Shown: positions 1-47,356 of the stretch, piece after piece | Position numbering within the stretch: position 1 is the first letter of the stretch | Layout: each line of letters opens with the position of its first letter | Source of the DNA: Oceanospirillum beijerinckii DSM 7166 | GTDB taxonomy: Bacteria; Pseudomonadota; Gammaproteobacteria; Pseudomonadales; Halomonadaceae | Length of the DNA stretch: 47,356 bases | Reading direction: 5' to 3' | Assembly: GCF_000422425.1 (NCBI RefSeq) | Contig: NZ_AULT01000049.1 | Location: 1-47,356, forward strand | Notes under the pieces: generated by a model | Databases searched by the model: none | What the model was told of the DNA's origin: nothing | Seen by the model: the letters and a program-made list of their open reading frames with translations, nothing else | Position numbers and translations under genes: made by a program

Positions 1-213
1 GTCAATTTTCCTCCAAAAGTATCTGTATCAAAGCTAGTAAACAGCTTGAAAGGCGTGTCGAGCAGGCGATTAAAACAGATTCACCCTGAGTTGATTAAAC
101 CGGCGTATCTGAAAAACGCCTTGTGGAGTCCAAGTTACTATGCTGGAAGTGTAGGTGGCGCTCCGATCTCCGTTGTCCGTCAATATATCGAGCAACAAGC
201 CAGACCTCATTAG
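1..213 (+). CDS. tnpA: IS200/IS605-family Y1 transposase TnpA, C-terminal part (cut by window edge)
   Basis: The window opens inside this gene, in frame from base 1; the last 70 residues and a TAG stop are present. The stretch LWSPSYYAGSVGGAPISVV followed by RQYIEQQ is the characteristic end of single-strand Y1 transposases; the Tyr in RQYIEQQ (codon 184-186) is expected to be the nucleophile that joins to DNA. The N-terminal HUH metal-binding half lies outside the window, so intactness cannot be judged. No tnpB follows, which fits the IS200 (tnpA-only) layout. The zinc operon promoter begins within about 120 bases of the stop. Confidence 0.88.
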   Translation, partial: VNFPPKVSVSKLVNSLKGVSSRRLKQIHPELIKPAYLKNALWSPSYYAGSVGGAPISVVRQYIEQQARPH

Positions 214-261
214 AGAGGCTTGCGCCTCTACGCTCTGCATCCCTGCACTAAAAGTATGGGG
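214..261 (+). mobile_element. Right-end stem-loops of the IS200/IS605-like element
   Basis: Directly after the transposase stop is a perfect 6-bp stem with a TTGC loop (AGAGGC 214-219, GCCTCT 224-229). A second, wobble-containing hairpin sits at 241-261. Subterminal hairpins are what Y1 transposases recognise, so these probably mark the right end. The exact cleavage site cannot be fixed from one copy; it probably lies between 262 and 300. Confidence 0.55.
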
Positions 262-341
262 TTTTCCGCGAAAGGTGATAATCGCTGTATGGGCTTTAAT
301 TTCTAGCAATACCGAAATCAAGTTACTGACTTGTTAATTAT

Positions 342-362
342 GAATGTTATGTTGTAACATAA
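342..362 (+). promoter_or_regulatory. Putative Zur (zinc uptake regulator) operator
   Basis: ATGTTA (344-349), five bases, TAACAT (355-360) is a perfect inverted repeat with the spacing of the gammaproteobacterial Zur box. A possible -35 (TTGTTA, 331-336) lies just upstream and the operator would cover the -10. It lies 43 bases ahead of the ATG at 404 and the downstream genes encode zinc-transport proteins, so Zn-Zur repression is the likely control. Confidence 0.8.
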
Positions 363-403
363 ATTTAAGGTTTATAACTCAATCCTACTCAATCGGTAAA
401 CCC

Positions 404-1747
404 ATGCATTTAAATACTCCCAACAGCAGCGCTAGCGCTCTGTCTTTTAGCAAGCTGGCATTAGCTCTGGCCTTATCCTCTATTCTGGTCGGTTGCAATG
501 GCCACAGTTCAGATAACGATAATGCGTCGGATGACGACCATACCGGTCACGATAATGACGATACTCATATCGAAAGTGCCGGTCGTCTTGCGATACTGAA
601 CAGTGCCGATAACAGCGTGAACTTTATCAGCCTGGATGATCAACAGAATCTGGGCAGTTTTACTCTGGGTTCTGCTGGTGCCCGTCTGCATGCCAGCCCG
701 GAATACCGTTATGTATTGGCGGCAGAGCGTGATGCCAATCGGGTGTCTATTTTTGATAGCGGTCTGTATACAGAAGATCATGGTGACCATCTGCACGACT
801 ATGAAGTGGCACCCAGTGACACCGGCCTGCAACTGAATGGCGCAGGCCCTACTCACTTCTCTGTGCATGAAGAGTATGGTGTGGTGTTTAACGATGCCGG
901 TGACGGTGTGATATCTTCTATCTCTGTGCTGAGCGATGAGCTGATCACTGCAAAAAGCACTTTCCCATCTCTGGAGCTGAGCAACAGCATGCACGGCGTG
1001 GCTAAGCTGATCGAAGATAAGCTGTTTGTTACCTACCGCGATACCTCGATTACTGACACCACTCTGCCTGCAGAAGTTGAGCGCTATAGCTTTGATGGCA
1101 CCCACTTCACCCTAGATACCCGTTATAACACTCAGTGTCCATTGCTACACGGTGCGGCGTCTAACGAAGAGCACCTGATCTACGGTTGTGGTGATGGCAT
1201 CCTGAGTATTGATCTGCACGATGCTGACTACACCGCGACCCATTACAGCAACCCAAGCTCCTTTGCCGAAGGCGACCGTATCGGCTCCGTTTATGCACAC
1301 CACGAAGTAGGCGAGATGATTGGCACCGTGGGGTATCCACACCGCTCTCTGTTCCGTCTGTCCCCAGAAGCAGAACAGCCAATTCAAGCGCTGGAACTGC
1401 CGGACGGTGATCTGTCTGTAACGCAGGGCTTTAACCAGGATGGCGATAAGTTCTACTCCCTGTCTCCAGATGGTCAGCTTCACTTCTACAACACGGCAGA
1501 TTGGACGCTGTCCAGCTCACTGCAGGTGATTGATGCGCTTACCGATGACAGCACTACACCTGTGATTGTTACGTCTCAGGCAGATGGTCATCTCTACCTG
1601 CTGGAACCAGACCGTCAGCGTGTACTGATTATCGACTCGGAAGCGGAAAGTCTGAAAGGTGCTATCGCTCTGGACTTCGCGGCCAGCACCCTGGTGTGGC
1701 TGGGTCTGAGTGCGGAACACGGCCATGACGAGCATGAGCATGAATAA
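404..1747 (+). CDS. AztD-like zinc chaperone lipoprotein with His/Asp-rich ends
   Basis: 447 residues starting at ATG 404; an in-frame ATG at 344 lies inside the Zur box and is unlikely. A signal peptide ends in the lipobox LVGC (Cys31), so the protein should be lipid-anchored. An acidic, His-rich linker (DDDHTGHDNDDTH) follows, then roughly 350 residues of repeating beta-propeller-like strands (NSADNSVNFISLDD, GDGILSIDLHD, QADGHLYLLEP), and a His-rich tail (HGHDEHEHE). This matches the AztD family, periplasmic propellers that hand zinc to the binding protein AztC. First gene of the Zur-controlled cluster. The propeller assignment comes from strand pattern only; a looser call is YncE/WD40-like metal-binding lipoprotein. 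Confidence 0.65.
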   Translation: MHLNTPNSSASALSFSKLALALALSSILVGCNGHSSDNDNASDDDHTGHDNDDTHIESAGRLAILNSADNSVNFISLDDQQNLGSFTLGSAGARLHASPEYRYVLAAERDANRVSIFDSGLYTEDHGDHLHDYEVAPSDTGLQLNGAGPTHFSVHEEYGVVFNDAGDGVISSISVLSDELITAKSTFPSLELSNSMHGVAKLIEDKLFVTYRDTSITDTTLPAEVERYSFDGTHFTLDTRYNTQCPLLHGAASNEEHLIYGCGDGILSIDLHDADYTATHYSNPSSFAEGDRIGSVYAHHEVGEMIGTVGYPHRSLFRLSPEAEQPIQALELPDGDLSVTQGFNQDGDKFYSLSPDGQLHFYNTADWTLSSSLQVIDALTDDSTTPVIVTSQADGHLYLLEPDRQRVLIIDSEAESLKGAIALDFAASTLVWLGLSAEHGHDEHEHE

Positions 1748-1816
1748 TCTCTGTCTGTTGGTCTGACGTTACGCTTTAGAGCGTTTTAACCAGACAGCAC
1801 CTGATCTAGAGCCAAG

Positions 1817-1856
1817 CTAAGCCAGAGGCTGTCTCAAACCAATGGCTTAGTTTTTT
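1817..1856 (+). terminator. Intrinsic terminator inside the zinc operon
   Basis: CTAAGCCA (1817-1824) pairs with TGGCTTAG (1843-1850) and is followed directly by six T. It sits between the lipoprotein gene and the outer-membrane gene, so transcripts from the Zur promoter may largely stop here, giving less of the downstream genes or requiring a second promoter in 1857-1913. Confidence 0.65.
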
Positions 1857-1913
1857 CTTCATATCTCAGCACTGATCTCTCCGGTAAGTGCAAATAGTAT
1901 TTAAGAACCCCTA

Positions 1914-3059
1914 ATGAAAAAACAATCCCTCTCTCAAGTTATCGCTCTGGCCGGCACAATCGCCCTGGCAGGTCAGGCGTCTATCACCAACGCCGATGAG
2001 TTTAACCCGAATATCGGTTTGGTTTTGGATGGTATCTACAAAGCTGGTGATACCGCGTTGCAAGGTTCAGAAAAAGGTTTTGGCCTGGGTCATACCGAGA
2101 TCACCATGGATGCCCCGGTTGATGATCTATTTTATGGTCGCCTGACAGCCGTATTAGAAGATCACGATGGCAGCACCGAGGTTTCACTGGAAGAAGCCTT
2201 TGTAGAAACCACCTCTCTGCCTTACGGTTTGCAGGCCAAAGCCGGTCGCTTCCTATCCAATGTGGGTTATTTGAATGGCCGTCATACCCATGAGGATAAC
2301 TTTGCTGAGCGCCCAGCGGTGTATCGCGCTCTGTTAGGCAGTCACTACTACGATGATGGCTTGCAGCTGACGATGCTGATGCCGACAGATTTCTACTGGC
2401 AACTGAGCGCTGAAGGCTTTAATGGTCGCCAGTTAAGTGGTGAGAGCCATGATAAAACGTTAGGTGTTTACACGCTGGGTACCAAGTTTGGTGGCGATCT
2501 GGGTGATTCCAACAGCTGGCAAATCGGTGCGTCTTATCTGCACAACCGTCTGACTAACGTAGGTGCAGAAGAGGACGATGCTTATGACGACCACGACCAT
2601 TCGGGTGACGATCACTCCGGTCACAGCCATAGTGCCCAATACGTCGGCAAACACCTTTATATCGCTGATGCAGTGTGGAAATGGGCGCCATCCGGTAATG
2701 CCAAATCCCAACAGCTGATGCTGTCCGGTGAGTGGCTGTATGCGGAAGAACCGAATCAACACGCGACTTCAGAAGACTTCCAGCGTGGTTGGTATCTGGC
2801 GGCCAGCTACCGCTTTACACCTCAGTGGACTGTTTCTGCCCGTACCGGTCAAGTAGAGCTGAGTGAAGCTCATGGTGATCACTTTCATGGTCAGGAGATG
2901 AAGGAAAGCAATCTGGCCCTGTCCTGGCGCCACTCTCACTTCTCGCTGATCCGTGCCATGTACACCCATCAGGACAGCGATCACTTTGATGAAGCGGACG
3001 ACACTTTGACCCTGCAATATCAGATGATTTTAGGAGCGCACGGTGCCCATCAATTCTAA
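1914..3059 (+). CDS. Outer-membrane beta-barrel protein, His-rich, in zinc operon
   Basis: 381 residues. The signal peptide ends near ITNA/DEF (about residue 27). The rest has alternating amphipathic strands typical of a porin-like barrel (LGHTEITMDAP, GRLTAVLEDHD, WQIGASYLHNRL, WTVSARTGQVEL) and ends in Phe (GAHQF), the usual C-terminal signal for BAM insertion. An extracellular-loop-like insert at about residues 221-241 is packed with His and Asp (DDHDHSGDDHSGHSHS), with further His clusters near the C-terminus (HGDHFHGQE, HQDSDHFDEADD). No TonB box or plug domain, so it is not a TonB-dependent receptor. Zinc capture or passage across the outer membrane is inferred from His content and the Zur neighbourhood. 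Its 3' end overlaps the next gene by 17 bases. Confidence 0.7.
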   Translation: MKKQSLSQVIALAGTIALAGQASITNADEFNPNIGLVLDGIYKAGDTALQGSEKGFGLGHTEITMDAPVDDLFYGRLTAVLEDHDGSTEVSLEEAFVETTSLPYGLQAKAGRFLSNVGYLNGRHTHEDNFAERPAVYRALLGSHYYDDGLQLTMLMPTDFYWQLSAEGFNGRQLSGESHDKTLGVYTLGTKFGGDLGDSNSWQIGASYLHNRLTNVGAEEDDAYDDHDHSGDDHSGHSHSAQYVGKHLYIADAVWKWAPSGNAKSQQLMLSGEWLYAEEPNQHATSEDFQRGWYLAASYRFTPQWTVSARTGQVELSEAHGDHFHGQEMKESNLALSWRHSHFSLIRAMYTHQDSDHFDEADDTLTLQYQMILGAHGAHQF

Positions 3060-4125
3060 TGGTTCCATATTGAGGAGCGGTCGCACTAAAGCTCTTGTTC
3101 TGCCTGTTAAATCTTTAGCGCGGCCATTTAAATCCCTGGTACTGCCGCTATTAACCACTGGAAGCCTGCTATTGCAGGCACTTCCAGCGCAGGCTCAGTT
3201 AGCTGCCCTGAGCCAAATCAGCCCTAAACCAGGCTCAGAACCGCTGCAGGTGTTTGCCTGTGAACCGGAATGGAAAGCCCTGGCACAGGATCTGGGCGGT
3301 GAGCAGGTCAAAGTGTTCACAGCGACCAATGCTTTTCAGGACCCACACTTTATTGAGGCCCGTCCATCGCTGATCGTAAAAATGCGCCGAGCGGATCTTG
3401 TAGCATGTACCGGTGCGGATCTTGAGATTGGTTGGTTGCCATTGCTACTGATGCGTTCAACTAACGCTCAGGTACAAACAGGTAAGCCGGGCCACTTTAT
3501 GGCCGCAGACTTTGTACCCAAGCTGGAAATTCCTCATCAGCACGACCGCAGCATGGGCGATATTCATGCCGATGGTAACCCTCATATCCATCTGGATCCC
3601 AGACGTCTGATGATGATTGCTGAGCAACTGAGTCAGCGTTTGGTTCAGCTAGACCCGGATAATGCCGCTTATTATCAGCACCAGCATCAGGTGTTTTTTA
3701 AGCAGTGGCGTCAGCAGCTGAGTCAGTGGAAGCAGCAGACTCGTGCGCTAAAAGGTCAGGCTTATTTTGTCCAGCATCGTAACTGGAGCTATCTGTTTGA
3801 CTGGCTCAAGTTGGAGGAGGTTGCTGATCTGGAACCCAAGCCGGGTATTCCACCCTCCAGCAGCCATCTGGCCAGCTTATTGGACAAAGTGGAAGGCAGT
3901 CAGGCTCAGGGCATTATGATCGCCAACTACCAGAACCCTCAGGGGGCTCGCTGGCTATCCCGACAAAGTGAGTCTCGTAAAAGTGAGTCCAGCGACCACC
4001 ATGATCATGATAAAGCGCTACCTGTGATTGAGCTGCCATTTACTGTCGGTGGGTCCGACCAGGCCACTTCTCTGATCAGCCTGTATCAAGACATTATTGA
4101 TCGTCTGCTGGCGGTGCGTTTATGA
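3043..4125 (+). CDS. znuA: Zinc ABC transporter substrate-binding protein (ZnuA/AztC type)
   Basis: 360 residues from GTG 3043, preceded by a Shine-Dalgarno TAGGAG inside the upstream gene, implying translational coupling. A long signal peptide ends in LPAQAQ. The cluster A-I metal-binding-protein signatures are all present: DPHF (His102), NPHIHLDP (His181/183), YFVQHRNW (His245), EPKPGIPPSSSH, and a late GGSD (Asp339); together His102, His181, His245 and Asp339 are plausible zinc ligands. A His-rich patch (HQHDRSMGDIH) precedes His181. The family delivers periplasmic zinc (or manganese) to a ZnuB-type permease; here zinc is favoured by the Zur box. The permease gene overlaps its stop by 4 bases (ATGA). 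Confidence 0.85.
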   Translation: MPINSNGSILRSGRTKALVLPVKSLARPFKSLVLPLLTTGSLLLQALPAQAQLAALSQISPKPGSEPLQVFACEPEWKALAQDLGGEQVKVFTATNAFQDPHFIEARPSLIVKMRRADLVACTGADLEIGWLPLLLMRSTNAQVQTGKPGHFMAADFVPKLEIPHQHDRSMGDIHADGNPHIHLDPRRLMMIAEQLSQRLVQLDPDNAAYYQHQHQVFFKQWRQQLSQWKQQTRALKGQAYFVQHRNWSYLFDWLKLEEVADLEPKPGIPPSSSHLASLLDKVEGSQAQGIMIANYQNPQGARWLSRQSESRKSESSDHHDHDKALPVIELPFTVGGSDQATSLISLYQDIIDRLLAVRL

Positions 4126-4970
4126 ACGAGCTGAGCGTACTGGGCGAAGGTACGCTTGAGGGGGTGTTGGAGCAACTGATCGAGCAGCAGGATATCCTGC
4201 TGCCCGCCTTTTTGGCCGGTCTGATTATTCTGCTCAGCCATATTCCACTGGGCCAGCGAGTGCTGAACAAGGGCATTATCTTTTTTGATCTGGCCATTGC
4301 TCAGTTATCGGCCTTTGGTGTGGTGCTGTTCTCAGTGCTGTTTTCTTCGTTAACCCATCCCTTGCTGGTGCAACTGATGGCAGCAGGAACCGCGGTAGGC
4401 GGTGCCCTATTGCTCTACCGTATGCGCCACTTGGCAGTGAAACTGCAGGAAGCCCTGATCGGTATCCTGTTTATGCTCTCCGCTACCGGGATTATGTTGC
4501 TGCTGGCACAGGATCCTCATGCAGGAGAGAAATTTAATACCCTGCTGTTGGGGCAGATTCTGTGGATCAGCTATGAGGACCTGGATGATCTGCTGCTATT
4601 AACTCTGGGCATTGGTGGACTTTGGTGGGGGCTGAGTCGGGCGAATCGGGAACTGGCGTTTTATCCCTGCTTTGCTTTGGCGATTACCCTATCAACCCAA
4701 TGGATTGGGGTTTATCTGGTTTTTGCCAGCCTGATCCTACCGGCATTAGTCAGTCAGAATAGTCGATCACCTAAAACCACCGCCTTTGTGCTGGGGTCCA
4801 GCAGTTATTTGCTCGGTCTGGTGATCTCTGCCTTGCTGGATCTGCCATCGGGTGCTGTTATCAGTTGGACGCTGGCGTTAACGGCACTGGGGTTTATTGT
4901 GTTGAAACACTCTCTGACAGATAAGCATCAGATTAAAAGCGGACAGAGCCCCGAGCCTGCTGCAAAGTGA
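4122..4970 (+). CDS. znuB: Zinc ABC transporter permease (ABC-3 family, ZnuB/AztB type)
   Basis: 282 residues, very hydrophobic, with about seven or eight membrane segments starting near LLPAFLAGLIILLSH. LGQRVLNKGIIFFDLAIAQL and HLAVKLQEALIGILFML match the ABC-3 permease family; the RVLNKG...LAIAQLSAFG segment is where these permeases usually read G-i-v-f-l..A..h.a..G. It overlaps znuA by 4 bases. The ATPase subunit (ZnuC/AztA) that normally completes the transporter is not next to it: the next gene, 5100-6206, is convergent and unrelated. A terminator follows at 5013. The permease must borrow an ATPase encoded elsewhere or work in another way. Confidence 0.82.
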   Translation: MNELSVLGEGTLEGVLEQLIEQQDILLPAFLAGLIILLSHIPLGQRVLNKGIIFFDLAIAQLSAFGVVLFSVLFSSLTHPLLVQLMAAGTAVGGALLLYRMRHLAVKLQEALIGILFMLSATGIMLLLAQDPHAGEKFNTLLLGQILWISYEDLDDLLLLTLGIGGLWWGLSRANRELAFYPCFALAITLSTQWIGVYLVFASLILPALVSQNSRSPKTTAFVLGSSSYLLGLVISALLDLPSGAVISWTLALTALGFIVLKHSLTDKHQIKSGQSPEPAAK

Positions 4971-5012
4971 GGCCTATCGCATTCCTTCCTCAGTAAATCA
5001 CTACCTAAAAAA

Positions 5013-5044
5013 AGCGCCCGAAGTAATCAATCACTTCGGGCGCT
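5013..5044. terminator. Bidirectional intrinsic terminator between zinc operon and nemA
   Basis: AGCGCCCGAAGT (5013-5024) and ACTTCGGGCGCT (5033-5044) form a perfect 12-bp stem with an 8-base loop. It is flanked by an A-run on the left (5007-5013) and CTTCT on the right, so it can serve the converging genes on both strands. Confidence 0.9.
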
Positions 5045-5099
5045 CTTCTATCTGTATCAGATCACCAGAGCTATCTGATGATCTTACCCGCTTTGGAAG

Positions 5100-6206
5100 T
5101 TAAGCTGGTTCAGACGTTTGCTCTTGCTTAGCTTGTTGTTCGGCAAGCGTCGGATAATCCGTATAACCCTCAGCCGCCTGAGAGTAAAAAGTCGTTGGGT
5201 CCGCTTGATTCAGCTCCGCTTTCTGTTTCAGACGCTCCGGCAGATCCGGGTTAGCAATAAAGGGCACACCAAAGGCCACGGCATCGGCCTGACCATCCGT
5301 AATCACCTGCTCGGCTTCGTCACCGCTGTAACCCATATTCACAATCAGCTTACCTTTGAAGTGCTCACGGGCTGGAGTTACTACATCGCCTGTTTGCTCG
5401 CCCAGGAAGTCACTGCGCATCAGGTGTAGGTAGGCCAGATCAAAATCATTCAGGCGTTTTGCCAGCCAGGTGATCAGGCCGACAGGGTCGCTGTCCTGCA
5501 TGCTGTTGAAGCTGTTCAGTGGTGACAGGCGTACACCAACACGGTCACTGCCCCAAACATTCACTACCGCTTCGATCACTTCCAGCAGCAGGCGGGCACG
5601 GTTCTCAATAGGACCACCATAAGCACCGGTACGTTTATTAGCACCGTCACGTAGGAACTGGTCCAGCAGATAACCGTTAGCGCCGTGTATTTCGACACCG
5701 TCAAAACCGGCGTGTTTGGCGTTTTCTGCCGCTTTAGCAAAGCCTTCGATAATCGCAGGAATCTCATCGTCTGCCAGTTCGCGTGGTACGGTATAATTCT
5801 GTTTGCCTTCCGGGGTATGCACCTGATCATTGGTAATTGCCAGAGCACTGGGAGCCACAGGCACACGACCGTCATTTAACGCCGGGTGACAGGCGCGACC
5901 ACCGTGCCAGATCTGCAGTACAATACGGCCGCCTTTAGCGTGTACCGCATCAGTCACCTTTTTCCAGGCTTCAACCTGAGCATCAGAGTAGATGCCCGGC
6001 TCACGCCAGAATGCAGAATTGCCTTCCATCACCATGGTGGCTTCAGCGATCAGCAGACCGGCACTGGCTCGCTGAGCATAGTGCTCAGCAATCAGGTCAG
6101 TGGGCACATGGTTTTCGTCGGCACGACAACGGGTCAGTGGGGCCATCAGTACACGGTTATCAAGCTCTAAAGCACCCATTTGAATCGGTGAAAAAATATC
6201 TGTCAT
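5100..6206 (-). CDS. nemA: Old Yellow Enzyme family FMN-dependent alkene reductase (NemA-like)
   Basis: 368 residues, the family's normal length. The TIM-barrel landmarks are clear: FSPIQMGALELDNRVLMAPLTR at the N-terminus, LQIWHGGR, and the active-site HGANGYLLDQFLRDGAN, where His and Asn bind the substrate carbonyl or nitro group and the Tyr is the proton donor. NAD(P)H reduces FMN, which then reduces activated C=C bonds or nitrate esters, N-ethylmaleimide and similar electrophiles in the cytoplasm. It is transcribed away from the NhaR-like regulator gene and ends in the shared terminator at 5013. The Gln/Glu-rich tail (LAEQQAKQEQ) is probably disordered. Confidence 0.92.
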   Translation of the reverse strand: MTDIFSPIQMGALELDNRVLMAPLTRCRADENHVPTDLIAEHYAQRASAGLLIAEATMVMEGNSAFWREPGIYSDAQVEAWKKVTDAVHAKGGRIVLQIWHGGRACHPALNDGRVPVAPSALAITNDQVHTPEGKQNYTVPRELADDEIPAIIEGFAKAAENAKHAGFDGVEIHGANGYLLDQFLRDGANKRTGAYGGPIENRARLLLEVIEAVVNVWGSDRVGVRLSPLNSFNSMQDSDPVGLITWLAKRLNDFDLAYLHLMRSDFLGEQTGDVVTPAREHFKGKLIVNMGYSGDEAEQVITDGQADAVAFGVPFIANPDLPERLKQKAELNQADPTTFYSQAAEGYTDYPTLAEQQAKQEQTSEPA

Positions 6207-6548
6207 GGTCCAATACTCTCTTAATCTGGTTGCCCAAGCAGGCTAAAACCACGGGGGGCTAAAACCACAGCGGGCTAAAAACGGTTATTCCATCGCGGCT
6301 AATCCGTTACCCTATCAGGCTATTGGGATTGTGTGAGCCGGGACGGTTTGAATAGGTTTATTGGAACAGAAAACAGGTAGGCAGTTGTAGCGGGCAAATG
6401 CTTATCACAGTTTTAACTTTTGGTTTCAACCAAAAGCATTTCTTTACGCGTGTTGTTTAACAAGATGCCATAATCGCAGCTTTAACAGCGCTTTTTAAAA
6501 AGTATTTAACAGCCGTAGGGTAACAGGTAGGCCAGCGCAGGCGATTGT
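6207..6548. promoter_or_regulatory. Divergent promoter region with a perfect palindrome
   Basis: This 342-base gap separates divergent nemA and the NhaR-like gene. It holds a perfect inverted repeat, CTTTTGGTT (6417-6425), TC, AACCAAAAG (6428-6436), a good operator candidate. Near nemA, three imperfect copies of a GGCTAAAACCAC-like unit lie at about 6240-6281. No coding potential is seen. Confidence 0.55.
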
Positions 6549-7454
6549 ATGCTAAAAGATCTGAATCTAAAACATCTGTACTATTTCTGGGTGATTGCCG
6601 AAGCAGGCTCTATCGCACGGGCCAGCGATCAGCTGGACCTGTCGCCACAAACCTTAAGCGGTCAGCTATCTGCTTTTGAAGCTAAAACCGGCGCACTGTT
6701 CTTTCGTAAAGGCAGAGGATTAAAACTGACGCCTCTGGGTGAGCAGGCACGTCGCTATGCCAGTCAGATTTTTGCTTTAGCGGGTGAACTGGATCAGGTG
6801 TTAAAGCAGCCGGAAGTGGATTTACCACTGGATTTCTCCATCGGTTTTGCCGCTTCTGTACATAAGCTGATCGCCTATCATCTGATAACCCCTGCGATGG
6901 CGGGTAAGCGCCCTCTGCACCTGAAAGCCAACAGCGGGCATCTTAAAGATCTATTAAGAAGCTTGCAGCGCCAGCAGCTGGACCTGGTCATCAGTGATGA
7001 ACCTCCATCAGAAGTGGATAAGGAGTTTTACTTCACCCCTTTATTCAGCTCATCTTTATCCTTGTTTGCCGCGCCTGATTTAGCTAAAAAACTCAGACCG
7101 AATTTCCCGCACTCACTGCATCAACAACCTCTGCTATCCAATGGCACCGACACCGTTTGGTTTACGGAGCTGACACACTGGTTGAAGAAGAACAAAGTGG
7201 AAATGCAGGTCTGCGCAGAGATTAGCGACAGTGCTTTAATCAAGGTCTTTGCCCGTGCAAGCATGGGGGTATTTGCAGCACCCACCAATATTAAAGATGA
7301 GGTCTGTCGCCAGTATCTGGTGGAAGAGATTGGTGAGATCAGAGAGGTCTTTGCCCAGCATTACGCCATCACACGCACCCCAGATCCAATCCACCCCGCC
7401 ATTCATGCAATTTTGGTTGCAGCGCGGCAAGGTAAATTCATCGATAAAAATTGA
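6549..7454 (+). CDS. nhaR: LysR-family transcriptional regulator, NhaR-like
   Basis: 301 residues. The N-terminal winged helix has the NhaR-type opening LNLKHLYYFWVIAEAGSI, with the recognition helix around SPQTLSGQLSAFEAKTG (residues about 32-48) and KGRGLKLTPLGEQA in the wing. Residues about 90-300 form the usual LysR substrate-binding domain. In enterobacteria NhaR activates the Na+/H+ antiporter nhaA in response to sodium, but no antiporter is nearby; this copy may instead control the divergent nemA or distant genes. The palindrome at 6417-6436 may be a binding site. The family is certain; the NhaR subtype is likely. Confidence 0.82.
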   Translation: MLKDLNLKHLYYFWVIAEAGSIARASDQLDLSPQTLSGQLSAFEAKTGALFFRKGRGLKLTPLGEQARRYASQIFALAGELDQVLKQPEVDLPLDFSIGFAASVHKLIAYHLITPAMAGKRPLHLKANSGHLKDLLRSLQRQQLDLVISDEPPSEVDKEFYFTPLFSSSLSLFAAPDLAKKLRPNFPHSLHQQPLLSNGTDTVWFTELTHWLKKNKVEMQVCAEISDSALIKVFARASMGVFAAPTNIKDEVCRQYLVEEIGEIREVFAQHYAITRTPDPIHPAIHAILVAARQGKFIDKN

Positions 7455-7598
7455 CAATTAAAACGAAAAAATCTGTTTTTCTGGACTATCGTTTCGTTCA
7501 TCCTGTGCGGGAAGTCTGAAACAAGCGCGAATAACTGTGGCAGCGTGCAGCACTACTCACAGTTTGAAGCTCTATGACATAAGACTTCGTTCCGGTTT

Positions 7599-7642
7599 GT
7601 AAGGTACAGCTCTCCTCTCGCCTATAGGGGGCTGTACCTTAC
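7599..7642 (+). terminator. Long stem-loop in the nhaR/cytochrome b561 gap
   Basis: GTAAGGTACAGC (7599-7610) and GCTGTACCTTAC (7631-7642) make a perfect 12-bp stem with a 20-base loop, in a 303-base gap (7455-7757) between two convergent genes. A weak T-rich stretch (CTTTTTC) follows after some bases. It may terminate either flanking gene or be a dispersed palindrome. An AT-rich hairpin also occurs at about 7467-7483; nothing else is seen in the gap. Confidence 0.5.
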
Positions 7643-7757
7643 CTTAAGCTTTTTCTGCTTCTTGCTGATACCTTGGTTTTCCCCGTTTATTACTGATTCT
7701 CTATCAGTTGACCGCTACACTACAAGATATCTCGATTTTCAATACTGATATGGCTTA

Positions 7758-8282
7758 CTAATCTTTCTTACGATAACCGTGAAACATAGCGGCAATTAAG
7801 TTATCTTTTTTAAGAATACTATCTTTGACTGCTCCTAATATATGTAGAGGAACCAGTATAAGAATCATATTGGCCATTATTTCATGCACCTCTTCTAACC
7901 AGCCCTCACCCCAGAAGTAGTCAATTTCCTCCATCATATACCCTGTAATGCCTAACCCTAATATCAATAGCATTAGTATTATCATCATCACTGCCCCTAC
8001 CGGGTTATGTGTGATAATAGAAGGCGTATATGTGCCCTTCCAGTATGAGATCAGTCGACCAGGACTAGGCCAGAAGCTTGACCAGCGAGCAGGTAAGGGA
8101 CCTATAAAGCCCCAAACCAGTCGACCTGATAATAGAACCACTGCCGCATAGCCTAACCACTGATGCCAATCATCGCCCTCTTCATTTAAAGCAAAGTTGG
8201 CAAAAAAGATAACAACCAGTGACCAATGGAAAATGCGTACAAACAGATCCCACACGCGTATACGCTGATGCGGCTCAACCAT
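7758..8282 (-). CDS. Cytochrome b561-type membrane protein (di-heme)
   Basis: 174 residues with four hydrophobic helices, matching the bacterial cytochrome b561/Ni-Fe hydrogenase b-subunit fold. The opening IRVWDLFVRIFHWSL with His19, then His40 (DDWHQWLG), His133 (EEVHEIMA) and His147 (VPLHILG), gives the paired His needed for two b-hemes on helices 1, 2 and 4. These proteins pass electrons between quinones and periplasmic partners. It is 2 bases downstream of a PepSY-protein gene, so the two are one operon. The specific redox partner is unknown. Confidence 0.85.
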   Translation of the reverse strand: MVEPHQRIRVWDLFVRIFHWSLVVIFFANFALNEEGDDWHQWLGYAAVVLLSGRLVWGFIGPLPARWSSFWPSPGRLISYWKGTYTPSIITHNPVGAVMMIILMLLILGLGITGYMMEEIDYFWGEGWLEEVHEIMANMILILVPLHILGAVKDSILKKDNLIAAMFHGYRKKD

Positions 8283-8284
8283 GA

Positions 8285-8590
8285 TTAATCCTCTACTTCC
8301 TGCTTCATGATCTTACCTGTAACCGGGTGGAAATAGACCTCTACCTTCTGACCGGCCTGATTCCAGCCATAAATTTCATAACAATGGCCGCGAGATTCTT
8401 TGAATTTCTTAATCTTATAGCCCATATCAACAATGCGCTGTTGCATCTCATCAGCATTGATCCAATCAGCCGTGCGTCCTTCAGTACACTTTGGGCCAGC
8501 CAACGCTGTGCCACTGATGGCCAAAGTCAGAGTAAACGCGGTGCCTAATGCTACTTTTTTGATTTTGGATACTTGTGTTATTGGGTTCAT
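8285..8590 (-). CDS. Periplasmic PepSY-domain protein
   Basis: 101 residues: a cleavable signal peptide (cut near GTALA/GPK, residue 31) and one PepSY-like domain (about residues 40-100), seen in ADEMQQRIVDMGYKIKKF and VEVYFHPVTGKIMKQE. Two Cys (CTEGR and GHCYE) could form a disulfide. PepSY proteins of this small type often precede a cytochrome b561 and are thought to modulate it or its ligand. The direct repeat at 8649-8665 upstream suggests control by an OmpR-type response regulator. Confidence 0.82.
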   Translation of the reverse strand: MNPITQVSKIKKVALGTAFTLTLAISGTALAGPKCTEGRTADWINADEMQQRIVDMGYKIKKFKESRGHCYEIYGWNQAGQKVEVYFHPVTGKIMKQEVED

Positions 8591-8648
8591 AGTTTTGCCT
8601 TATCTTGGTTATTAACTTACTGCGATAGGGCTAGTATCTGCGCCAAAG

Positions 8649-8665
8649 CTTAAGGAAAACTTAAA
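8649..8665 (-). promoter_or_regulatory. PmrA/QseB-like direct-repeat box upstream of the PepSY operon
   Basis: CTTAAG (8649-8654), five bases, CTTAAA (8660-8665) fits the CTTAA-N5-CTTAA pattern bound by PmrA/QseB-class regulators. It lies about 60-75 bases upstream of the start codon; on the minus strand a TACTAG-like -10 follows about a dozen bases later, placing the box over the -35. The rest of the 369-base gap (8591-8959) holds only the terminator at 8832. Confidence 0.5.
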
Positions 8666-8831
8666 TTATCATACGTATTTTCTATCCGATTACTTGGCAT
8701 TGTAGTGGCCGGATAATCCGGGGTGCCATTTTATGAGAATAAAAGGCATCGCATCTTCAGCTATAAACAACAGCATTAAAATTAAAAGTCCTGAAAACAC
8801 GGTTGTTACCAAACTGTTCTCTTACCATATA

Positions 8832-8867
8832 AAAAGCCAGCGACTCTTCTAAAGAGTGCTGGCTTTT
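8832..8867 (-). terminator. Intrinsic terminator after the flavin monooxygenase gene
   Basis: AAAAGCCAGC (8832-8841) pairs with GCTGGCTTTT (8858-8867), and the inner bases ACTCTT/AAGAGT extend the stem. Read on the minus strand it ends in a T-run. The same stem core (AAAAGCCAGC) recurs in the terminator at 13522. Confidence 0.82.
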
Positions 8868-8959
8868 ATCGTTTCGCTTTTTTCTTAGGGCTCAGAGGAT
8901 TCGATACATACAGATACTCTGCCTCACCTGTGGGAAAGCGTCTATGTTTACCTGATAGG

Positions 8960-10894
8960 CTAATTTTGCTTAATCATAAAATGATCAAAGAACCTCGCCA
9001 GCTCTGCATGGGCATCTAAAGGTAGGATAGTAGCAATATGCTGATCAGGGCGAACGACAACAACACAGCCTTTAGTACGATCTACGCCACGTAGCTCATA
9101 GATATCGTTGCCAAGCTGAGACTGGAACACCTTTTCATAATCGTGCAGGCCGTATTTGCCTTTGGCAGGCCACAGATACTTATGTAGATCATGCATGGAC
9201 AGATCTTGCTGCTGAAAGATTGCATAAGTATCAATCACAGAATCGATATCTGCGCCTTTTGGTGTGTATTTCACCACGGGAGAGCTGTCATCATTAGCCA
9301 GGAAGTCGATCAGCTTATAGGCATCTGACGAGGTATCGGTTGGAGTTTGCTCGCCACCAAAGATAAATAAGCGCCAGCGGCCATCCGCTTTAACCAGATG
9401 CCCCAGGTGTTGAATACGTCCATCTGCGGTGCGCTGAGCTTCGGCTGAATGGAAACGTTGGCCAATTTTAAAGCCTGAAGCCAATTCCTGGTTTTCCTGA
9501 CCGGTACAGATATAGGACGGGAAGTACTCAATAGAGGTACCGGATACAAAACCGCTCTGACGCTTCATAAAGGCTTCGATTTTAGCCGTATCAACCTGAG
9601 CCTGATCAGACTCATCGCCTGCTGCCGGGCGTGTTGCAACCAGTTTAGACAGCTCACGGTCCGCATCGATCAGCTGTTGCGCCACTTTGCGGCGTTCAGT
9701 TTCGTAGGTGTGCAGCAGCTTTGGATCACATTTGCCTTGCAGTACCGACGCCAGCTTCCAACCCAGGTTAAAAGTATCCGGCAGCGATGTGTTCAGGCCC
9801 CAACCACCTTTTGGACTATGAGTATGGCAGGCATCACCGGCTACAAAAGCACGGGGAACAAGGTTCTCAGGGCTACCCGCAGGGCGATTATCAAAACGCT
9901 CTGCGATACGTTGGCCCACTTCATAGATCGACCACCAAGCCACTTCTTTCACATCCAGTGTATACGGGTGGAAAATCTTCTGTGCCTTGGCGATCAGATC
10001 TTTTTCGGTCAGTTTTACGTCACTGGCGCGTTTATCCTTACCCAGCAGATCAAGTTCAACGTAGAAACGACACAGATAACCGCCTTCACGGGGAATAGTC
10101 ATCACCGCACCGTGATCTTTCGATTGGATAAAACTTTTCACTCGGATATCAGGGAAGTCGGTATTCAGAAGAATATCCATCACACCCCAGGCTTTGTTGG
10201 CCGAATCACCCTGCAGTTCAATACCCATGCTTTTACGTACACGACTACGGCCACCGTCACAGCCTACGACATAGCGTGCTTTAACGGTTTCGATCTTGCC
10301 ATTGCCCTCTTCATCCGTCCGTTTAAACGTTGCTGTAATCGGGTAAGCATCCAGATCCTGTGTCAGGCTATCGTCAATTTCCATTTCTACCAGCTCGCGG
10401 CTGTAGTGTGGTTCCAGGTGAGTGATTGAGTTACGCATACCGTCAATCAGTAATTCATGCAGACGGGCCTGGTTGACAATACCGTGGGTGAACTCAGATA
10501 GCCCTGCCCGGGCGTCAGCAATTTTCTCGGTGCGCTTGATGTTTTGCGGATTGTTTGCGTCCGGTTCCCAGAAGGTGTTTTGTTTCAGCTGATAGGTCTC
10601 TTTTACGACCATTTCGCTGCTATTAAATGCTTCCATGATCTCCATAGTGCGGCACGAAATACCATCGGCACGCCCAAACAGCAGTGGGCCAGGAGCCATA
10701 TCAACGATACAGGTTGAGATCTCTTCAAACTCGGACATTTGTCGTGCCATGGTCAACCCTGCAGGGCCAGTACCGACAACCAGGACATCAACCTGGGTTG
10801 GCAAATCCACAACAGGAGGGTTGGGATAAGGCTTACGAGCGGCGTCAGGAACCTGATAGTTACCAGGCTTAAAACCGTTTAGGTGATATTGCAC
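8960..10894 (-). CDS. mobA: FAD-dependent aromatic monooxygenase, 3-hydroxybenzoate 4-monooxygenase-like
   Basis: 644 residues, the size of phenol hydroxylase/MobA-type enzymes. MQYHLNGFKPGNYQVP at the N-terminus, the FAD dinucleotide motif VVGTGPAGLT (from residue 40), ADGISCRTMEIMEAF, the family motif VGCDGGRSRVRKSMG and the second FAD motif VAGDACHTHSPKGGWGLN are all present, and a thioredoxin-like C-terminal domain ends with VVVRPDQHIATILPLDAHAEL. Such enzymes use NADPH and O2 to hydroxylate a phenol ring. One odd point: KGGWGLNTSLPD replaces the KAGQGMNFSMQD-like version I recall for MobA, which may shift substrate choice. No ring-cleavage or transport genes are nearby. Confidence 0.82.
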   Translation of the reverse strand: MQYHLNGFKPGNYQVPDAARKPYPNPPVVDLPTQVDVLVVGTGPAGLTMARQMSEFEEISTCIVDMAPGPLLFGRADGISCRTMEIMEAFNSSEMVVKETYQLKQNTFWEPDANNPQNIKRTEKIADARAGLSEFTHGIVNQARLHELLIDGMRNSITHLEPHYSRELVEMEIDDSLTQDLDAYPITATFKRTDEEGNGKIETVKARYVVGCDGGRSRVRKSMGIELQGDSANKAWGVMDILLNTDFPDIRVKSFIQSKDHGAVMTIPREGGYLCRFYVELDLLGKDKRASDVKLTEKDLIAKAQKIFHPYTLDVKEVAWWSIYEVGQRIAERFDNRPAGSPENLVPRAFVAGDACHTHSPKGGWGLNTSLPDTFNLGWKLASVLQGKCDPKLLHTYETERRKVAQQLIDADRELSKLVATRPAAGDESDQAQVDTAKIEAFMKRQSGFVSGTSIEYFPSYICTGQENQELASGFKIGQRFHSAEAQRTADGRIQHLGHLVKADGRWRLFIFGGEQTPTDTSSDAYKLIDFLANDDSSPVVKYTPKGADIDSVIDTYAIFQQQDLSMHDLHKYLWPAKGKYGLHDYEKVFQSQLGNDIYELRGVDRTKGCVVVVRPDQHIATILPLDAHAELARFFDHFMIKQN

Positions 10895-10944
10895 GACATG
10901 CTCCTTGGTAGGCAGTGAATCAATATTGTTTCGTCTATTTATAG

Positions 10945-10979
10945 TTAATATGTTAATGGATTAATAGTTAACATCTTAA
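10945..10979 (-). promoter_or_regulatory. Candidate operator upstream of the monooxygenase gene
   Basis: TTAATATGTTAA (10945-10956) and TTAACATCTTAA (10968-10979) form an inverted repeat with one mismatch and an 11-base spacer that itself extends a second symmetry (TTAATGGATTAA). It sits 51-85 bases before the monooxygenase start, typical for a MarR/TetR-type repressor site. The regulator is not identified. Confidence 0.5.
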
Positions 10980-11357
10980 TAGATTTTGAGTCAATACAAA
11001 CCGAAGTGGTCCTTAGGATATTCAGGATAGATTACTCACAATCGCTACAGGCCAGATAACACGAGTAACGCTCAGTTAGAGCGAATATATCCAGATCAAA
11101 TCATAAGAAATATTCATGTACAGATAAAATAAAAGCATTTTTATTCATAAATAGATCCCGGTATAAATTACACATTGCTCGCCTTAAGAGATGATTTGGG
11201 GTGGTTTCAGTCTGAATCAGTAAGCATACGGCCAAAAAGCTGTGGCAGCGGCTGCCAGAAAATAAGGGCCAGACTGTTCAGCAGACAAGCTGACATTCCA
11301 TAAAAGAGTACCCGACGAATTTAGGTTTTATCTCAGAATATTGGACACCGGATCGCC
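10980..11357. other. Non-coding gap between mobA and mesX
   Basis: No ORF of note. Contents: a short perfect palindrome TTCAGTCTGAA (11206-11216) and a small hairpin TGGCAG/CTGCCA at about 11243-11257. I looked for a cobalamin or SAM riboswitch and for MetJ boxes ahead of the methionine genes and did not see one. Confidence 0.5.
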
Positions 11358-12332
11358 ATGAAAAAAGGTTTCACATACCGCATCAAGCGCATCAGTTTCG
11401 ATGAAAACTATCGGCCATCAGACAGCACACGTCTGACCACTAACTTTGCCAATCTGGCTCGCGGCGAAAAACGCCAGCAGAACCTGAGTCGGGCGATCAA
11501 GATGATCAATAACCGCTTCAATACCTTGGCGTACTGGGATAATCCTGACAGTGATCGTTATAGGGTTGAGCTGGAAATTATCCATGTGGGTATTGATGTG
11601 GAAGGCAAGGGAGAACATTTCCCAACCATCGAAATGTTAAAAACCTATATCCTGGATCATAAAACAGGTCAGCGTATTGAAGGCATTGTTGGCAACAATT
11701 TCTCTTCCTATGTGCGCGATTATGATTTTAGTGTTCTGCTGCTGAATCATAACAAAGGCAAAGATCAGTTCAGTGTGCCGGATAACTATGGCGAGCTGCA
11801 TGGCAATATGTTCAAAGACTTTGTTCATTCTGAGGCTTACCAGCAAAATTTCAACAAGCTGCCGGTTATCTGCCTCAGTGTCTCGGATAACAAAACCTAC
11901 TACCGTACGGCGAATCAGCATCCGGTTTTAGGTATGGAGTATCAGCCGAATGAGCCGTCATTAACGGAACAGTATTTCAAAAAGATGGGCCTGGAGGTGC
12001 GTTACTTTATGCCGCCCAATAGCGTGGCACCCTATGCGTTCTATTTCTATGGCGACCTGTTGAACGATTACACCAGCCTGGAGCTGATCAGCACCATCAG
12101 CACCATGGAGACGTTCCAAAAGATCTATCGTCCTGAGATCTATAACGCCAATGCGTTTGCAGGGGATATCTTTAAACCCAGCCTGAAACATCAGGATTAT
12201 TCATTGACACAGGTGGAGTACGACCGGGTAGAGCGCAATCGTTTAGCAGTTGAACAGGGCAAATGGACGGAAGAGCATTTTATCAAGCCCTATGAAGCCA
12301 TTCTGCAACAGTGGTCTGCAAACTTCGCCTGA
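11358..12332 (+). CDS. mesX: DUF1852 protein MesX, accessory to methionine synthase MesD
   Basis: 324 residues matching the DUF1852 family over its length (KKGFTYRIKRISFDENYRPSDSTRLTTNFANLARG at the N-terminus; PPNSVAPYAFYFYGDLLNDYT toward the C-terminus). DUF1852 proteins are encoded next to a short MetE-like synthase and were shown genetically to be required by it (MesX with MesD), in an oxygen-dependent route to methionine that needs neither B12 nor methyl-folate. The biochemical role of MesX is not settled. It lies 79 bases upstream of mesD on the same strand and is presumably cotranscribed. No signal peptide, so cytoplasmic. Confidence 0.87.
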   Translation: MKKGFTYRIKRISFDENYRPSDSTRLTTNFANLARGEKRQQNLSRAIKMINNRFNTLAYWDNPDSDRYRVELEIIHVGIDVEGKGEHFPTIEMLKTYILDHKTGQRIEGIVGNNFSSYVRDYDFSVLLLNHNKGKDQFSVPDNYGELHGNMFKDFVHSEAYQQNFNKLPVICLSVSDNKTYYRTANQHPVLGMEYQPNEPSLTEQYFKKMGLEVRYFMPPNSVAPYAFYFYGDLLNDYTSLELISTISTMETFQKIYRPEIYNANAFAGDIFKPSLKHQDYSLTQVEYDRVERNRLAVEQGKWTEEHFIKPYEAILQQWSANFA

Positions 12333-12411
12333 TTTTTAGCCCCGACAGCATTGCCTTTACTGCATTGCCTTTACTGCACTCTCTACACTGCACTTACAGA
12401 AGAATAGAACG

Positions 12412-13449
12412 ATGAAAAAGCTACTCCCTACCTCCACTGCTGGAAGTTTACCTAAACCGTCATGGTTGGCAGAGCCCGAAAAGCTTTGGTCGCCCTGGAA
12501 ACTGCAGGATGAAGCACTGATTGACGGTAAACAGGATGCGTTACGCCTGTCACTGCAGGAGCAACAACACGCAGGCGTTGATATAGTCAGTGATGGTGAA
12601 CAAACCCGCCAGCACTTTGTCACCACCTTTATTGAGCATCTGGACGGCGTTGATTTTGAGAACCGCAAGACCGTCAAAATTCGTGACCGTTATGATGCCA
12701 GCGTACCCACGGTTGTTGGTCCTGTCAGTCGTCAAAAGCCGGTGTTTGTTGAGGATGCCAGGTTCCTGCGTCAGCAAACACAGCAGCCGATTAAATGGGC
12801 GCTGCCCGGCCCGATGACAATGGTCGATACCCTATACGATGATCATTATAAAAGCCGTGAAAAACTGGCCTGGGAATTTGCCAAAATTCTGAATCAGGAA
12901 GCGAAAGAATTAGAGGCAGCCGGTGTGGATATCATCCAGTTTGATGAGCCCGCTTTTAATGTCTTTTTTGATGAGGTCAATGCCTGGGGTATCGCCTGTT
13001 TAGAGCGCGCGATTGAGGGGCTGAAGTGCGAAACGGCTGTTCATATCTGCTATGGCTATGGCATCAAAGCCAATACGGATTGGAAAAAGACCTTGGGTTC
13101 CGAGTGGCGACAATACGAAGAGGTGTTCCCCAAACTGCAGCAATCCAATATCAATATTATCTCGCTGGAATGTCATAACTCCCGTGTACCCATTGAGCTA
13201 TTGGAACTGGTACGAGGCAAGAAGGTGATGGTCGGTGCCATTGATGTGGCCACCGATAACATAGAAACACCGGAAGAAGTGGCCGACACCTTACGCAAAG
13301 CACTGCAGTATGTGGATGCCGATAAGCTCTACCCGTGCACCAACTGCGGTATGGCACCGCTATCCCGTGAAGTCGCCAGAGGTAAACTTAATGCCTTGAG
13401 TTCTGGTGCAGAGATTGTGCGTAAAGAGCTGGCACGCTGCCAAGATTGA
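12412..13449 (+). CDS. mesD: Core-MetE methionine synthase MesD
   Basis: 345 residues, corresponding to only the catalytic C-terminal half of MetE; the folate-binding N-terminal half is absent. Opening STAGSLPKPSWLAEPEKLW is typical of the short form. The zinc site that activates homocysteine can be read: His211 and Cys213 (AVHICYGYG), Glu253 (ISLECHN) and Cys312 (CTNCGMAPLSREVARGKL). DIIQFDEPAFNVFF is the conserved MetE substrate motif. It methylates homocysteine to methionine using a donor other than methyltetrahydrofolate; the donor for MesD is unknown. Pairing with mesX supports the MesD subtype. Confidence 0.87.
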   Translation: MKKLLPTSTAGSLPKPSWLAEPEKLWSPWKLQDEALIDGKQDALRLSLQEQQHAGVDIVSDGEQTRQHFVTTFIEHLDGVDFENRKTVKIRDRYDASVPTVVGPVSRQKPVFVEDARFLRQQTQQPIKWALPGPMTMVDTLYDDHYKSREKLAWEFAKILNQEAKELEAAGVDIIQFDEPAFNVFFDEVNAWGIACLERAIEGLKCETAVHICYGYGIKANTDWKKTLGSEWRQYEEVFPKLQQSNINIISLECHNSRVPIELLELVRGKKVMVGAIDVATDNIETPEEVADTLRKALQYVDADKLYPCTNCGMAPLSREVARGKLNALSSGAEIVRKELARCQD

Positions 13450-13521
13450 TCCCCGTTTTTTGGGATATCTATTAAAAGGTGGGTGTATCTATTTATTGGC
13501 AATAGGTTTGATAAACAAAGC

Positions 13522-13590
13522 AAAAAGCCAGCATCTCGGTTAATTAAAGCGGTTAATTAAAGCCGGTTAATTAAAGAGTGCTGGCCTTTA
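13522..13590. terminator. Terminator stem with a triple 13-bp repeat in its loop
   Basis: AAAAAGCCAGCA (13522-13533) pairs with TGCTGGCCTTTAT (13579-13591, one bulged C). The loop consists of three copies of CGGTTAATTAAAG (13537-13549, 13550-13562, 13564-13576). It sits downstream of mesD, 13 kb window position between convergent genes, and shares its stem core with the terminator at 8832. The repeats look like recent slippage expansion. Confidence 0.7.
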
Positions 13591-13745
13591 TTATCTCCAG
13601 CAAAATTACATCGTGTCTGTGTTTTGCCTTGATCGAAATCTGAACCTACGTCTAGGTCAGACCCGTGCATGGCTTAGCCGGAATCAGCAGACACGCATAA
13701 AGTCTGTAGGAGCTATTCTACTTCGCATGCTGAGACAAATAAGAT

Positions 13746-14459
13746 TTAAGCAATCAGAAAGTCCCAGGCTTCAGGAGCCAGAGTCTGCTCTGCTAACTCT
13801 TCTGAATCAACAAAGGCTTGTGCAATTTCCTGCATGGTCAGGCCATGCTGTTCAGTTTGCTCGATCCAGTAATCTTTACCTGCCTGATCTGAATCACGGC
13901 CCAGAATAGTTTGATACAGGCTTTCAATTTGATCGCCTGTGCTCTGAGCCCAGAATTCCAGGTTGTTATTGGCAACAAACTCTTCAGACTCAAGCAGACT
14001 AATCGCAATACCTCCTAATGAGATATCACCGGCAACTTCTTTGCCTGACCACCACTGGAAGCCTTCCGCATCAGCCTGGCGATCCAGGACATTAGCGTAT
14101 AACGTAGCAATAACGCCCTGATCCTGAGTATAAGCCTCAACTTCGGGGTGGCTGGTGACTTCTGGCTGGCTAGTAACCTCTATTGCAACATGGTCCTCAA
14201 TCTCATAACCCTGATCAATCACAGTAGTTGTGATCGCAGGCAGGGTCACAGCAACCGCTTCATCAAGAGTTACAGCAACCGCTTCATCAATGGCTGGCAG
14301 AAACATAATCGGATCAACAGTGATCGCATCTTCGACTCCCGGCTTCAGCTCCAGAGTTACAGGCTCTACTGTCAGACTGAGAGTAACGGGAGCTGCTTTC
14401 AGGTCAAGAGTAGCGGGCTCAATAGACTGCGTCTGAACGTCATTGGTGTGAATAAACAT
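13746..14459 (-). CDS. DUF4214-domain protein
   Basis: 237 residues. The C-terminal half carries two DUF4214 repeats, IATLYANVLDRQADAEGFQWW (about 120-140) and IESLYQTILGRDSDQAGKDYW (about 179-199), with the LY..vLgR..D..G..yW signature found in secreted or surface proteins, often near glycosylation or RTX systems. The N-terminal half is low-complexity and rich in Val, Thr and Asp, with internal repeats (DEAVAVTL twice, from a 24-bp DNA duplication at 14248-14290; and TSQPEVTSHPEVE). No signal peptide is visible, so export would need a C-terminal or type I route. It stands alone. Function not known. Confidence 0.75.
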   Translation of the reverse strand: MFIHTNDVQTQSIEPATLDLKAAPVTLSLTVEPVTLELKPGVEDAITVDPIMFLPAIDEAVAVTLDEAVAVTLPAITTTVIDQGYEIEDHVAIEVTSQPEVTSHPEVEAYTQDQGVIATLYANVLDRQADAEGFQWWSGKEVAGDISLGGIAISLLESEEFVANNNLEFWAQSTGDQIESLYQTILGRDSDQAGKDYWIEQTEQHGLTMQEIAQAFVDSEELAEQTLAPEAWDFLIA

Positions 14460-14934
14460 TATTATCCTGATTCTTCAGTTATTATCTGTTGTTAGCCAAC
14501 CGTTTAATGACGGGTTGGCAAATAATCCACGCAGCTTGCTGCGATATTTGACTAAACACTTGTTTGCAAGTGCAGGATTATTGTTACAAAAATGATTGAA
14601 TCAGATGTTTTTGCTTTGTTTATGGAATGTAGCCGGTTGACTCAGCCACATGACTTTCATTTACCTGTTGATACAAAATGATCTGCCAATGTTGATTTCT
14701 TGGAGTATCTTTCCTTAGCTGCATCGCTTGCTTCCCATTTCTGTGGCAGCGTCACCCGCTTGTATCAGCAGGGTCTATTGAGCATATTTCTCATACGCTT
14801 CCCGACACTTTTCAGCATCCACATCGCATGTTCGGGGTGATGCATAAGGTGGTTAAGGAAGGCTGTTTTAGGTAGGGACATGACTCTCAGATTCGATCGG
14901 GCAATTCATAACCGTCGCATCATCAGGCAAAAAA

Positions 14935-14974
14935 AGCCCGAAATACTCTCCGGTAAAGGAAAGTATTTCGGGCT
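14935..14974 (-). terminator. Strong intrinsic terminator, minus strand
   Basis: AGCCCGAAATACT (14935-14947) and AGTATTTCGGGCT (14962-14974) form a perfect 13-bp stem. On the minus strand it is followed by seven T (the A-run at 14929-14935). No gene is visible upstream on that strand, so either it ends an unrecognised transcript or serves as the 5' hairpin of a plus-strand RNA. Confidence 0.75.
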
Positions 14975-15062
14975 ACATTGCCTCGAGCGGTACTTCGAGC
15001 AATTAAGGTAAGGACCATAACCGCGTGGAACTCAATAATCCCGTCTTTGGGGTTATTTTTTT
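14935..15062 (+). ncRNA. Candidate small structured RNA
   Basis: About 128 bases with three successive hairpins: 14935-14974 (13 bp), CTCGA/TCGAG at about 14982-14999, and a terminal hairpin AATAATCCC/GGGGTTATT (15032-15055, one G-U) ending in a run of seven T. Three GGA motifs lie in or near loops, as in CsrA/RsmA-sequestering RNAs, but no GacA box is visible upstream. The 5' end is a guess. Inference only. Confidence 0.35.
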
Positions 15063-15250
15063 CTACGCTATGGATAAAGCATAAGGGATGCCAGGATTGT
15101 TAATTTTTATTTAATCTTTTGATTTAAAAGAAATTTTATTTTTTTGAGGCCGGGTTTGTAGATTCGGAGCAGCTGATAGTGCACTGTATTGGGGCGGATT
15201 TTATAGGTGTGCTTTAAATTGGTTGGGAGAGATAGCTTCAACATCCATGT

Positions 15251-15284
15251 CATTAACTTACACAAGCCATTAACTTACACAAGC
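15251..15284. repeat. 17-bp perfect tandem duplication
   Basis: CATTAACTTACACAAGC occurs twice with no spacer (15251-15267, 15268-15284), about 235 bases upstream of the fusion gene at 15519. It may be simple slippage or paired binding sites. Confidence 0.85.
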
Positions 15285-15518
15285 TTCACTTTGAATAGGG
15301 TGTGAAGTTTGCTATCTGTTTCATTGAGGGTCTGTACCTGCCTGAAAAATAATCCTCAATAATGGAACAGAGCTGAATCCTGATCTCTTTTATGCGCGTA
15401 TATCGATACATGCTAGTGTTAAATGATCAGGTAGTGGCTGAGCATGCCGCACGAAAACTGAAAAAAGTTTGGAATCAGCCTGATAGACACGGACTTATCG
15501 GCTTTTAGTGAGACCGCT

Positions 15519-17771
15519 ATGAAAAAGATTATTTTACTCAGTGTATTAGTGGCGGTGGTGGCTGCTTTTTTCGCTCTTGATCTGAATCAGTACTTCACGC
15601 TGGAAGGCCTGAAAGCCAGCCAGCAGCAGCTGGAAAGCTGGCAAACCGAATCCCCTTTGATGACCACGCTGGTCTTTTTCCTGGTCTATGTTGCGGTCAC
15701 GGCTCTGTCTCTGCCCGGTGCTACCATTATGACCTTGGCCATAGGTGCCGTGTTTGGCCTGTTCTGGGGTCTGGTTCTGGTCTCTTTTGCCTCCACTGTT
15801 GGGGCAACGTTAGCCTTCCTGGTGGCGCGCTTTGTGCTGAAAGACAGCGTACAGGCGAAGTTTGGTGATCGACTGGCAGCTATTAACCAAGGTGTTGAGC
15901 GGGAAGGGGCATTCTACCTGCTTACCCTGCGTCTGGTGCCTGTAGTACCGTTTTTCCTGATCAACTTACTGATGGGTCTGACTCCTATTAAAACCCGTAC
16001 CTTCTACTGGGTGAGTCAGCTGGGCATGTTGCCAGGTACACTGGTCTATGTGAATGCGGGTACGCAATTGGGTCAGCTGGATAGTCTGGCCGGTATTCTG
16101 TCGCCGGGTATTATCTTCTCCTTTGTCCTGCTAGGTATCTTCCCAATTCTGGCGAAAAAGCTGCTGGATCAGATCAAAAAGCGTCGTGTTTATCAGGGGT
16201 ATGAAAAACCAACTCACTTTGACCGTAACTTAGTCGTGATTGGCGGTGGTGCGGCAGGTCTGGTGAGTGCCTATATCGCTGCGGCTGTTAAAGCTAAGGT
16301 CACACTGATTGAAGCCCATAAAATGGGTGGTGATTGCTTGAACTACGGCTGTGTGCCCAGTAAAGCGCTGATTAAAAGTGCCAAGGTCGCACAGCAGATG
16401 AAAGACGCTGAGCATTATGGTCTGGAGTCTGTGCAGCCTAAATTCAGCTTTCGAAAAGTGATGCAGCGTATTCATGATGTGATTGCCAAAGTAGAACCAC
16501 ATGATAGCGTCGAGCGTTATACCAGCCTGGGCGTGGAAGTACTGCAGGGTTACGGCAAGGTGATTGATCCCTGGACTGTTGAGATTCAACTCAATGATGG
16601 CGGGGTGCAGCGTTTAACCACGCGCTCGATTATTATCGCAGCGGGTGCGCAACCTTTTGTGCCGCCTATTCCGGGTATTGAAGACACCGGTTATCTAACC
16701 AGCGACACCCTGTGGGCAGAGCTGGCGAAGGAAGAAGATATTCCTGAGCGTATGGTGTTGCTGGGCGGTGGTCCTATCGGTTGTGAGCTGGCGCAGAGCT
16801 TTGGTCGCCTGGGTGCGAATGTGATTCAGGTGGAGCGTAACCCTCGGGTGATGATGAAGGAAGATCCTGAAGTCTCCGAGCTGGCACAGCAAGCGCTGGA
16901 AAAAAGCGGTGTCACAGTGCTGACCAATCATGATGCCGTGCGCTGTGAACTGCGTGGTGACGATAAGGTGCTGATCCTGAGTTATGACGACAATGGTGTA
17001 CAAAAAGAGAAAGAGGTGATCTTTGACCGTCTGATCTGTGCGGTGGGTCGTACCGCCCGTCTGACCGGTTATGGTCTGGAAGATCTGGGCATTGAAACCG
17101 AGCGCACCGTAGTGACCAATGATTATCTGGAAACCCTGTTCCCGAATATCTATGCGGCAGGTGATGTTGCTGGTCCGTATCAGTTTACTCATACCGCCGC
17201 CCATCAGGCGTGGTATGCCTCGGTGAATGCCCTGTTTGGTGAGTGGAAGAAGTTTAAAGCAGACTACTCTGTGATTCCGTGGACCACCTTTATCGATCCA
17301 GAAGTAGCCCGTGTTGGTCTGTCGGAATCGGAAGCGAAAGAGAAGGGGATCGCTTATGAGGTGACGCGCTACGGTATTGATGATCTGGATCGTGCCATTG
17401 CCGATAGCAGTGCCGAAGGTTTTGTGAAGGTACTGACGGTACCGGGTAAAGATAAGATTCTGGGTGTGACTATTGTGGGTACTCATGCCGGTGATCTGTT
17501 GGCTGAGTTTGTCTTAGCCATGAAGCAGGGCTTAGGTCTGAATAAGATTCTGGGTACGATTCACACCTATCCAACTCTGGCTGAAGCCAATAAGTATGCC
17601 GCAGGTGAATGGAAAAAAGCCCATGCCCCGGAAAAACTGCTGACCTGGGTGGAGAAATACCACAGCTGGAAACGGGGACAAAAGCCTGAAACCGGTGCTG
17701 TGGCAGCTGAAAGACAAGCGGCAGAACAGACAGAAAAACAGACAGAAAATCAGGCCGAAAAGCAGGTTTAG
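15519..17771 (+). CDS. Fusion of TVP38/TMEM64 membrane domain and flavin disulfide reductase
   Basis: 750 residues. Residues 1 to about 215 are a TVP38/TMEM64 (VTT, DedA-related) membrane domain, with SLPGATIMTLAIGAVFGLFWG and LRLVPVVPFFLINLLMGLT. Residues about 235-720 are a soluble pyridine-nucleotide disulfide oxidoreductase: FAD motif VVIGGGAAGLVSAYIAA, redox pair Cys273/Cys278 (GGDCLNYGCVPSK), NAD(P)H motif LLGGGPIGCELAQ, second FAD motif IYAAGDVAGPYQF. At the site where lipoamide dehydrogenases have the catalytic His (HPT), this protein has Tyr684 (HTYPTLAEANK), closer to MerA-type enzymes. The C-terminal tail is Glu/Gln-rich. The domain pairing recurs in proteobacteria but its substrate is unknown; membrane-linked thiol or metal chemistry is a guess. 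Confidence 0.85.
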   Translation: MKKIILLSVLVAVVAAFFALDLNQYFTLEGLKASQQQLESWQTESPLMTTLVFFLVYVAVTALSLPGATIMTLAIGAVFGLFWGLVLVSFASTVGATLAFLVARFVLKDSVQAKFGDRLAAINQGVEREGAFYLLTLRLVPVVPFFLINLLMGLTPIKTRTFYWVSQLGMLPGTLVYVNAGTQLGQLDSLAGILSPGIIFSFVLLGIFPILAKKLLDQIKKRRVYQGYEKPTHFDRNLVVIGGGAAGLVSAYIAAAVKAKVTLIEAHKMGGDCLNYGCVPSKALIKSAKVAQQMKDAEHYGLESVQPKFSFRKVMQRIHDVIAKVEPHDSVERYTSLGVEVLQGYGKVIDPWTVEIQLNDGGVQRLTTRSIIIAAGAQPFVPPIPGIEDTGYLTSDTLWAELAKEEDIPERMVLLGGGPIGCELAQSFGRLGANVIQVERNPRVMMKEDPEVSELAQQALEKSGVTVLTNHDAVRCELRGDDKVLILSYDDNGVQKEKEVIFDRLICAVGRTARLTGYGLEDLGIETERTVVTNDYLETLFPNIYAAGDVAGPYQFTHTAAHQAWYASVNALFGEWKKFKADYSVIPWTTFIDPEVARVGLSESEAKEKGIAYEVTRYGIDDLDRAIADSSAEGFVKVLTVPGKDKILGVTIVGTHAGDLLAEFVLAMKQGLGLNKILGTIHTYPTLAEANKYAAGEWKKAHAPEKLLTWVEKYHSWKRGQKPETGAVAAERQAAEQTEKQTENQAEKQV

Positions 17772-17820
17772 AGGCTCTCAAATAGTGACCTGATAAGACT
17801 GGCTGGCGCGCTCGGATAAT

Positions 17821-17962
17821 TATATCAATCCAGATAAGTTGTTGTAGGTCGGAAAAGCCGCAAGGCGCCTTCCGACGATAATCGGATACCGGAGTCAATG
17901 TCGGATGGCGCTTCGCTTATCCAACCTACTTTGATATCAAGAAACTTATCGGGAGCAGTATT
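17821..17962 (+). repeat. MITE-like dispersed repeat, copy A
   Basis: About 142 bases matching, in reverse complement, the element at 28631-28773 with only scattered differences. Both ends carry GATAAGTT-type inverted termini, followed inward by GTAGGT(C/T)GGA arms; the inside can fold into long imperfect hairpins. It encodes nothing credible. It fills most of the 344-base gap between the TVP38 fusion and the DUF547 gene. Confidence 0.8.
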
Positions 17963-18115
17963 ACTTTATCGAGAGCCTCAGCCAGATAGAGAGCTTCAGC
18001 TAGGTAGACAGCATCAGCCGGTCTTTTTACTGCCAGCCTTTCTACTGTCAGCCCAGACCCTGCCCATTTTTTTCACCGTTATTGATCCTTGACCTATTGG
18101 ATAGGGAGAAACCCT

Positions 18116-18958
18116 ATGTCGCACCTGATCCGTTCTTTGTCTCTGCTGTGTCTTTTACTTATCGCACCATTTTCCTGGGCCAATGAAGCTGTGGTTAATG
18201 GAACGGGAGCCAGTCGATCTTCATTTGATCATCAGATATGGCAGCAACTGCTACAAAACCATGTTTATGAACTCAGAGGTGGGCAAGCCACTGAAGTCGA
18301 TTATGCGGGTTTTAAGCAGGCGCAACAGTCGCCACAAGCCTACCTGAAAAAACTGGAGCAGGTTGCTCAAAGTGAGTTTGATCGCTGGTCAAAAGCTGAA
18401 CAGTTGGCGTTTCTGATCAATGCCTATAACGCCTGGACAGTGGAATTGATTCTGACGAAGTATCCAAAGCTGACTTCGATTAAGGATCTGGGGTCTTTGT
18501 TTAGCTCACCGTGGAAAAAAGCGTTTATTCCCTTTCTGGGTAAAACCCGCTCTCTGGATGATATCGAACACGGTCTGATTCGTGGTTCGGGACGTTATAA
18601 CGAGCCCAGAATTCACTTTGCGGTGAACTGTGCCAGCATTGGCTGTCCGGCGCTGGCTCGTGAGGCTTATACCGGTGATAAGTTGGAGCAACAGTTAGAG
18701 CAGGCTACCGTGTTGTTTCTACAGGATCGAAGCCGTAATCGTTTAAAAAATGATGAACTGGAGGTGTCCAGTATTTTTAAATGGTATCGGGACGACTTTA
18801 AACAGGGCTGGCGTGGGGCTCACTCACTGGAAGCTTTTTTGGCCGGTTATGCACAAGCGCTCTATCTAACACCTGAGCAGAAAGCAGATCTGTTAGCAGA
18901 AAAGATCGATATCGACTTTCTCTCGTATGATTGGGATCTTAATGATCGTCAACGCTAA
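18116..18958 (+). CDS. DUF547-domain periplasmic protein
   Basis: 280 residues from ATG 18116, chosen because TAGGGAG precedes it at good spacing; an in-frame TTG at 18089 is less likely. The signal peptide is cut near FSWA/NEA. The DUF547 core is clear: QLAFLINAYNAWTVELIL, DDIEHGLIRGSGRYNEPRIHFAVNCASIGCPALAREAYTG and SIFKWYRDDF. The Asn-Tyr/Cys-Ala arrangement is conserved in the family, whose biochemical role is not established; it is common in marine bacteria. It follows the TVP38 fusion gene on the same strand but is separated by a dispersed repeat. Confidence 0.85.
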   Translation: MSHLIRSLSLLCLLLIAPFSWANEAVVNGTGASRSSFDHQIWQQLLQNHVYELRGGQATEVDYAGFKQAQQSPQAYLKKLEQVAQSEFDRWSKAEQLAFLINAYNAWTVELILTKYPKLTSIKDLGSLFSSPWKKAFIPFLGKTRSLDDIEHGLIRGSGRYNEPRIHFAVNCASIGCPALAREAYTGDKLEQQLEQATVLFLQDRSRNRLKNDELEVSSIFKWYRDDFKQGWRGAHSLEAFLAGYAQALYLTPEQKADLLAEKIDIDFLSYDWDLNDRQR

Positions 18959-19071
18959 GATGATGTTCCAGGTGAGATATCAAGCAAGCTATTCGTAAAG
19001 CAAGATCCAAAGCGGCTGGCTTACCGCTGTTTTAGAACCGTTGCAGCGTTTTAGGGCTATCTCAGAGGCAA

Positions 19072-19968
19072 TCAATGAGCCTTGCGATACCCCGCCGGTG
19101 TCACACCATAAAACGCCTTAAAACGGTTACTGAAATGGCTTTGACTGGAGAAACCACAGCGTAAGGCGATCTCTGCCAGAGTCAGTTCAGGGTTGAGCAA
19201 CAGACGAGACGCCAGATTCAGACGGCGCTGAGTGACATATTGATGGGGTGCCATACCCACCGAGCGTTTGAACATGCGGGCAAAGTGGTATTCACTCAGG
19301 TGAGCTACCTCGGCTAATTGCAGTAAGGTCAGCGCCTGATCCAGATGATGCTCGATATAATCCAGTACCTGTCTTTGTGTATAGGGTGATAGGCCACCCG
19401 GTACATCCGGCAGGGTGTGGTAGTCGCTGCAGTAATGCTTTAACAGGTGGGCCATCAACATGTCACTGGCACTGCTTAAGGCCAGCTGGTCTGCTCTGTC
19501 CTGCCAGTTCAATGGCATAATCAATCGCTGACACAGGGTGCTGATCCAGGGATCATCAATAAAGGTCAGATCCTGCAATTGCAGAATATCGCTCCCCTTA
19601 TCCTGAATACGCCCCGCCAAAGCTTTGAGATGTTCCTCTGAAAAGTAGAGGTGCATAAAGCGGATCGGGCCATTCACATCCCAGTCCGATTCATGATCAC
19701 CTGGCATCAGGCAGATACGCCCCGGTCCACCGCCACTGATGGTGCGCTGCTGATACAGACGACGAATATCATAACCGCCATCCAGATAGCAGCTCAGGGT
19801 GTGATGGCCAGGGTGCTGATAGCGGGTCAGATCGGTCACTTCCCGCTGCCATATCGCTGCGCTGGCACCGTTACTGAGCTCGGTATGATTTTCCAGGTTG
19901 GCATTAGCCGCCGATAAGCAATGGTATACCGGTAGGGAAAGTGGGCACTGAGAAGTTTCTTTGGACAC
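19072..19968 (-). CDS. AraC-family transcriptional regulator
   Basis: 298 residues. The N-terminal 180 residues are a cupin-like effector domain; the C-terminal 100 hold two helix-turn-helix units: LTLLQLAEVAHLSEYHFARMF and LTLAEIALRCGFSSQSHFSNRFK, ending with the family signature YGVTPAGYRKAH. It is divergent from an EamA-type exporter gene (gap 192 bases), a common layout in which the regulator controls the transporter in response to the exported or related compound. The effector is not deducible. Confidence 0.9.
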   Translation of the reverse strand: MSKETSQCPLSLPVYHCLSAANANLENHTELSNGASAAIWQREVTDLTRYQHPGHHTLSCYLDGGYDIRRLYQQRTISGGGPGRICLMPGDHESDWDVNGPIRFMHLYFSEEHLKALAGRIQDKGSDILQLQDLTFIDDPWISTLCQRLIMPLNWQDRADQLALSSASDMLMAHLLKHYCSDYHTLPDVPGGLSPYTQRQVLDYIEHHLDQALTLLQLAEVAHLSEYHFARMFKRSVGMAPHQYVTQRRLNLASRLLLNPELTLAEIALRCGFSSQSHFSNRFKAFYGVTPAGYRKAH

Positions 19969-20160
19969 GTTAAGCCTTCACTGAAGCGCAGCTGCTTGGT
20001 CGTTTATGCTACTGCTGTCCTGCGCTTCAGGCAAGATTCGACAGAAAAAAGCGCAAGAATCTGCAAAAGTCGCAATATCCTGTAAGCCAGCTCATTTTGA
20101 CTTTGGCATGATCATCACGGTGTCCTTGAACCGTCTTAAGGGCTTTTTGGAGTGAGTGTT

Positions 20161-21072
20161 ATGGTGAATATCGGGCTTTATTTAGCTACTGTGCTGATCT
20201 GGGGCACGACCTGGATCGCGATTAAATTGCAGTTGGGTGATGTCATGGTTCAGGCCTCTATCATTTACCGCTTTGTACTGGCCGGTTGTGTGATGTTTGC
20301 GGTACTGCTGATGGCGCGTCGTCTGCAAAAGCTGGATCGTCAGGACCATCTGTTTTGTCTGTTACAGGGTTGTTGCCTGTTCAGTTTTAACTTCTACTGT
20401 TTTTATACCGCGACAGGTTATATCAGCAGTGGTCTGGCATCTGTAATTTTCTCTATGGCCACGGTGATGAACGTGATTAATAACCGCATCTGGTTTGGTA
20501 AAAAGCCGACAGTGCGGACCTTGGCCGGTTCTGCTGTTGGTTTAACGGGGATTACGCTGTTGTTCTGGCCTGAGATTACGGCTGATGGTTTTGATCAGGG
20601 CGTATTGATCGGTATGGGCTTGGCTCTGTTGGGCGTATGGCTGTTCTCCAGCGGTAATATGGTGTCGGTCCGTCACCAGCAAAAAGGCCTGAAAACACCC
20701 TCAACCAATGCCTGGAGTATTTTCTACGGTGTGCTGGTTCTGTCTGCGGTGTCTCTGTTTCAGGGTGTTGAGTTCACCTTTAACACAGAGCCTCAGTATC
20801 TCTATTCTCTGTTTTATCTGGCGATACCGGGTACTGTGATTGCGTTTACAACGTATCTGATGTTGGTTGGTCGCATTGGTGCCGATAAAGCAGCCTACAG
20901 CACGGTGATGTTTCCGGCTGTGGCTTTAACTGTTTCAACTTTTTACGAAGGCTATCAATGGACACCGATGGCGGCGGCGGGCTTCTGTCTGGTAATGGTT
21001 GGCAACCTACTGATCTTTGCCAAACTACCAAGTTGGTTTAACCGTAGCAAAACTGCAGAGCTTGCCAGTTGA
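20161..21072 (+). CDS. DMT-superfamily (EamA) transporter
   Basis: 303 residues from ATG 20161. GGAG at 20149-20152 is correctly spaced for this ATG but overlaps the in-frame GTG at 20152, so that earlier start is rejected. Ten hydrophobic helices in two EamA repeats, beginning LYLATVLIWGTTWIAIK with the family WG(T)xW motif, and LAIPGTVIAFTTYLMLVGRIGADKAAYSTVMFPAVAL in the second repeat. These inner-membrane proteins mostly export amino acids or metabolites by secondary transport. The divergent AraC gene is the likely regulator. Confidence 0.88.
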   Translation: MVNIGLYLATVLIWGTTWIAIKLQLGDVMVQASIIYRFVLAGCVMFAVLLMARRLQKLDRQDHLFCLLQGCCLFSFNFYCFYTATGYISSGLASVIFSMATVMNVINNRIWFGKKPTVRTLAGSAVGLTGITLLFWPEITADGFDQGVLIGMGLALLGVWLFSSGNMVSVRHQQKGLKTPSTNAWSIFYGVLVLSAVSLFQGVEFTFNTEPQYLYSLFYLAIPGTVIAFTTYLMLVGRIGADKAAYSTVMFPAVALTVSTFYEGYQWTPMAAAGFCLVMVGNLLIFAKLPSWFNRSKTAELAS

Positions 21073-21134
21073 GGTGCAGATAACAATATACTGACATAAG
21101 GAACGTGATCGGACGTTTAAAAGCAATGATAAAA

Positions 21135-21167
21135 CCGCTACAGAAATAAGGATTATTTCTGTAGCGG
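21135..21167 (-). terminator. Perfect 15-bp hairpin spanning the methyltransferase stop codon
   Basis: CCGCTACAGAAATAA (21135-21149), GGA loop, TTATTTCTGTAGCGG (21153-21167). The right arm includes the last codons and stop of the minus-strand methyltransferase; on that strand TTTT follows. It lies between converging genes and may serve both. Confidence 0.8.
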
Positions 21168-21704
21168 ATAGATATACACAGGTGTCTGATAAAGATCTCT
21201 CAAACGCATTACCTGCTCAGCCTGGACGTTAGGCAGGGCAAAAAAGACACTGATCAGTTCGCGGCAGGATTGCAGCTCCAGGTGAGAGGCTAGCTTTTTC
21301 ATTCCCTTGGGATGGAGAAAGCTCAATAAGATACTGTTTTCGGGCAGAGTCTGGCGCAGAAAGTTCTTTCGATGCAGGCTAAGATTATCCAATCTTAGCA
21401 GATACTTAACTGCCAGACAGAACAGCCAGGGCAGAACAGACAATTCATAGCCCACCACCTGATGCTGAGGGAAGCGTCGAGCCAGGGGGATAATCAGATG
21501 ACCCCAGCCGCTGCCCAGATCCACAAGTACTCCTCCCTGCTTATCGCCGTAATGCTGCTCCAAATAGCCCATGATCTCTCGACGGGCCTTACCTGAGCTG
21601 GGCATGGGTGAAATACCGGTTTTCAGGGTGTAAAACACGATGCTGATCACAGCAGAGAGAAGTACAGCTAATAGGCTTATTTCGGTCCAGGGCATTACAG
21701 GCAA
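21153..21704 (-). CDS. Membrane-anchored class I SAM methyltransferase (FAM173-like)
   Basis: 183 residues. One N-terminal membrane helix (about residues 7-27) is followed by PMPSSGKARREIMGYLEQHYG and the SAM-binding motif I VLVDLGSGWGHLIIPLARRFP. VVGYELSVLPWLF gives the acidic residue that binds the SAM ribose. The PS.G..R..m lead-in, membrane anchor and small size resemble the FAM173/ATPSC-KMT group of protein lysine methyltransferases, some of which modify an ATP-synthase subunit; the target here is unknown. It is downstream of marC, separated by about 160 bases and the marC terminator lies on the far side, so it is probably an independent gene. Confidence 0.7.
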   Translation of the reverse strand: MPVMPWTEISLLAVLLSAVISIVFYTLKTGISPMPSSGKARREIMGYLEQHYGDKQGGVLVDLGSGWGHLIIPLARRFPQHQVVGYELSVLPWLFCLAVKYLLRLDNLSLHRKNFLRQTLPENSILLSFLHPKGMKKLASHLELQSCRELISVFFALPNVQAEQVMRLRDLYQTPVYIYPLQK

Positions 21705-21788
21705 TATCTTGTTGGCTAGGTCTTGAGAGACAAACCAGTGGTACTGGAAAAAGGAGCGCTACTCTACATGCTAAGGTGAGCAAGGTAA

Positions 21789-21810
21789 AGAAAGGCTAAA
21801 AAGCCTTTCT
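21789..21810 (-). terminator. Intrinsic terminator after marC
   Basis: AGAAAGGCT (21789-21797) and AGCCTTTCT (21802-21810) form a 9-bp stem with a 4-base loop, 57 bases downstream of the marC stop on the minus strand. A short T-run (TTTACC) follows on that strand. Confidence 0.7.
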
Positions 21811-21866
21811 GTATCAAAGTGTTACATATGTTGGGTATAGTGCTGGATCGTCACTATATAGCCTCT

Positions 21867-22496
21867 CTACATCGGTGCAGGGCCTAAAGCGATAGAAGCG
21901 TTGGCAACCATCTGCACCACACCATCGTAAACAAACTGAATGGCCAGCGCGGCCAGAATCACACCGAGGAAGCGACGTAAAATCTCATCACCGGTACGAC
22001 CAATCAGTATCTTCACAAAGCCCGATAACAGCATCAGCACCAGAGTCAGCCCGGTAATGGTGACAATTGCCAGTACGATAGAGATATCTTCTGAGAGGGT
22101 TTTAGCATCAGAGAACATCAGAATCGCTAAGGTTAAAGAACCCGGACCGGCGGTCAATGGAATCGACATCGGAAAGACTGAGATATCTTTTTTCTCAGTG
22201 GTGACTGAGTACTCCTGATCCTGGGTGATCATATTAAATGCGGTGTAAAACAGCAGCAGGCCACCGGAAATTCTCAGGGCTTCGATACTGATGCCCAGCT
22301 CTGCGAGCAAAGATTCCCCATAGATACCAAAGATAATCAGCAGTACGGTTGTGATCAGCATGGATTTCATCGCCATTAAACGACGATGACGAGCCTCACC
22401 AGCCGGTACCAGAGAGTGAAAAATAATGGCGGCACCAATCGGGTCGATAATCACAAACAGACCGGTCAGCGCGTGCAAATAAACAAGCAAGTCCAT
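21867..22496 (-). CDS. MarC-family integral membrane protein
   Basis: 209 residues and six predicted membrane helices. Family landmarks are present: TGLFVIIDPIGAAIIF in helix 1, LRISGGLLLFYTAFNMI, FPMSIPLTAGPGSLTLAILM, and RFLGVILAALAIQFVYDGV at the end. MarC/NAAT proteins were once linked to multiple antibiotic resistance, which later work did not support; some members are neutral amino-acid transporters. Physiological substrate here is unknown. The gene is monocistronic between its own terminator and a non-coding gap. Confidence 0.88.
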   Translation of the reverse strand: MDLLVYLHALTGLFVIIDPIGAAIIFHSLVPAGEARHRRLMAMKSMLITTVLLIIFGIYGESLLAELGISIEALRISGGLLLFYTAFNMITQDQEYSVTTEKKDISVFPMSIPLTAGPGSLTLAILMFSDAKTLSEDISIVLAIVTITGLTLVLMLLSGFVKILIGRTGDEILRRFLGVILAALAIQFVYDGVVQMVANASIALGPAPM

Positions 22497-22814
22497 GACA
22501 GTTCTCGGAATAGGTAAAGAGTCTTAGGATAGTCCATCGAAACGATGGCTGCGTTTTACGGTAAAGCGTCAAGGTAAAACGATCAGGGTAAAGCAATCTG
22601 GGCAGAGCAGCCCACCGCCTATGAACAGGATAGGTCAAAAGCGGTGCGCCACTATATCAGCTTGTATATACAATTCAAGTTTCTTTTTTAGCGTGGTTTG
22701 AATTAGAGAAAGCCAGCTTATTGATCTGCAGCTATTCTATTCCCAATGCTGTGTACTTAAGGTGATGAAACCTTTCAATTCTTGCTTTAGTCACGCGGGG
22801 CGTTACTATTAGTT
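22497..22814. other. Non-coding gap between marC and higBA
   Basis: 318 bases between divergent genes. Near marC there are four loose copies of a GGTAAA(G/A)C unit (about 22513-22600). Immediately before higB, TTGCTT (about 22782) and TTACTATT (about 22803) could be -35 and -10 elements, which would leave a very short leader. No ORF or stable hairpin of note. Confidence 0.45.
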
Positions 22815-23093
22815 ATGATTGTCTCATTTAAGTGTAAGGACACACAGGCACTGGCCAATCGGGAAAGAGTGCGCCGATTTGTTAATATCGAGCGGGTTGC
22901 TCTTCGCAAGCTACGCCAGTTGCAACTAAGTCAGTGTCTGGAAGATTTAAGAATACCTCCTGGAAACCGATTAGAGGCTTTGAAGGGAGGGAGAGCCGGG
23001 CAATTCAGTATCAGAATTAATGATCAGTTCAGGATCTGTTTCCGTTGGACTGCTTCCGGTGCTGAAGATGTAGAAATTGTCGATTATCACTGA
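22815..23093 (+). CDS. higB: HigB-type RelE/ParE-family toxin
   Basis: 92 residues, the standard HigB length. MIVSFKCKDTQALANRERV opens in the usual way, and GNRLEALKGGRAGQFSIRINDQFRICFRW is the conserved core, with the basic residues that place it on the ribosome for mRNA cleavage. The antitoxin gene follows after 11 bases; toxin-first order is typical of higBA, in contrast to most type II pairs. The module looks intact. Confidence 0.92.
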   Translation: MIVSFKCKDTQALANRERVRRFVNIERVALRKLRQLQLSQCLEDLRIPPGNRLEALKGGRAGQFSIRINDQFRICFRWTASGAEDVEIVDYH

Positions 23094-23104
23094 GGTAAGC
23101 CATT

Positions 23105-23410
23105 ATGACTTTTTTAGATGCCGTAACCCCAGGTGAATTACTTTTGGAAGAATTTCTTCAACCAATGGGAATTAGCCAGTATCGTTTAGCAAAAGAGATA
23201 GGTGTACCGGCGCAGAGAATCAGTGAAATAGTATCAGGTAAGCGTTCTATCACAGCGGATACAGATCTGCGTTTGTGTCGTTTTTTTGGTCTGTCTAAGG
23301 GGTATTGGTTACGGGCCCAGATTGAGTACGATACTGAGATTGCCGAGCAGGAAATGGCTGATGTGCTGGCGCAGATTCAGCCATGGCAGCAAACAAGCAG
23401 TCAGTTATAA
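23105..23410 (+). CDS. higA: HigA-type antitoxin (XRE helix-turn-helix)
   Basis: 101 residues. Opening TPGELLLEEFLQPMGISQYRLAKEIGVPAQRISEIVSGKRSITADTDLRL-type HTH with the HigA-specific lead TPGE.L.EEFL; FFGLSKGYWLRAQIEYD completes the family pattern. It should bind HigB and repress the higBA promoter. The stop is only a few bases from the end of convergent mnmC. Confidence 0.92.
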   Translation: MTFLDAVTPGELLLEEFLQPMGISQYRLAKEIGVPAQRISEIVSGKRSITADTDLRLCRFFGLSKGYWLRAQIEYDTEIAEQEMADVLAQIQPWQQTSSQL

Positions 23411-23429
23411 GGGCGGTTAAAGCCGCCCT
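23410..23429. terminator. Short GC-rich hairpin between higA and mnmC
   Basis: AGGGCGG (23410-23416) and CCGCCCT (23423-23429) pair around a 6-base loop, covering the mnmC stop codon. There is no good T-run on either strand, so it may be a weak terminator or transcript-end stabiliser. Confidence 0.4.
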
Positions 23430-25567
23430 CTGATCATCCCGCGAATAATAAATCGGCTGGGTTGTAGTGCATTTAACAGCTCTCGTTCCAGCGGTTGGGG
23501 ATTATTGCCGATATAACCGGTCAGTACTTCTGCACACAGTGGTGCACTGGCTAAACCGCGGGAGCCATGACCGATATTCAGATACAGGTTTGGATAGTAT
23601 TCCGGCTCAGCATCTGGAATCCTAGTGGCATCATGACGTAGTCGTTCATAGCGTTCTAAGAAACTATCATAAACCGGAGCGGGGCCTGCCAGTGGTGCGT
23701 AGTCCGGGCTGGCACAGCGGAAGCCTACCTTGCCATTTAATGTTTCCAGATCTGTGTCACTGGCTTGCAGGGCCTGATGATAATCCGGCATGGCATCGGC
23801 CAGCAGATCCAGATTATGTTGCTGGTCGCTGTCTCTTAGCTCGGTCTCTTCATCTCTAAGATTAAAGCTGGCACCCAGGCAGAGCTGATCATCAATGGCT
23901 GGGGCGATATAACCTTCATGGCATACAACCGTATTCAGTTTCGGCGTCTGCTCATTGGTTTGCAGATAGGTGGTTTGGCCGCGAATCGACTTAGTCGGGA
24001 GCCATTGGGTTTGCTCAAAATGTTTGGCACTGGCGGCGCAGGCGATAACCACTTGATCAGCCTGAGTGATGATTTCGCCTTGTTTATCCAGTAGCTTCCA
24101 GCCCTGCTCGTTATGTTCCAGCTTATCCACAAAGGTATCGGTTAACAGCTGGATATTGTCGTGTTGGCTGAACTGCTGACATAGCAGAGCAGGTCGTGCC
24201 CAACCTGCGTTAGGGAAGTACAGGCCGCTATGTTCCAGCTTGGTGCCGGATAGTTCAGAGGCTTGCTCTGCGCTCACGCCTTGTAATAACTGTTCCGGGA
24301 ATTGGTTGCGCTCCAGAAAGCTCTGTTGGCGTTTATGTTCTTTCTCACTGGTCGCCAGTTGCAGTACGCCGCTGGCTTGCCACAACTCATCGGATACATT
24401 CTGCTGCAGATAGTGGCGGGAGAACTCAAAGCCTGCCAGATAGAAGCGGCTATGGGGCGAAGGCTCTGTCCCCAGCTTGATATAAAGCACACCCTGGCGA
24501 TTCCCCGAGCCTGCTTGTCCCGGTTGGCTGTTTTGCTCAATCAGGGTGACGTTGATCCCCTGTCGAGCCAGTGCCTGAGCTGTTGTGCTTCCGGCAATAC
24601 CGGCTCCAATTATCGCACAGCTTTTAGCTGCTTTTGTTGCTATTTGGGCTACTGTTTTTGTCAGATCGGTCTCGCCATCAATCTGATGATTTGCTGCTGT
24701 GGATAACTGATTCGGCGGCTTAAACCATGGGATATCTTGCCAAGGTGTTGCCAGTGCTAACGGTTCAATAATAGGCGCATCTGGCGCAGGAGGTGCCTGT
24801 ACCGGCTGACCGTCTTGCAGAATCAGCTCCCCACACACCATATGACGCTTACGACCAAAACCCTTGGTCTTTTTAATATCAAAGCCTGCAGCTTTCAGGC
24901 CGTTACGTACAATACCGGCCGCAGTAAAAGTCGCAACGGTAGTGCCATGATCGCTTAAACGACGAATAGCTTGGAATAGCTCCGGGGTCCACATCTCTGG
25001 ATTTTTAGCTGGGGCAAAACCGTCCAGAAACCAGGCATCGACCTTGGCCTCCAGCTGGGAAAATAGCTCGCTGGCATCACCCTGTAGCAGAGTGAGTTGG
25101 ATTCGACCGGCGCTACCAGATGCACAAGCAAAATGACGACGGTGCACACCGGGAATCGGCAGTGGGTAAACCTCTATCAGTTGATCGGCCAGTGCTTTAA
25201 GCTCAGGCCAAATACTGAGGGACTTTTTCAAATCCTCTTGCGTGAGAGGAAACTTTTCCACAGAGATAAAGTGCAGTCGGGCATCGGCAGGCGCATGTTG
25301 TAAAAACGCCTGCCAGGCGCAAAGAAAGTTCAGCCCGGTACCAAAGCCGGTTTCTGCAATAACAAAGGGTGTGCCCTGGCTGAAATCAAAGCTTTCCCAG
25401 CGCTCCGGTAGCCGGTTGTGCTGTAAAAACACATAGCGGGTTTCATCCAGGCCACTGGCCTTGGAGAAGTACACATCATCAAATTCGCTGGAGATGGGCA
25501 GGCTGTTTTCATCCCAATTCAGGGCGGCATGTTCAAGCTGACGATAGGTGTTTTTACCGGCGTTCAC
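23417..25567 (-). CDS. mnmC: Bifunctional tRNA mnm5s2U biosynthesis protein MnmC
   Basis: 716 residues from GTG 25567. A longer reading to ATG 25666 adds 33 residues with no family likeness; the GTG start places YRQLEHAALNW at the normal N-terminus. Residues 1 to about 250 are the SAM-dependent methyltransferase (FVIAETGFGTGLNFLCAW; DAWFLDGFAPAKNPEMWT). After a variable linker, residues about 310-700 are the FAD-dependent demodifying oxidoreductase (IIGAGIAGSTTAQALARQG; GSGNRQGVLYIKL; NIGHGSRGLASAPL). Together they remove the carboxymethyl group from cmnm5U34 and methylate the amine in tRNAs for Lys, Glu, Gln. The two tRNA-Lys(UUU) genes 7 kb away would be substrates. Confidence 0.95.
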   Translation of the reverse strand: MNAGKNTYRQLEHAALNWDENSLPISSEFDDVYFSKASGLDETRYVFLQHNRLPERWESFDFSQGTPFVIAETGFGTGLNFLCAWQAFLQHAPADARLHFISVEKFPLTQEDLKKSLSIWPELKALADQLIEVYPLPIPGVHRRHFACASGSAGRIQLTLLQGDASELFSQLEAKVDAWFLDGFAPAKNPEMWTPELFQAIRRLSDHGTTVATFTAAGIVRNGLKAAGFDIKKTKGFGRKRHMVCGELILQDGQPVQAPPAPDAPIIEPLALATPWQDIPWFKPPNQLSTAANHQIDGETDLTKTVAQIATKAAKSCAIIGAGIAGSTTAQALARQGINVTLIEQNSQPGQAGSGNRQGVLYIKLGTEPSPHSRFYLAGFEFSRHYLQQNVSDELWQASGVLQLATSEKEHKRQQSFLERNQFPEQLLQGVSAEQASELSGTKLEHSGLYFPNAGWARPALLCQQFSQHDNIQLLTDTFVDKLEHNEQGWKLLDKQGEIITQADQVVIACAASAKHFEQTQWLPTKSIRGQTTYLQTNEQTPKLNTVVCHEGYIAPAIDDQLCLGASFNLRDEETELRDSDQQHNLDLLADAMPDYHQALQASDTDLETLNGKVGFRCASPDYAPLAGPAPVYDSFLERYERLRHDATRIPDAEPEYYPNLYLNIGHGSRGLASAPLCAEVLTGYIGNNPQPLERELLNALQPSRFIIRGMIRGRL

Positions 25568-25869
25568 TAGGGGTAATTCCAGAGAAAAGTGGTTAAAAAA
25601 TAAACAATCTGAGGTATGGCGGCACAGTATAGGCCTTGAGGCAGCTTGTCCTGTTGAGATCCACAAAGTTATCCACAGAATCTGTTGGAAAAGTGAAAAA
25701 ATCTAAATTTTTCAGCTGCTTATAGATTAGGGTTGACCAGATTTTCTATCTGGCCTATGTGGCGCTTTAATTATCGTCTATTGGATATCAAGTGCTTAAC
25801 ACAGGCCAAATTATAGCCGCTATCTCAACTGCTTTGGAGCTGTCGCTATGTTTATCCCAGTGCTGGCGC
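25568..25869. other. Gap between yciI and mnmC, with a DnaA-box-like site
   Basis: 302 bases with no convincing ORF. TTATCCACA (25669-25677) matches the strong DnaA-box consensus; a second match on the other strand lies inside mnmC at about 24699-24707. Two isolated boxes nearly 1 kb apart do not make an origin. The mnmC promoter should lie here. Confidence 0.5.
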
Positions 25870-26169
25870 TTATGGCAGTACTTTACGGAATGGCTTCACA
25901 GTAACACTTTCATAGACGCCTGCTGCGTTATAAGGGTCGGCATCGGCCCAGGCTTGTGCGGCTTCCAGAGAGTCAAACTCAGCAACAACTAAGCTACCGG
26001 TAAAACCTGCGGTACCTGGATCTTCACTGTCGATGGCAGGGTGCGGACCGGCCAGAATCAGACGACCCTGATCTTTTAACTCATTCAGGCGCTCAAGGTG
26101 AGCCGGACGGGCTTCCATACGTTGCTCCAGAGTGCCTTCTTTGTCCTGACAGATAAATGCGTACAGCAT
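25870..26169 (-). CDS. yciI: YciI family protein
   Basis: 99 residues, same size as E. coli Yci[29 protein letters not shown] and the conserved [10 protein letters not shown]...[23 protein letters not shown] core identify it; the His of ARPAHL and the Asp of ADADPY are the invariant pair proposed for catalysis. The fold is a ferredoxin-like dimer related to muconolactone isomerase; the reaction is unknown in most bacteria. It lies downstream of yciB on the same strand, a pairing widely kept in gammaproteobacteria. Confidence 0.93.
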
Positions 26170-26351
26170 AGGGTGCTCCTAAAAATGAGAGTGCATCAAG
26201 CAGATCGGCTTATCCCCATCTGCTCCGGTAAAGCTTTTTCGACTTGTTCGAATCAGCGCTGAATCAATAAAAGAGGGCTAATACAAAGCGCTAATAAAAC
26301 AGCTAGCCAAGGTGCGCTATAAACAGGTTTAGATGCCAATAGAGGCAGGGA

Positions 26352-26900
26352 TCAATCCTGTTCCAGTTGATCGGTTTTGATATGGCGTGTCAGCCAGATC
26401 CCCTGCGCGATAATAAATACCAGGGTCAGGCCCAGCATGCCAAACAGCTTAAAGTTAACCCAGGCTTCCTCACTGAAGTAGCTGAAGACAAAGATATTGA
26501 CCGCACCCATGGCGATAAAGAAGATACTCCAATAGGCGTTCAGCTTATTCCACAGCGGTTGTGTCAGTTCGATCTGACCACCGAGCATGCGTTGAATCAG
26601 TGGCTTGCTGCCGATAAAGTAACTACCCAGGAAGGCGGCGGCAAACAGCCAGTTCACCACAGTGGGTTTCCATTGGATAAAGGTTTTGTCCTGCAGGAGT
26701 ACGGTGGCACCACCCATCACGATAATCAGCACCAGAGTGACGACGTGCATCTTTTCGATCTTTCGGGTTTTAAACCAGATAATCCCCACTTGCACCAGAG
26801 TAGCGGGGATCAGAATGGCTGTCGCCAAAATCATATCTTTGGTGTAGTGGTAAACCGCAAAAAAAATCGCAACGGGGAAAAAATCTAAAAGTAATTTCAT
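26352..26900 (-). CDS. yciB: Inner-membrane protein YciB (septation protein A family)
   Basis: 182 residues with five membrane helices. MKLLLDFFPVAIFFAVY at the start, IQWKPTVVNWLFAAAFLGSYF in the middle and WVNFKLFGMLGLTLVFIIAQGIWL near the end are the family hallmarks. YciB is linked to cell-envelope integrity, septation and intracellular-pathogen division (IspA in Shigella); molecular function is unsettled. It is divergent from rnm and upstream of yciI. Confidence 0.94.
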   Translation of the reverse strand: MKLLLDFFPVAIFFAVYHYTKDMILATAILIPATLVQVGIIWFKTRKIEKMHVVTLVLIIVMGGATVLLQDKTFIQWKPTVVNWLFAAAFLGSYFIGSKPLIQRMLGGQIELTQPLWNKLNAYWSIFFIAMGAVNIFVFSYFSEEAWVNFKLFGMLGLTLVFIIAQGIWLTRHIKTDQLEQD

Positions 26901-27118
26901 GGTGTTATAGACACTTGTCTTTCATACTTAAGCTGTTGACGGGCAATCTTCGCATGTCAGGCTGTATTTTTACAGTAAGCACGGCAAAATAGTCGGCCTG
27001 ATTTTTGCGTTAGACCGGGTTTAAGCCTGGTAGTTCGCAGGCTGTTGGAGCTTGGTTAAGCAACATAAGTAACGCATCTAATTGAATCACCACGATAAAA
27101 AGAGAGATTAACGCTATC

Positions 27119-27988
27119 ATGAATGCATTCTGGGCCGGTTTTGATCTGCACAGTCACTCCACCTGTTCCGACGGTAAGCTATCACCCACGGAGCTGGTGC
27201 AACTGGCGGCAGAGCAGGGACTGCATACCCTGTCGTTAACCGACCATGATACCGTTAAGGGTATTCGTGAGGCGAAACAAGCCGCTGAGCAGTGTGGCCT
27301 GCAGTTGATTCCGGGTGTTGAGATATCCACAACCTGGAGCAAAGCCTCGGTGCATATTGTGGGTTTAAACCTAGATCCGGAAAATCCTGAGCTGTTGGAA
27401 GGGCTTGCCAGTCAGCAGGCGGCCCGCAGACAAAGAGCCGAGTTGATTGCACAGAAACTCTCAGGGTTAGGTATTGATGACTTCCTGGCTAAGGTAGAGC
27501 AGCAGGCCAACGGAGCCGAGATAGGTCGCCCTCATTTTGCTCAGGTGATGGTCGATGAAGGCGTTGTAGAGACAATGGCCGAAGCCTTTAAAAAGCATCT
27601 GGGGGCGGGTAAAAAAGGCGATGTGAAAAATCTTTGGCCAGAGATTGATCAAGCGGTGCAGTGGATTCATGCCGCTGGCGGTGTCGCGGTGTTGGCCCAT
27701 CCTCTGCATTATAAAATGACCAATATGAAACGCCGGGCGCTTTTAAAAGCCTTTAAGGCCTGTGGCGGCGATGCCATGGAAGTGGTGTCCGGTATGCAAA
27801 CCCCTGATCAAAGCCGTTATATGGCTCAGCTGGCCAAGGAGTATGAGCTAAAAGCCAGTGTGGGCAGTGATTTTCATTTTGTGACTCAATGGCAGAAACC
27901 GGGCAAATATAGTGCCCTGCCAGAGAGCATCGATCCGGTATGGATGACCTGGGCTGACTCATTGCCTGAATGTCAGCCATCTGCCTGA
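27119..27988 (+). CDS. rnm: PHP-domain 5'-3' exoribonuclease RNase AM (YciV/TrpH)
   Basis: 289 residues. The metal-binding PHP motifs are present in order: DLHSHSTCSDGKL (His10, His12, Asp17 region), LTDHDTVKG, PGVEISTTW, GRPHFAQVMV, VAVLAHPLHY and GSDFHF. Three metals in this site hydrolyse 5' ends of RNA and 3',5'-bisphosphonucleotides; in E. coli the enzyme matures 5' ends of 5S, 16S and 23S rRNA. The next gene is yciO after 24 bases; rnm-yciO (yciV-yciO) is a conserved pair. Confidence 0.93.
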   Translation: MNAFWAGFDLHSHSTCSDGKLSPTELVQLAAEQGLHTLSLTDHDTVKGIREAKQAAEQCGLQLIPGVEISTTWSKASVHIVGLNLDPENPELLEGLASQQAARRQRAELIAQKLSGLGIDDFLAKVEQQANGAEIGRPHFAQVMVDEGVVETMAEAFKKHLGAGKKGDVKNLWPEIDQAVQWIHAAGGVAVLAHPLHYKMTNMKRRALLKAFKACGGDAMEVVSGMQTPDQSRYMAQLAKEYELKASVGSDFHFVTQWQKPGKYSALPESIDPVWMTWADSLPECQPSA

Positions 27989-28012
27989 TCAGAACAATAT
28001 TAAGGAAGCGAT

Positions 28013-28633
28013 ATGAGCCAGTTTTTTCAGATTCACCCGGACAATCCTCAGGAACGTCTGATTCGTCAGGCGGTTGATATTATCCGTAAGGGCGGTGTAG
28101 TCGCCTACCCGACTGATTCCGGTTACGCCTTGGGTTGCCACCTGGGCGATAAAAAAGCCGTTGAGCGCATTAAGCGTATTCGTCGTTTAGATAATAAGCA
28201 CAACTTCACTCTGGTGTGCAGTGATCTGTCTGATATCTCCACCTATGCCAAGGTGGATAACGAAGTGTATCGTCTGCTGAAGACTTATACCCCAGGGGCG
28301 TATACTTTTATTCTGGAAGCCACTACCGAGGTGCCGCGTTTATTGCTGCATCCAAAACGTCGCTCCATTGGTGTGCGCATTCCTGATCATAATATCACGC
28401 TGGCGCTATTGGCTGAGCTGGGTGAGCCGCTGATGAGTACCACTTTGATTATGCCGGAGTCAGAGTACCCGGAAACCGATCCTTATGATATCCGCCAGTT
28501 TCTGGAGCATGAACTGGATCTGATTATCGATGGTGGCGCCTGTACCATGGAAGTGACCTCAGTGCTGGATGTCAGAGAGATGCCACCGACTGTGGTTCGT
28601 GCCGGTAAAGGTGATGTGAGTGCTTTTGAGTAA
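28013..28633 (+). CDS. yciO: YciO, Sua5/TsaC-like protein
   Basis: 206 residues, the usual length. GGVVAYPTDSGYALGCHLGDKKAVERIKRIR and KNFTLVCSDLSD-like segments (here KHNFTLVCSDLSD), GAYTFILEATTEVP and RSIGVRIPDH show the YrdC/Sua5 fold. Unlike TsaC, YciO-type proteins have weak or no role in threonylcarbamoyl-AMP synthesis for tRNA t6A; their job is uncertain. It follows rnm closely. A MITE-like element begins at its stop codon. Confidence 0.92.
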   Translation: MSQFFQIHPDNPQERLIRQAVDIIRKGGVVAYPTDSGYALGCHLGDKKAVERIKRIRRLDNKHNFTLVCSDLSDISTYAKVDNEVYRLLKTYTPGAYTFILEATTEVPRLLLHPKRRSIGVRIPDHNITLALLAELGEPLMSTTLIMPESEYPETDPYDIRQFLEHELDLIIDGGACTMEVTSVLDVREMPPTVVRAGKGDVSAFE

Positions 28634-28773
28634 TACCATTCCCGATAAGTTTCTGGATATCAGAGTAGGTTGGATAAGCGAAGCGCCATCCGACATTGGC
28701 ACCGGTATCTGATGATTGTCGGAAGGTGCCTGCGGCTTTTCCGACCTACAACAGCTTATCTTGTTTGGTATAA
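28631..28773 (-). repeat. MITE-like dispersed repeat, copy B
   Basis: Reverse-complement partner of 17821-17962; the long central segment (GTAGGT.GGA arms, AATGTCGGATGGCGCTTCGC) is nearly identical. Outer ends read TAATACCA and TGGTATA, an inverted match with a possible TA target duplication. Its left edge coincides with the TAA stop of yciO, so insertion may have supplied or kept that stop. Confidence 0.8.
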
Positions 28774-28853
28774 GTTTCTCTATTTCTTGATCCCTTGGTC
28801 CTAAGCACATAGCTCTTTTTAGTCTCTTTGTTAAGTCTTAAAAAACAGCTTGT

Positions 28854-28876
28854 AAAGCCTCTCAAATAGAGGCTTT
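28854..28876 (+). terminator. Hairpin downstream of yciO
   Basis: AAAGCCTCT (28854-28862), loop CAAAT, AGAGGCTTT (28868-28876), followed by GCTTGTTT. A probable terminator of the rnm-yciO transcript. The remaining bases to 29157 hold no ORF and should contain the scpA promoter. Confidence 0.65.
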
Positions 28877-29157
28877 GCTTGTTTCTGAGACAAAGCATTT
28901 TGAATTCAATAAGTTAACCTTTGCCTGCTTTTAGGTAGGTAGGCTCGGTTTTTCTTAGCCAGTGAACGTATTGAGGAAAAGTCAAAAATTCACTGGTCAA
29001 AGTGGCGCGTCATGGTAAAATTTTGTCGTTTCTCACTCTTCAGGAGACAGACGGCCGTGACGGTTGACTGCAAGTTCACATGTTTCCCTCTTAAGATGCC
29101 CATGATCGGCGCGCCGCTTTTCTATAAACGGCCTGCTTGTCTTATGGCGTGGTGTGT

Positions 29158-30045
29158 ATGAGCGTCGCTGTGCAGCCTGAACAGCTGGAGTTCTGGGCCC
29201 GTATCGGTGATGAGACCGTTACCGAACCGCCCCAAGATCTCTATATCCCCCCTGAAGCCCTACGTGTCTTTTTGGAAGCCTTTGAAGGCCCGCTGGACCT
29301 GTTGCTGTATCTGATCCGCCGCCAGAATCTGGATATCCTCAGCGTTAATGTCGCCGAAATTACCCGACAGTATATAGAGTATGTCGATCTGATGCGTGAG
29401 CTGCAGATCGAACTGGCCGGTGAATATCTGGTGATGGCGGCGTTATTAGCGGAGATTAAATCCCGCAGCCTGCTGCCAAGACACCAGGAATCTGATGAAG
29501 ACGATGAGGAAGACCCCAGAGCGCAGCTGATTCGTCGACTGCAGGAGTATGAGCAGCTGAAAGAAGCTTCTGAGAAGCTGGACGAGCTGCCACGCTGGCA
29601 ACGGGATATCTATCCCAGCCAGGTGCAAACGCCGGATTACGAGGTGTATCGACCACCACCAGAGGTGGATTTGCATGAAGTTCTGGTGGCTATGGCTCAT
29701 GTTCTGCAGCGCACGGATATGCAGGCGCACCACCAGATTGAGATGGAGCCGCTGTCGACCCGTGAGCGTATGAGTCAGATTCTTGAGCGGTTGCAAGGAC
29801 CTGATTTTTATCCTTTTGAAAGCCTGTTTGCCCCGGAAGAAGGTCGGGCCGGTGTTGTCGTTACTTTTCTTGCAACGCTGGAGTTGGTGAAAAGCAAGCT
29901 GGTTGAGCTGGTACAGAACGAACCCTTTAGCCCAATTCACGTTCGTCGCCGTCTGGTGCCGGTTGAAGAAGGTGAACTTATCGAAGATGAAGACTTGTTA
30001 GACGATACGGATCAAGTGGGAGAAGAGCTGAACGATGAAGCTTGA
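29158..30045 (+). CDS. scpA: Segregation and condensation protein A
   Basis: 295 residues from ATG 29158; a TTG at 29137 in frame is possible but less likely. The kleisin signature VFLEAFEGPLDLLLYLIRRQNLDIL is near residue 35-60, and AGEYLVMAALLAEIKSRSLLP follows. ScpA bridges the SMC heads and, with ScpB, makes the MukBEF-like condensin that organises and separates the chromosome. scpB overlaps it by 11 bases, so the two are translationally coupled, and rluB follows, a widespread arrangement. Confidence 0.95.
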   Translation: MSVAVQPEQLEFWARIGDETVTEPPQDLYIPPEALRVFLEAFEGPLDLLLYLIRRQNLDILSVNVAEITRQYIEYVDLMRELQIELAGEYLVMAALLAEIKSRSLLPRHQESDEDDEEDPRAQLIRRLQEYEQLKEASEKLDELPRWQRDIYPSQVQTPDYEVYRPPPEVDLHEVLVAMAHVLQRTDMQAHHQIEMEPLSTRERMSQILERLQGPDFYPFESLFAPEEGRAGVVVTFLATLELVKSKLVELVQNEPFSPIHVRRRLVPVEEGELIEDEDLLDDTDQVGEELNDEA

Positions 30046-30997
30046 TCAGTTAAAACCTATGGTGGAAGCCCTGTTGATGGTCGCGGATCAACCGCTGACC
30101 ATTGAGCAACTGGCGGAACTGTTTGAAGAGTATGAGCGTCCGGGACGCCCCCTGTTCCGTGACGTTCTGCAGCAGCTGCAAGCAGATTATGAAGGTCGGG
30201 GTATCGAACTGATCGAGGTAGCCAGTGGCTGGCGTATTCAGGCCCGAACCGAGTATGCCAATCGTATCGCCCGTTTATGGCAGGAACGACCACAGAGATA
30301 CTCCCGTGCCTTGCTGGAAACCCTGGCACTGATTGCGTATCGCCAACCCGTTACCCGGGGGGATATTGAAGAGATTCGGGGTGTCAGTGTCAGCAGCTCC
30401 ATTATGAAAACTCTGCTGGAGCGGGAATGGGTGCGTATTGTCGGTTACCGGGATGTACCGGGACGTCCGGCGATGTACGCCACTACACGACAATTTCTGG
30501 ATTATTTTAATCTGAAAAGTCTGGACCAGATGCCGACGCTGACTGAGATTCGGGATCTGGGTGAGGAGATTAAGGCTCAGCAGCAAGCGGAGATTGCTGA
30601 AGAAGAGGCCCGTATGTTGGCGGCCCAGGAAGAAAAACGTCGTCAGATGATGGCGCAAGCCCTTGCCGAAGGTGAGTTGGATGATACTGAAGAAGATCCT
30701 TCTGATTACGGCGACGAGCAAGGCAATAGCGAATCAGGTACTGGCTATTCAGAAAACAGCGACTCAGTAAGCCGTGATTCAAAAAACAGCGATTCCGGGC
30801 AGGCGGATAACGTCACGGCAGCGGAATCAGCAGCAGATGATGAGGATACTCTCTCATTTGCCGATTTAAGTCAGCGTCTGGATGAACGCCTTAATGCGTT
30901 GGATCAGGCCGAAGCGTCTCATAATGATGAGGCAGAAAATGATAAACCACAGGTTTTGGTGCAGGATCTGCCACCGACGCCTGATGATGAATACTAG
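30035..30997 (+). CDS. scpB: Segregation and condensation protein B
   Basis: 320 residues, longer than many ScpB because of a C-terminal acidic, Ser-rich tail (about residues 195-320, with SEN/DSVSRDSKNSDS-type repeats). The two winged-helix domains are clear: MVEALLMVADQPLTIEQLAELF and RALLETLALIAYRQPVTRGDIEEIRGVSVSSSIMKTLLEREWVRIVG-type text in pieces. ScpB dimers bind ScpA and regulate SMC ATPase activity. The tail is probably disordered. It starts inside scpA; rluB starts 12 bases after its stop. Confidence 0.95.
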   Translation: MKLDQLKPMVEALLMVADQPLTIEQLAELFEEYERPGRPLFRDVLQQLQADYEGRGIELIEVASGWRIQARTEYANRIARLWQERPQRYSRALLETLALIAYRQPVTRGDIEEIRGVSVSSSIMKTLLEREWVRIVGYRDVPGRPAMYATTRQFLDYFNLKSLDQMPTLTEIRDLGEEIKAQQQAEIAEEEARMLAAQEEKRRQMMAQALAEGELDDTEEDPSDYGDEQGNSESGTGYSENSDSVSRDSKNSDSGQADNVTAAESAADDEDTLSFADLSQRLDERLNALDQAEASHNDEAENDKPQVLVQDLPPTPDDEY

Positions 30998-31009
30998 ATA
31001 GGCATTTGT

Positions 31010-31861
31010 GTGAACGAAATTAAAACTGAAAAACTGCAGAAAGTACTGGCCCGCAGTGGTATGGGCTCCCGTCGTGAGATGGAGCGTCTGATCGAATCCG
31101 GTGAGGTGGCCATTAATGATGTCAAAGCCAAGCTGGGTGATCGTGTTGCTGTCAGTGATAAAGTGACAGTGCATGGTCGTGTTGTAAAACTGACTGCTGA
31201 AGAAGATGTGCCCCGCCGTGTGATTATGTACAACAAGCCGGAAGGTGAGCTGTGTACCCGTCACGATCCGCAGGGCCGTCGCACCGTATTTGACCGTCTG
31301 CCAAAACTGAAAGGTGAGCGCTGGATCTCCATTGGTCGTCTGGATATCAACACCAGTGGTCTGCTGTTGTTCACCACTGATGGTGAACTGGCGAACCGCC
31401 TGATGCACCCGTCTCAACAGATTGAGCGTGAGTATGCGGTACGTGTGATGGGTGAAGTAAAACCTGAGCACGTGAAAAGCATGGTAGAAGGTGTGATGCT
31501 GGAAGACGGCATGGCAAACTTTACCGATGTGCAGGAGTTTGGTGGTGAAGGTATTAACACCTGGTTCCACGTGGTGATCATGGAAGGCCGTAACCGTGAA
31601 GTACGTCGTCTGTGGGAGCCCCAGGGCCTGACCGTAAGCCGTCTGAAGCGTGTACGTTATGGTAAGGTTTTCTTGGATAAGCGTGCCCGTGCCGGTGAAT
31701 GGATTGAGCTGACTCAGCAAGAGATCGATCAGCTGTCTCAACAGGCGGGTCTGGAACGTCGTCGCGTACGCGACTCTCTGGAAAAACGTGATAAGATCGA
31801 GCGTCAACGTAAGAAGACCCGTGCGATCCGTAGCGTAAATAAGCAGCACAAGTCCCGTTAA
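31010..31861 (+). CDS. rluB: 23S rRNA pseudouridine(2605) synthase RluB
   Basis: 283 residues from GTG 31010. An S4 RNA-binding domain ([20 protein letters not shown]; residues about 9-60) precedes the RsuA-type catalytic domain with the nucleophile Asp112 in [16 protein letters not shown]. The tail is Lys/Arg-rich ([18 protein letters not shown]) and should bind rRNA. It isomerises U2605 in the peptidyl-transferase region. The gene is third in the scpA-scpB-rluB operon. Confidence 0.94.
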
Positions 31862-31950
31862 GCGACTAGGCTGTGATAGGTGATGATAATCTAGAGTGTG
31901 CCGGGCGATAGCAGAGTGGAAAAGCCGCCAGTAAATGACGGATAAAAAGA

Positions 31951-31986
31951 CCTACGCAAAAAGTTTAAAAAAACTGTTGCGTAGGT
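31951..31986. promoter_or_regulatory. Palindrome overlapping the tRNA-Lys promoter
   Basis: ACCTACGCAA (31951-31960) and TTGCGTAGGT (31977-31986) are perfect inverted repeats with an inner AGTTT/AAACT stem. The right arm contains the -35 TTGCGT (31977-31982); the -10 TATACT is at 31999-32004, 16 bases on. The palindrome may double as the rluB terminator or as an operator for the tRNA promoter. Confidence 0.6.
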
Positions 31987-32023
31987 AGAAAAAATCCGTA
32001 TACTTTGCGCCCACAAGTTGAGC

Positions 32024-32099
32024 GGGTCGTTAGCTCAGTTGGTAGAGCAGTTGGCTTTTAACCAATTGGTCATAGGTTCGAATCCTATACGACCCACCA
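32024..32099 (+). tRNA. tRNA-Lys (anticodon TTT), copy 1
   Basis: 76 bases including an encoded CCA. Acceptor GGGTCGT pairs with ACGACCC; anticodon loop CTTTTAA with TTT at 32057-32059; T loop TTCGAAT. A good promoter (TTGCGT, 16 bases, TATACT) lies just upstream. Identical to copy 2 at 32170. Confidence 0.97.
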
Positions 32100-32169
32100 A
32101 TTTCTCAACTTGGTTAATGATTAAGATTTAGGCCGTTTGCCAAGATCGTGAAATCATTGTTTTGATTAA

Positions 32170-32245
32170 GGGTCGTTAGCTCAGTTGGTAGAGCAGTTGG
32201 CTTTTAACCAATTGGTCATAGGTTCGAATCCTATACGACCCACCA
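32170..32245 (+). tRNA. tRNA-Lys (anticodon TTT), copy 2
   Basis: A 76-base perfect duplicate of the tRNA at 32024, 70 bases downstream, with anticodon TTT at 32203-32205 and encoded CCA. Probably cotranscribed with copy 1 and ended by the terminator at 32259. Confidence 0.97.
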
Positions 32246-32258
32246 GATAATAAAAAAA

Positions 32259-32282
32259 CCCGCTTCCATGCGGGCTTTTTTT
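32259..32282 (+). terminator. Intrinsic terminator of the tRNA-Lys transcript
   Basis: CCCGC (32259-32263), loop TTCCAT, GCGGG (32270-32274), then C and a run of eight T; flanking A-run and T-run can extend pairing past one mismatch. Confidence 0.88.
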
Positions 32283-32662
32283 TCAGCTTTTTTTGTTAAG
32301 CCGTTTTGACCTGTCGTAACGCGATACTCTTATGAGCATACTGTCTTAGCCGCTATGTTCTAACGGACGCTTTTTAGTCGTTTCAAAACTCTTTCCCTCT
32401 TTCAGAATGCCGTTTTTTCGCAGCCGTTTGAAAGGGATGCTTCCAGCAAGACGTCCAGTCGATATAGCAAAAATGTGTTACTATCGTGGGTCAGAATTTT
32501 TCAGTAATAACACGGGTTATGCTGTCTGTACCTAAGCACCTGAACAAAAGTTTCTCTACAAAACCCGCCATAGTCTGAGCACTTGCCAGAAGAGCGCGAA
32601 GCACTTTTATTTAGGTATGCATAACATAACTGTCCGTAGCTTGAGTGAGTCGAAGTCAGCCC
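32283..32662. other. Leader/promoter region of nadA
   Basis: About 380 bases without an ORF. An imperfect inverted repeat TGTGTTACT / AGTAATAACAC lies at about 32474-32514 and could bear on nadA control (an NrtR or NadQ type site was considered but not recognised). No riboswitch fold is apparent. Confidence 0.4.
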
Positions 32663-33703
32663 ATGAATACTGCAGATAAGGATCTGGTTCGGGAACACCT
32701 GTCCCACCTTGGTGAGCCTGAAACCCTGGATGCCGAAAAACAGGCCGAGTTAAAAGAACGTATTAAAGCCGAGCTGAAGGCGCAGGATGCGGTCCTGGTC
32801 GCCCACTACTACTGCGATGATATCATTCAGGAGCTGGCCGAAGAGACCGGCGGTTGTGTAGCGGATTCCCTGGAGATGGCACGTTTTGGTGCCAATCACC
32901 CTGCATCGACACTGGTTGTGGCCGGTGTGAAGTTTATGGGTGAGACTGCCAAAATCCTGAGCCAGGAAAAGCGTGTCCTGATGCCAACACTGGAAGCGAC
33001 CTGTTCTCTGGACCTAGGTTGTCCGGTGGATGAATTCAGCGCCTTCTGTGATCAGCACCCTGATCGTACTGTGGTGGTTTATGCCAATACCTCTGCGGCA
33101 GTAAAAGCCCGTGCGGATTGGGTGGTGACTTCCAGTATTGCGGTAGAAGTGGTTGAACACCTGCACAGCAAGGGCGAAAAACTGATCTGGGCGCCGGATA
33201 AGCACCTGGGCGGCTACGTGCAGAAGAAAACCGGTGCGGATGTGCTCCTGTGGGACAGTGCCTGTATCGTACACGAAGAGTTTAAAGCCAAGGGTGTACT
33301 GGATCTGAAGAAAGTGTATCCCGATGCTGCTGTGCTGGTACACCCGGAGTCACCTGAGTCTGTGGTAGATATCGCCGATGTGGTCGGTTCTACTTCTCAG
33401 TTGATTAAAGCCGCTCAGGAGATGGATAACGAAACCTTTATCGTGGCTACAGATCGCGGCATCTTCTACAAGATGCAGCAGCTGTGTCCAGACAAACGTT
33501 TCCTGGAAGCGCCAACTGCGGGTAATGGCGCGACTTGTCGTAGTTGTGCACACTGTCCCTGGATGGCGATGAATGCTCTGGAATCCATGCTGCATGTACT
33601 GCAAACCGGTGATCAGGAAGTGTTTGTGGATCAGGCGCTGGGCGAAAAAGCCATGCTGCCACTGACTCGCATGCTGGACTTTGGCGCGCAGATGAAAAAA
33701 TAA
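32663..33703 (+). CDS. nadA: Quinolinate synthase NadA
   Basis: 346 residues from ATG 32663 (an in-frame GTG at 32645 would add six). [33 protein letters not shown] and [12 protein letters not shown] are family hallmarks, and the three Cys that hold the 4Fe-4S cluster are found in [18 protein letters not shown] and [15 protein letters not shown]. The enzyme condenses iminoaspartate (from NadB) with dihydroxyacetone phosphate to quinolinate for NAD synthesis. Monocistronic; nadB is not in this window. Confidence 0.96.
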
Positions 33704-33758
33704 CATCAGGGTCACAGTATCGCTGGCGTTGATAGGCTAAGGCACAGGTTTTAGTTAT

Positions 33759-33804
33759 TAATGCTTAGCAATAAAAGCCTCTAATGCTTAACAACAAAAG
33801 CCTC
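33759..33804. repeat. 23-bp imperfect tandem repeat running into a terminator
   Basis: TAATGCTTAGCAATAAAAGCCTC-like unit at 33759-33781 and its near copy at 33782-33804 (two differences, in the AGCAAT versus AACAAC part). The second copy supplies part of the left arm of the next terminator, so the first looks like a duplicated half terminator. Confidence 0.75.
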
Positions 33805-33837
33805 AAATCGTTCGGTTTGAGGCTTTTGTTTTTTTAG
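33793..33837 (+). terminator. Very strong terminator between nadA and bepA
   Basis: AACAAAAGCCTCAAA (33793-33807) and TTTGAGGCTTTTGTT (33816-33830) make a perfect 15-bp stem with a TCGTTCGG loop, followed by a T-run to 33835. It terminates nadA and may also work for the converging gene. Confidence 0.92.
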
Positions 33838-33916
33838 TGGCGATACTTTGAGTGTCATGGCACAGATCACGTTGTTATTTTATTGGTCTTGAGCGTTTAT
33901 CTCGGTCTTTGAGCGT

Positions 33917-35470
33917 TTAGCTACCAAAATCCATATATTTAAAGGCATCCCTAAGTTCCTGAATACGGTGGCTGATACGTGAAAATTCAAGAGTATCACC
34001 ACGGGCGTACTCCTGTGCTAACTTCAGCTCAGCCAATGCCTGCGAGATATCTCCCGTGAGTTGATGTTCCTCGGCTTTGGCTTGATAGACTGTCAGCAGG
34101 TCCTTTTGCTTGCGGGCTGATTCTGCCAGCTGCTGCCATAACCAGGGATCTTCGGGGCGTTGCTGCAACATCTTGCGATAGAGGTTCATTGCCAATGGAT
34201 ATTGCTGATTCTGCTGATACAATGATGCCAGCAAGCTATTGCTGGGATAGTTATCGGGTGTTTGTAACAGTTGAGCCTGTACCAGTTGGATTGCCGCTTC
34301 AATCTGGCCGCTGGCCGCTAATACACGGGCCTTTATCAGACGAAAATAGAGATGGTCAGGCTGCAGCGCCAGTTGCTCAGTACTTTTTTGTGCTTGCTCG
34401 ATCTGCTCCTGATTGAGCTGTAGCAGAATATCTGTGTATAAGCTAACGGCTTGCTTTAAGCCCTCGGGCACAGACTCTTGCAGGCTTCGCAGCGCTGATG
34501 GCCGTTTATCTTCTGGTGTTTGATGCAGTAGCGCGTGTACCCGCACTAACTGGAACTCCAGGTTGGCGTATTGACGTTTTGGGTCGGCTGTCTTTTCTCT
34601 ATCGCGGGCAAAAGCGATCCGGCTTTGAGTCAGTGGATGGGTAAGGAGAAATTCCGGGGCACTGGCACCTTGAGTACGGGCTTGAGCCTGTAATAGCTCA
34701 AACATACGCGCCATACCGGAAGTATCGTAACCGGCGTTATTCAGCACTTCGAAGCCCACGGCATCCGCTTCCTGCTCGTGCAGACGACTAAAACTCAGTT
34801 GGCTCTGAATCACGGCTGCCTGAGTGCCAATAATCGCGGCAGTGCCTGCCTGGGTTTGGCCATTAGCGCTTAGAACCAAGCCAGCTAATAGAGTAGCAAA
34901 CACCGATAGCCGTTGTTCCTCTGCGCCTTCTTTACGGCGGGCATAATGGCGTTGGCTCAGGTGGGCTAACTCGTGAGCCATCACAGAGGCAACCATATCT
35001 TCATCATGTGCCTGGGTCAGCAGAGCGCTATGGACACCAATCACCCCGCCAGGAACTGCAAAGGCGTTGATACTATTGGCGTTAACGGCAACCAGGTTTA
35101 AGCGTCTTTCATAGAGATTGCTCTCTACTGCCAACTTCTGGGTCATATTCTCCAGATAGCTCTGTACAATCGGATCATAGATCACCGAAGTATTGGCTCT
35201 GAACTGGCGCAGCCAGGCACGGCCCAGCTGATACTCCTGATTGACTGTCAGTTTATCGGGTTGATCACTGCCAATACTGGGCAGGTCAGTACTCGCCAGC
35301 GTATCGCTTGCTGGTGTTACGGTGCCTGCCAGCAGTAAAGTGGTTAAAGAAAGCACCTTAAGGCTACTTCTAACAAAGCGTCTATTGGCAAAATGAGCCA
35401 GATCCGGGAGAACGTCCAGATGACGACGATCAAACGACTTTGAGAGAAAAGTAAAAGAGGACAACGGCAT
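33917..35470 (-). CDS. bepA: M48 metallopeptidase with TPR repeats (BepA/YfgC-like)
   Basis: 517 residues from ATG 35470; an earlier in-frame TTG start (35539) adds 23 residues without signal features. A hydrophobic signal segment (KVLSLTTLLLAGTVTPA) lies at about 38-54. The zinc site is HELAH at about 166-170, within ASVMAHELAHLSQRHYARR, with the third ligand Glu in HEQEADAVGFEVL. NSINAFAVPGGVIGVHSALL is also conserved. The C-terminal half (about 280-500) is TPR-like helices. BepA is a periplasmic protease/chaperone that assembles or clears stalled LptD and BAM substrates. The neighbours tusA and perM match the E. coli yfgC-yfgO context. Confidence 0.9.
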   Translation of the reverse strand: MPLSSFTFLSKSFDRRHLDVLPDLAHFANRRFVRSSLKVLSLTTLLLAGTVTPASDTLASTDLPSIGSDQPDKLTVNQEYQLGRAWLRQFRANTSVIYDPIVQSYLENMTQKLAVESNLYERRLNLVAVNANSINAFAVPGGVIGVHSALLTQAHDEDMVASVMAHELAHLSQRHYARRKEGAEEQRLSVFATLLAGLVLSANGQTQAGTAAIIGTQAAVIQSQLSFSRLHEQEADAVGFEVLNNAGYDTSGMARMFELLQAQARTQGASAPEFLLTHPLTQSRIAFARDREKTADPKRQYANLEFQLVRVHALLHQTPEDKRPSALRSLQESVPEGLKQAVSLYTDILLQLNQEQIEQAQKSTEQLALQPDHLYFRLIKARVLAASGQIEAAIQLVQAQLLQTPDNYPSNSLLASLYQQNQQYPLAMNLYRKMLQQRPEDPWLWQQLAESARKQKDLLTVYQAKAEEHQLTGDISQALAELKLAQEYARGDTLEFSRISHRIQELRDAFKYMDFGS

Positions 35471-35672
35471 CTTCCATTCACACTTTGCGGGCAATATTAG
35501 ACTACAGGATAAGAGATCTGTTTCCTGGTACAAGGCCACAATGGTATTTTTACTTCACTTTTACACTTGTATGACCGGCAAGTATTGCACTTTAACCGCA
35601 CATACCCTTTAATCAGTCGGCTACACCGTCAGGTTAGCTTGGCGTTAAGTGATTCATTTATTGGAAAAAGTC

Positions 35673-35909
35673 ATGAGTTTTACCATAGATAATGAGCTGG
35701 ACACCCGAGGTCTGCATTGCCCGATGCCGTTGTTAAAAGCTAAGTTGGCATTGAACCAAATGCAAGCGGGTGAGGTATTAAGGGTTGTTGCAACCGATGC
35801 TGGCTCCTGGGACGACTTTGAAGCTTTTATCCGGCAAAGTCCTCATGAGCTGCTGGAACGGACTCAAGAGAGTACGGAATATATCTATTGTATTAAAAAG
35901 GGCTGTTAG
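35673..35909 (+). CDS. tusA: TusA/SirA-family sulfur-carrier protein
   Basis: 78 residues from ATG 35673, preceded by GGAAAAA; an upstream in-frame GTG at 35649 is poorer. DTRGLHCPMPLLKAKLALNQM contains the CPxP Cys that carries persulfide sulfur, and VVATDAGSWDDFEAF is the expected second half. TusA relays sulfur from IscS for tRNA 2-thiouridine; the TusA-like protein next to BepA/PerM may be a paralogue with another acceptor. Divergent from bepA, 11 bases upstream of perM. Confidence 0.85.
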   Translation: MSFTIDNELDTRGLHCPMPLLKAKLALNQMQAGEVLRVVATDAGSWDDFEAFIRQSPHELLERTQESTEYIYCIKKGC

Positions 35910-35920
35910 GAGCCGGAGAT

Positions 35921-37006
35921 ATGGCCATGAAGGATGTCGTTCGCTATTGGATACAGCGTTACTTTTCTGATGAAGAAGCCGTAATCTTCTTTCTATTGCT
36001 GGTGGGGGGCTTCAGTGTTGTCATCTTCTGGGGCAAGATGCTGGCACCCTTTTTGGCAAGTGTGGTGTTAGCCTATTTACTTGAAGGCCTGGTCAGTAAG
36101 CTGGAACATCGGAAAGTACCGTTTAAACTGGCAGTCTGGACTGTTTTTACGCTGTTTGTCAGCTTGCTGAGTGCTTTTATTTTTATTGTATTGCCTTTGG
36201 TATGGCGTCAATTTATCAATCTGGTCGAAGCGTTACCCGGTATGCTGGAAAAGGTGCAGCAGCTGGTGCTGTTATTGCCTCAGCAATACCCGGGGTTGGT
36301 CAGTGAAGAGCAGATTCAGGAATTAGTCAGCATTGTCGCGGTTGAGATCGGCCAGTTTGGTCAAACCCTGCTGTCACTGTCGATTGCCACCATTCCCAAT
36401 GTCTTTGCCATCATTATCTACCTGGTGCTGGTGCCGATTCTGGTGTTTTTCCTGTTAAAAGACCGGGACCTGCTGGTGAATTGGTTCCTGAGTTATCTAC
36501 CTGAGAAACGGGTGATGATGACAGGCATCTGGAAAGAGATGGATCAGCAACTGGCAAACTATATCCGTGGTAAAGCCATTGAGATTGTGATTGTTGGCAT
36601 TGCGACGTATCTTGGTCTGATGGTATTTGGTCTGCAGTATGCGGCGCTGTTGGGTTTACTGGTGGGCTTGTCAGTACTGGTTCCTTATATCGGTGCGGCT
36701 GTGGTAACCGTACCTGTTGTGTTAATCGGTATGTTCCAGTTTGGTACTTCGGATACGTTTCTTTATCTTATGGTCGTTTATGGTGTTATTCAGGCTCTGG
36801 ATGGTAACGTTCTGGTGCCGCTGCTGTTCTCTGAAGCGGTTAATTTGCACCCTGTTGCGATTATTCTGGCAGTGCTCTTCTTTGGTGGTATCTGGGGCTT
36901 TTGGGGCATCTTCTTTGCGATCCCATTGGCGACTTTACTGAAAGCCGTATTGTTTGCCTGGCCGAAGGCGATGGATGCTCAGATAGAGAAGAAGCTGGAG
37001 AGCTAA
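35921..37006 (+). CDS. perM: AI-2E-family transporter PerM (YfgO-like)
   Basis: 361 residues with about eight membrane helices. Hallmarks: FFLLLVGGFSVVIFWGKMLAPFLASVVLAYLLEG, an internal amphipathic segment (residues about 100-150), YLVLVPILVFFLLKDRD, and VLFFGGIWGFWGIFFAIPLATLLKAV close to the C-terminus, in parts. Family members move autoinducer-2, glutamate or Na+/H+; the substrate of PerM is unknown. It follows tusA with a GGAG ribosome site and is followed by a six-copy tandem repeat and terminator. Confidence 0.88.
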   Translation: MAMKDVVRYWIQRYFSDEEAVIFFLLLVGGFSVVIFWGKMLAPFLASVVLAYLLEGLVSKLEHRKVPFKLAVWTVFTLFVSLLSAFIFIVLPLVWRQFINLVEALPGMLEKVQQLVLLLPQQYPGLVSEEQIQELVSIVAVEIGQFGQTLLSLSIATIPNVFAIIIYLVLVPILVFFLLKDRDLLVNWFLSYLPEKRVMMTGIWKEMDQQLANYIRGKAIEIVIVGIATYLGLMVFGLQYAALLGLLVGLSVLVPYIGAAVVTVPVVLIGMFQFGTSDTFLYLMVVYGVIQALDGNVLVPLLFSEAVNLHPVAIILAVLFFGGIWGFWGIFFAIPLATLLKAVLFAWPKAMDAQIEKKLES

Positions 37007-37008
37007 GC

Positions 37009-37110
37009 TCTAGCCAAAAGAACTCTCTAGCCAAAAGAACTCTCTAGCCAAAAGAGCTATCTAGCCAAAAGAGCTATCTAGCCAAAAGAGCTATCTAGCC
37101 AAAAGAACTC
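37009..37110. repeat. Six tandem copies of a 17-bp unit (VNTR)
   Basis: Units TCTAGCCAAAAGAACTC (37009, 37026), TCTAGCCAAAAGAGCTA (37043, 37060, 37077) and TCTAGCCAAAAGAACTC (37094), without spacers. It begins two bases after the perM stop and ends just before the terminator, so it lies in the 3' untranslated part of the tusA-perM transcript. Copy number is likely to vary between strains. Confidence 0.95.
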
Positions 37111-37119
37111 CATGATTAG

Positions 37120-37160
37120 AATACCCTTATCGTTGAGCAATCAACCTTGAGGGTATTTTT
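37120..37160 (+). terminator. Terminator of the tusA-perM transcript
   Basis: AATACCCT (37120-37127) pairs with AGGGTATT (37150-37157), with an inner TTGA/TCAA stem, followed by TTTTTG. The remaining bases to 37298 hold no ORF. Confidence 0.8.
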
Positions 37161-37298
37161 GTTTGGAAAGGTAGACGTGTTCAGCTTTAGCGATATGCGA
37201 TTCAGCAAGCTGAAAGCGATGCAGGTCGTCGATAACAGGAGTACACTAACCGGCTTTTAGTTTAGTGATTCTGTTTAGTTTGAAAAAGGCCATCTGCT

Positions 37299-37661
37299 AT
37301 GAAAATTCATCGTATTAACCCAAGTAAACGCTGGTCTGATGCCACGGTATTTAACGGTATCGCTCATTTTGTTGAAGTGGCTGAGTCTGACGATCAAGCC
37401 GATATCACAGGTCAGGTTGAACAGATTTTTGAGCAGGCGGAAGCTTCCCTTGCAACAGTGGACAGCAATAAGTCCCGTATTTTGTCCGTGACGATCTATC
37501 TGACCGATTTCTCTAACATGGAAGCCTTGAATGAAGCTTGGGATGCCTGGTTCCCGGAAGACTGCGCCCCAAGTCGTGCTTGTGTAAAAGCGGAGCTGGC
37601 TAACCCCAATCTGTTGGTTGAGATGGCTTTTGTGGTTGCAGCAGGTGAGAAGTTTCTTTAA
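37299..37661 (+). CDS. RidA-family (YjgF/YER057c) protein
   Basis: 120 residues. SKRWSDATVFNGIAHFVEVAE, LSVTIYLTDFSNMEALNEAWDAWFP and PSRACVKAELANPNLLVEM match the Rid family; the Arg in PSRACV is the residue that binds the carboxylate of the imine substrate. RidA enzymes hydrolyse reactive 2-aminoacrylate and related enamines. The N-terminal and middle regions look more like the Rid4-7 subgroups than archetypal RidA, so the exact subgroup is open. Monocistronic between two terminators. Confidence 0.88.
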   Translation: MKIHRINPSKRWSDATVFNGIAHFVEVAESDDQADITGQVEQIFEQAEASLATVDSNKSRILSVTIYLTDFSNMEALNEAWDAWFPEDCAPSRACVKAELANPNLLVEMAFVVAAGEKFL

Positions 37662-37671
37662 GTCTTAATCG

Positions 37672-37712
37672 AATGACCGGAGCTGATCGCTTACCGGTCA
37701 TTTGTCTCTTTT
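37672..37712 (+). terminator. Terminator after the Rid-family gene
   Basis: AATGACCGG (37672-37680) and CCGGTCATT (37694-37702) form a 9-bp stem, followed by TGTCTCTTTTC. It lies between convergent genes. Confidence 0.82.
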
Positions 37713-37741
37713 CTAAAATATATTGACTGTTGACACAGAGA

Positions 37742-38641
37742 TCAGATATTAAACTCAGCCGCTTCAGTATGACAACGAGGCTCTCTGACTTCTGCCACAG
37801 ACAATGGCTCTAATGTGGTGATGGACTTAAACCAGGAATACATGGCTGGTGTACCTTCATTATCCACATTGGGAGCAAAACGCTCTGCTTCAAGATCCGT
37901 CTGACAAATAGTGCGCATCTCAACGCTAAAACGAGTGCGTTGAGTGGTATTGATGGCACTGGCATGCAGATGAGCGCTGGCAAAATTCAGCACATCACCG
38001 GGATTAAGCATAAGCTGTACAGCATTGCGCTCATCTACTGCTTCACTGGGACTGGGTGCAGATGGATAAGCGACACTGCGTTCCGGTGGACTTTGCTTGC
38101 GTGATGCCAAGTAATCTGTAAAACGCCATTGTGCGGTGTTATTGGCCAGCGGCTGGCTCCAGTAGTCTGGGTAGAAGGTGATACTGCGTTGAGGCTCTAA
38201 GCTATAGAGCGGTGCCCACCAGTTTTGCTGGCAATGAATATTACTGCCCCAGCTATCTCTGTGATGGCCGATTGCGGCTCTTTGTGCGCCATCATGACTA
38301 TTGGCAAAGGGCACAATGCGCATAGGGAAGTGATCGTAATAACTGTGTTGGATATCCACACCACACTGCTTCAGCACCTCAAAAAAGAGTTGGCGCATCT
38401 TAGGGTCTTTGCGAAATGAGGTTTGCACTGTTCCTGTGCGCTTAAGAAACTCATCACGTTCAAAATGATGCTGAGCTTGATCAGGATCGAGCCCATCTAA
38501 CGCGGATTTCAGCTGACTGTCTGCTTGTTCAATCAGCGCCAACATCGCCGGAATCTGACGGTAGACCAGTAACTCACCGGTAAACAAACGCTCGGAGCGT
38601 TCCTGATCGCTAATCGCTTGAGTTAAATATGAGAGTTTCAT
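37742..38641 (-). CDS. Putative Fe(II)/2-oxoglutarate-dependent oxygenase
   Basis: 299 residues from ATG 38641 (a TTG four codons earlier is possible). Not a family I can name. The metal triad of the cupin-fold oxygenases can be read: HRD in IGHHRDSWGSN, the distal His in SAHLHASAINTTQRTRFSVEMR, and the following Arg (RFSVEMR) that would hold 2-oxoglutarate. LNPGDVLNFASAHLH is the typical beta-strand leading to the second His. No signal peptide. Phytanoyl-CoA-dioxygenase-like hydroxylation of a small molecule is the best guess. Monocistronic; terminator of the preceding convergent gene is 30 bases away. Confidence 0.6.
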   Translation of the reverse strand: MKLSYLTQAISDQERSERLFTGELLVYRQIPAMLALIEQADSQLKSALDGLDPDQAQHHFERDEFLKRTGTVQTSFRKDPKMRQLFFEVLKQCGVDIQHSYYDHFPMRIVPFANSHDGAQRAAIGHHRDSWGSNIHCQQNWWAPLYSLEPQRSITFYPDYWSQPLANNTAQWRFTDYLASRKQSPPERSVAYPSAPSPSEAVDERNAVQLMLNPGDVLNFASAHLHASAINTTQRTRFSVEMRTICQTDLEAERFAPNVDNEGTPAMYSWFKSITTLEPLSVAEVREPRCHTEAAEFNI

Positions 38642-38800
38642 AGCAACGGACAACCACTCAGTTAAGGCATTTGTACTTATCGTTAGAAGATCAGTGTGCT
38701 TCGACTCTGATCATATTAAGGAGCCACTGTATCCTATCTGACGCTAAATAACCTGATTGAGTGCGACAACTATCTGGCCTTATTTGATATTCAAAGGGTC

Positions 38801-38854
38801 GTGATATTAAGTGAGCTAGTGTGATATTGAAGGTCTGGCCAGTGATATTAAGTG
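38801..38854. repeat. Three short direct repeats GTGATATTAAGTG
   Basis: Copies at 38801-38813, 38821-38832 (diverged) and 38842-38854, about 20 bases apart, in the gap between the oxygenase gene and the 212-residue gene. Spacing near two helical turns could suit a regulator, but slippage is equally likely. Confidence 0.6.
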
Positions 38855-38882
38855 GTCTTAAATTGACTGTGCTCTATTGGTT

Positions 38883-39521
38883 TTAACGGTCATTGCTGTT
38901 GGGCGGTATAAAAAGAAAACGTTCTTCCTGAATATCCAGTTCCACCGTTTTACCACGAAAAATACGGCTAAAAAGGCTTTGTGTTTTATGCAGAGAGTCT
39001 AGGTCAAAGCTATAGATATAGATTTGACTGCTGGTATGTCCTTCTTTATAGCGACATTTAAGCAATGCAACTGTCAACTTGGTCTTTCCAGAGGCAGAGA
39101 GTTTTAACGCCCGTGTGGTTAGGGTCATCAATAGCCTTTGGGCTTTATCCAAATGGGCGGGATTATCGCTGTTCTCATAGAGCACCTGAGCGAGGTACTT
39201 CGTGATCTCTTTCTGTTTTACTTTTTCGTGAAAATGAGTGGGTGTCCCGGTGACCTTAAACCAGGGACAGGCGCTTAAATAGCCCGTAACCGGCCGATAA
39301 TGATTGGCATAGGGACCAAGTAGCTTAAGGGCTAACGCAAAATGCCCAAACGCAGACCGCCACAGCTTGGGATCTAATGCGTTTGGGTCAGTATCTGGCG
39401 CAACCTGCAAAACCACATTGCCGGTCTCATTGACGATGGAAATATAATTCTGGCGCTCTTCCCGTTTGTCGCCGTGGAAAAACTCAACGCAGGTGCGCAG
39501 AAAGTGGCTAAACCAGCTCAC
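38883..39521 (-). CDS. Unknown protein with NETGN signature (short paralogue)
   Basis: 212 residues; I do not recognise it. Near the N-terminus NYISIVNETGNVVLQV (NETGN at 31-35) closely parallels YYVFNETGNIMMAT in the upstream 351-residue protein (NETGN at 30-34). Further likeness: a late strand pair KTVELDIQEERFLFIPP resembles STSLTMHKDTYLFVTPKF in the partner, and both have a helical middle followed by a beta-rich half. No signal peptide or membrane segment. It lies 34 bases downstream of the partner gene, so the two are one operon. Probably a diverged duplicate lacking the partner's C-terminal IPT-like domain. Confidence 0.6.
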   Translation of the reverse strand: MSWFSHFLRTCVEFFHGDKREERQNYISIVNETGNVVLQVAPDTDPNALDPKLWRSAFGHFALALKLLGPYANHYRPVTGYLSACPWFKVTGTPTHFHEKVKQKEITKYLAQVLYENSDNPAHLDKAQRLLMTLTTRALKLSASGKTKLTVALLKCRYKEGHTSSQIYIYSFDLDSLHKTQSLFSRIFRGKTVELDIQEERFLFIPPNSNDR

Positions 39522-39555
39522 AAAATAATATTACCGGGTGATAAACATCCGTTTA

Positions 39556-40611
39556 TTATTTGCTTGCTGCAGCAATAGTAAAGCCTTGTGTTGAAGAAGT
39601 GATCTTCTTACCCGTACTATCCTTGATCAGGATTGGACTGGTCGTGGTAACCGCTGTTGTTGGTGTAAATTCAATGGTGTTGTCACCCCAGCTATCAACC
39701 TGCAGCTCGGTACCATCAATTTCCAGAGAGCCTTTTGTTTCTCCCAGGAACTGACCATCGATGGTGTACTTGGTACCTATGGTCAGCTTGTTATCCGTCA
39801 CTTCTGTGGCCGAAGAGGTCACCATGACCATAGTTACGGAAGGTACTTGGTTGACCAGGTTGCTCAGCCAGCCAATCATCTGCAGGTAGTTAGGATCGGA
39901 TTGGATCGAATCCAAGTCACCGGCGTAATCATGGATAAATTTAGGCGTCACAAACAGATAGGTATCTTTGTGCATTGTCAGGGAGGTGGAGACAGAAGAC
40001 TCACTGAAACAAGGACCTAGCTTAAAGGTCTGTTTGTTCTCTTCAAAATCAGCGTATACCACAATAGCGCTGATAATTGGCATGCCCAGCAGGTATTCAC
40101 AAACAAAAACGATATTACCGACTTTGCTGGAGGTGCTGTCTTTGCTGCCACTGATTTCCAGGCCAGCTTTACCGATCGAAGAAACCATCGCCGACGCAAA
40201 CGCCATCTCACCCGCACCTGTCGCCAGACCCAGCAGATTTTCCAGCAGCTCTTTACTGAAATCTGCACCAAAGCTGGAAGATTTAGAAACCACATCTTCT
40301 TCCGTTACATGCACAAACAGACCGGAACCGGCAATTACACGCTCTAACGCTTCATAGTTATACAGAGAGTAAGGTTTGCCCGTACCAGGGTTCTTAGTTG
40401 TCGTGATCGCTCGGGTCATTCCGGCAAAAAACACGGCAACTTCATTAAAGACGTCTTGCACGCTTTGTTGAATGGGTTCGCTGGCGTTAGCAGTGGTCGC
40501 CATCATGATATTACCGGTTTCGTTAAACACGTAATATTTAGTGGCTTCTACGTTGTGTGGGTTTTTAACGGCGGCTTGTAGTTGGGTTGGCTTAGTCGTG
40601 CTATCTGACAT
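39556..40611 (-). CDS. Unknown protein with NETGN signature and C-terminal IPT/TIG-like domain
   Basis: 351 residues; family not recognised. Residues about 24-240 form an NETGN-type module (KYYVFNETGNIMMATT at the front; a Gly/Ala/Ser-rich helix ELLENLLGLATGAGEMAFAS; strands ending DTYLFVTPKFIHDY). Residues about 262-347 read as an immunoglobulin-like IPT/TIG domain (GTKYTIDGQFLG; SWGDNTIEFTPTTA; GFTI near the end). No signal peptide. The start ATG has AAAAAGG about 10 bases upstream, and a perfect palindrome lies at 40630-40641. It is first in an operon with the 212-residue paralogue. Secreted effector, surface protein or defence factor are all possible; nothing in the sequence decides. Confidence 0.6.
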   Translation of the reverse strand: MSDSTTKPTQLQAAVKNPHNVEATKYYVFNETGNIMMATTANASEPIQQSVQDVFNEVAVFFAGMTRAITTTKNPGTGKPYSLYNYEALERVIAGSGLFVHVTEEDVVSKSSSFGADFSKELLENLLGLATGAGEMAFASAMVSSIGKAGLEISGSKDSTSSKVGNIVFVCEYLLGMPIISAIVVYADFEENKQTFKLGPCFSESSVSTSLTMHKDTYLFVTPKFIHDYAGDLDSIQSDPNYLQMIGWLSNLVNQVPSVTMVMVTSSATEVTDNKLTIGTKYTIDGQFLGETKGSLEIDGTELQVDSWGDNTIEFTPTTAVTTTSPILIKDSTGKKITSSTQGFTIAAASK

Positions 40612-41206
40612 TGTCTGAACCTTTTTCAGAGGGTTAACCCTTTGTTTCGATTAACCAAATAGGAAAATGAAAAGATTGTTTCTTCGCTTTTTCCCGACAG
40701 TAAATTGCAATGGATTGTTTCTGTCTGAAGCAAAGAAAGCGGCAAGCACTCGCTATAGTCCTGAAAATAGGTAAAGGGGGATATTACGGAGTATTACAGA
40801 TGATTTCAGTTTATTACGTTATGTAAGTGGTTGATATGAAAAGATAAAATAGTGCTCAGGTTGAGTTGTTACAGCTGTATTGTCTGACAGACTCACCTTG
40901 TTGACCGATTTGATGAGTTAATCACTTTTGTCCTTTATGTGGGTGGTAGGCTTGATCTTATGATGTGGTAAAGGTTGAGAAGACGATCTTATATGTCTTT
41001 GTTTTCTATGGCGGAATGATCGTGTTCTGTTTTATTGCCTTTAGTTCAAATTAAGCTGTAGCCATCGTCAAACAGAGTGACGCTGGAGCTAGGATGCAGT
41101 TGAGAGAAACACAGAAAAGCTTATAGCGTTTTTCAGGCTTTGCTTCTCTGTGCAGTGCTTTCCTTAACATGGCTTCTCTCAACTCAGATGTTCTCAAAAT
41201 ATCCTG
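40612..41206. other. 595-base non-coding region ahead of the NETGN operon
   Basis: No ORF of note. AGGGTTAACCCT (40630-40641), a perfect 12-bp palindrome, sits 19 bases before the start of the 351-residue gene and is a candidate operator. The middle is AT-rich without clear structure. The distal end holds the two-tier inverted repeat at 41098-41184. Confidence 0.55.
41098..41184. repeat. Two-tier nested inverted repeat
   Basis: Outer arms AGTTGAGAGAA (41098-41108) and TTCTCTCAACT (41174-41184) are perfect; inner arms CACAGAAAAGC (41110-41120) and GCTTCTCTGTG (41142-41152) have one mismatch. It ends 22 bases beyond the stop of the lipoprotein gene at 41207, so it would be the 3' structure of that minus-strand transcript, or an RNA element or cruciform. 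Confidence 0.8.
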
Positions 41207-41791
41207 TTAATCCAAGATAGAGTTTTCATCCAGATCATCCACAGGGAAGCTAAAGAAAGGCGTTGTGAAGCGATCCGTCCGTGCTCTGTTCAGAATACGA
41301 TCATAAGGGGTGACAACCCCGGTCTCTTTATCCTTCGAAAAGTAATACATTTCGCTCACGCCGTGATACATGCGCACGGCCAGAATATCAAATGAGGGCT
41401 GATCCGTATTGGCCCAAAAGATAGGGATAGTCAAACCAAAGACATCGTTGTCAGTACCCAGTGAGGTAAAGAAGAAATCCAGCTCATATCGGGCCTTTTC
41501 CGGTGAATCGACCAGATTCATCTGCCAGCGACTGGTCAGCTCCATATACAAACGCTGAGTCGTATAGTTGAGTGTTTGAGAGGCCTCAATAAAGTGACTT
41601 CTAACGTAAACCGGTTGGCCGGTAAAGGGCATAAAGTCTTCTTCTGGAAGCTGTGACATCAGATTGTTAATACTGTAAGTAAGCAGGCGTTGACTGGTAG
41701 AGCCGCGAAATTGCTCTGAGGCCTCACGAGTGGAACAGGCACTCAGAATAGTCCCCAGCAGGATCACAGACAGAATCCGTTTAAATGGCAT
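41207..41791 (-). CDS. Putative lipoprotein of unknown function
   Basis: 194 residues. The signal peptide MPFKRILSVILLGTILSAC ends in a lipobox (LSAC, Cys19), followed by Ser, so outer-membrane sorting is likely. The mature part has alternating strands (FTGQPVYVRSHFIEASQTLNY, RYELDFFFTSLGTDNDVFGL in pieces) and no motif I can name. It is alone on its strand, between the NETGN operon and a divergent large EF-hand gene; a link to either is only positional. Confidence 0.75.
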   Translation of the reverse strand: MPFKRILSVILLGTILSACSTREASEQFRGSTSQRLLTYSINNLMSQLPEEDFMPFTGQPVYVRSHFIEASQTLNYTTQRLYMELTSRWQMNLVDSPEKARYELDFFFTSLGTDNDVFGLTIPIFWANTDQPSFDILAVRMYHGVSEMYYFSKDKETGVVTPYDRILNRARTDRFTTPFFSFPVDDLDENSILD

Positions 41792-42022
41792 AGCTAGCCT
41801 CTTGCGCTAAATAATGACGAAAGCAGAGATGATATAGAACAGCTCAAAAATAAGGGCACCATTATTTTAGAAAACCCCCATCAACGCAATCACCCTCATT
41901 AATACCTTTGCCCAATGCGGGCGGGGAGCGGTCATGTGAAAGAGCTTGTGATTAATTTTTCAGGTAGGACTTTATGGCTTCCTGCCGATAGGTAATAGAG
42001 AAAATTAACACAGGAGGTTGTT

Positions 42023-43879
42023 ATGCGTATTGAAAATGGACAGATCAATCTTTCTTCCTCTCATGACCTGAAATCCTCTTCAGAAGTCAAAATAGAGACC
42101 CGTATCCACAATAAAACCGAAACTCACGATGGTAATGTGTTTGAAAGTGAGCGCGTGATCCAGGGTGAGTTTATCGATAGGGTGAGCCTTTCCTCCCGAG
42201 AAATGAATACTGAGGAGCTGAGGGCCCGAGCAGAACAAGGGATTCGTTTGAGTGGTCAGGGAATCTCTATATCAACCAATGCATCCTTCCGCTCCGGGCC
42301 ATCTGATATCGATGGTAATAGCCAAATCTCGGCGACACTGCAAAAACACTACTCGCGTATGAACATAGAGTCCTCTGAGTTTAGTAGGGTCGAGATCAGT
42401 AAGGCCTCGCTGAACCGTTCAACCGGAGCCTCAACGGTACGTGATCTACAGGCAGAGTTTCTGATTAAGATTATGGAGCTGGGTTTGGGCCGCTCGCTTA
42501 AAGAGATGTCGCCGGAAGAACTAGGCAAAATGGGATTGTCGGAAGACAACATTATGCGAATTCGCGGTTATTTTAATGAGCAGGATGCCCAGCGCGCTCA
42601 ACAGCAAGCGGATATCAACAAGCAGAAGGGCCGCCAGTTTGAACTCGAAATACCTCCTGTTCGGGATAGAGCACCAACGCCTTCAGGCTCGGTTAATGTC
42701 GCTCAGACTACCAAAGAGCCATCAAATACTGACGGCCATACGAATACACAAGCCAATACACAAGCCAATACACAGAGCGATACCGCACCAACCTCATCTG
42801 CCAACGGGGCGACGGGCAATGCTGATTCAGCAAAGTCTGTGTCTGATAACCCACAGCAGGCAAATACTGTAGCCTCTAATCAGGCAAATACTGTAGCCTC
42901 TGATAATGCAGCAGTTTCAGTAACAGGGGCAGCTCAGGAGCAAAGTGGCTCTGATGATCAAGGCTCTGATGATCAAGGCTCTGATGATCAAGTGACGGTG
43001 GAGCAACGAGCGGCATCTGCCCTACAGAACATGTCAGGTTCACAAGGCAATATGAGTGATGAGGCATCATCATTAGAGCCAGGAGCATCAGCGCCGGGTC
43101 AGCCTGTCGCCGCTGATTCAGCGCCTGTAACGTCAGCTGCTACAAATATTGCGCCAGATCAGCCGGAAGGCTCCGAAGATGAAGAGCCCATTCCACCGGG
43201 TATGGTGCGCCGTACCACAACCCTTACCGAATCCAGAGAAAGCATATTCCGGGAAGAGGAACATACCCGCTTTAGCGCTCAGGGTAAGGTGCTCACCAGT
43301 GATGGCCGAGAGATTGATATCGAGCTCGATGTGGGTATGAGTCGCAAGTTTGAATCCACCGAACTGGCTCAGTCCATCAAAGTACTCAAAGATCCATTGG
43401 TGGTGAACTTTGATGGCCCAGCCGTTGCCTTGGATGATCACCGCACCTTTATGTTTGATATCGATATGGATGGTGAAGAGGATCAACTGGCACAGCTGAA
43501 ATCGGGTTCAGGCTTTCTGGCATTAGATAAAAACGGTGATGGCATTATCAATGATGGCTCCGAGCTGTTTGGTGCTCAATCCGGCAATGGCTTCGCGGAT
43601 CTGGCCGAGTACGACGAAGATGGCGACGGCTTTATTGATGAAGATGACTCCGTGTTCAACCAACTCAGAATCTGGGTGCCTGGTGATGACGGGGAGAGCG
43701 AACTTTTTGCCCTGTTAGATAAGGATGTGGGGGCTATTCACCTGAATCATGTTGAGACAGAGTTTGCCCTGAATCGTATGGCTGATAATGAGAATATGGG
43801 CTACGTGAGAAGCTCAGGCGTCTTTCTAAAAGAGTCCGGTGGCGTGGGATCGGTACAGCAGATTGATCTTTCGATCTAG
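42023..43879 (+). CDS. Large EF-hand (calcium-binding) protein with low-complexity linker
   Basis: 618 residues, AGGAGG ribosome site at good spacing. Residues 1-195 are Ser/Glu-rich with a helical LQAEFLIKIMELGLGRSLKEMS segment. Residues about 196-395 are low complexity (Thr, Gln, Ser, Asn, Ala, Asp) built from short tandem DNA repeats: TQAN repeats, ANTVAS(N/D) twice, SDDQG three times. Residues about 400-618 form the conserved domain with calcium loops DIDMDGEEDQ (from 479), DKNGDGIINDGSE (502) and DEDGDGFIDEDD (531), plus ELFGAQSGNGFADLAEYD and LRIW, typical of a VCBS-linked EF-hand family in marine gammaproteobacteria. No signal peptide. Probably exported or surface-linked; function unknown. 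Confidence 0.78.
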   Translation: MRIENGQINLSSSHDLKSSSEVKIETRIHNKTETHDGNVFESERVIQGEFIDRVSLSSREMNTEELRARAEQGIRLSGQGISISTNASFRSGPSDIDGNSQISATLQKHYSRMNIESSEFSRVEISKASLNRSTGASTVRDLQAEFLIKIMELGLGRSLKEMSPEELGKMGLSEDNIMRIRGYFNEQDAQRAQQQADINKQKGRQFELEIPPVRDRAPTPSGSVNVAQTTKEPSNTDGHTNTQANTQANTQSDTAPTSSANGATGNADSAKSVSDNPQQANTVASNQANTVASDNAAVSVTGAAQEQSGSDDQGSDDQGSDDQVTVEQRAASALQNMSGSQGNMSDEASSLEPGASAPGQPVAADSAPVTSAATNIAPDQPEGSEDEEPIPPGMVRRTTTLTESRESIFREEEHTRFSAQGKVLTSDGREIDIELDVGMSRKFESTELAQSIKVLKDPLVVNFDGPAVALDDHRTFMFDIDMDGEEDQLAQLKSGSGFLALDKNGDGIINDGSELFGAQSGNGFADLAEYDEDGDGFIDEDDSVFNQLRIWVPGDDGESELFALLDKDVGAIHLNHVETEFALNRMADNENMGYVRSSGVFLKESGGVGSVQQIDLSI

Positions 43880-43941
43880 CTTTAACCGACGTATCCAACA
43901 CTACCAGCGCAGATGCTTCCTGTTTATAGGTGGCATCTGTG

Positions 43942-44262
43942 TTAGCTCAGCATTTCCATAAGGCAGGAATGCCAGATCGCAGTATCGATATGTCCTATCC
44001 GGCTGATAAGCCGTCGCTTATCGACTGTTCTTATCTGATCCAAAAGAATACGGCTTTTCTTTTCCTGACAGATTAATTCAGGGCGGCACCCAAGAGGTTG
44101 GCCTTTACTGGTCAATGGCGCAATGATTACCCGTGGCAAGGCTGCGTTCATATCGTCTGGGGATACAATTAAAGCTGGACGAGTTTTTTTGATTTCGGTG
44201 CCAACAGTGGGATCAAGGTTGACCCAGTAGACATCACCTCGTAAATAATCCGTTTTACTCAT
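43942..44262 (-). CDS. mazF: MazF/PemK-family toxin
   Basis: 106 residues from ATG 44262, whose A is shared with the stop TAA of the antitoxin (TAATG); a GTG two codons upstream is less likely. RGDVYWVNLDPTVGTEIKKTRPALIVSP and VIIAPLTSKGQ hold the Arg and Thr of the MazF RNase active site. RILLDQIRTVDKRRLISRIG completes the fold. It cleaves mRNA at short motifs. The module appears intact. Confidence 0.93.
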   Translation of the reverse strand: MSKTDYLRGDVYWVNLDPTVGTEIKKTRPALIVSPDDMNAALPRVIIAPLTSKGQPLGCRPELICQEKKSRILLDQIRTVDKRRLISRIGHIDTAIWHSCLMEMLS

Positions 44263-44498
44263 TACCACTCCCAGTCATCACTATCTGACTCGGGGGAAAC
44301 CGACTTCCAGACGTCATCATCCTGATCTTCTTTGTAATTTTCAAACCAGCCTTCTCGTTTGGTCTGAACTGGCTTCAAGACCAAGTACCCATCTTCAAGG
44401 CTTAAGTCCAGCTCTCCTTCAATGCCACATTCCTTCAGAAGCGAAGCAGGGATTATCACTCCTTTCGAGTTACCGATTTTTCTGAGCTGTGTTCGCAT
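44262..44498 (-). CDS. mazE: MazE-family antitoxin (AbrB/SpoVT fold)
   Basis: 78 residues from ATG 44498; an earlier reading to 44561 adds unrelated residues. MRTQLRKIGNSKGVIIPASLL is the swapped-hairpin DNA-binding domain. The acidic, Trp-rich tail (KREGWFENYKEDQDDDVWKS, ending DDWEW) should occupy the MazF active site. Overlaps the toxin start by one base and should autorepress. Confidence 0.92.
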   Translation of the reverse strand: MRTQLRKIGNSKGVIIPASLLKECGIEGELDLSLEDGYLVLKPVQTKREGWFENYKEDQDDDVWKSVSPESDSDDWEW

Positions 44499-44689
44499 TA
44501 TGGTGCCCAAATTATTGCAGGTTGTTAGTACAAAGTTATAACCTGGGTTGAATGAATGCAAATTAGATTTTCTGTTGAGAATGCTGCTTTAACATGGGGG
44601 AAGGGAACTTTGGGTTGCTATCTTGAGGGATTTTCCATTTAAATCAGTTAGATAAATATGGATGTCCGATTGTCTGTTTCGATTGTCTG

Positions 44690-44950
44690 TTAATATTCAT
44701 AGTGATAACGAAGCTGAGCAATCAATAGATCATTATCTGTCACCTTGTAGATCATACGATGTTCATCGTTGATTCGTCTTGACCAGTACCCTGATAGACC
44801 GTGCCTTAATGACTCAGGTTTACCGATACCAGAGAAAGGTTCTCTCTGAGTATCTTCAATCAAGGTATTGATGCGTTTTAGCATCGCTTTGTCATGTTTC
44901 TGCCAGTAAAGATATTCCTCCCAAGCTTTTGTTGAAAATATCAGTCTCAC
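44690..44950 (-). CDS. yoeB: YoeB (Txe-family) toxin
   Basis: 86 residues. MRLIFSTKAWEEYLYWQKHDK and the C-terminal half match YoeB, with catalytic Glu46 (KPE), Arg65 (EHR), His83 and Tyr84 (RYHYEY) at the E. coli numbering. It cuts mRNA in the ribosomal A site. Overlaps the antitoxin gene by 4 bases. Confidence 0.95.
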   Translation of the reverse strand: MRLIFSTKAWEEYLYWQKHDKAMLKRINTLIEDTQREPFSGIGKPESLRHGLSGYWSRRINDEHRMIYKVTDNDLLIAQLRYHYEY

Positions 44951-45198
44951 TCCATCAATTCCCTTTCTTTACCCTTTCCCGCTTCCAGCTCTGCAATGGA
45001 CTCCAGTAGATGGCGAGCATTCGCAGGTGAGCGCAGTAGGTAGGCGGTTTCTTCCATGGCGCGATAATCCTCCAATGACAGCATCACCACAGGATCTTCA
45101 CTCTTGCGGGTAATAATCACAGGGGAGTGATCTTCACAGACCTGTTTCATTGTTTTTGCCAGATTAGCACGAGCTGCAGTGTAGCTGATTGCATCCAT
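44947..45198 (-). CDS. yefM: YefM (Phd/YefM-family) antitoxin
   Basis: 83 residues. MDAISYTAARANLAKTMKQVCEDHSPVIITRK and PVVMLSLEDYRAMEETAYLLRSPANARHLLESI are near-canonical YefM. It should bind YoeB and repress its own promoter in the 45199-45266 gap. Confidence 0.95.
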   Translation of the reverse strand: MDAISYTAARANLAKTMKQVCEDHSPVIITRKSEDPVVMLSLEDYRAMEETAYLLRSPANARHLLESIAELEAGKGKERELME

Positions 45199-45266
45199 AG
45201 TTTATCTCTCAGTGGTACGGAAAACTGTACAGGAGTTTAGTCCTGCGTTGGCTAAGGGTCAACTGA

Positions 45267-45395
45267 GATCTAAGTTTGATCCGAATGCTGACGCTATTCG
45301 GCAAAAATGAAAAAGCTAATTTGTCCAAGGCTGAATGTAATATGTTAGGAGCATTAACCAAAATACTGGTAAATACCTATAGGAGGCCATTATGA
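45267..45395 (+). pseudogene. 5'-truncated RelE/HigB-family toxin remnant
   Basis: The frame open from 45267 (after a TGA at 45264) encodes about 42 residues: LTLFGKNEKANLSKAE, then CNMLGALTKILVNTY and a TGA. The FxKNEKANLS motif is the usual C-terminal part of NadT/HigB2-like RelE toxins. The stop overlaps the antitoxin ATG (ATGA, 45392-45395), as in an intact operon, but the N-terminal two thirds and a start are missing. Confidence 0.7.
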
Positions 45396-45676
45396 GCAGT
45401 GCATTTGAGAGTATCCAGCAGGGATTGATGGAAGCCATTGAATTTGCGGAAGGTAATACTAAAGCTGCGACAGTACATCAATTTGAGCCAGTGGATGTTA
45501 AAAACATACGTCATAAAATAGATATGACTCAGGCAGAGTTTGCATCAACATTTGGCATCAGTTTAGGAACCTTACGCCATTGGGAACGAGGTGATCGGAC
45601 TCCTATGGGCCCTGCATTAGTACTGCTTAATGTACTGGCAAAAGACCCTCAAGCCGTTATTAGGGCTTTGTCCTAA
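45392..45676 (+). CDS. NadS/HigA2-like XRE antitoxin, orphaned
   Basis: 94 residues with AGGAGG upstream. VDVKNIRHKIDMTQAEFASTFGISLGTLRHWERGDRTPMGPALVLLNVLAKDP is the NadS-type HTH in parts, with the N-terminal EGNTKAATVHQF that normally contacts the toxin. The cognate toxin upstream is cut down to its tail, so this antitoxin is likely an orphan that may still autoregulate or neutralise a related toxin elsewhere. Confidence 0.88.
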   Translation: MSSAFESIQQGLMEAIEFAEGNTKAATVHQFEPVDVKNIRHKIDMTQAEFASTFGISLGTLRHWERGDRTPMGPALVLLNVLAKDPQAVIRALS

Positions 45677-45961
45677 TCGCTATTCAGTTCGTTTATCTTC
45701 CCCGCAGCAAGCCCTATCTGATTGTCAGATTCCAGGTGATCTGTATAGTCAAAAGAGATCGTTTTACCGCCGTCGTGAGTACTTTTCTTTGTAAATCAAG
45801 AGGGAAACTTTGGGTAACCCAGGTTGCTAAGATTGTGGAGTGTTGTTGGCAGAGGCCTCTAAACAGATGTTCTGGACAGAAGCATCTGTTTTCGAGGTTT
45901 GGTTAACACTTTACAGAGAAGTGTTAACCAATTTACAGGAAACGGGCAAGGTTATTTGCTG

Positions 45962-46450
45962 TTAACCATTTTGCTGTCCGAGTGCCAACTTAACAGATTT
46001 AAGTAACTCAACAGCCCTGTTTGCCTCAGATTGCGCATTAAATATTGTCTTTTGAAATTTTGACTGGTGTGCCTTTTCATGGATTAGTTGCCGACGAACG
46101 GTGTAATAATCGCTCATGCTATCTAGCAATGACTTTTCAGTTAAACCAATGCTCTCAAATTTTGAAGGGACTGATTTACACTCTCTGTCGGCTTTTTCGG
46201 CAAAAGTTTTACTCTTGAGCTCAACAGCTTTTTGATGCCATATAGATTCCAATGCGGCCCCAACAAAAACCAGAACTTTTAAGGCTTCTTTGAAGCTGGT
46301 ATGGTTTGGATCATACTTTAAAATGAAGCCTCCGCCTTCCTTTGGAGTTCGTCCTTTTTCAAGGGATCTATTCATAAGCGCTTGAGACTCAAAGATAATT
46401 TGTTCAATAGCACCTAAGCTTGTAAAAATAAGTCTTGAATCATTATTCAT
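45962..46450 (-). CDS. Putative HEPN-motif protein
   Basis: 162 residues, mostly helical, family not recognised. An R-x4-H motif (Arg119...His124, in YYTVRRQLIHEKAH) sits between two helices, as in the catalytic loop of HEPN ribonucleases; the preceding RECKSVPSKFESIGLTEKSLLDSMSDYY and the initial LGAIEQIIFESQALMNRSL fit the HEPN four-helix layout. HEPN proteins of this size are often toxins or antiphage effectors. The gene with the membrane-anchored product lies 69 bases upstream on the same strand. The region is AT-rich relative to its neighbours, suggesting transfer. The motif could be chance. Confidence 0.5.
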   Translation of the reverse strand: MNNDSRLIFTSLGAIEQIIFESQALMNRSLEKGRTPKEGGGFILKYDPNHTSFKEALKVLVFVGAALESIWHQKAVELKSKTFAEKADRECKSVPSKFESIGLTEKSLLDSMSDYYTVRRQLIHEKAHQSKFQKTIFNAQSEANRAVELLKSVKLALGQQNG

Positions 46451-46518
46451 GACATCAGTCCTTGCTGATGGTTAGCGCAAAGTTTTGATCAGTCTGAAAA
46501 AACGCATAGTCATTCCTG

Positions 46519-46860
46519 CTAAGGCTGCACTTTGCTGGTGTAGGTAATGGCAACTTGAGCTATTCCGACTAAAACCAAAGCAGCAGTCAGTAAGTTAAGC
46601 GCAAAAGCAACTTTTCCAGACGATCTTGAAGATTCTTCAAATGTGTTCTCTAAGCTTTCCATTCTGGGGTTTAGCTGCTCAAGAGCATTGTTAACTTTAA
46701 GGGTTGCACTAGTTTGCTTCTCAAGTGCGATTTGAATATCTTCCGTACTACGTACAATTATTCCCGCTTTTTGCTGCTCATGGATTTGGGAGCCAGGTTG
46801 GGCTGTACCAGCCATCTCATCCAATATCTCGGATTTTGTTTTTCCTTGGACATAACTCAT
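46519..46860 (-). CDS. Small C-terminally membrane-anchored coiled-coil protein
   Basis: 113 residues from ATG 46860 (GGGA 11 bases upstream; a TTG at 46881 is poorer). A soluble region of about 80 residues with coiled-coil propensity (QIALEKQTSATLKVNNALEQL, NPRMESLENTFEESS) is followed by one membrane helix VAFALNLLTAALVLVGIAQVA (about 83-105) and a short tail. No known domain. Same strand as, and 68 bases upstream of, the HEPN-like gene, so they may be an operon; the arrangement recalls effector/sensor pairs in defence systems, which is inference. Confidence 0.55.
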   Translation of the reverse strand: MSYVQGKTKSEILDEMAGTAQPGSQIHEQQKAGIIVRSTEDIQIALEKQTSATLKVNNALEQLNPRMESLENTFEESSRSSGKVAFALNLLTAALVLVGIAQVAITYTSKVQP

Positions 46861-47021
46861 TAGCTTTAACGTCCCTTGCAAACATATCTTTTATTCATCC
46901 CACTCTGTGAGCTTCTAAAGCATACAAGGTAAGACCCACTAATGAGCCTATCACACTTATCTAATTTATTGAGCTAAAGACATTTGTACCCTGCATAACG
47001 CTGGTTAACAAAATTCTAGCA

Positions 47022-47120
47022 GCCTGTCGGACTTAAGCTGTCAATAGGCTTAAAAATCAGAAAAAATTGCGATTTATGCAGGGATATTCCTATTTTTTGA
47101 GAATATCCCTGTTCAATACC
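47022..47120 (-). mobile_element. Right-hand IS element: terminal segment
   Basis: Downstream of the partial transposase, the sequence includes GCCTGTCGGACTTAAG at about 47022-47038, which resembles the terminal inverted repeat of IS1182-type elements, and a perfect 11-bp hairpin CAGGGATATTC (47079-47089) / GAATATCCCTG (47101-47111) that may be a terminator. The element edge is therefore near 47020. Its other end lies outside the window. Confidence 0.6.
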
Positions 47121-47356
47121 TTATTTTAGGCGCAACTTGGCTATTCGTTTTAGATTCCAGGCCATACACACCAAGCTCCATTCTCCTGTCACTCCCTTCA
47201 GTCCTCGTAGCGAGAACTGACGGAAGCCCAAGACCGATTTGATAATACCGAAGACCGGCTCAACCGTTTGTTTACGTAAGGCATAGATCGCTCGTCCTGC
47301 CTTGGTCCTTAACTTATGTGCCATCTTCTCTGCTGGAGATGCCCTTGTACCTAAAG
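47121..47356 (-). CDS. IS1182-like DDE transposase, C-terminal part (cut by window edge)
   Basis: The frame is open to the window edge; about 78 residues are visible. RAIYALRKQTVEPVFGIIKS, then VLGFRQFSLRGLKGV and GEWSLVCMAWNLKRIAKL is the standard C-terminus of IS1182/DDE_Tnp_1_6 transposases; the Glu of TVEPVFG is the third catalytic acid. The N-terminal part is outside, so activity cannot be judged. Confidence 0.85.
   Translation of the reverse strand, partial: LGTRASPAEKMAHKLRTKAGRAIYALRKQTVEPVFGIIKSVLGFRQFSLRGLKGVTGEWSLVCMAWNLKRIAKLRLK

Follow-up and report, generated by a model that had tools for sequence, protein, structure and literature searches.

A dependence on ATP is generally assumed for ABC importers. 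A zinc operon that encodes an ABC-type permease and no ATPase was found in a 47,356-nucleotide stretch of DNA from Oceanospirillum beijerinckii DSM 7166 (contig NZ_AULT01000049.1), hereafter the window. The initial annotation had left two options, an ATPase shared in trans or a transporter of an unusual kind. The data suggest that this is probably a Zur-type zinc-starvation operon, whose putative ABC-3-derived permease would take zinc over from its binding protein and import it with no ATPase involved.

Operon layout and operator

Four genes were found on the forward strand, in the order given by the initial annotation: an AztD-like lipoprotein (positions 404–1747), a porin (1914–3059), a ZnuA-like protein (3043–4125), and a ZnuB-like permease (4122–4970). 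The porin and ZnuA-like genes overlap by 17 bases and the ZnuA-like and permease genes by 4 bases, which bears out the tight coupling claimed for the last three genes. A 12-pair stem with 8 G-C pairs, resembling an intrinsic terminator, follows the permease gene (5013–5044, forward strand) where a strong terminator had been seen. No ATPase gene was present within the segment 342–4970, again as annotated; position 1 of the window is the end of contig C41, so the readable sequence stops there on the left.

The near-perfect Zur box was also recovered. The operator TGTTATGTTGTAACA (345–359, no strand assigned) is the top match in the 47 kb window to the Zur core (14/16; runner-up, 12). Genome-wide, TGTTAYNNNRTAACA was found at five sites, this operator among them, versus one with the reversed control. 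One of the other four lies upstream of a CobW/COG0523 gene, one upstream of a ZrgA zinc operon, one within a coding frame, and one between genes of another ABC transporter. Among 72 relatives, only 8 have a consensus Zur box that scores at least 14/16 (about 0.4% in shuffles), so the box was not found throughout. The Zur-type boxes, and the Zur-regulon listing and zinc response of the Vibrio cluster discussed below, were counted for a role in zinc, together with the reported contribution of that cluster's ZnuA to growth under zinc depletion.

Outer-membrane and periplasmic proteins

The first gene encodes a putative AztD-like zinc-binding lipoprotein. Its listed reading frame starts at ATG 344, inside the operator, and translation from ATG 404 yields, by eye, a signal peptide that carries the lipobox LVGC. 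The resemblance to AztD noted in the initial annotation is real, with a match to PDB AztD 6cmk at E 3.8e-14, but distant, as the NCBIfam AztD profile (8.3e-24) scored 84 bits, well short of its cut-off (400). An AztD-like gene was matched in 3 of 80 cassette loci (the best 80 of at least 577 relatives) and does not belong to the cassette's core.

A TonB-dependent receptor is a 22-strand barrel with a plug. The porin has 381 aa and 16 strands in its model by our own count (pLDDT 84.5), and its nearest solved folds are general porins, which does not fit such a receptor. Its His124, His126, His376, and His379 are each invariant in 75 of 75 rows. The ZnuA-like protein (Pfam ZnuA, 3.2e-37) retains three histidine zinc ligands over 79 rows, namely His102 (78/79), His181 (79/79), and His245 (79/79), and Glu264 and Cys73/Cys122 are likewise conserved.

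Conservation of the cassette

At least 577 relatives of the permease were found, and the best 80 were examined. The order porin–ZnuA–permease was kept in 77 of the 77 uncut loci among these 80, and no ATPase gene lay inside the cassette in any of the 80. The three genes form a conserved cassette, found mainly in Gamma- and Betaproteobacteria, and the constant gene order supports the outer-to-inner membrane zinc route that had been suggested for the operon. By a strict motif test, canonical permeases had an ATPase gene alongside in 23 of 26 loci.

ATPase-like frames stood near the cassette in 7 of these best 80 loci. Those at L108, L156, and L157 are part of a second, canonical set that includes a permease and a binding protein of its own, and at L131 the frame is distant and on the opposite strand. 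We judged the small frame at L111 to be YbbL-like and, by length, both the 633-aa frame on the opposite strand at L129 and the 651-aa ABC ATPase gene directly after the permease at L164 to be ABC-F.

In a permease tree of 82 rows (23 canonical, 52 cassette, and 7 extra), the cassette permeases grouped as one clade (0.976), and support for monophyly of the loop-less group was low (0.44). Five permeases of the sister clade retain a degenerate loop of most of the canonical length, and in G062 one contiguous ABC-3 match lies at a cassette-like position.

A permease without the canonical loop

The permease exceeded the Pfam ABC-3 cut-off (PF00950; E 3e-13, 50.3 bits, cut-off 20.1), and its model (pLDDT 92.9) has a PsaB/ZnuB-like fold, matching PsaBC (7kyp) with a Foldseek E of 1.3e-06. 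The profile aligned in two pieces, 2–131 and 167–252, with no contiguous match across the loop. Permeases were compared over 108 cassette rows (the window, the best 80 of at least 577, and 27 of 28 loci of a second collection, the L062 permease being dropped by the ORF filter; some genomes occur in both collections) and 23 canonical rows (C1, C16, and the 21 loci that remained of 26 after the ORF filter or the best-hit rule had removed five). The anchor distance was 49–53 aa in all 108 cassette permeases versus 71 (22 rows) or 76 (1 row) in the canonical ones. About 19 residues present in 23/23 canonical relatives are absent from 108/108 aligned cassette permeases, and the alignment with the solved ZnuB structure (9oko) places an insertion at the same position. 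In the light of what is known of the family, we take the missing loop to be the ATPase-coupling helix; on this assignment, the cassette permease seems to be without an ATPase-coupling loop.

At the place of the loop stands a variable turn, delimited by anchor distances and block variability (residues 166–179; 4617–4658, forward strand). Only one of the 17 blocks varies more than this turn (2.73 bits), and the metal-site block hardly varies (0.45 bits). In canonical permeases, conservation of the loop is little above average (1.45 vs. 1.56 bits). In cassette permeases, a near-invariant Asp-Gln-Glu takes over from the canonical Asp-His-Asp metal triad: Asp56 and Gln61 (4287–4304, forward strand; each 108/108) stand in place of the canonical Asp/His residues, and Glu110 (4449–4451, forward strand; 107/108) in place of the third Asp. 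These comparisons showed the permease to be homologous to ABC-3 permeases, with a metal site re-made as Asp56-Gln61-Glu110. A pseudogene is not favoured because of the invariant positions.

ATPases in cassette genomes

We searched 80 near-complete genomes drawn from 91 cassette genomes other than the window's own (left out: G230, G286, G346, G467, G475, G515, G519, G533, G552, G556, and G562; G487 and G512 were classified by best E-values). No other ABC-3 permease was found in 45 of the 80, and a canonical one was present in 35. The best match to the ZnuC profile was 127–153 bits in 14 genomes that have no canonical permease (12 of the 45, plus G042 and G079) versus 198–391 bits in 6/6 control genomes with one. 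No ZnuC-level ATPase was found in these 14, where a divergent partner could score at background, since ATPases adjoining canonical permeases scored as low as 150–153 bits (G462:C11; L108). By eye, 11 of the 14 top matches adjoin rpoN, FecCD-like, or livM-like genes, and none lies beside an ABC-3 permease. Many other ABC ATPases were present in each of the 20 genomes searched. The window's genome has two other sets of binding protein, ATPase, and permease (C1 and C16), and both ATPases fall below the ZnuC cut-off.

Discussion

In the proposed route, the lipoprotein and porin would capture zinc and admit it across the outer membrane, and the ZnuA-like periplasmic protein would receive it and pass Zn2+ to the inner-membrane permease, which may operate without any ATPase. 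The permease could be a uniporter gated by the binding protein and driven by the membrane potential and low free zinc in the cytosol, or a proton-coupled carrier that uses buried carboxylates.

The evidence was tallied on both sides. Cassette order with no ATPase inside, absence of the loop, the variable turn in its place, the changed and fixed metal site, the 45/80 genomes, the low ZnuC-profile scores in the 14 genomes, and the single clade were counted for ATPase-free import. Counted against it were ATPase docking elsewhere on the permease, with which the sequence is compatible, the many other ABC ATPases per genome, the unclean score test, the two ABC-3-linked ATPases in the window's genome, and the ATPase gene at L164. 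The loop length mostly kept by the sister clade, the near-average conservation of the canonical loop, the absence of a growth defect after deletion of the ZnuA2 gene alone in V. parahaemolyticus, and the Zur box in 8/72 were also set on that side.

Some sugar importers share ATPases, and the permease might likewise rely on a ZnuC-type ATPase that belongs to a different zinc system of the cell. The window's genome, with two ATPases that have their own ABC-3 permeases, and the 35/80 cassette genomes with a canonical ABC-3 permease would allow this. However, 45/80 have no other ABC-3 permease, a ZnuC-level ATPase was not found in 14 genomes of that kind, and the loop is missing in 108/108, so a shared ZnuC is quite improbable as a general answer. 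Of the two possibilities in the initial annotation, the unusual transporter is thus well supported, while the shared ATPase keeps two candidates in the window's own genome; the premise that a ZnuB-type permease needs ZnuC probably fails for cassette permeases. It is unlikely that the permease pairs, via a different surface, with a divergent or other-family ABC ATPase or another cytosolic motor: no ATPase gene travels with the cassette, and the turn replacing the loop is among the permease's most variable blocks, even though the permease retains an ABC-importer fold and unrelated ABC ATPases abound in the 20 genomes. Since true ABC-3 partners can score inside the background, such a divergent partner carries somewhat more weight, and ATPase-free import slightly less, than it otherwise would.

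Loss of the loop and of the Asp-His-Asp triad, which Mn transport by MntBC is reported to require (PMC8487065), would also suit a permease that no longer transports and instead anchors the zinc-loaded binding protein at the membrane or acts as its receptor or sensor. We consider this very unlikely, as the carboxylates are re-made and near-invariant, the fold matches PsaBC, and the permease is the sole ABC-3 permease in 45/80 genomes.

Import without an ATPase remains our preferred reading. Slightly better than even, in our view, is its wider form: that a large proteobacterial family of ABC-importer permeases shed the ATPase and became putative binding-protein-dependent secondary zinc transporters, wired to their own zinc porin, with a sister clade in which the coupling loop is decaying. 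If true, an ABC importer has been caught mid-conversion to a secondary carrier, the ABC permease fold needs no motor to move substrate, and the cassette is a system for measuring what ATP adds. The labels 'zinc ABC transporter' and 'TonB-dependent receptor' would then mislead for many Gamma- and Betaproteobacteria from the environment, and some of these may have no ZnuB-type importer other than the cassette. As for the porin, it is a candidate for a non-TonB route of zinc across the outer membrane.

Comparison with known systems

The operon shares with ZnuABC a homologous binding protein and permease and a Zur-type box, but it has no ZnuC, has lost the loop and the Asp-His-Asp triad, and includes a porin; a cognate ATPase encoded with the permease was found neither in the segment nor inside the cassette in the best 80 of at least 577 loci. 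With AztABCD of Paracoccus it shares an AztD-like protein beside a ZnuA-family binding protein. It differs in having no AztA and in that the AztD-like protein is a lipoprotein, and scores fell below the cut-offs for AztB (31.2 vs. 280 bits), AztC (67.9 vs. 350), and AztD. ZrgABCDE of Vibrio is likewise a Zur-regulated zinc uptake system, and a small protein found in many relatives bears a weak resemblance to ZrgD (DUF2607), whereas ZrgA (PF10986) belongs to a different family; on C17, the window's genome carries a ZrgA gene of its own together with an ABC ATPase. TRAP transporters are binding-protein-dependent secondary carriers, and solitary BioY and CbiMN are permeases that act without an ATPase, but these are of other folds or of the ECF type. 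Among the papers listed by literature searches, none offered an ABC-3 precedent for an ATPase-free permease. As far as the accessible parts of their descriptions go, the Cupriavidus 'Zni' system (RND exporters) and the zinc-starvation genes of Burkholderia cenocepacia (a standard ABC set that includes an ATP-binding protein) were ruled out as versions of the cassette.

The closest known system is the Vibrio cluster omr-znuA2-znuB2 (znuAII/znuBII; VP_RS21420-21430), which resembles the cassette in having an outer-membrane gene, a ZnuA-like gene, and a ZnuB-like gene, with no ATPase listed; the accessible text of PMC9817125 lists it in the Zur regulon, describes it as zinc-responsive, names V. 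campbellii among its carriers, and does not remark on the missing ATPase and loop. V. campbellii (L195) carries the same three genes in the same order with a short permease, which places it in this cluster, although no AztD-like gene was found there, unlike in the window. The label 'TonB-dependent receptor' is unsuited to the cluster's 380-aa relative of the window's porin. Deletion of the ZnuA2 gene (Vpa1307) alone is reported to have given no growth defect in V. parahaemolyticus RIMD2210633 (PMC9817125), and the cluster's ZnuA is reported to contribute to growth under zinc depletion (PMC3794297). The Vibrio version of the cassette is already published as a zinc-responsive cluster.

Operon organization and Zur regulation

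The window spans all of contig C41 in a draft genome of 5.3 Mb, and position 1 is the contig end. The Zur-type box TGTTATGTTGTAACA (345-359) was the top Zur-core match within the window. It is followed on the + strand by genes for an AztD-like lipoprotein (404-1747), a porin (1914-3059), a ZnuA-like protein (3043-4125) and a ZnuB-like permease (4122-4970); overlaps of 17 and 4 bases couple the last three, and a terminator-like stem of 12 pairs (5013-5044) lies after the permease. The first listed ORF begins at 344, within the box, and the start at 404 gives, by eye, a signal peptide and lipobox for the AztD-like lipoprotein.

Across the genome, TGTTAYNNNRTAACA was detected at 5 sites compared to 1 for the reversed control. 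Apart from the site in the window, one precedes a CobW/COG0523 gene and another, at G000:C17:65642 (L239), precedes a ZrgA-type (PF10986) zinc gene that is accompanied by an ABC ATPase gene; of the remaining two, one falls in a coding frame and the other sits amid the genes of a different ABC transporter. The initial annotation described a Zur-controlled zinc operon without an ATPase; Zur control of the operon is likely, judged from sequence. Among loci of relatives, a Zur-core match of at least 14/16 was found in 8/72, versus about 0.4% of shuffles.

Conservation of the cassette

The genome carries two binding protein (SBP)-ATPase-permease sets, on contigs C1 and C16, and the third permease without an ATPase. 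The C1 set has an upstream Zur-core match of 13/16, and no match above 10 was found upstream of the C16 set. An ORF after the latter (L066:5590-6501) looked ZnuA-like by eye.

Permease relatives were detected in 33/194 genomes of the order and in 92/377 of the class set. ORF calling in 28 of the order loci recovered all 28 ZnuA genes, 27 permeases and 26 porins, adjoining where recovered, and no ATPase beside the cassette genes. A scan of GTDB species genomes yielded at least 577 confirmed relatives, and the best 80 were kept for locus analysis; by title, these 80 are mainly Gamma- and Betaproteobacteria, with one Desulfobulbaceae. The order porin-ZnuA-permease was scored by script in 74 of these best 80 loci; three further loci were in order once over-long permease starts were disregarded, and the other three were cut by contig ends. 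ATPase-like frames occurred in the fetched DNA around the cassette in 7/80 loci, and inside the cassette in none of the 80. In L164, a 651-aa ATPase-like frame directly follows the permease; the zinc-type ATPases of L108, L156 and L157 are parts of separate canonical sets. By a strict motif test, 23/26 canonical permease loci have an ATPase. The cassette was also seen in Campylobacterota, in Sulfurovum mangrovi (L196), where the record bears a plasmid label, a hint of horizontal transfer.

In the window itself, the ORF listing contained no + strand ORF of at least 80 aa before position 344. An AztD-like match was found in 3/80 loci. DUF1826 directly precedes the AztD-like gene in L045, L071 and L111, with no ATPase there, and cobW lies ahead of DUF1826 in L045 and L111; an ATPase gene immediately beyond the unreadable left edge is therefore unlikely. 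This neighbourhood suggests a zinc role for DUF1826, and AztD is known to accompany ZnuA-family proteins and CobW (PMC6689063).

The ZnuA-like protein keeps three His ligands and Glu264, with two near-invariant Cys added. We count 16 strands in the porin model, which resembles general porins; four His, invariant in 75/75 rows, plausibly form a zinc path. A small-protein match was found in 60/80 loci; in 46/80, ORF calls placed this protein of ~95-115 aa (L050:9163-9450 is an example) immediately ahead of the porin. It has conserved His and a C-terminal R-A-P-P, and four of five examples showed weak DUF2607 or DUF2946 similarity.

Loss of the permease loop and a changed metal site

The permease is homologous to ABC-3 permeases, and the Pfam ABC-3 profile hits it as two separate segments (2-131 and 167-252). 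Two shared motifs are 71 residues apart in 22/23 canonical permeases and 76 apart in one; the spacing is 49-53 in 108/108 cassette permeases. The absent stretch includes E-L-A-x-V-E-G (canonical rows, A 23/23 and G 22/23). When the family profile was searched against PDB sequences, the single match, ZnuB 9oko, had an insertion at the same place. The permease model (pLDDT 92.9) matches PsaBC 7kyp first and then BtuCD-type importers, and a single residue joins helices 151-174 and 176-195 at the loop site. From knowledge of type II importers, we infer that the absent loop is the ATPase-coupling helix. In PsaBC and MntBC, coupling helices connect the two halves (PMC11779740). Of 17 blocks scored across the cassette permeases, only 213-217 (3.05 bits) varies more than the new turn (2.73 bits), and block 51-62 shows almost no variation (0.45 bits). 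The loop of canonical permeases has a mean of 1.45 bits versus 1.56 for the whole protein, only slightly above-average conservation.

MntBC requires an Asp-His-Asp triad (PMC8487065). The triad columns hold Asp in 18/23, His in 23/23 and Asp in 21/23 canonical rows; the same columns in cassette rows hold Leu/Ile, Gln (108/108) and Glu (107/108). Cassette rows also have Asp one position before the first triad column (108/108), Gly at 51 in place of Arg/Lys (106/108) and a new His at 40 (106/108). These changes look like fixed replacements rather than decay.

Five genomes (L205-L209) carry the same cassette and re-made metal site, with no ATPase beside the cassette, and their permeases keep 64-68 residues between the shared motifs, with a degenerate sequence in the loop region; loop loss is thus not universal among cassette permeases. 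In the tree, all cassette permeases form one clade (0.976), in which these five make up a group of their own (0.995) next to the rest, and the loop-less ones group weakly (0.44). The five are a possible evolutionary intermediate, suggesting that the new metal site and ATPase gene loss came first and loop loss later.

Search for a partner ATPase

A shared ATPase acting in trans was one option raised initially, and the C1 and C16 sets could supply one in the window genome. Many cassette genomes, however, have no canonical ABC-3 permease. As read off the ABC-3 match table for 80 cassette genomes, 35 had one, 40 had a best match weaker than 1e-14 (the cassette permease itself in the 38 with a match position given), and in 5 a sister-type permease was the sole match. 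In the order set (n = 32), G042, G079, G108 and G045 were without one, the sole match in G016 was a fragment at a contig edge, and G062 was left unassigned.

A profile of 21 ABC-3-linked ATPases (A5) scored 198-391 bits in 6/6 genomes having a canonical permease. In 14/14 genomes without one (G042, G079 and 12 of the 45 genomes that make up the last two groups of the table), the top score was 127-153 bits. By eye, the neighbour of the top hit is rpoN in seven of these genomes, a FecCD-like permease in three and a livM-like gene in one; the other three hits were unassigned, and none of the 14 was beside an ABC-3 permease. The low scores and these neighbourhoods make borrowing of a shared ZnuC unlikely in the 14 genomes. 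A divergent ATPase partner there is possible, since ATPases adjoining canonical permeases score as low as 150 (G462) and 153 (L108), leaving no clean divide.

Comparison with known systems

What is unusual about the cassette is its permease; its regulation and binding protein are ordinary. The other option raised initially, an unusual transporter, is favoured by the absent loop and re-made metal site, and zinc import without an ATPase is the best-supported reading of the sequences: the cassette permease would carry zinc unaided by an ATPase, under some other presumed driving force. Among openly licensed PMC papers, searched mostly as titles and abstract openings, no description of an ATPase-free ABC-type zinc permease was found.

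A 'Zn-regulated TonB-dependent receptor' clustered with ZnuA2 and ZnuB2 has been described in V. parahaemolyticus, V. vulnificus and V. campbellii; the V. parahaemolyticus cluster is listed in the Zur regulon and is upregulated 283- to 1034-fold under zinc limitation (PMC9817125). Vpa1307 was reported to aid growth in zinc depletion (PMC3794297), whereas its counterpart in another strain had only a minor role (PMC9817125). The available portions of these two papers contained no remark on the absent ATPase or loop. The V. campbellii locus examined here, very probably the published cluster, has a porin, ZnuA and a short permease with 52 residues between the shared motifs, as in the cassette.
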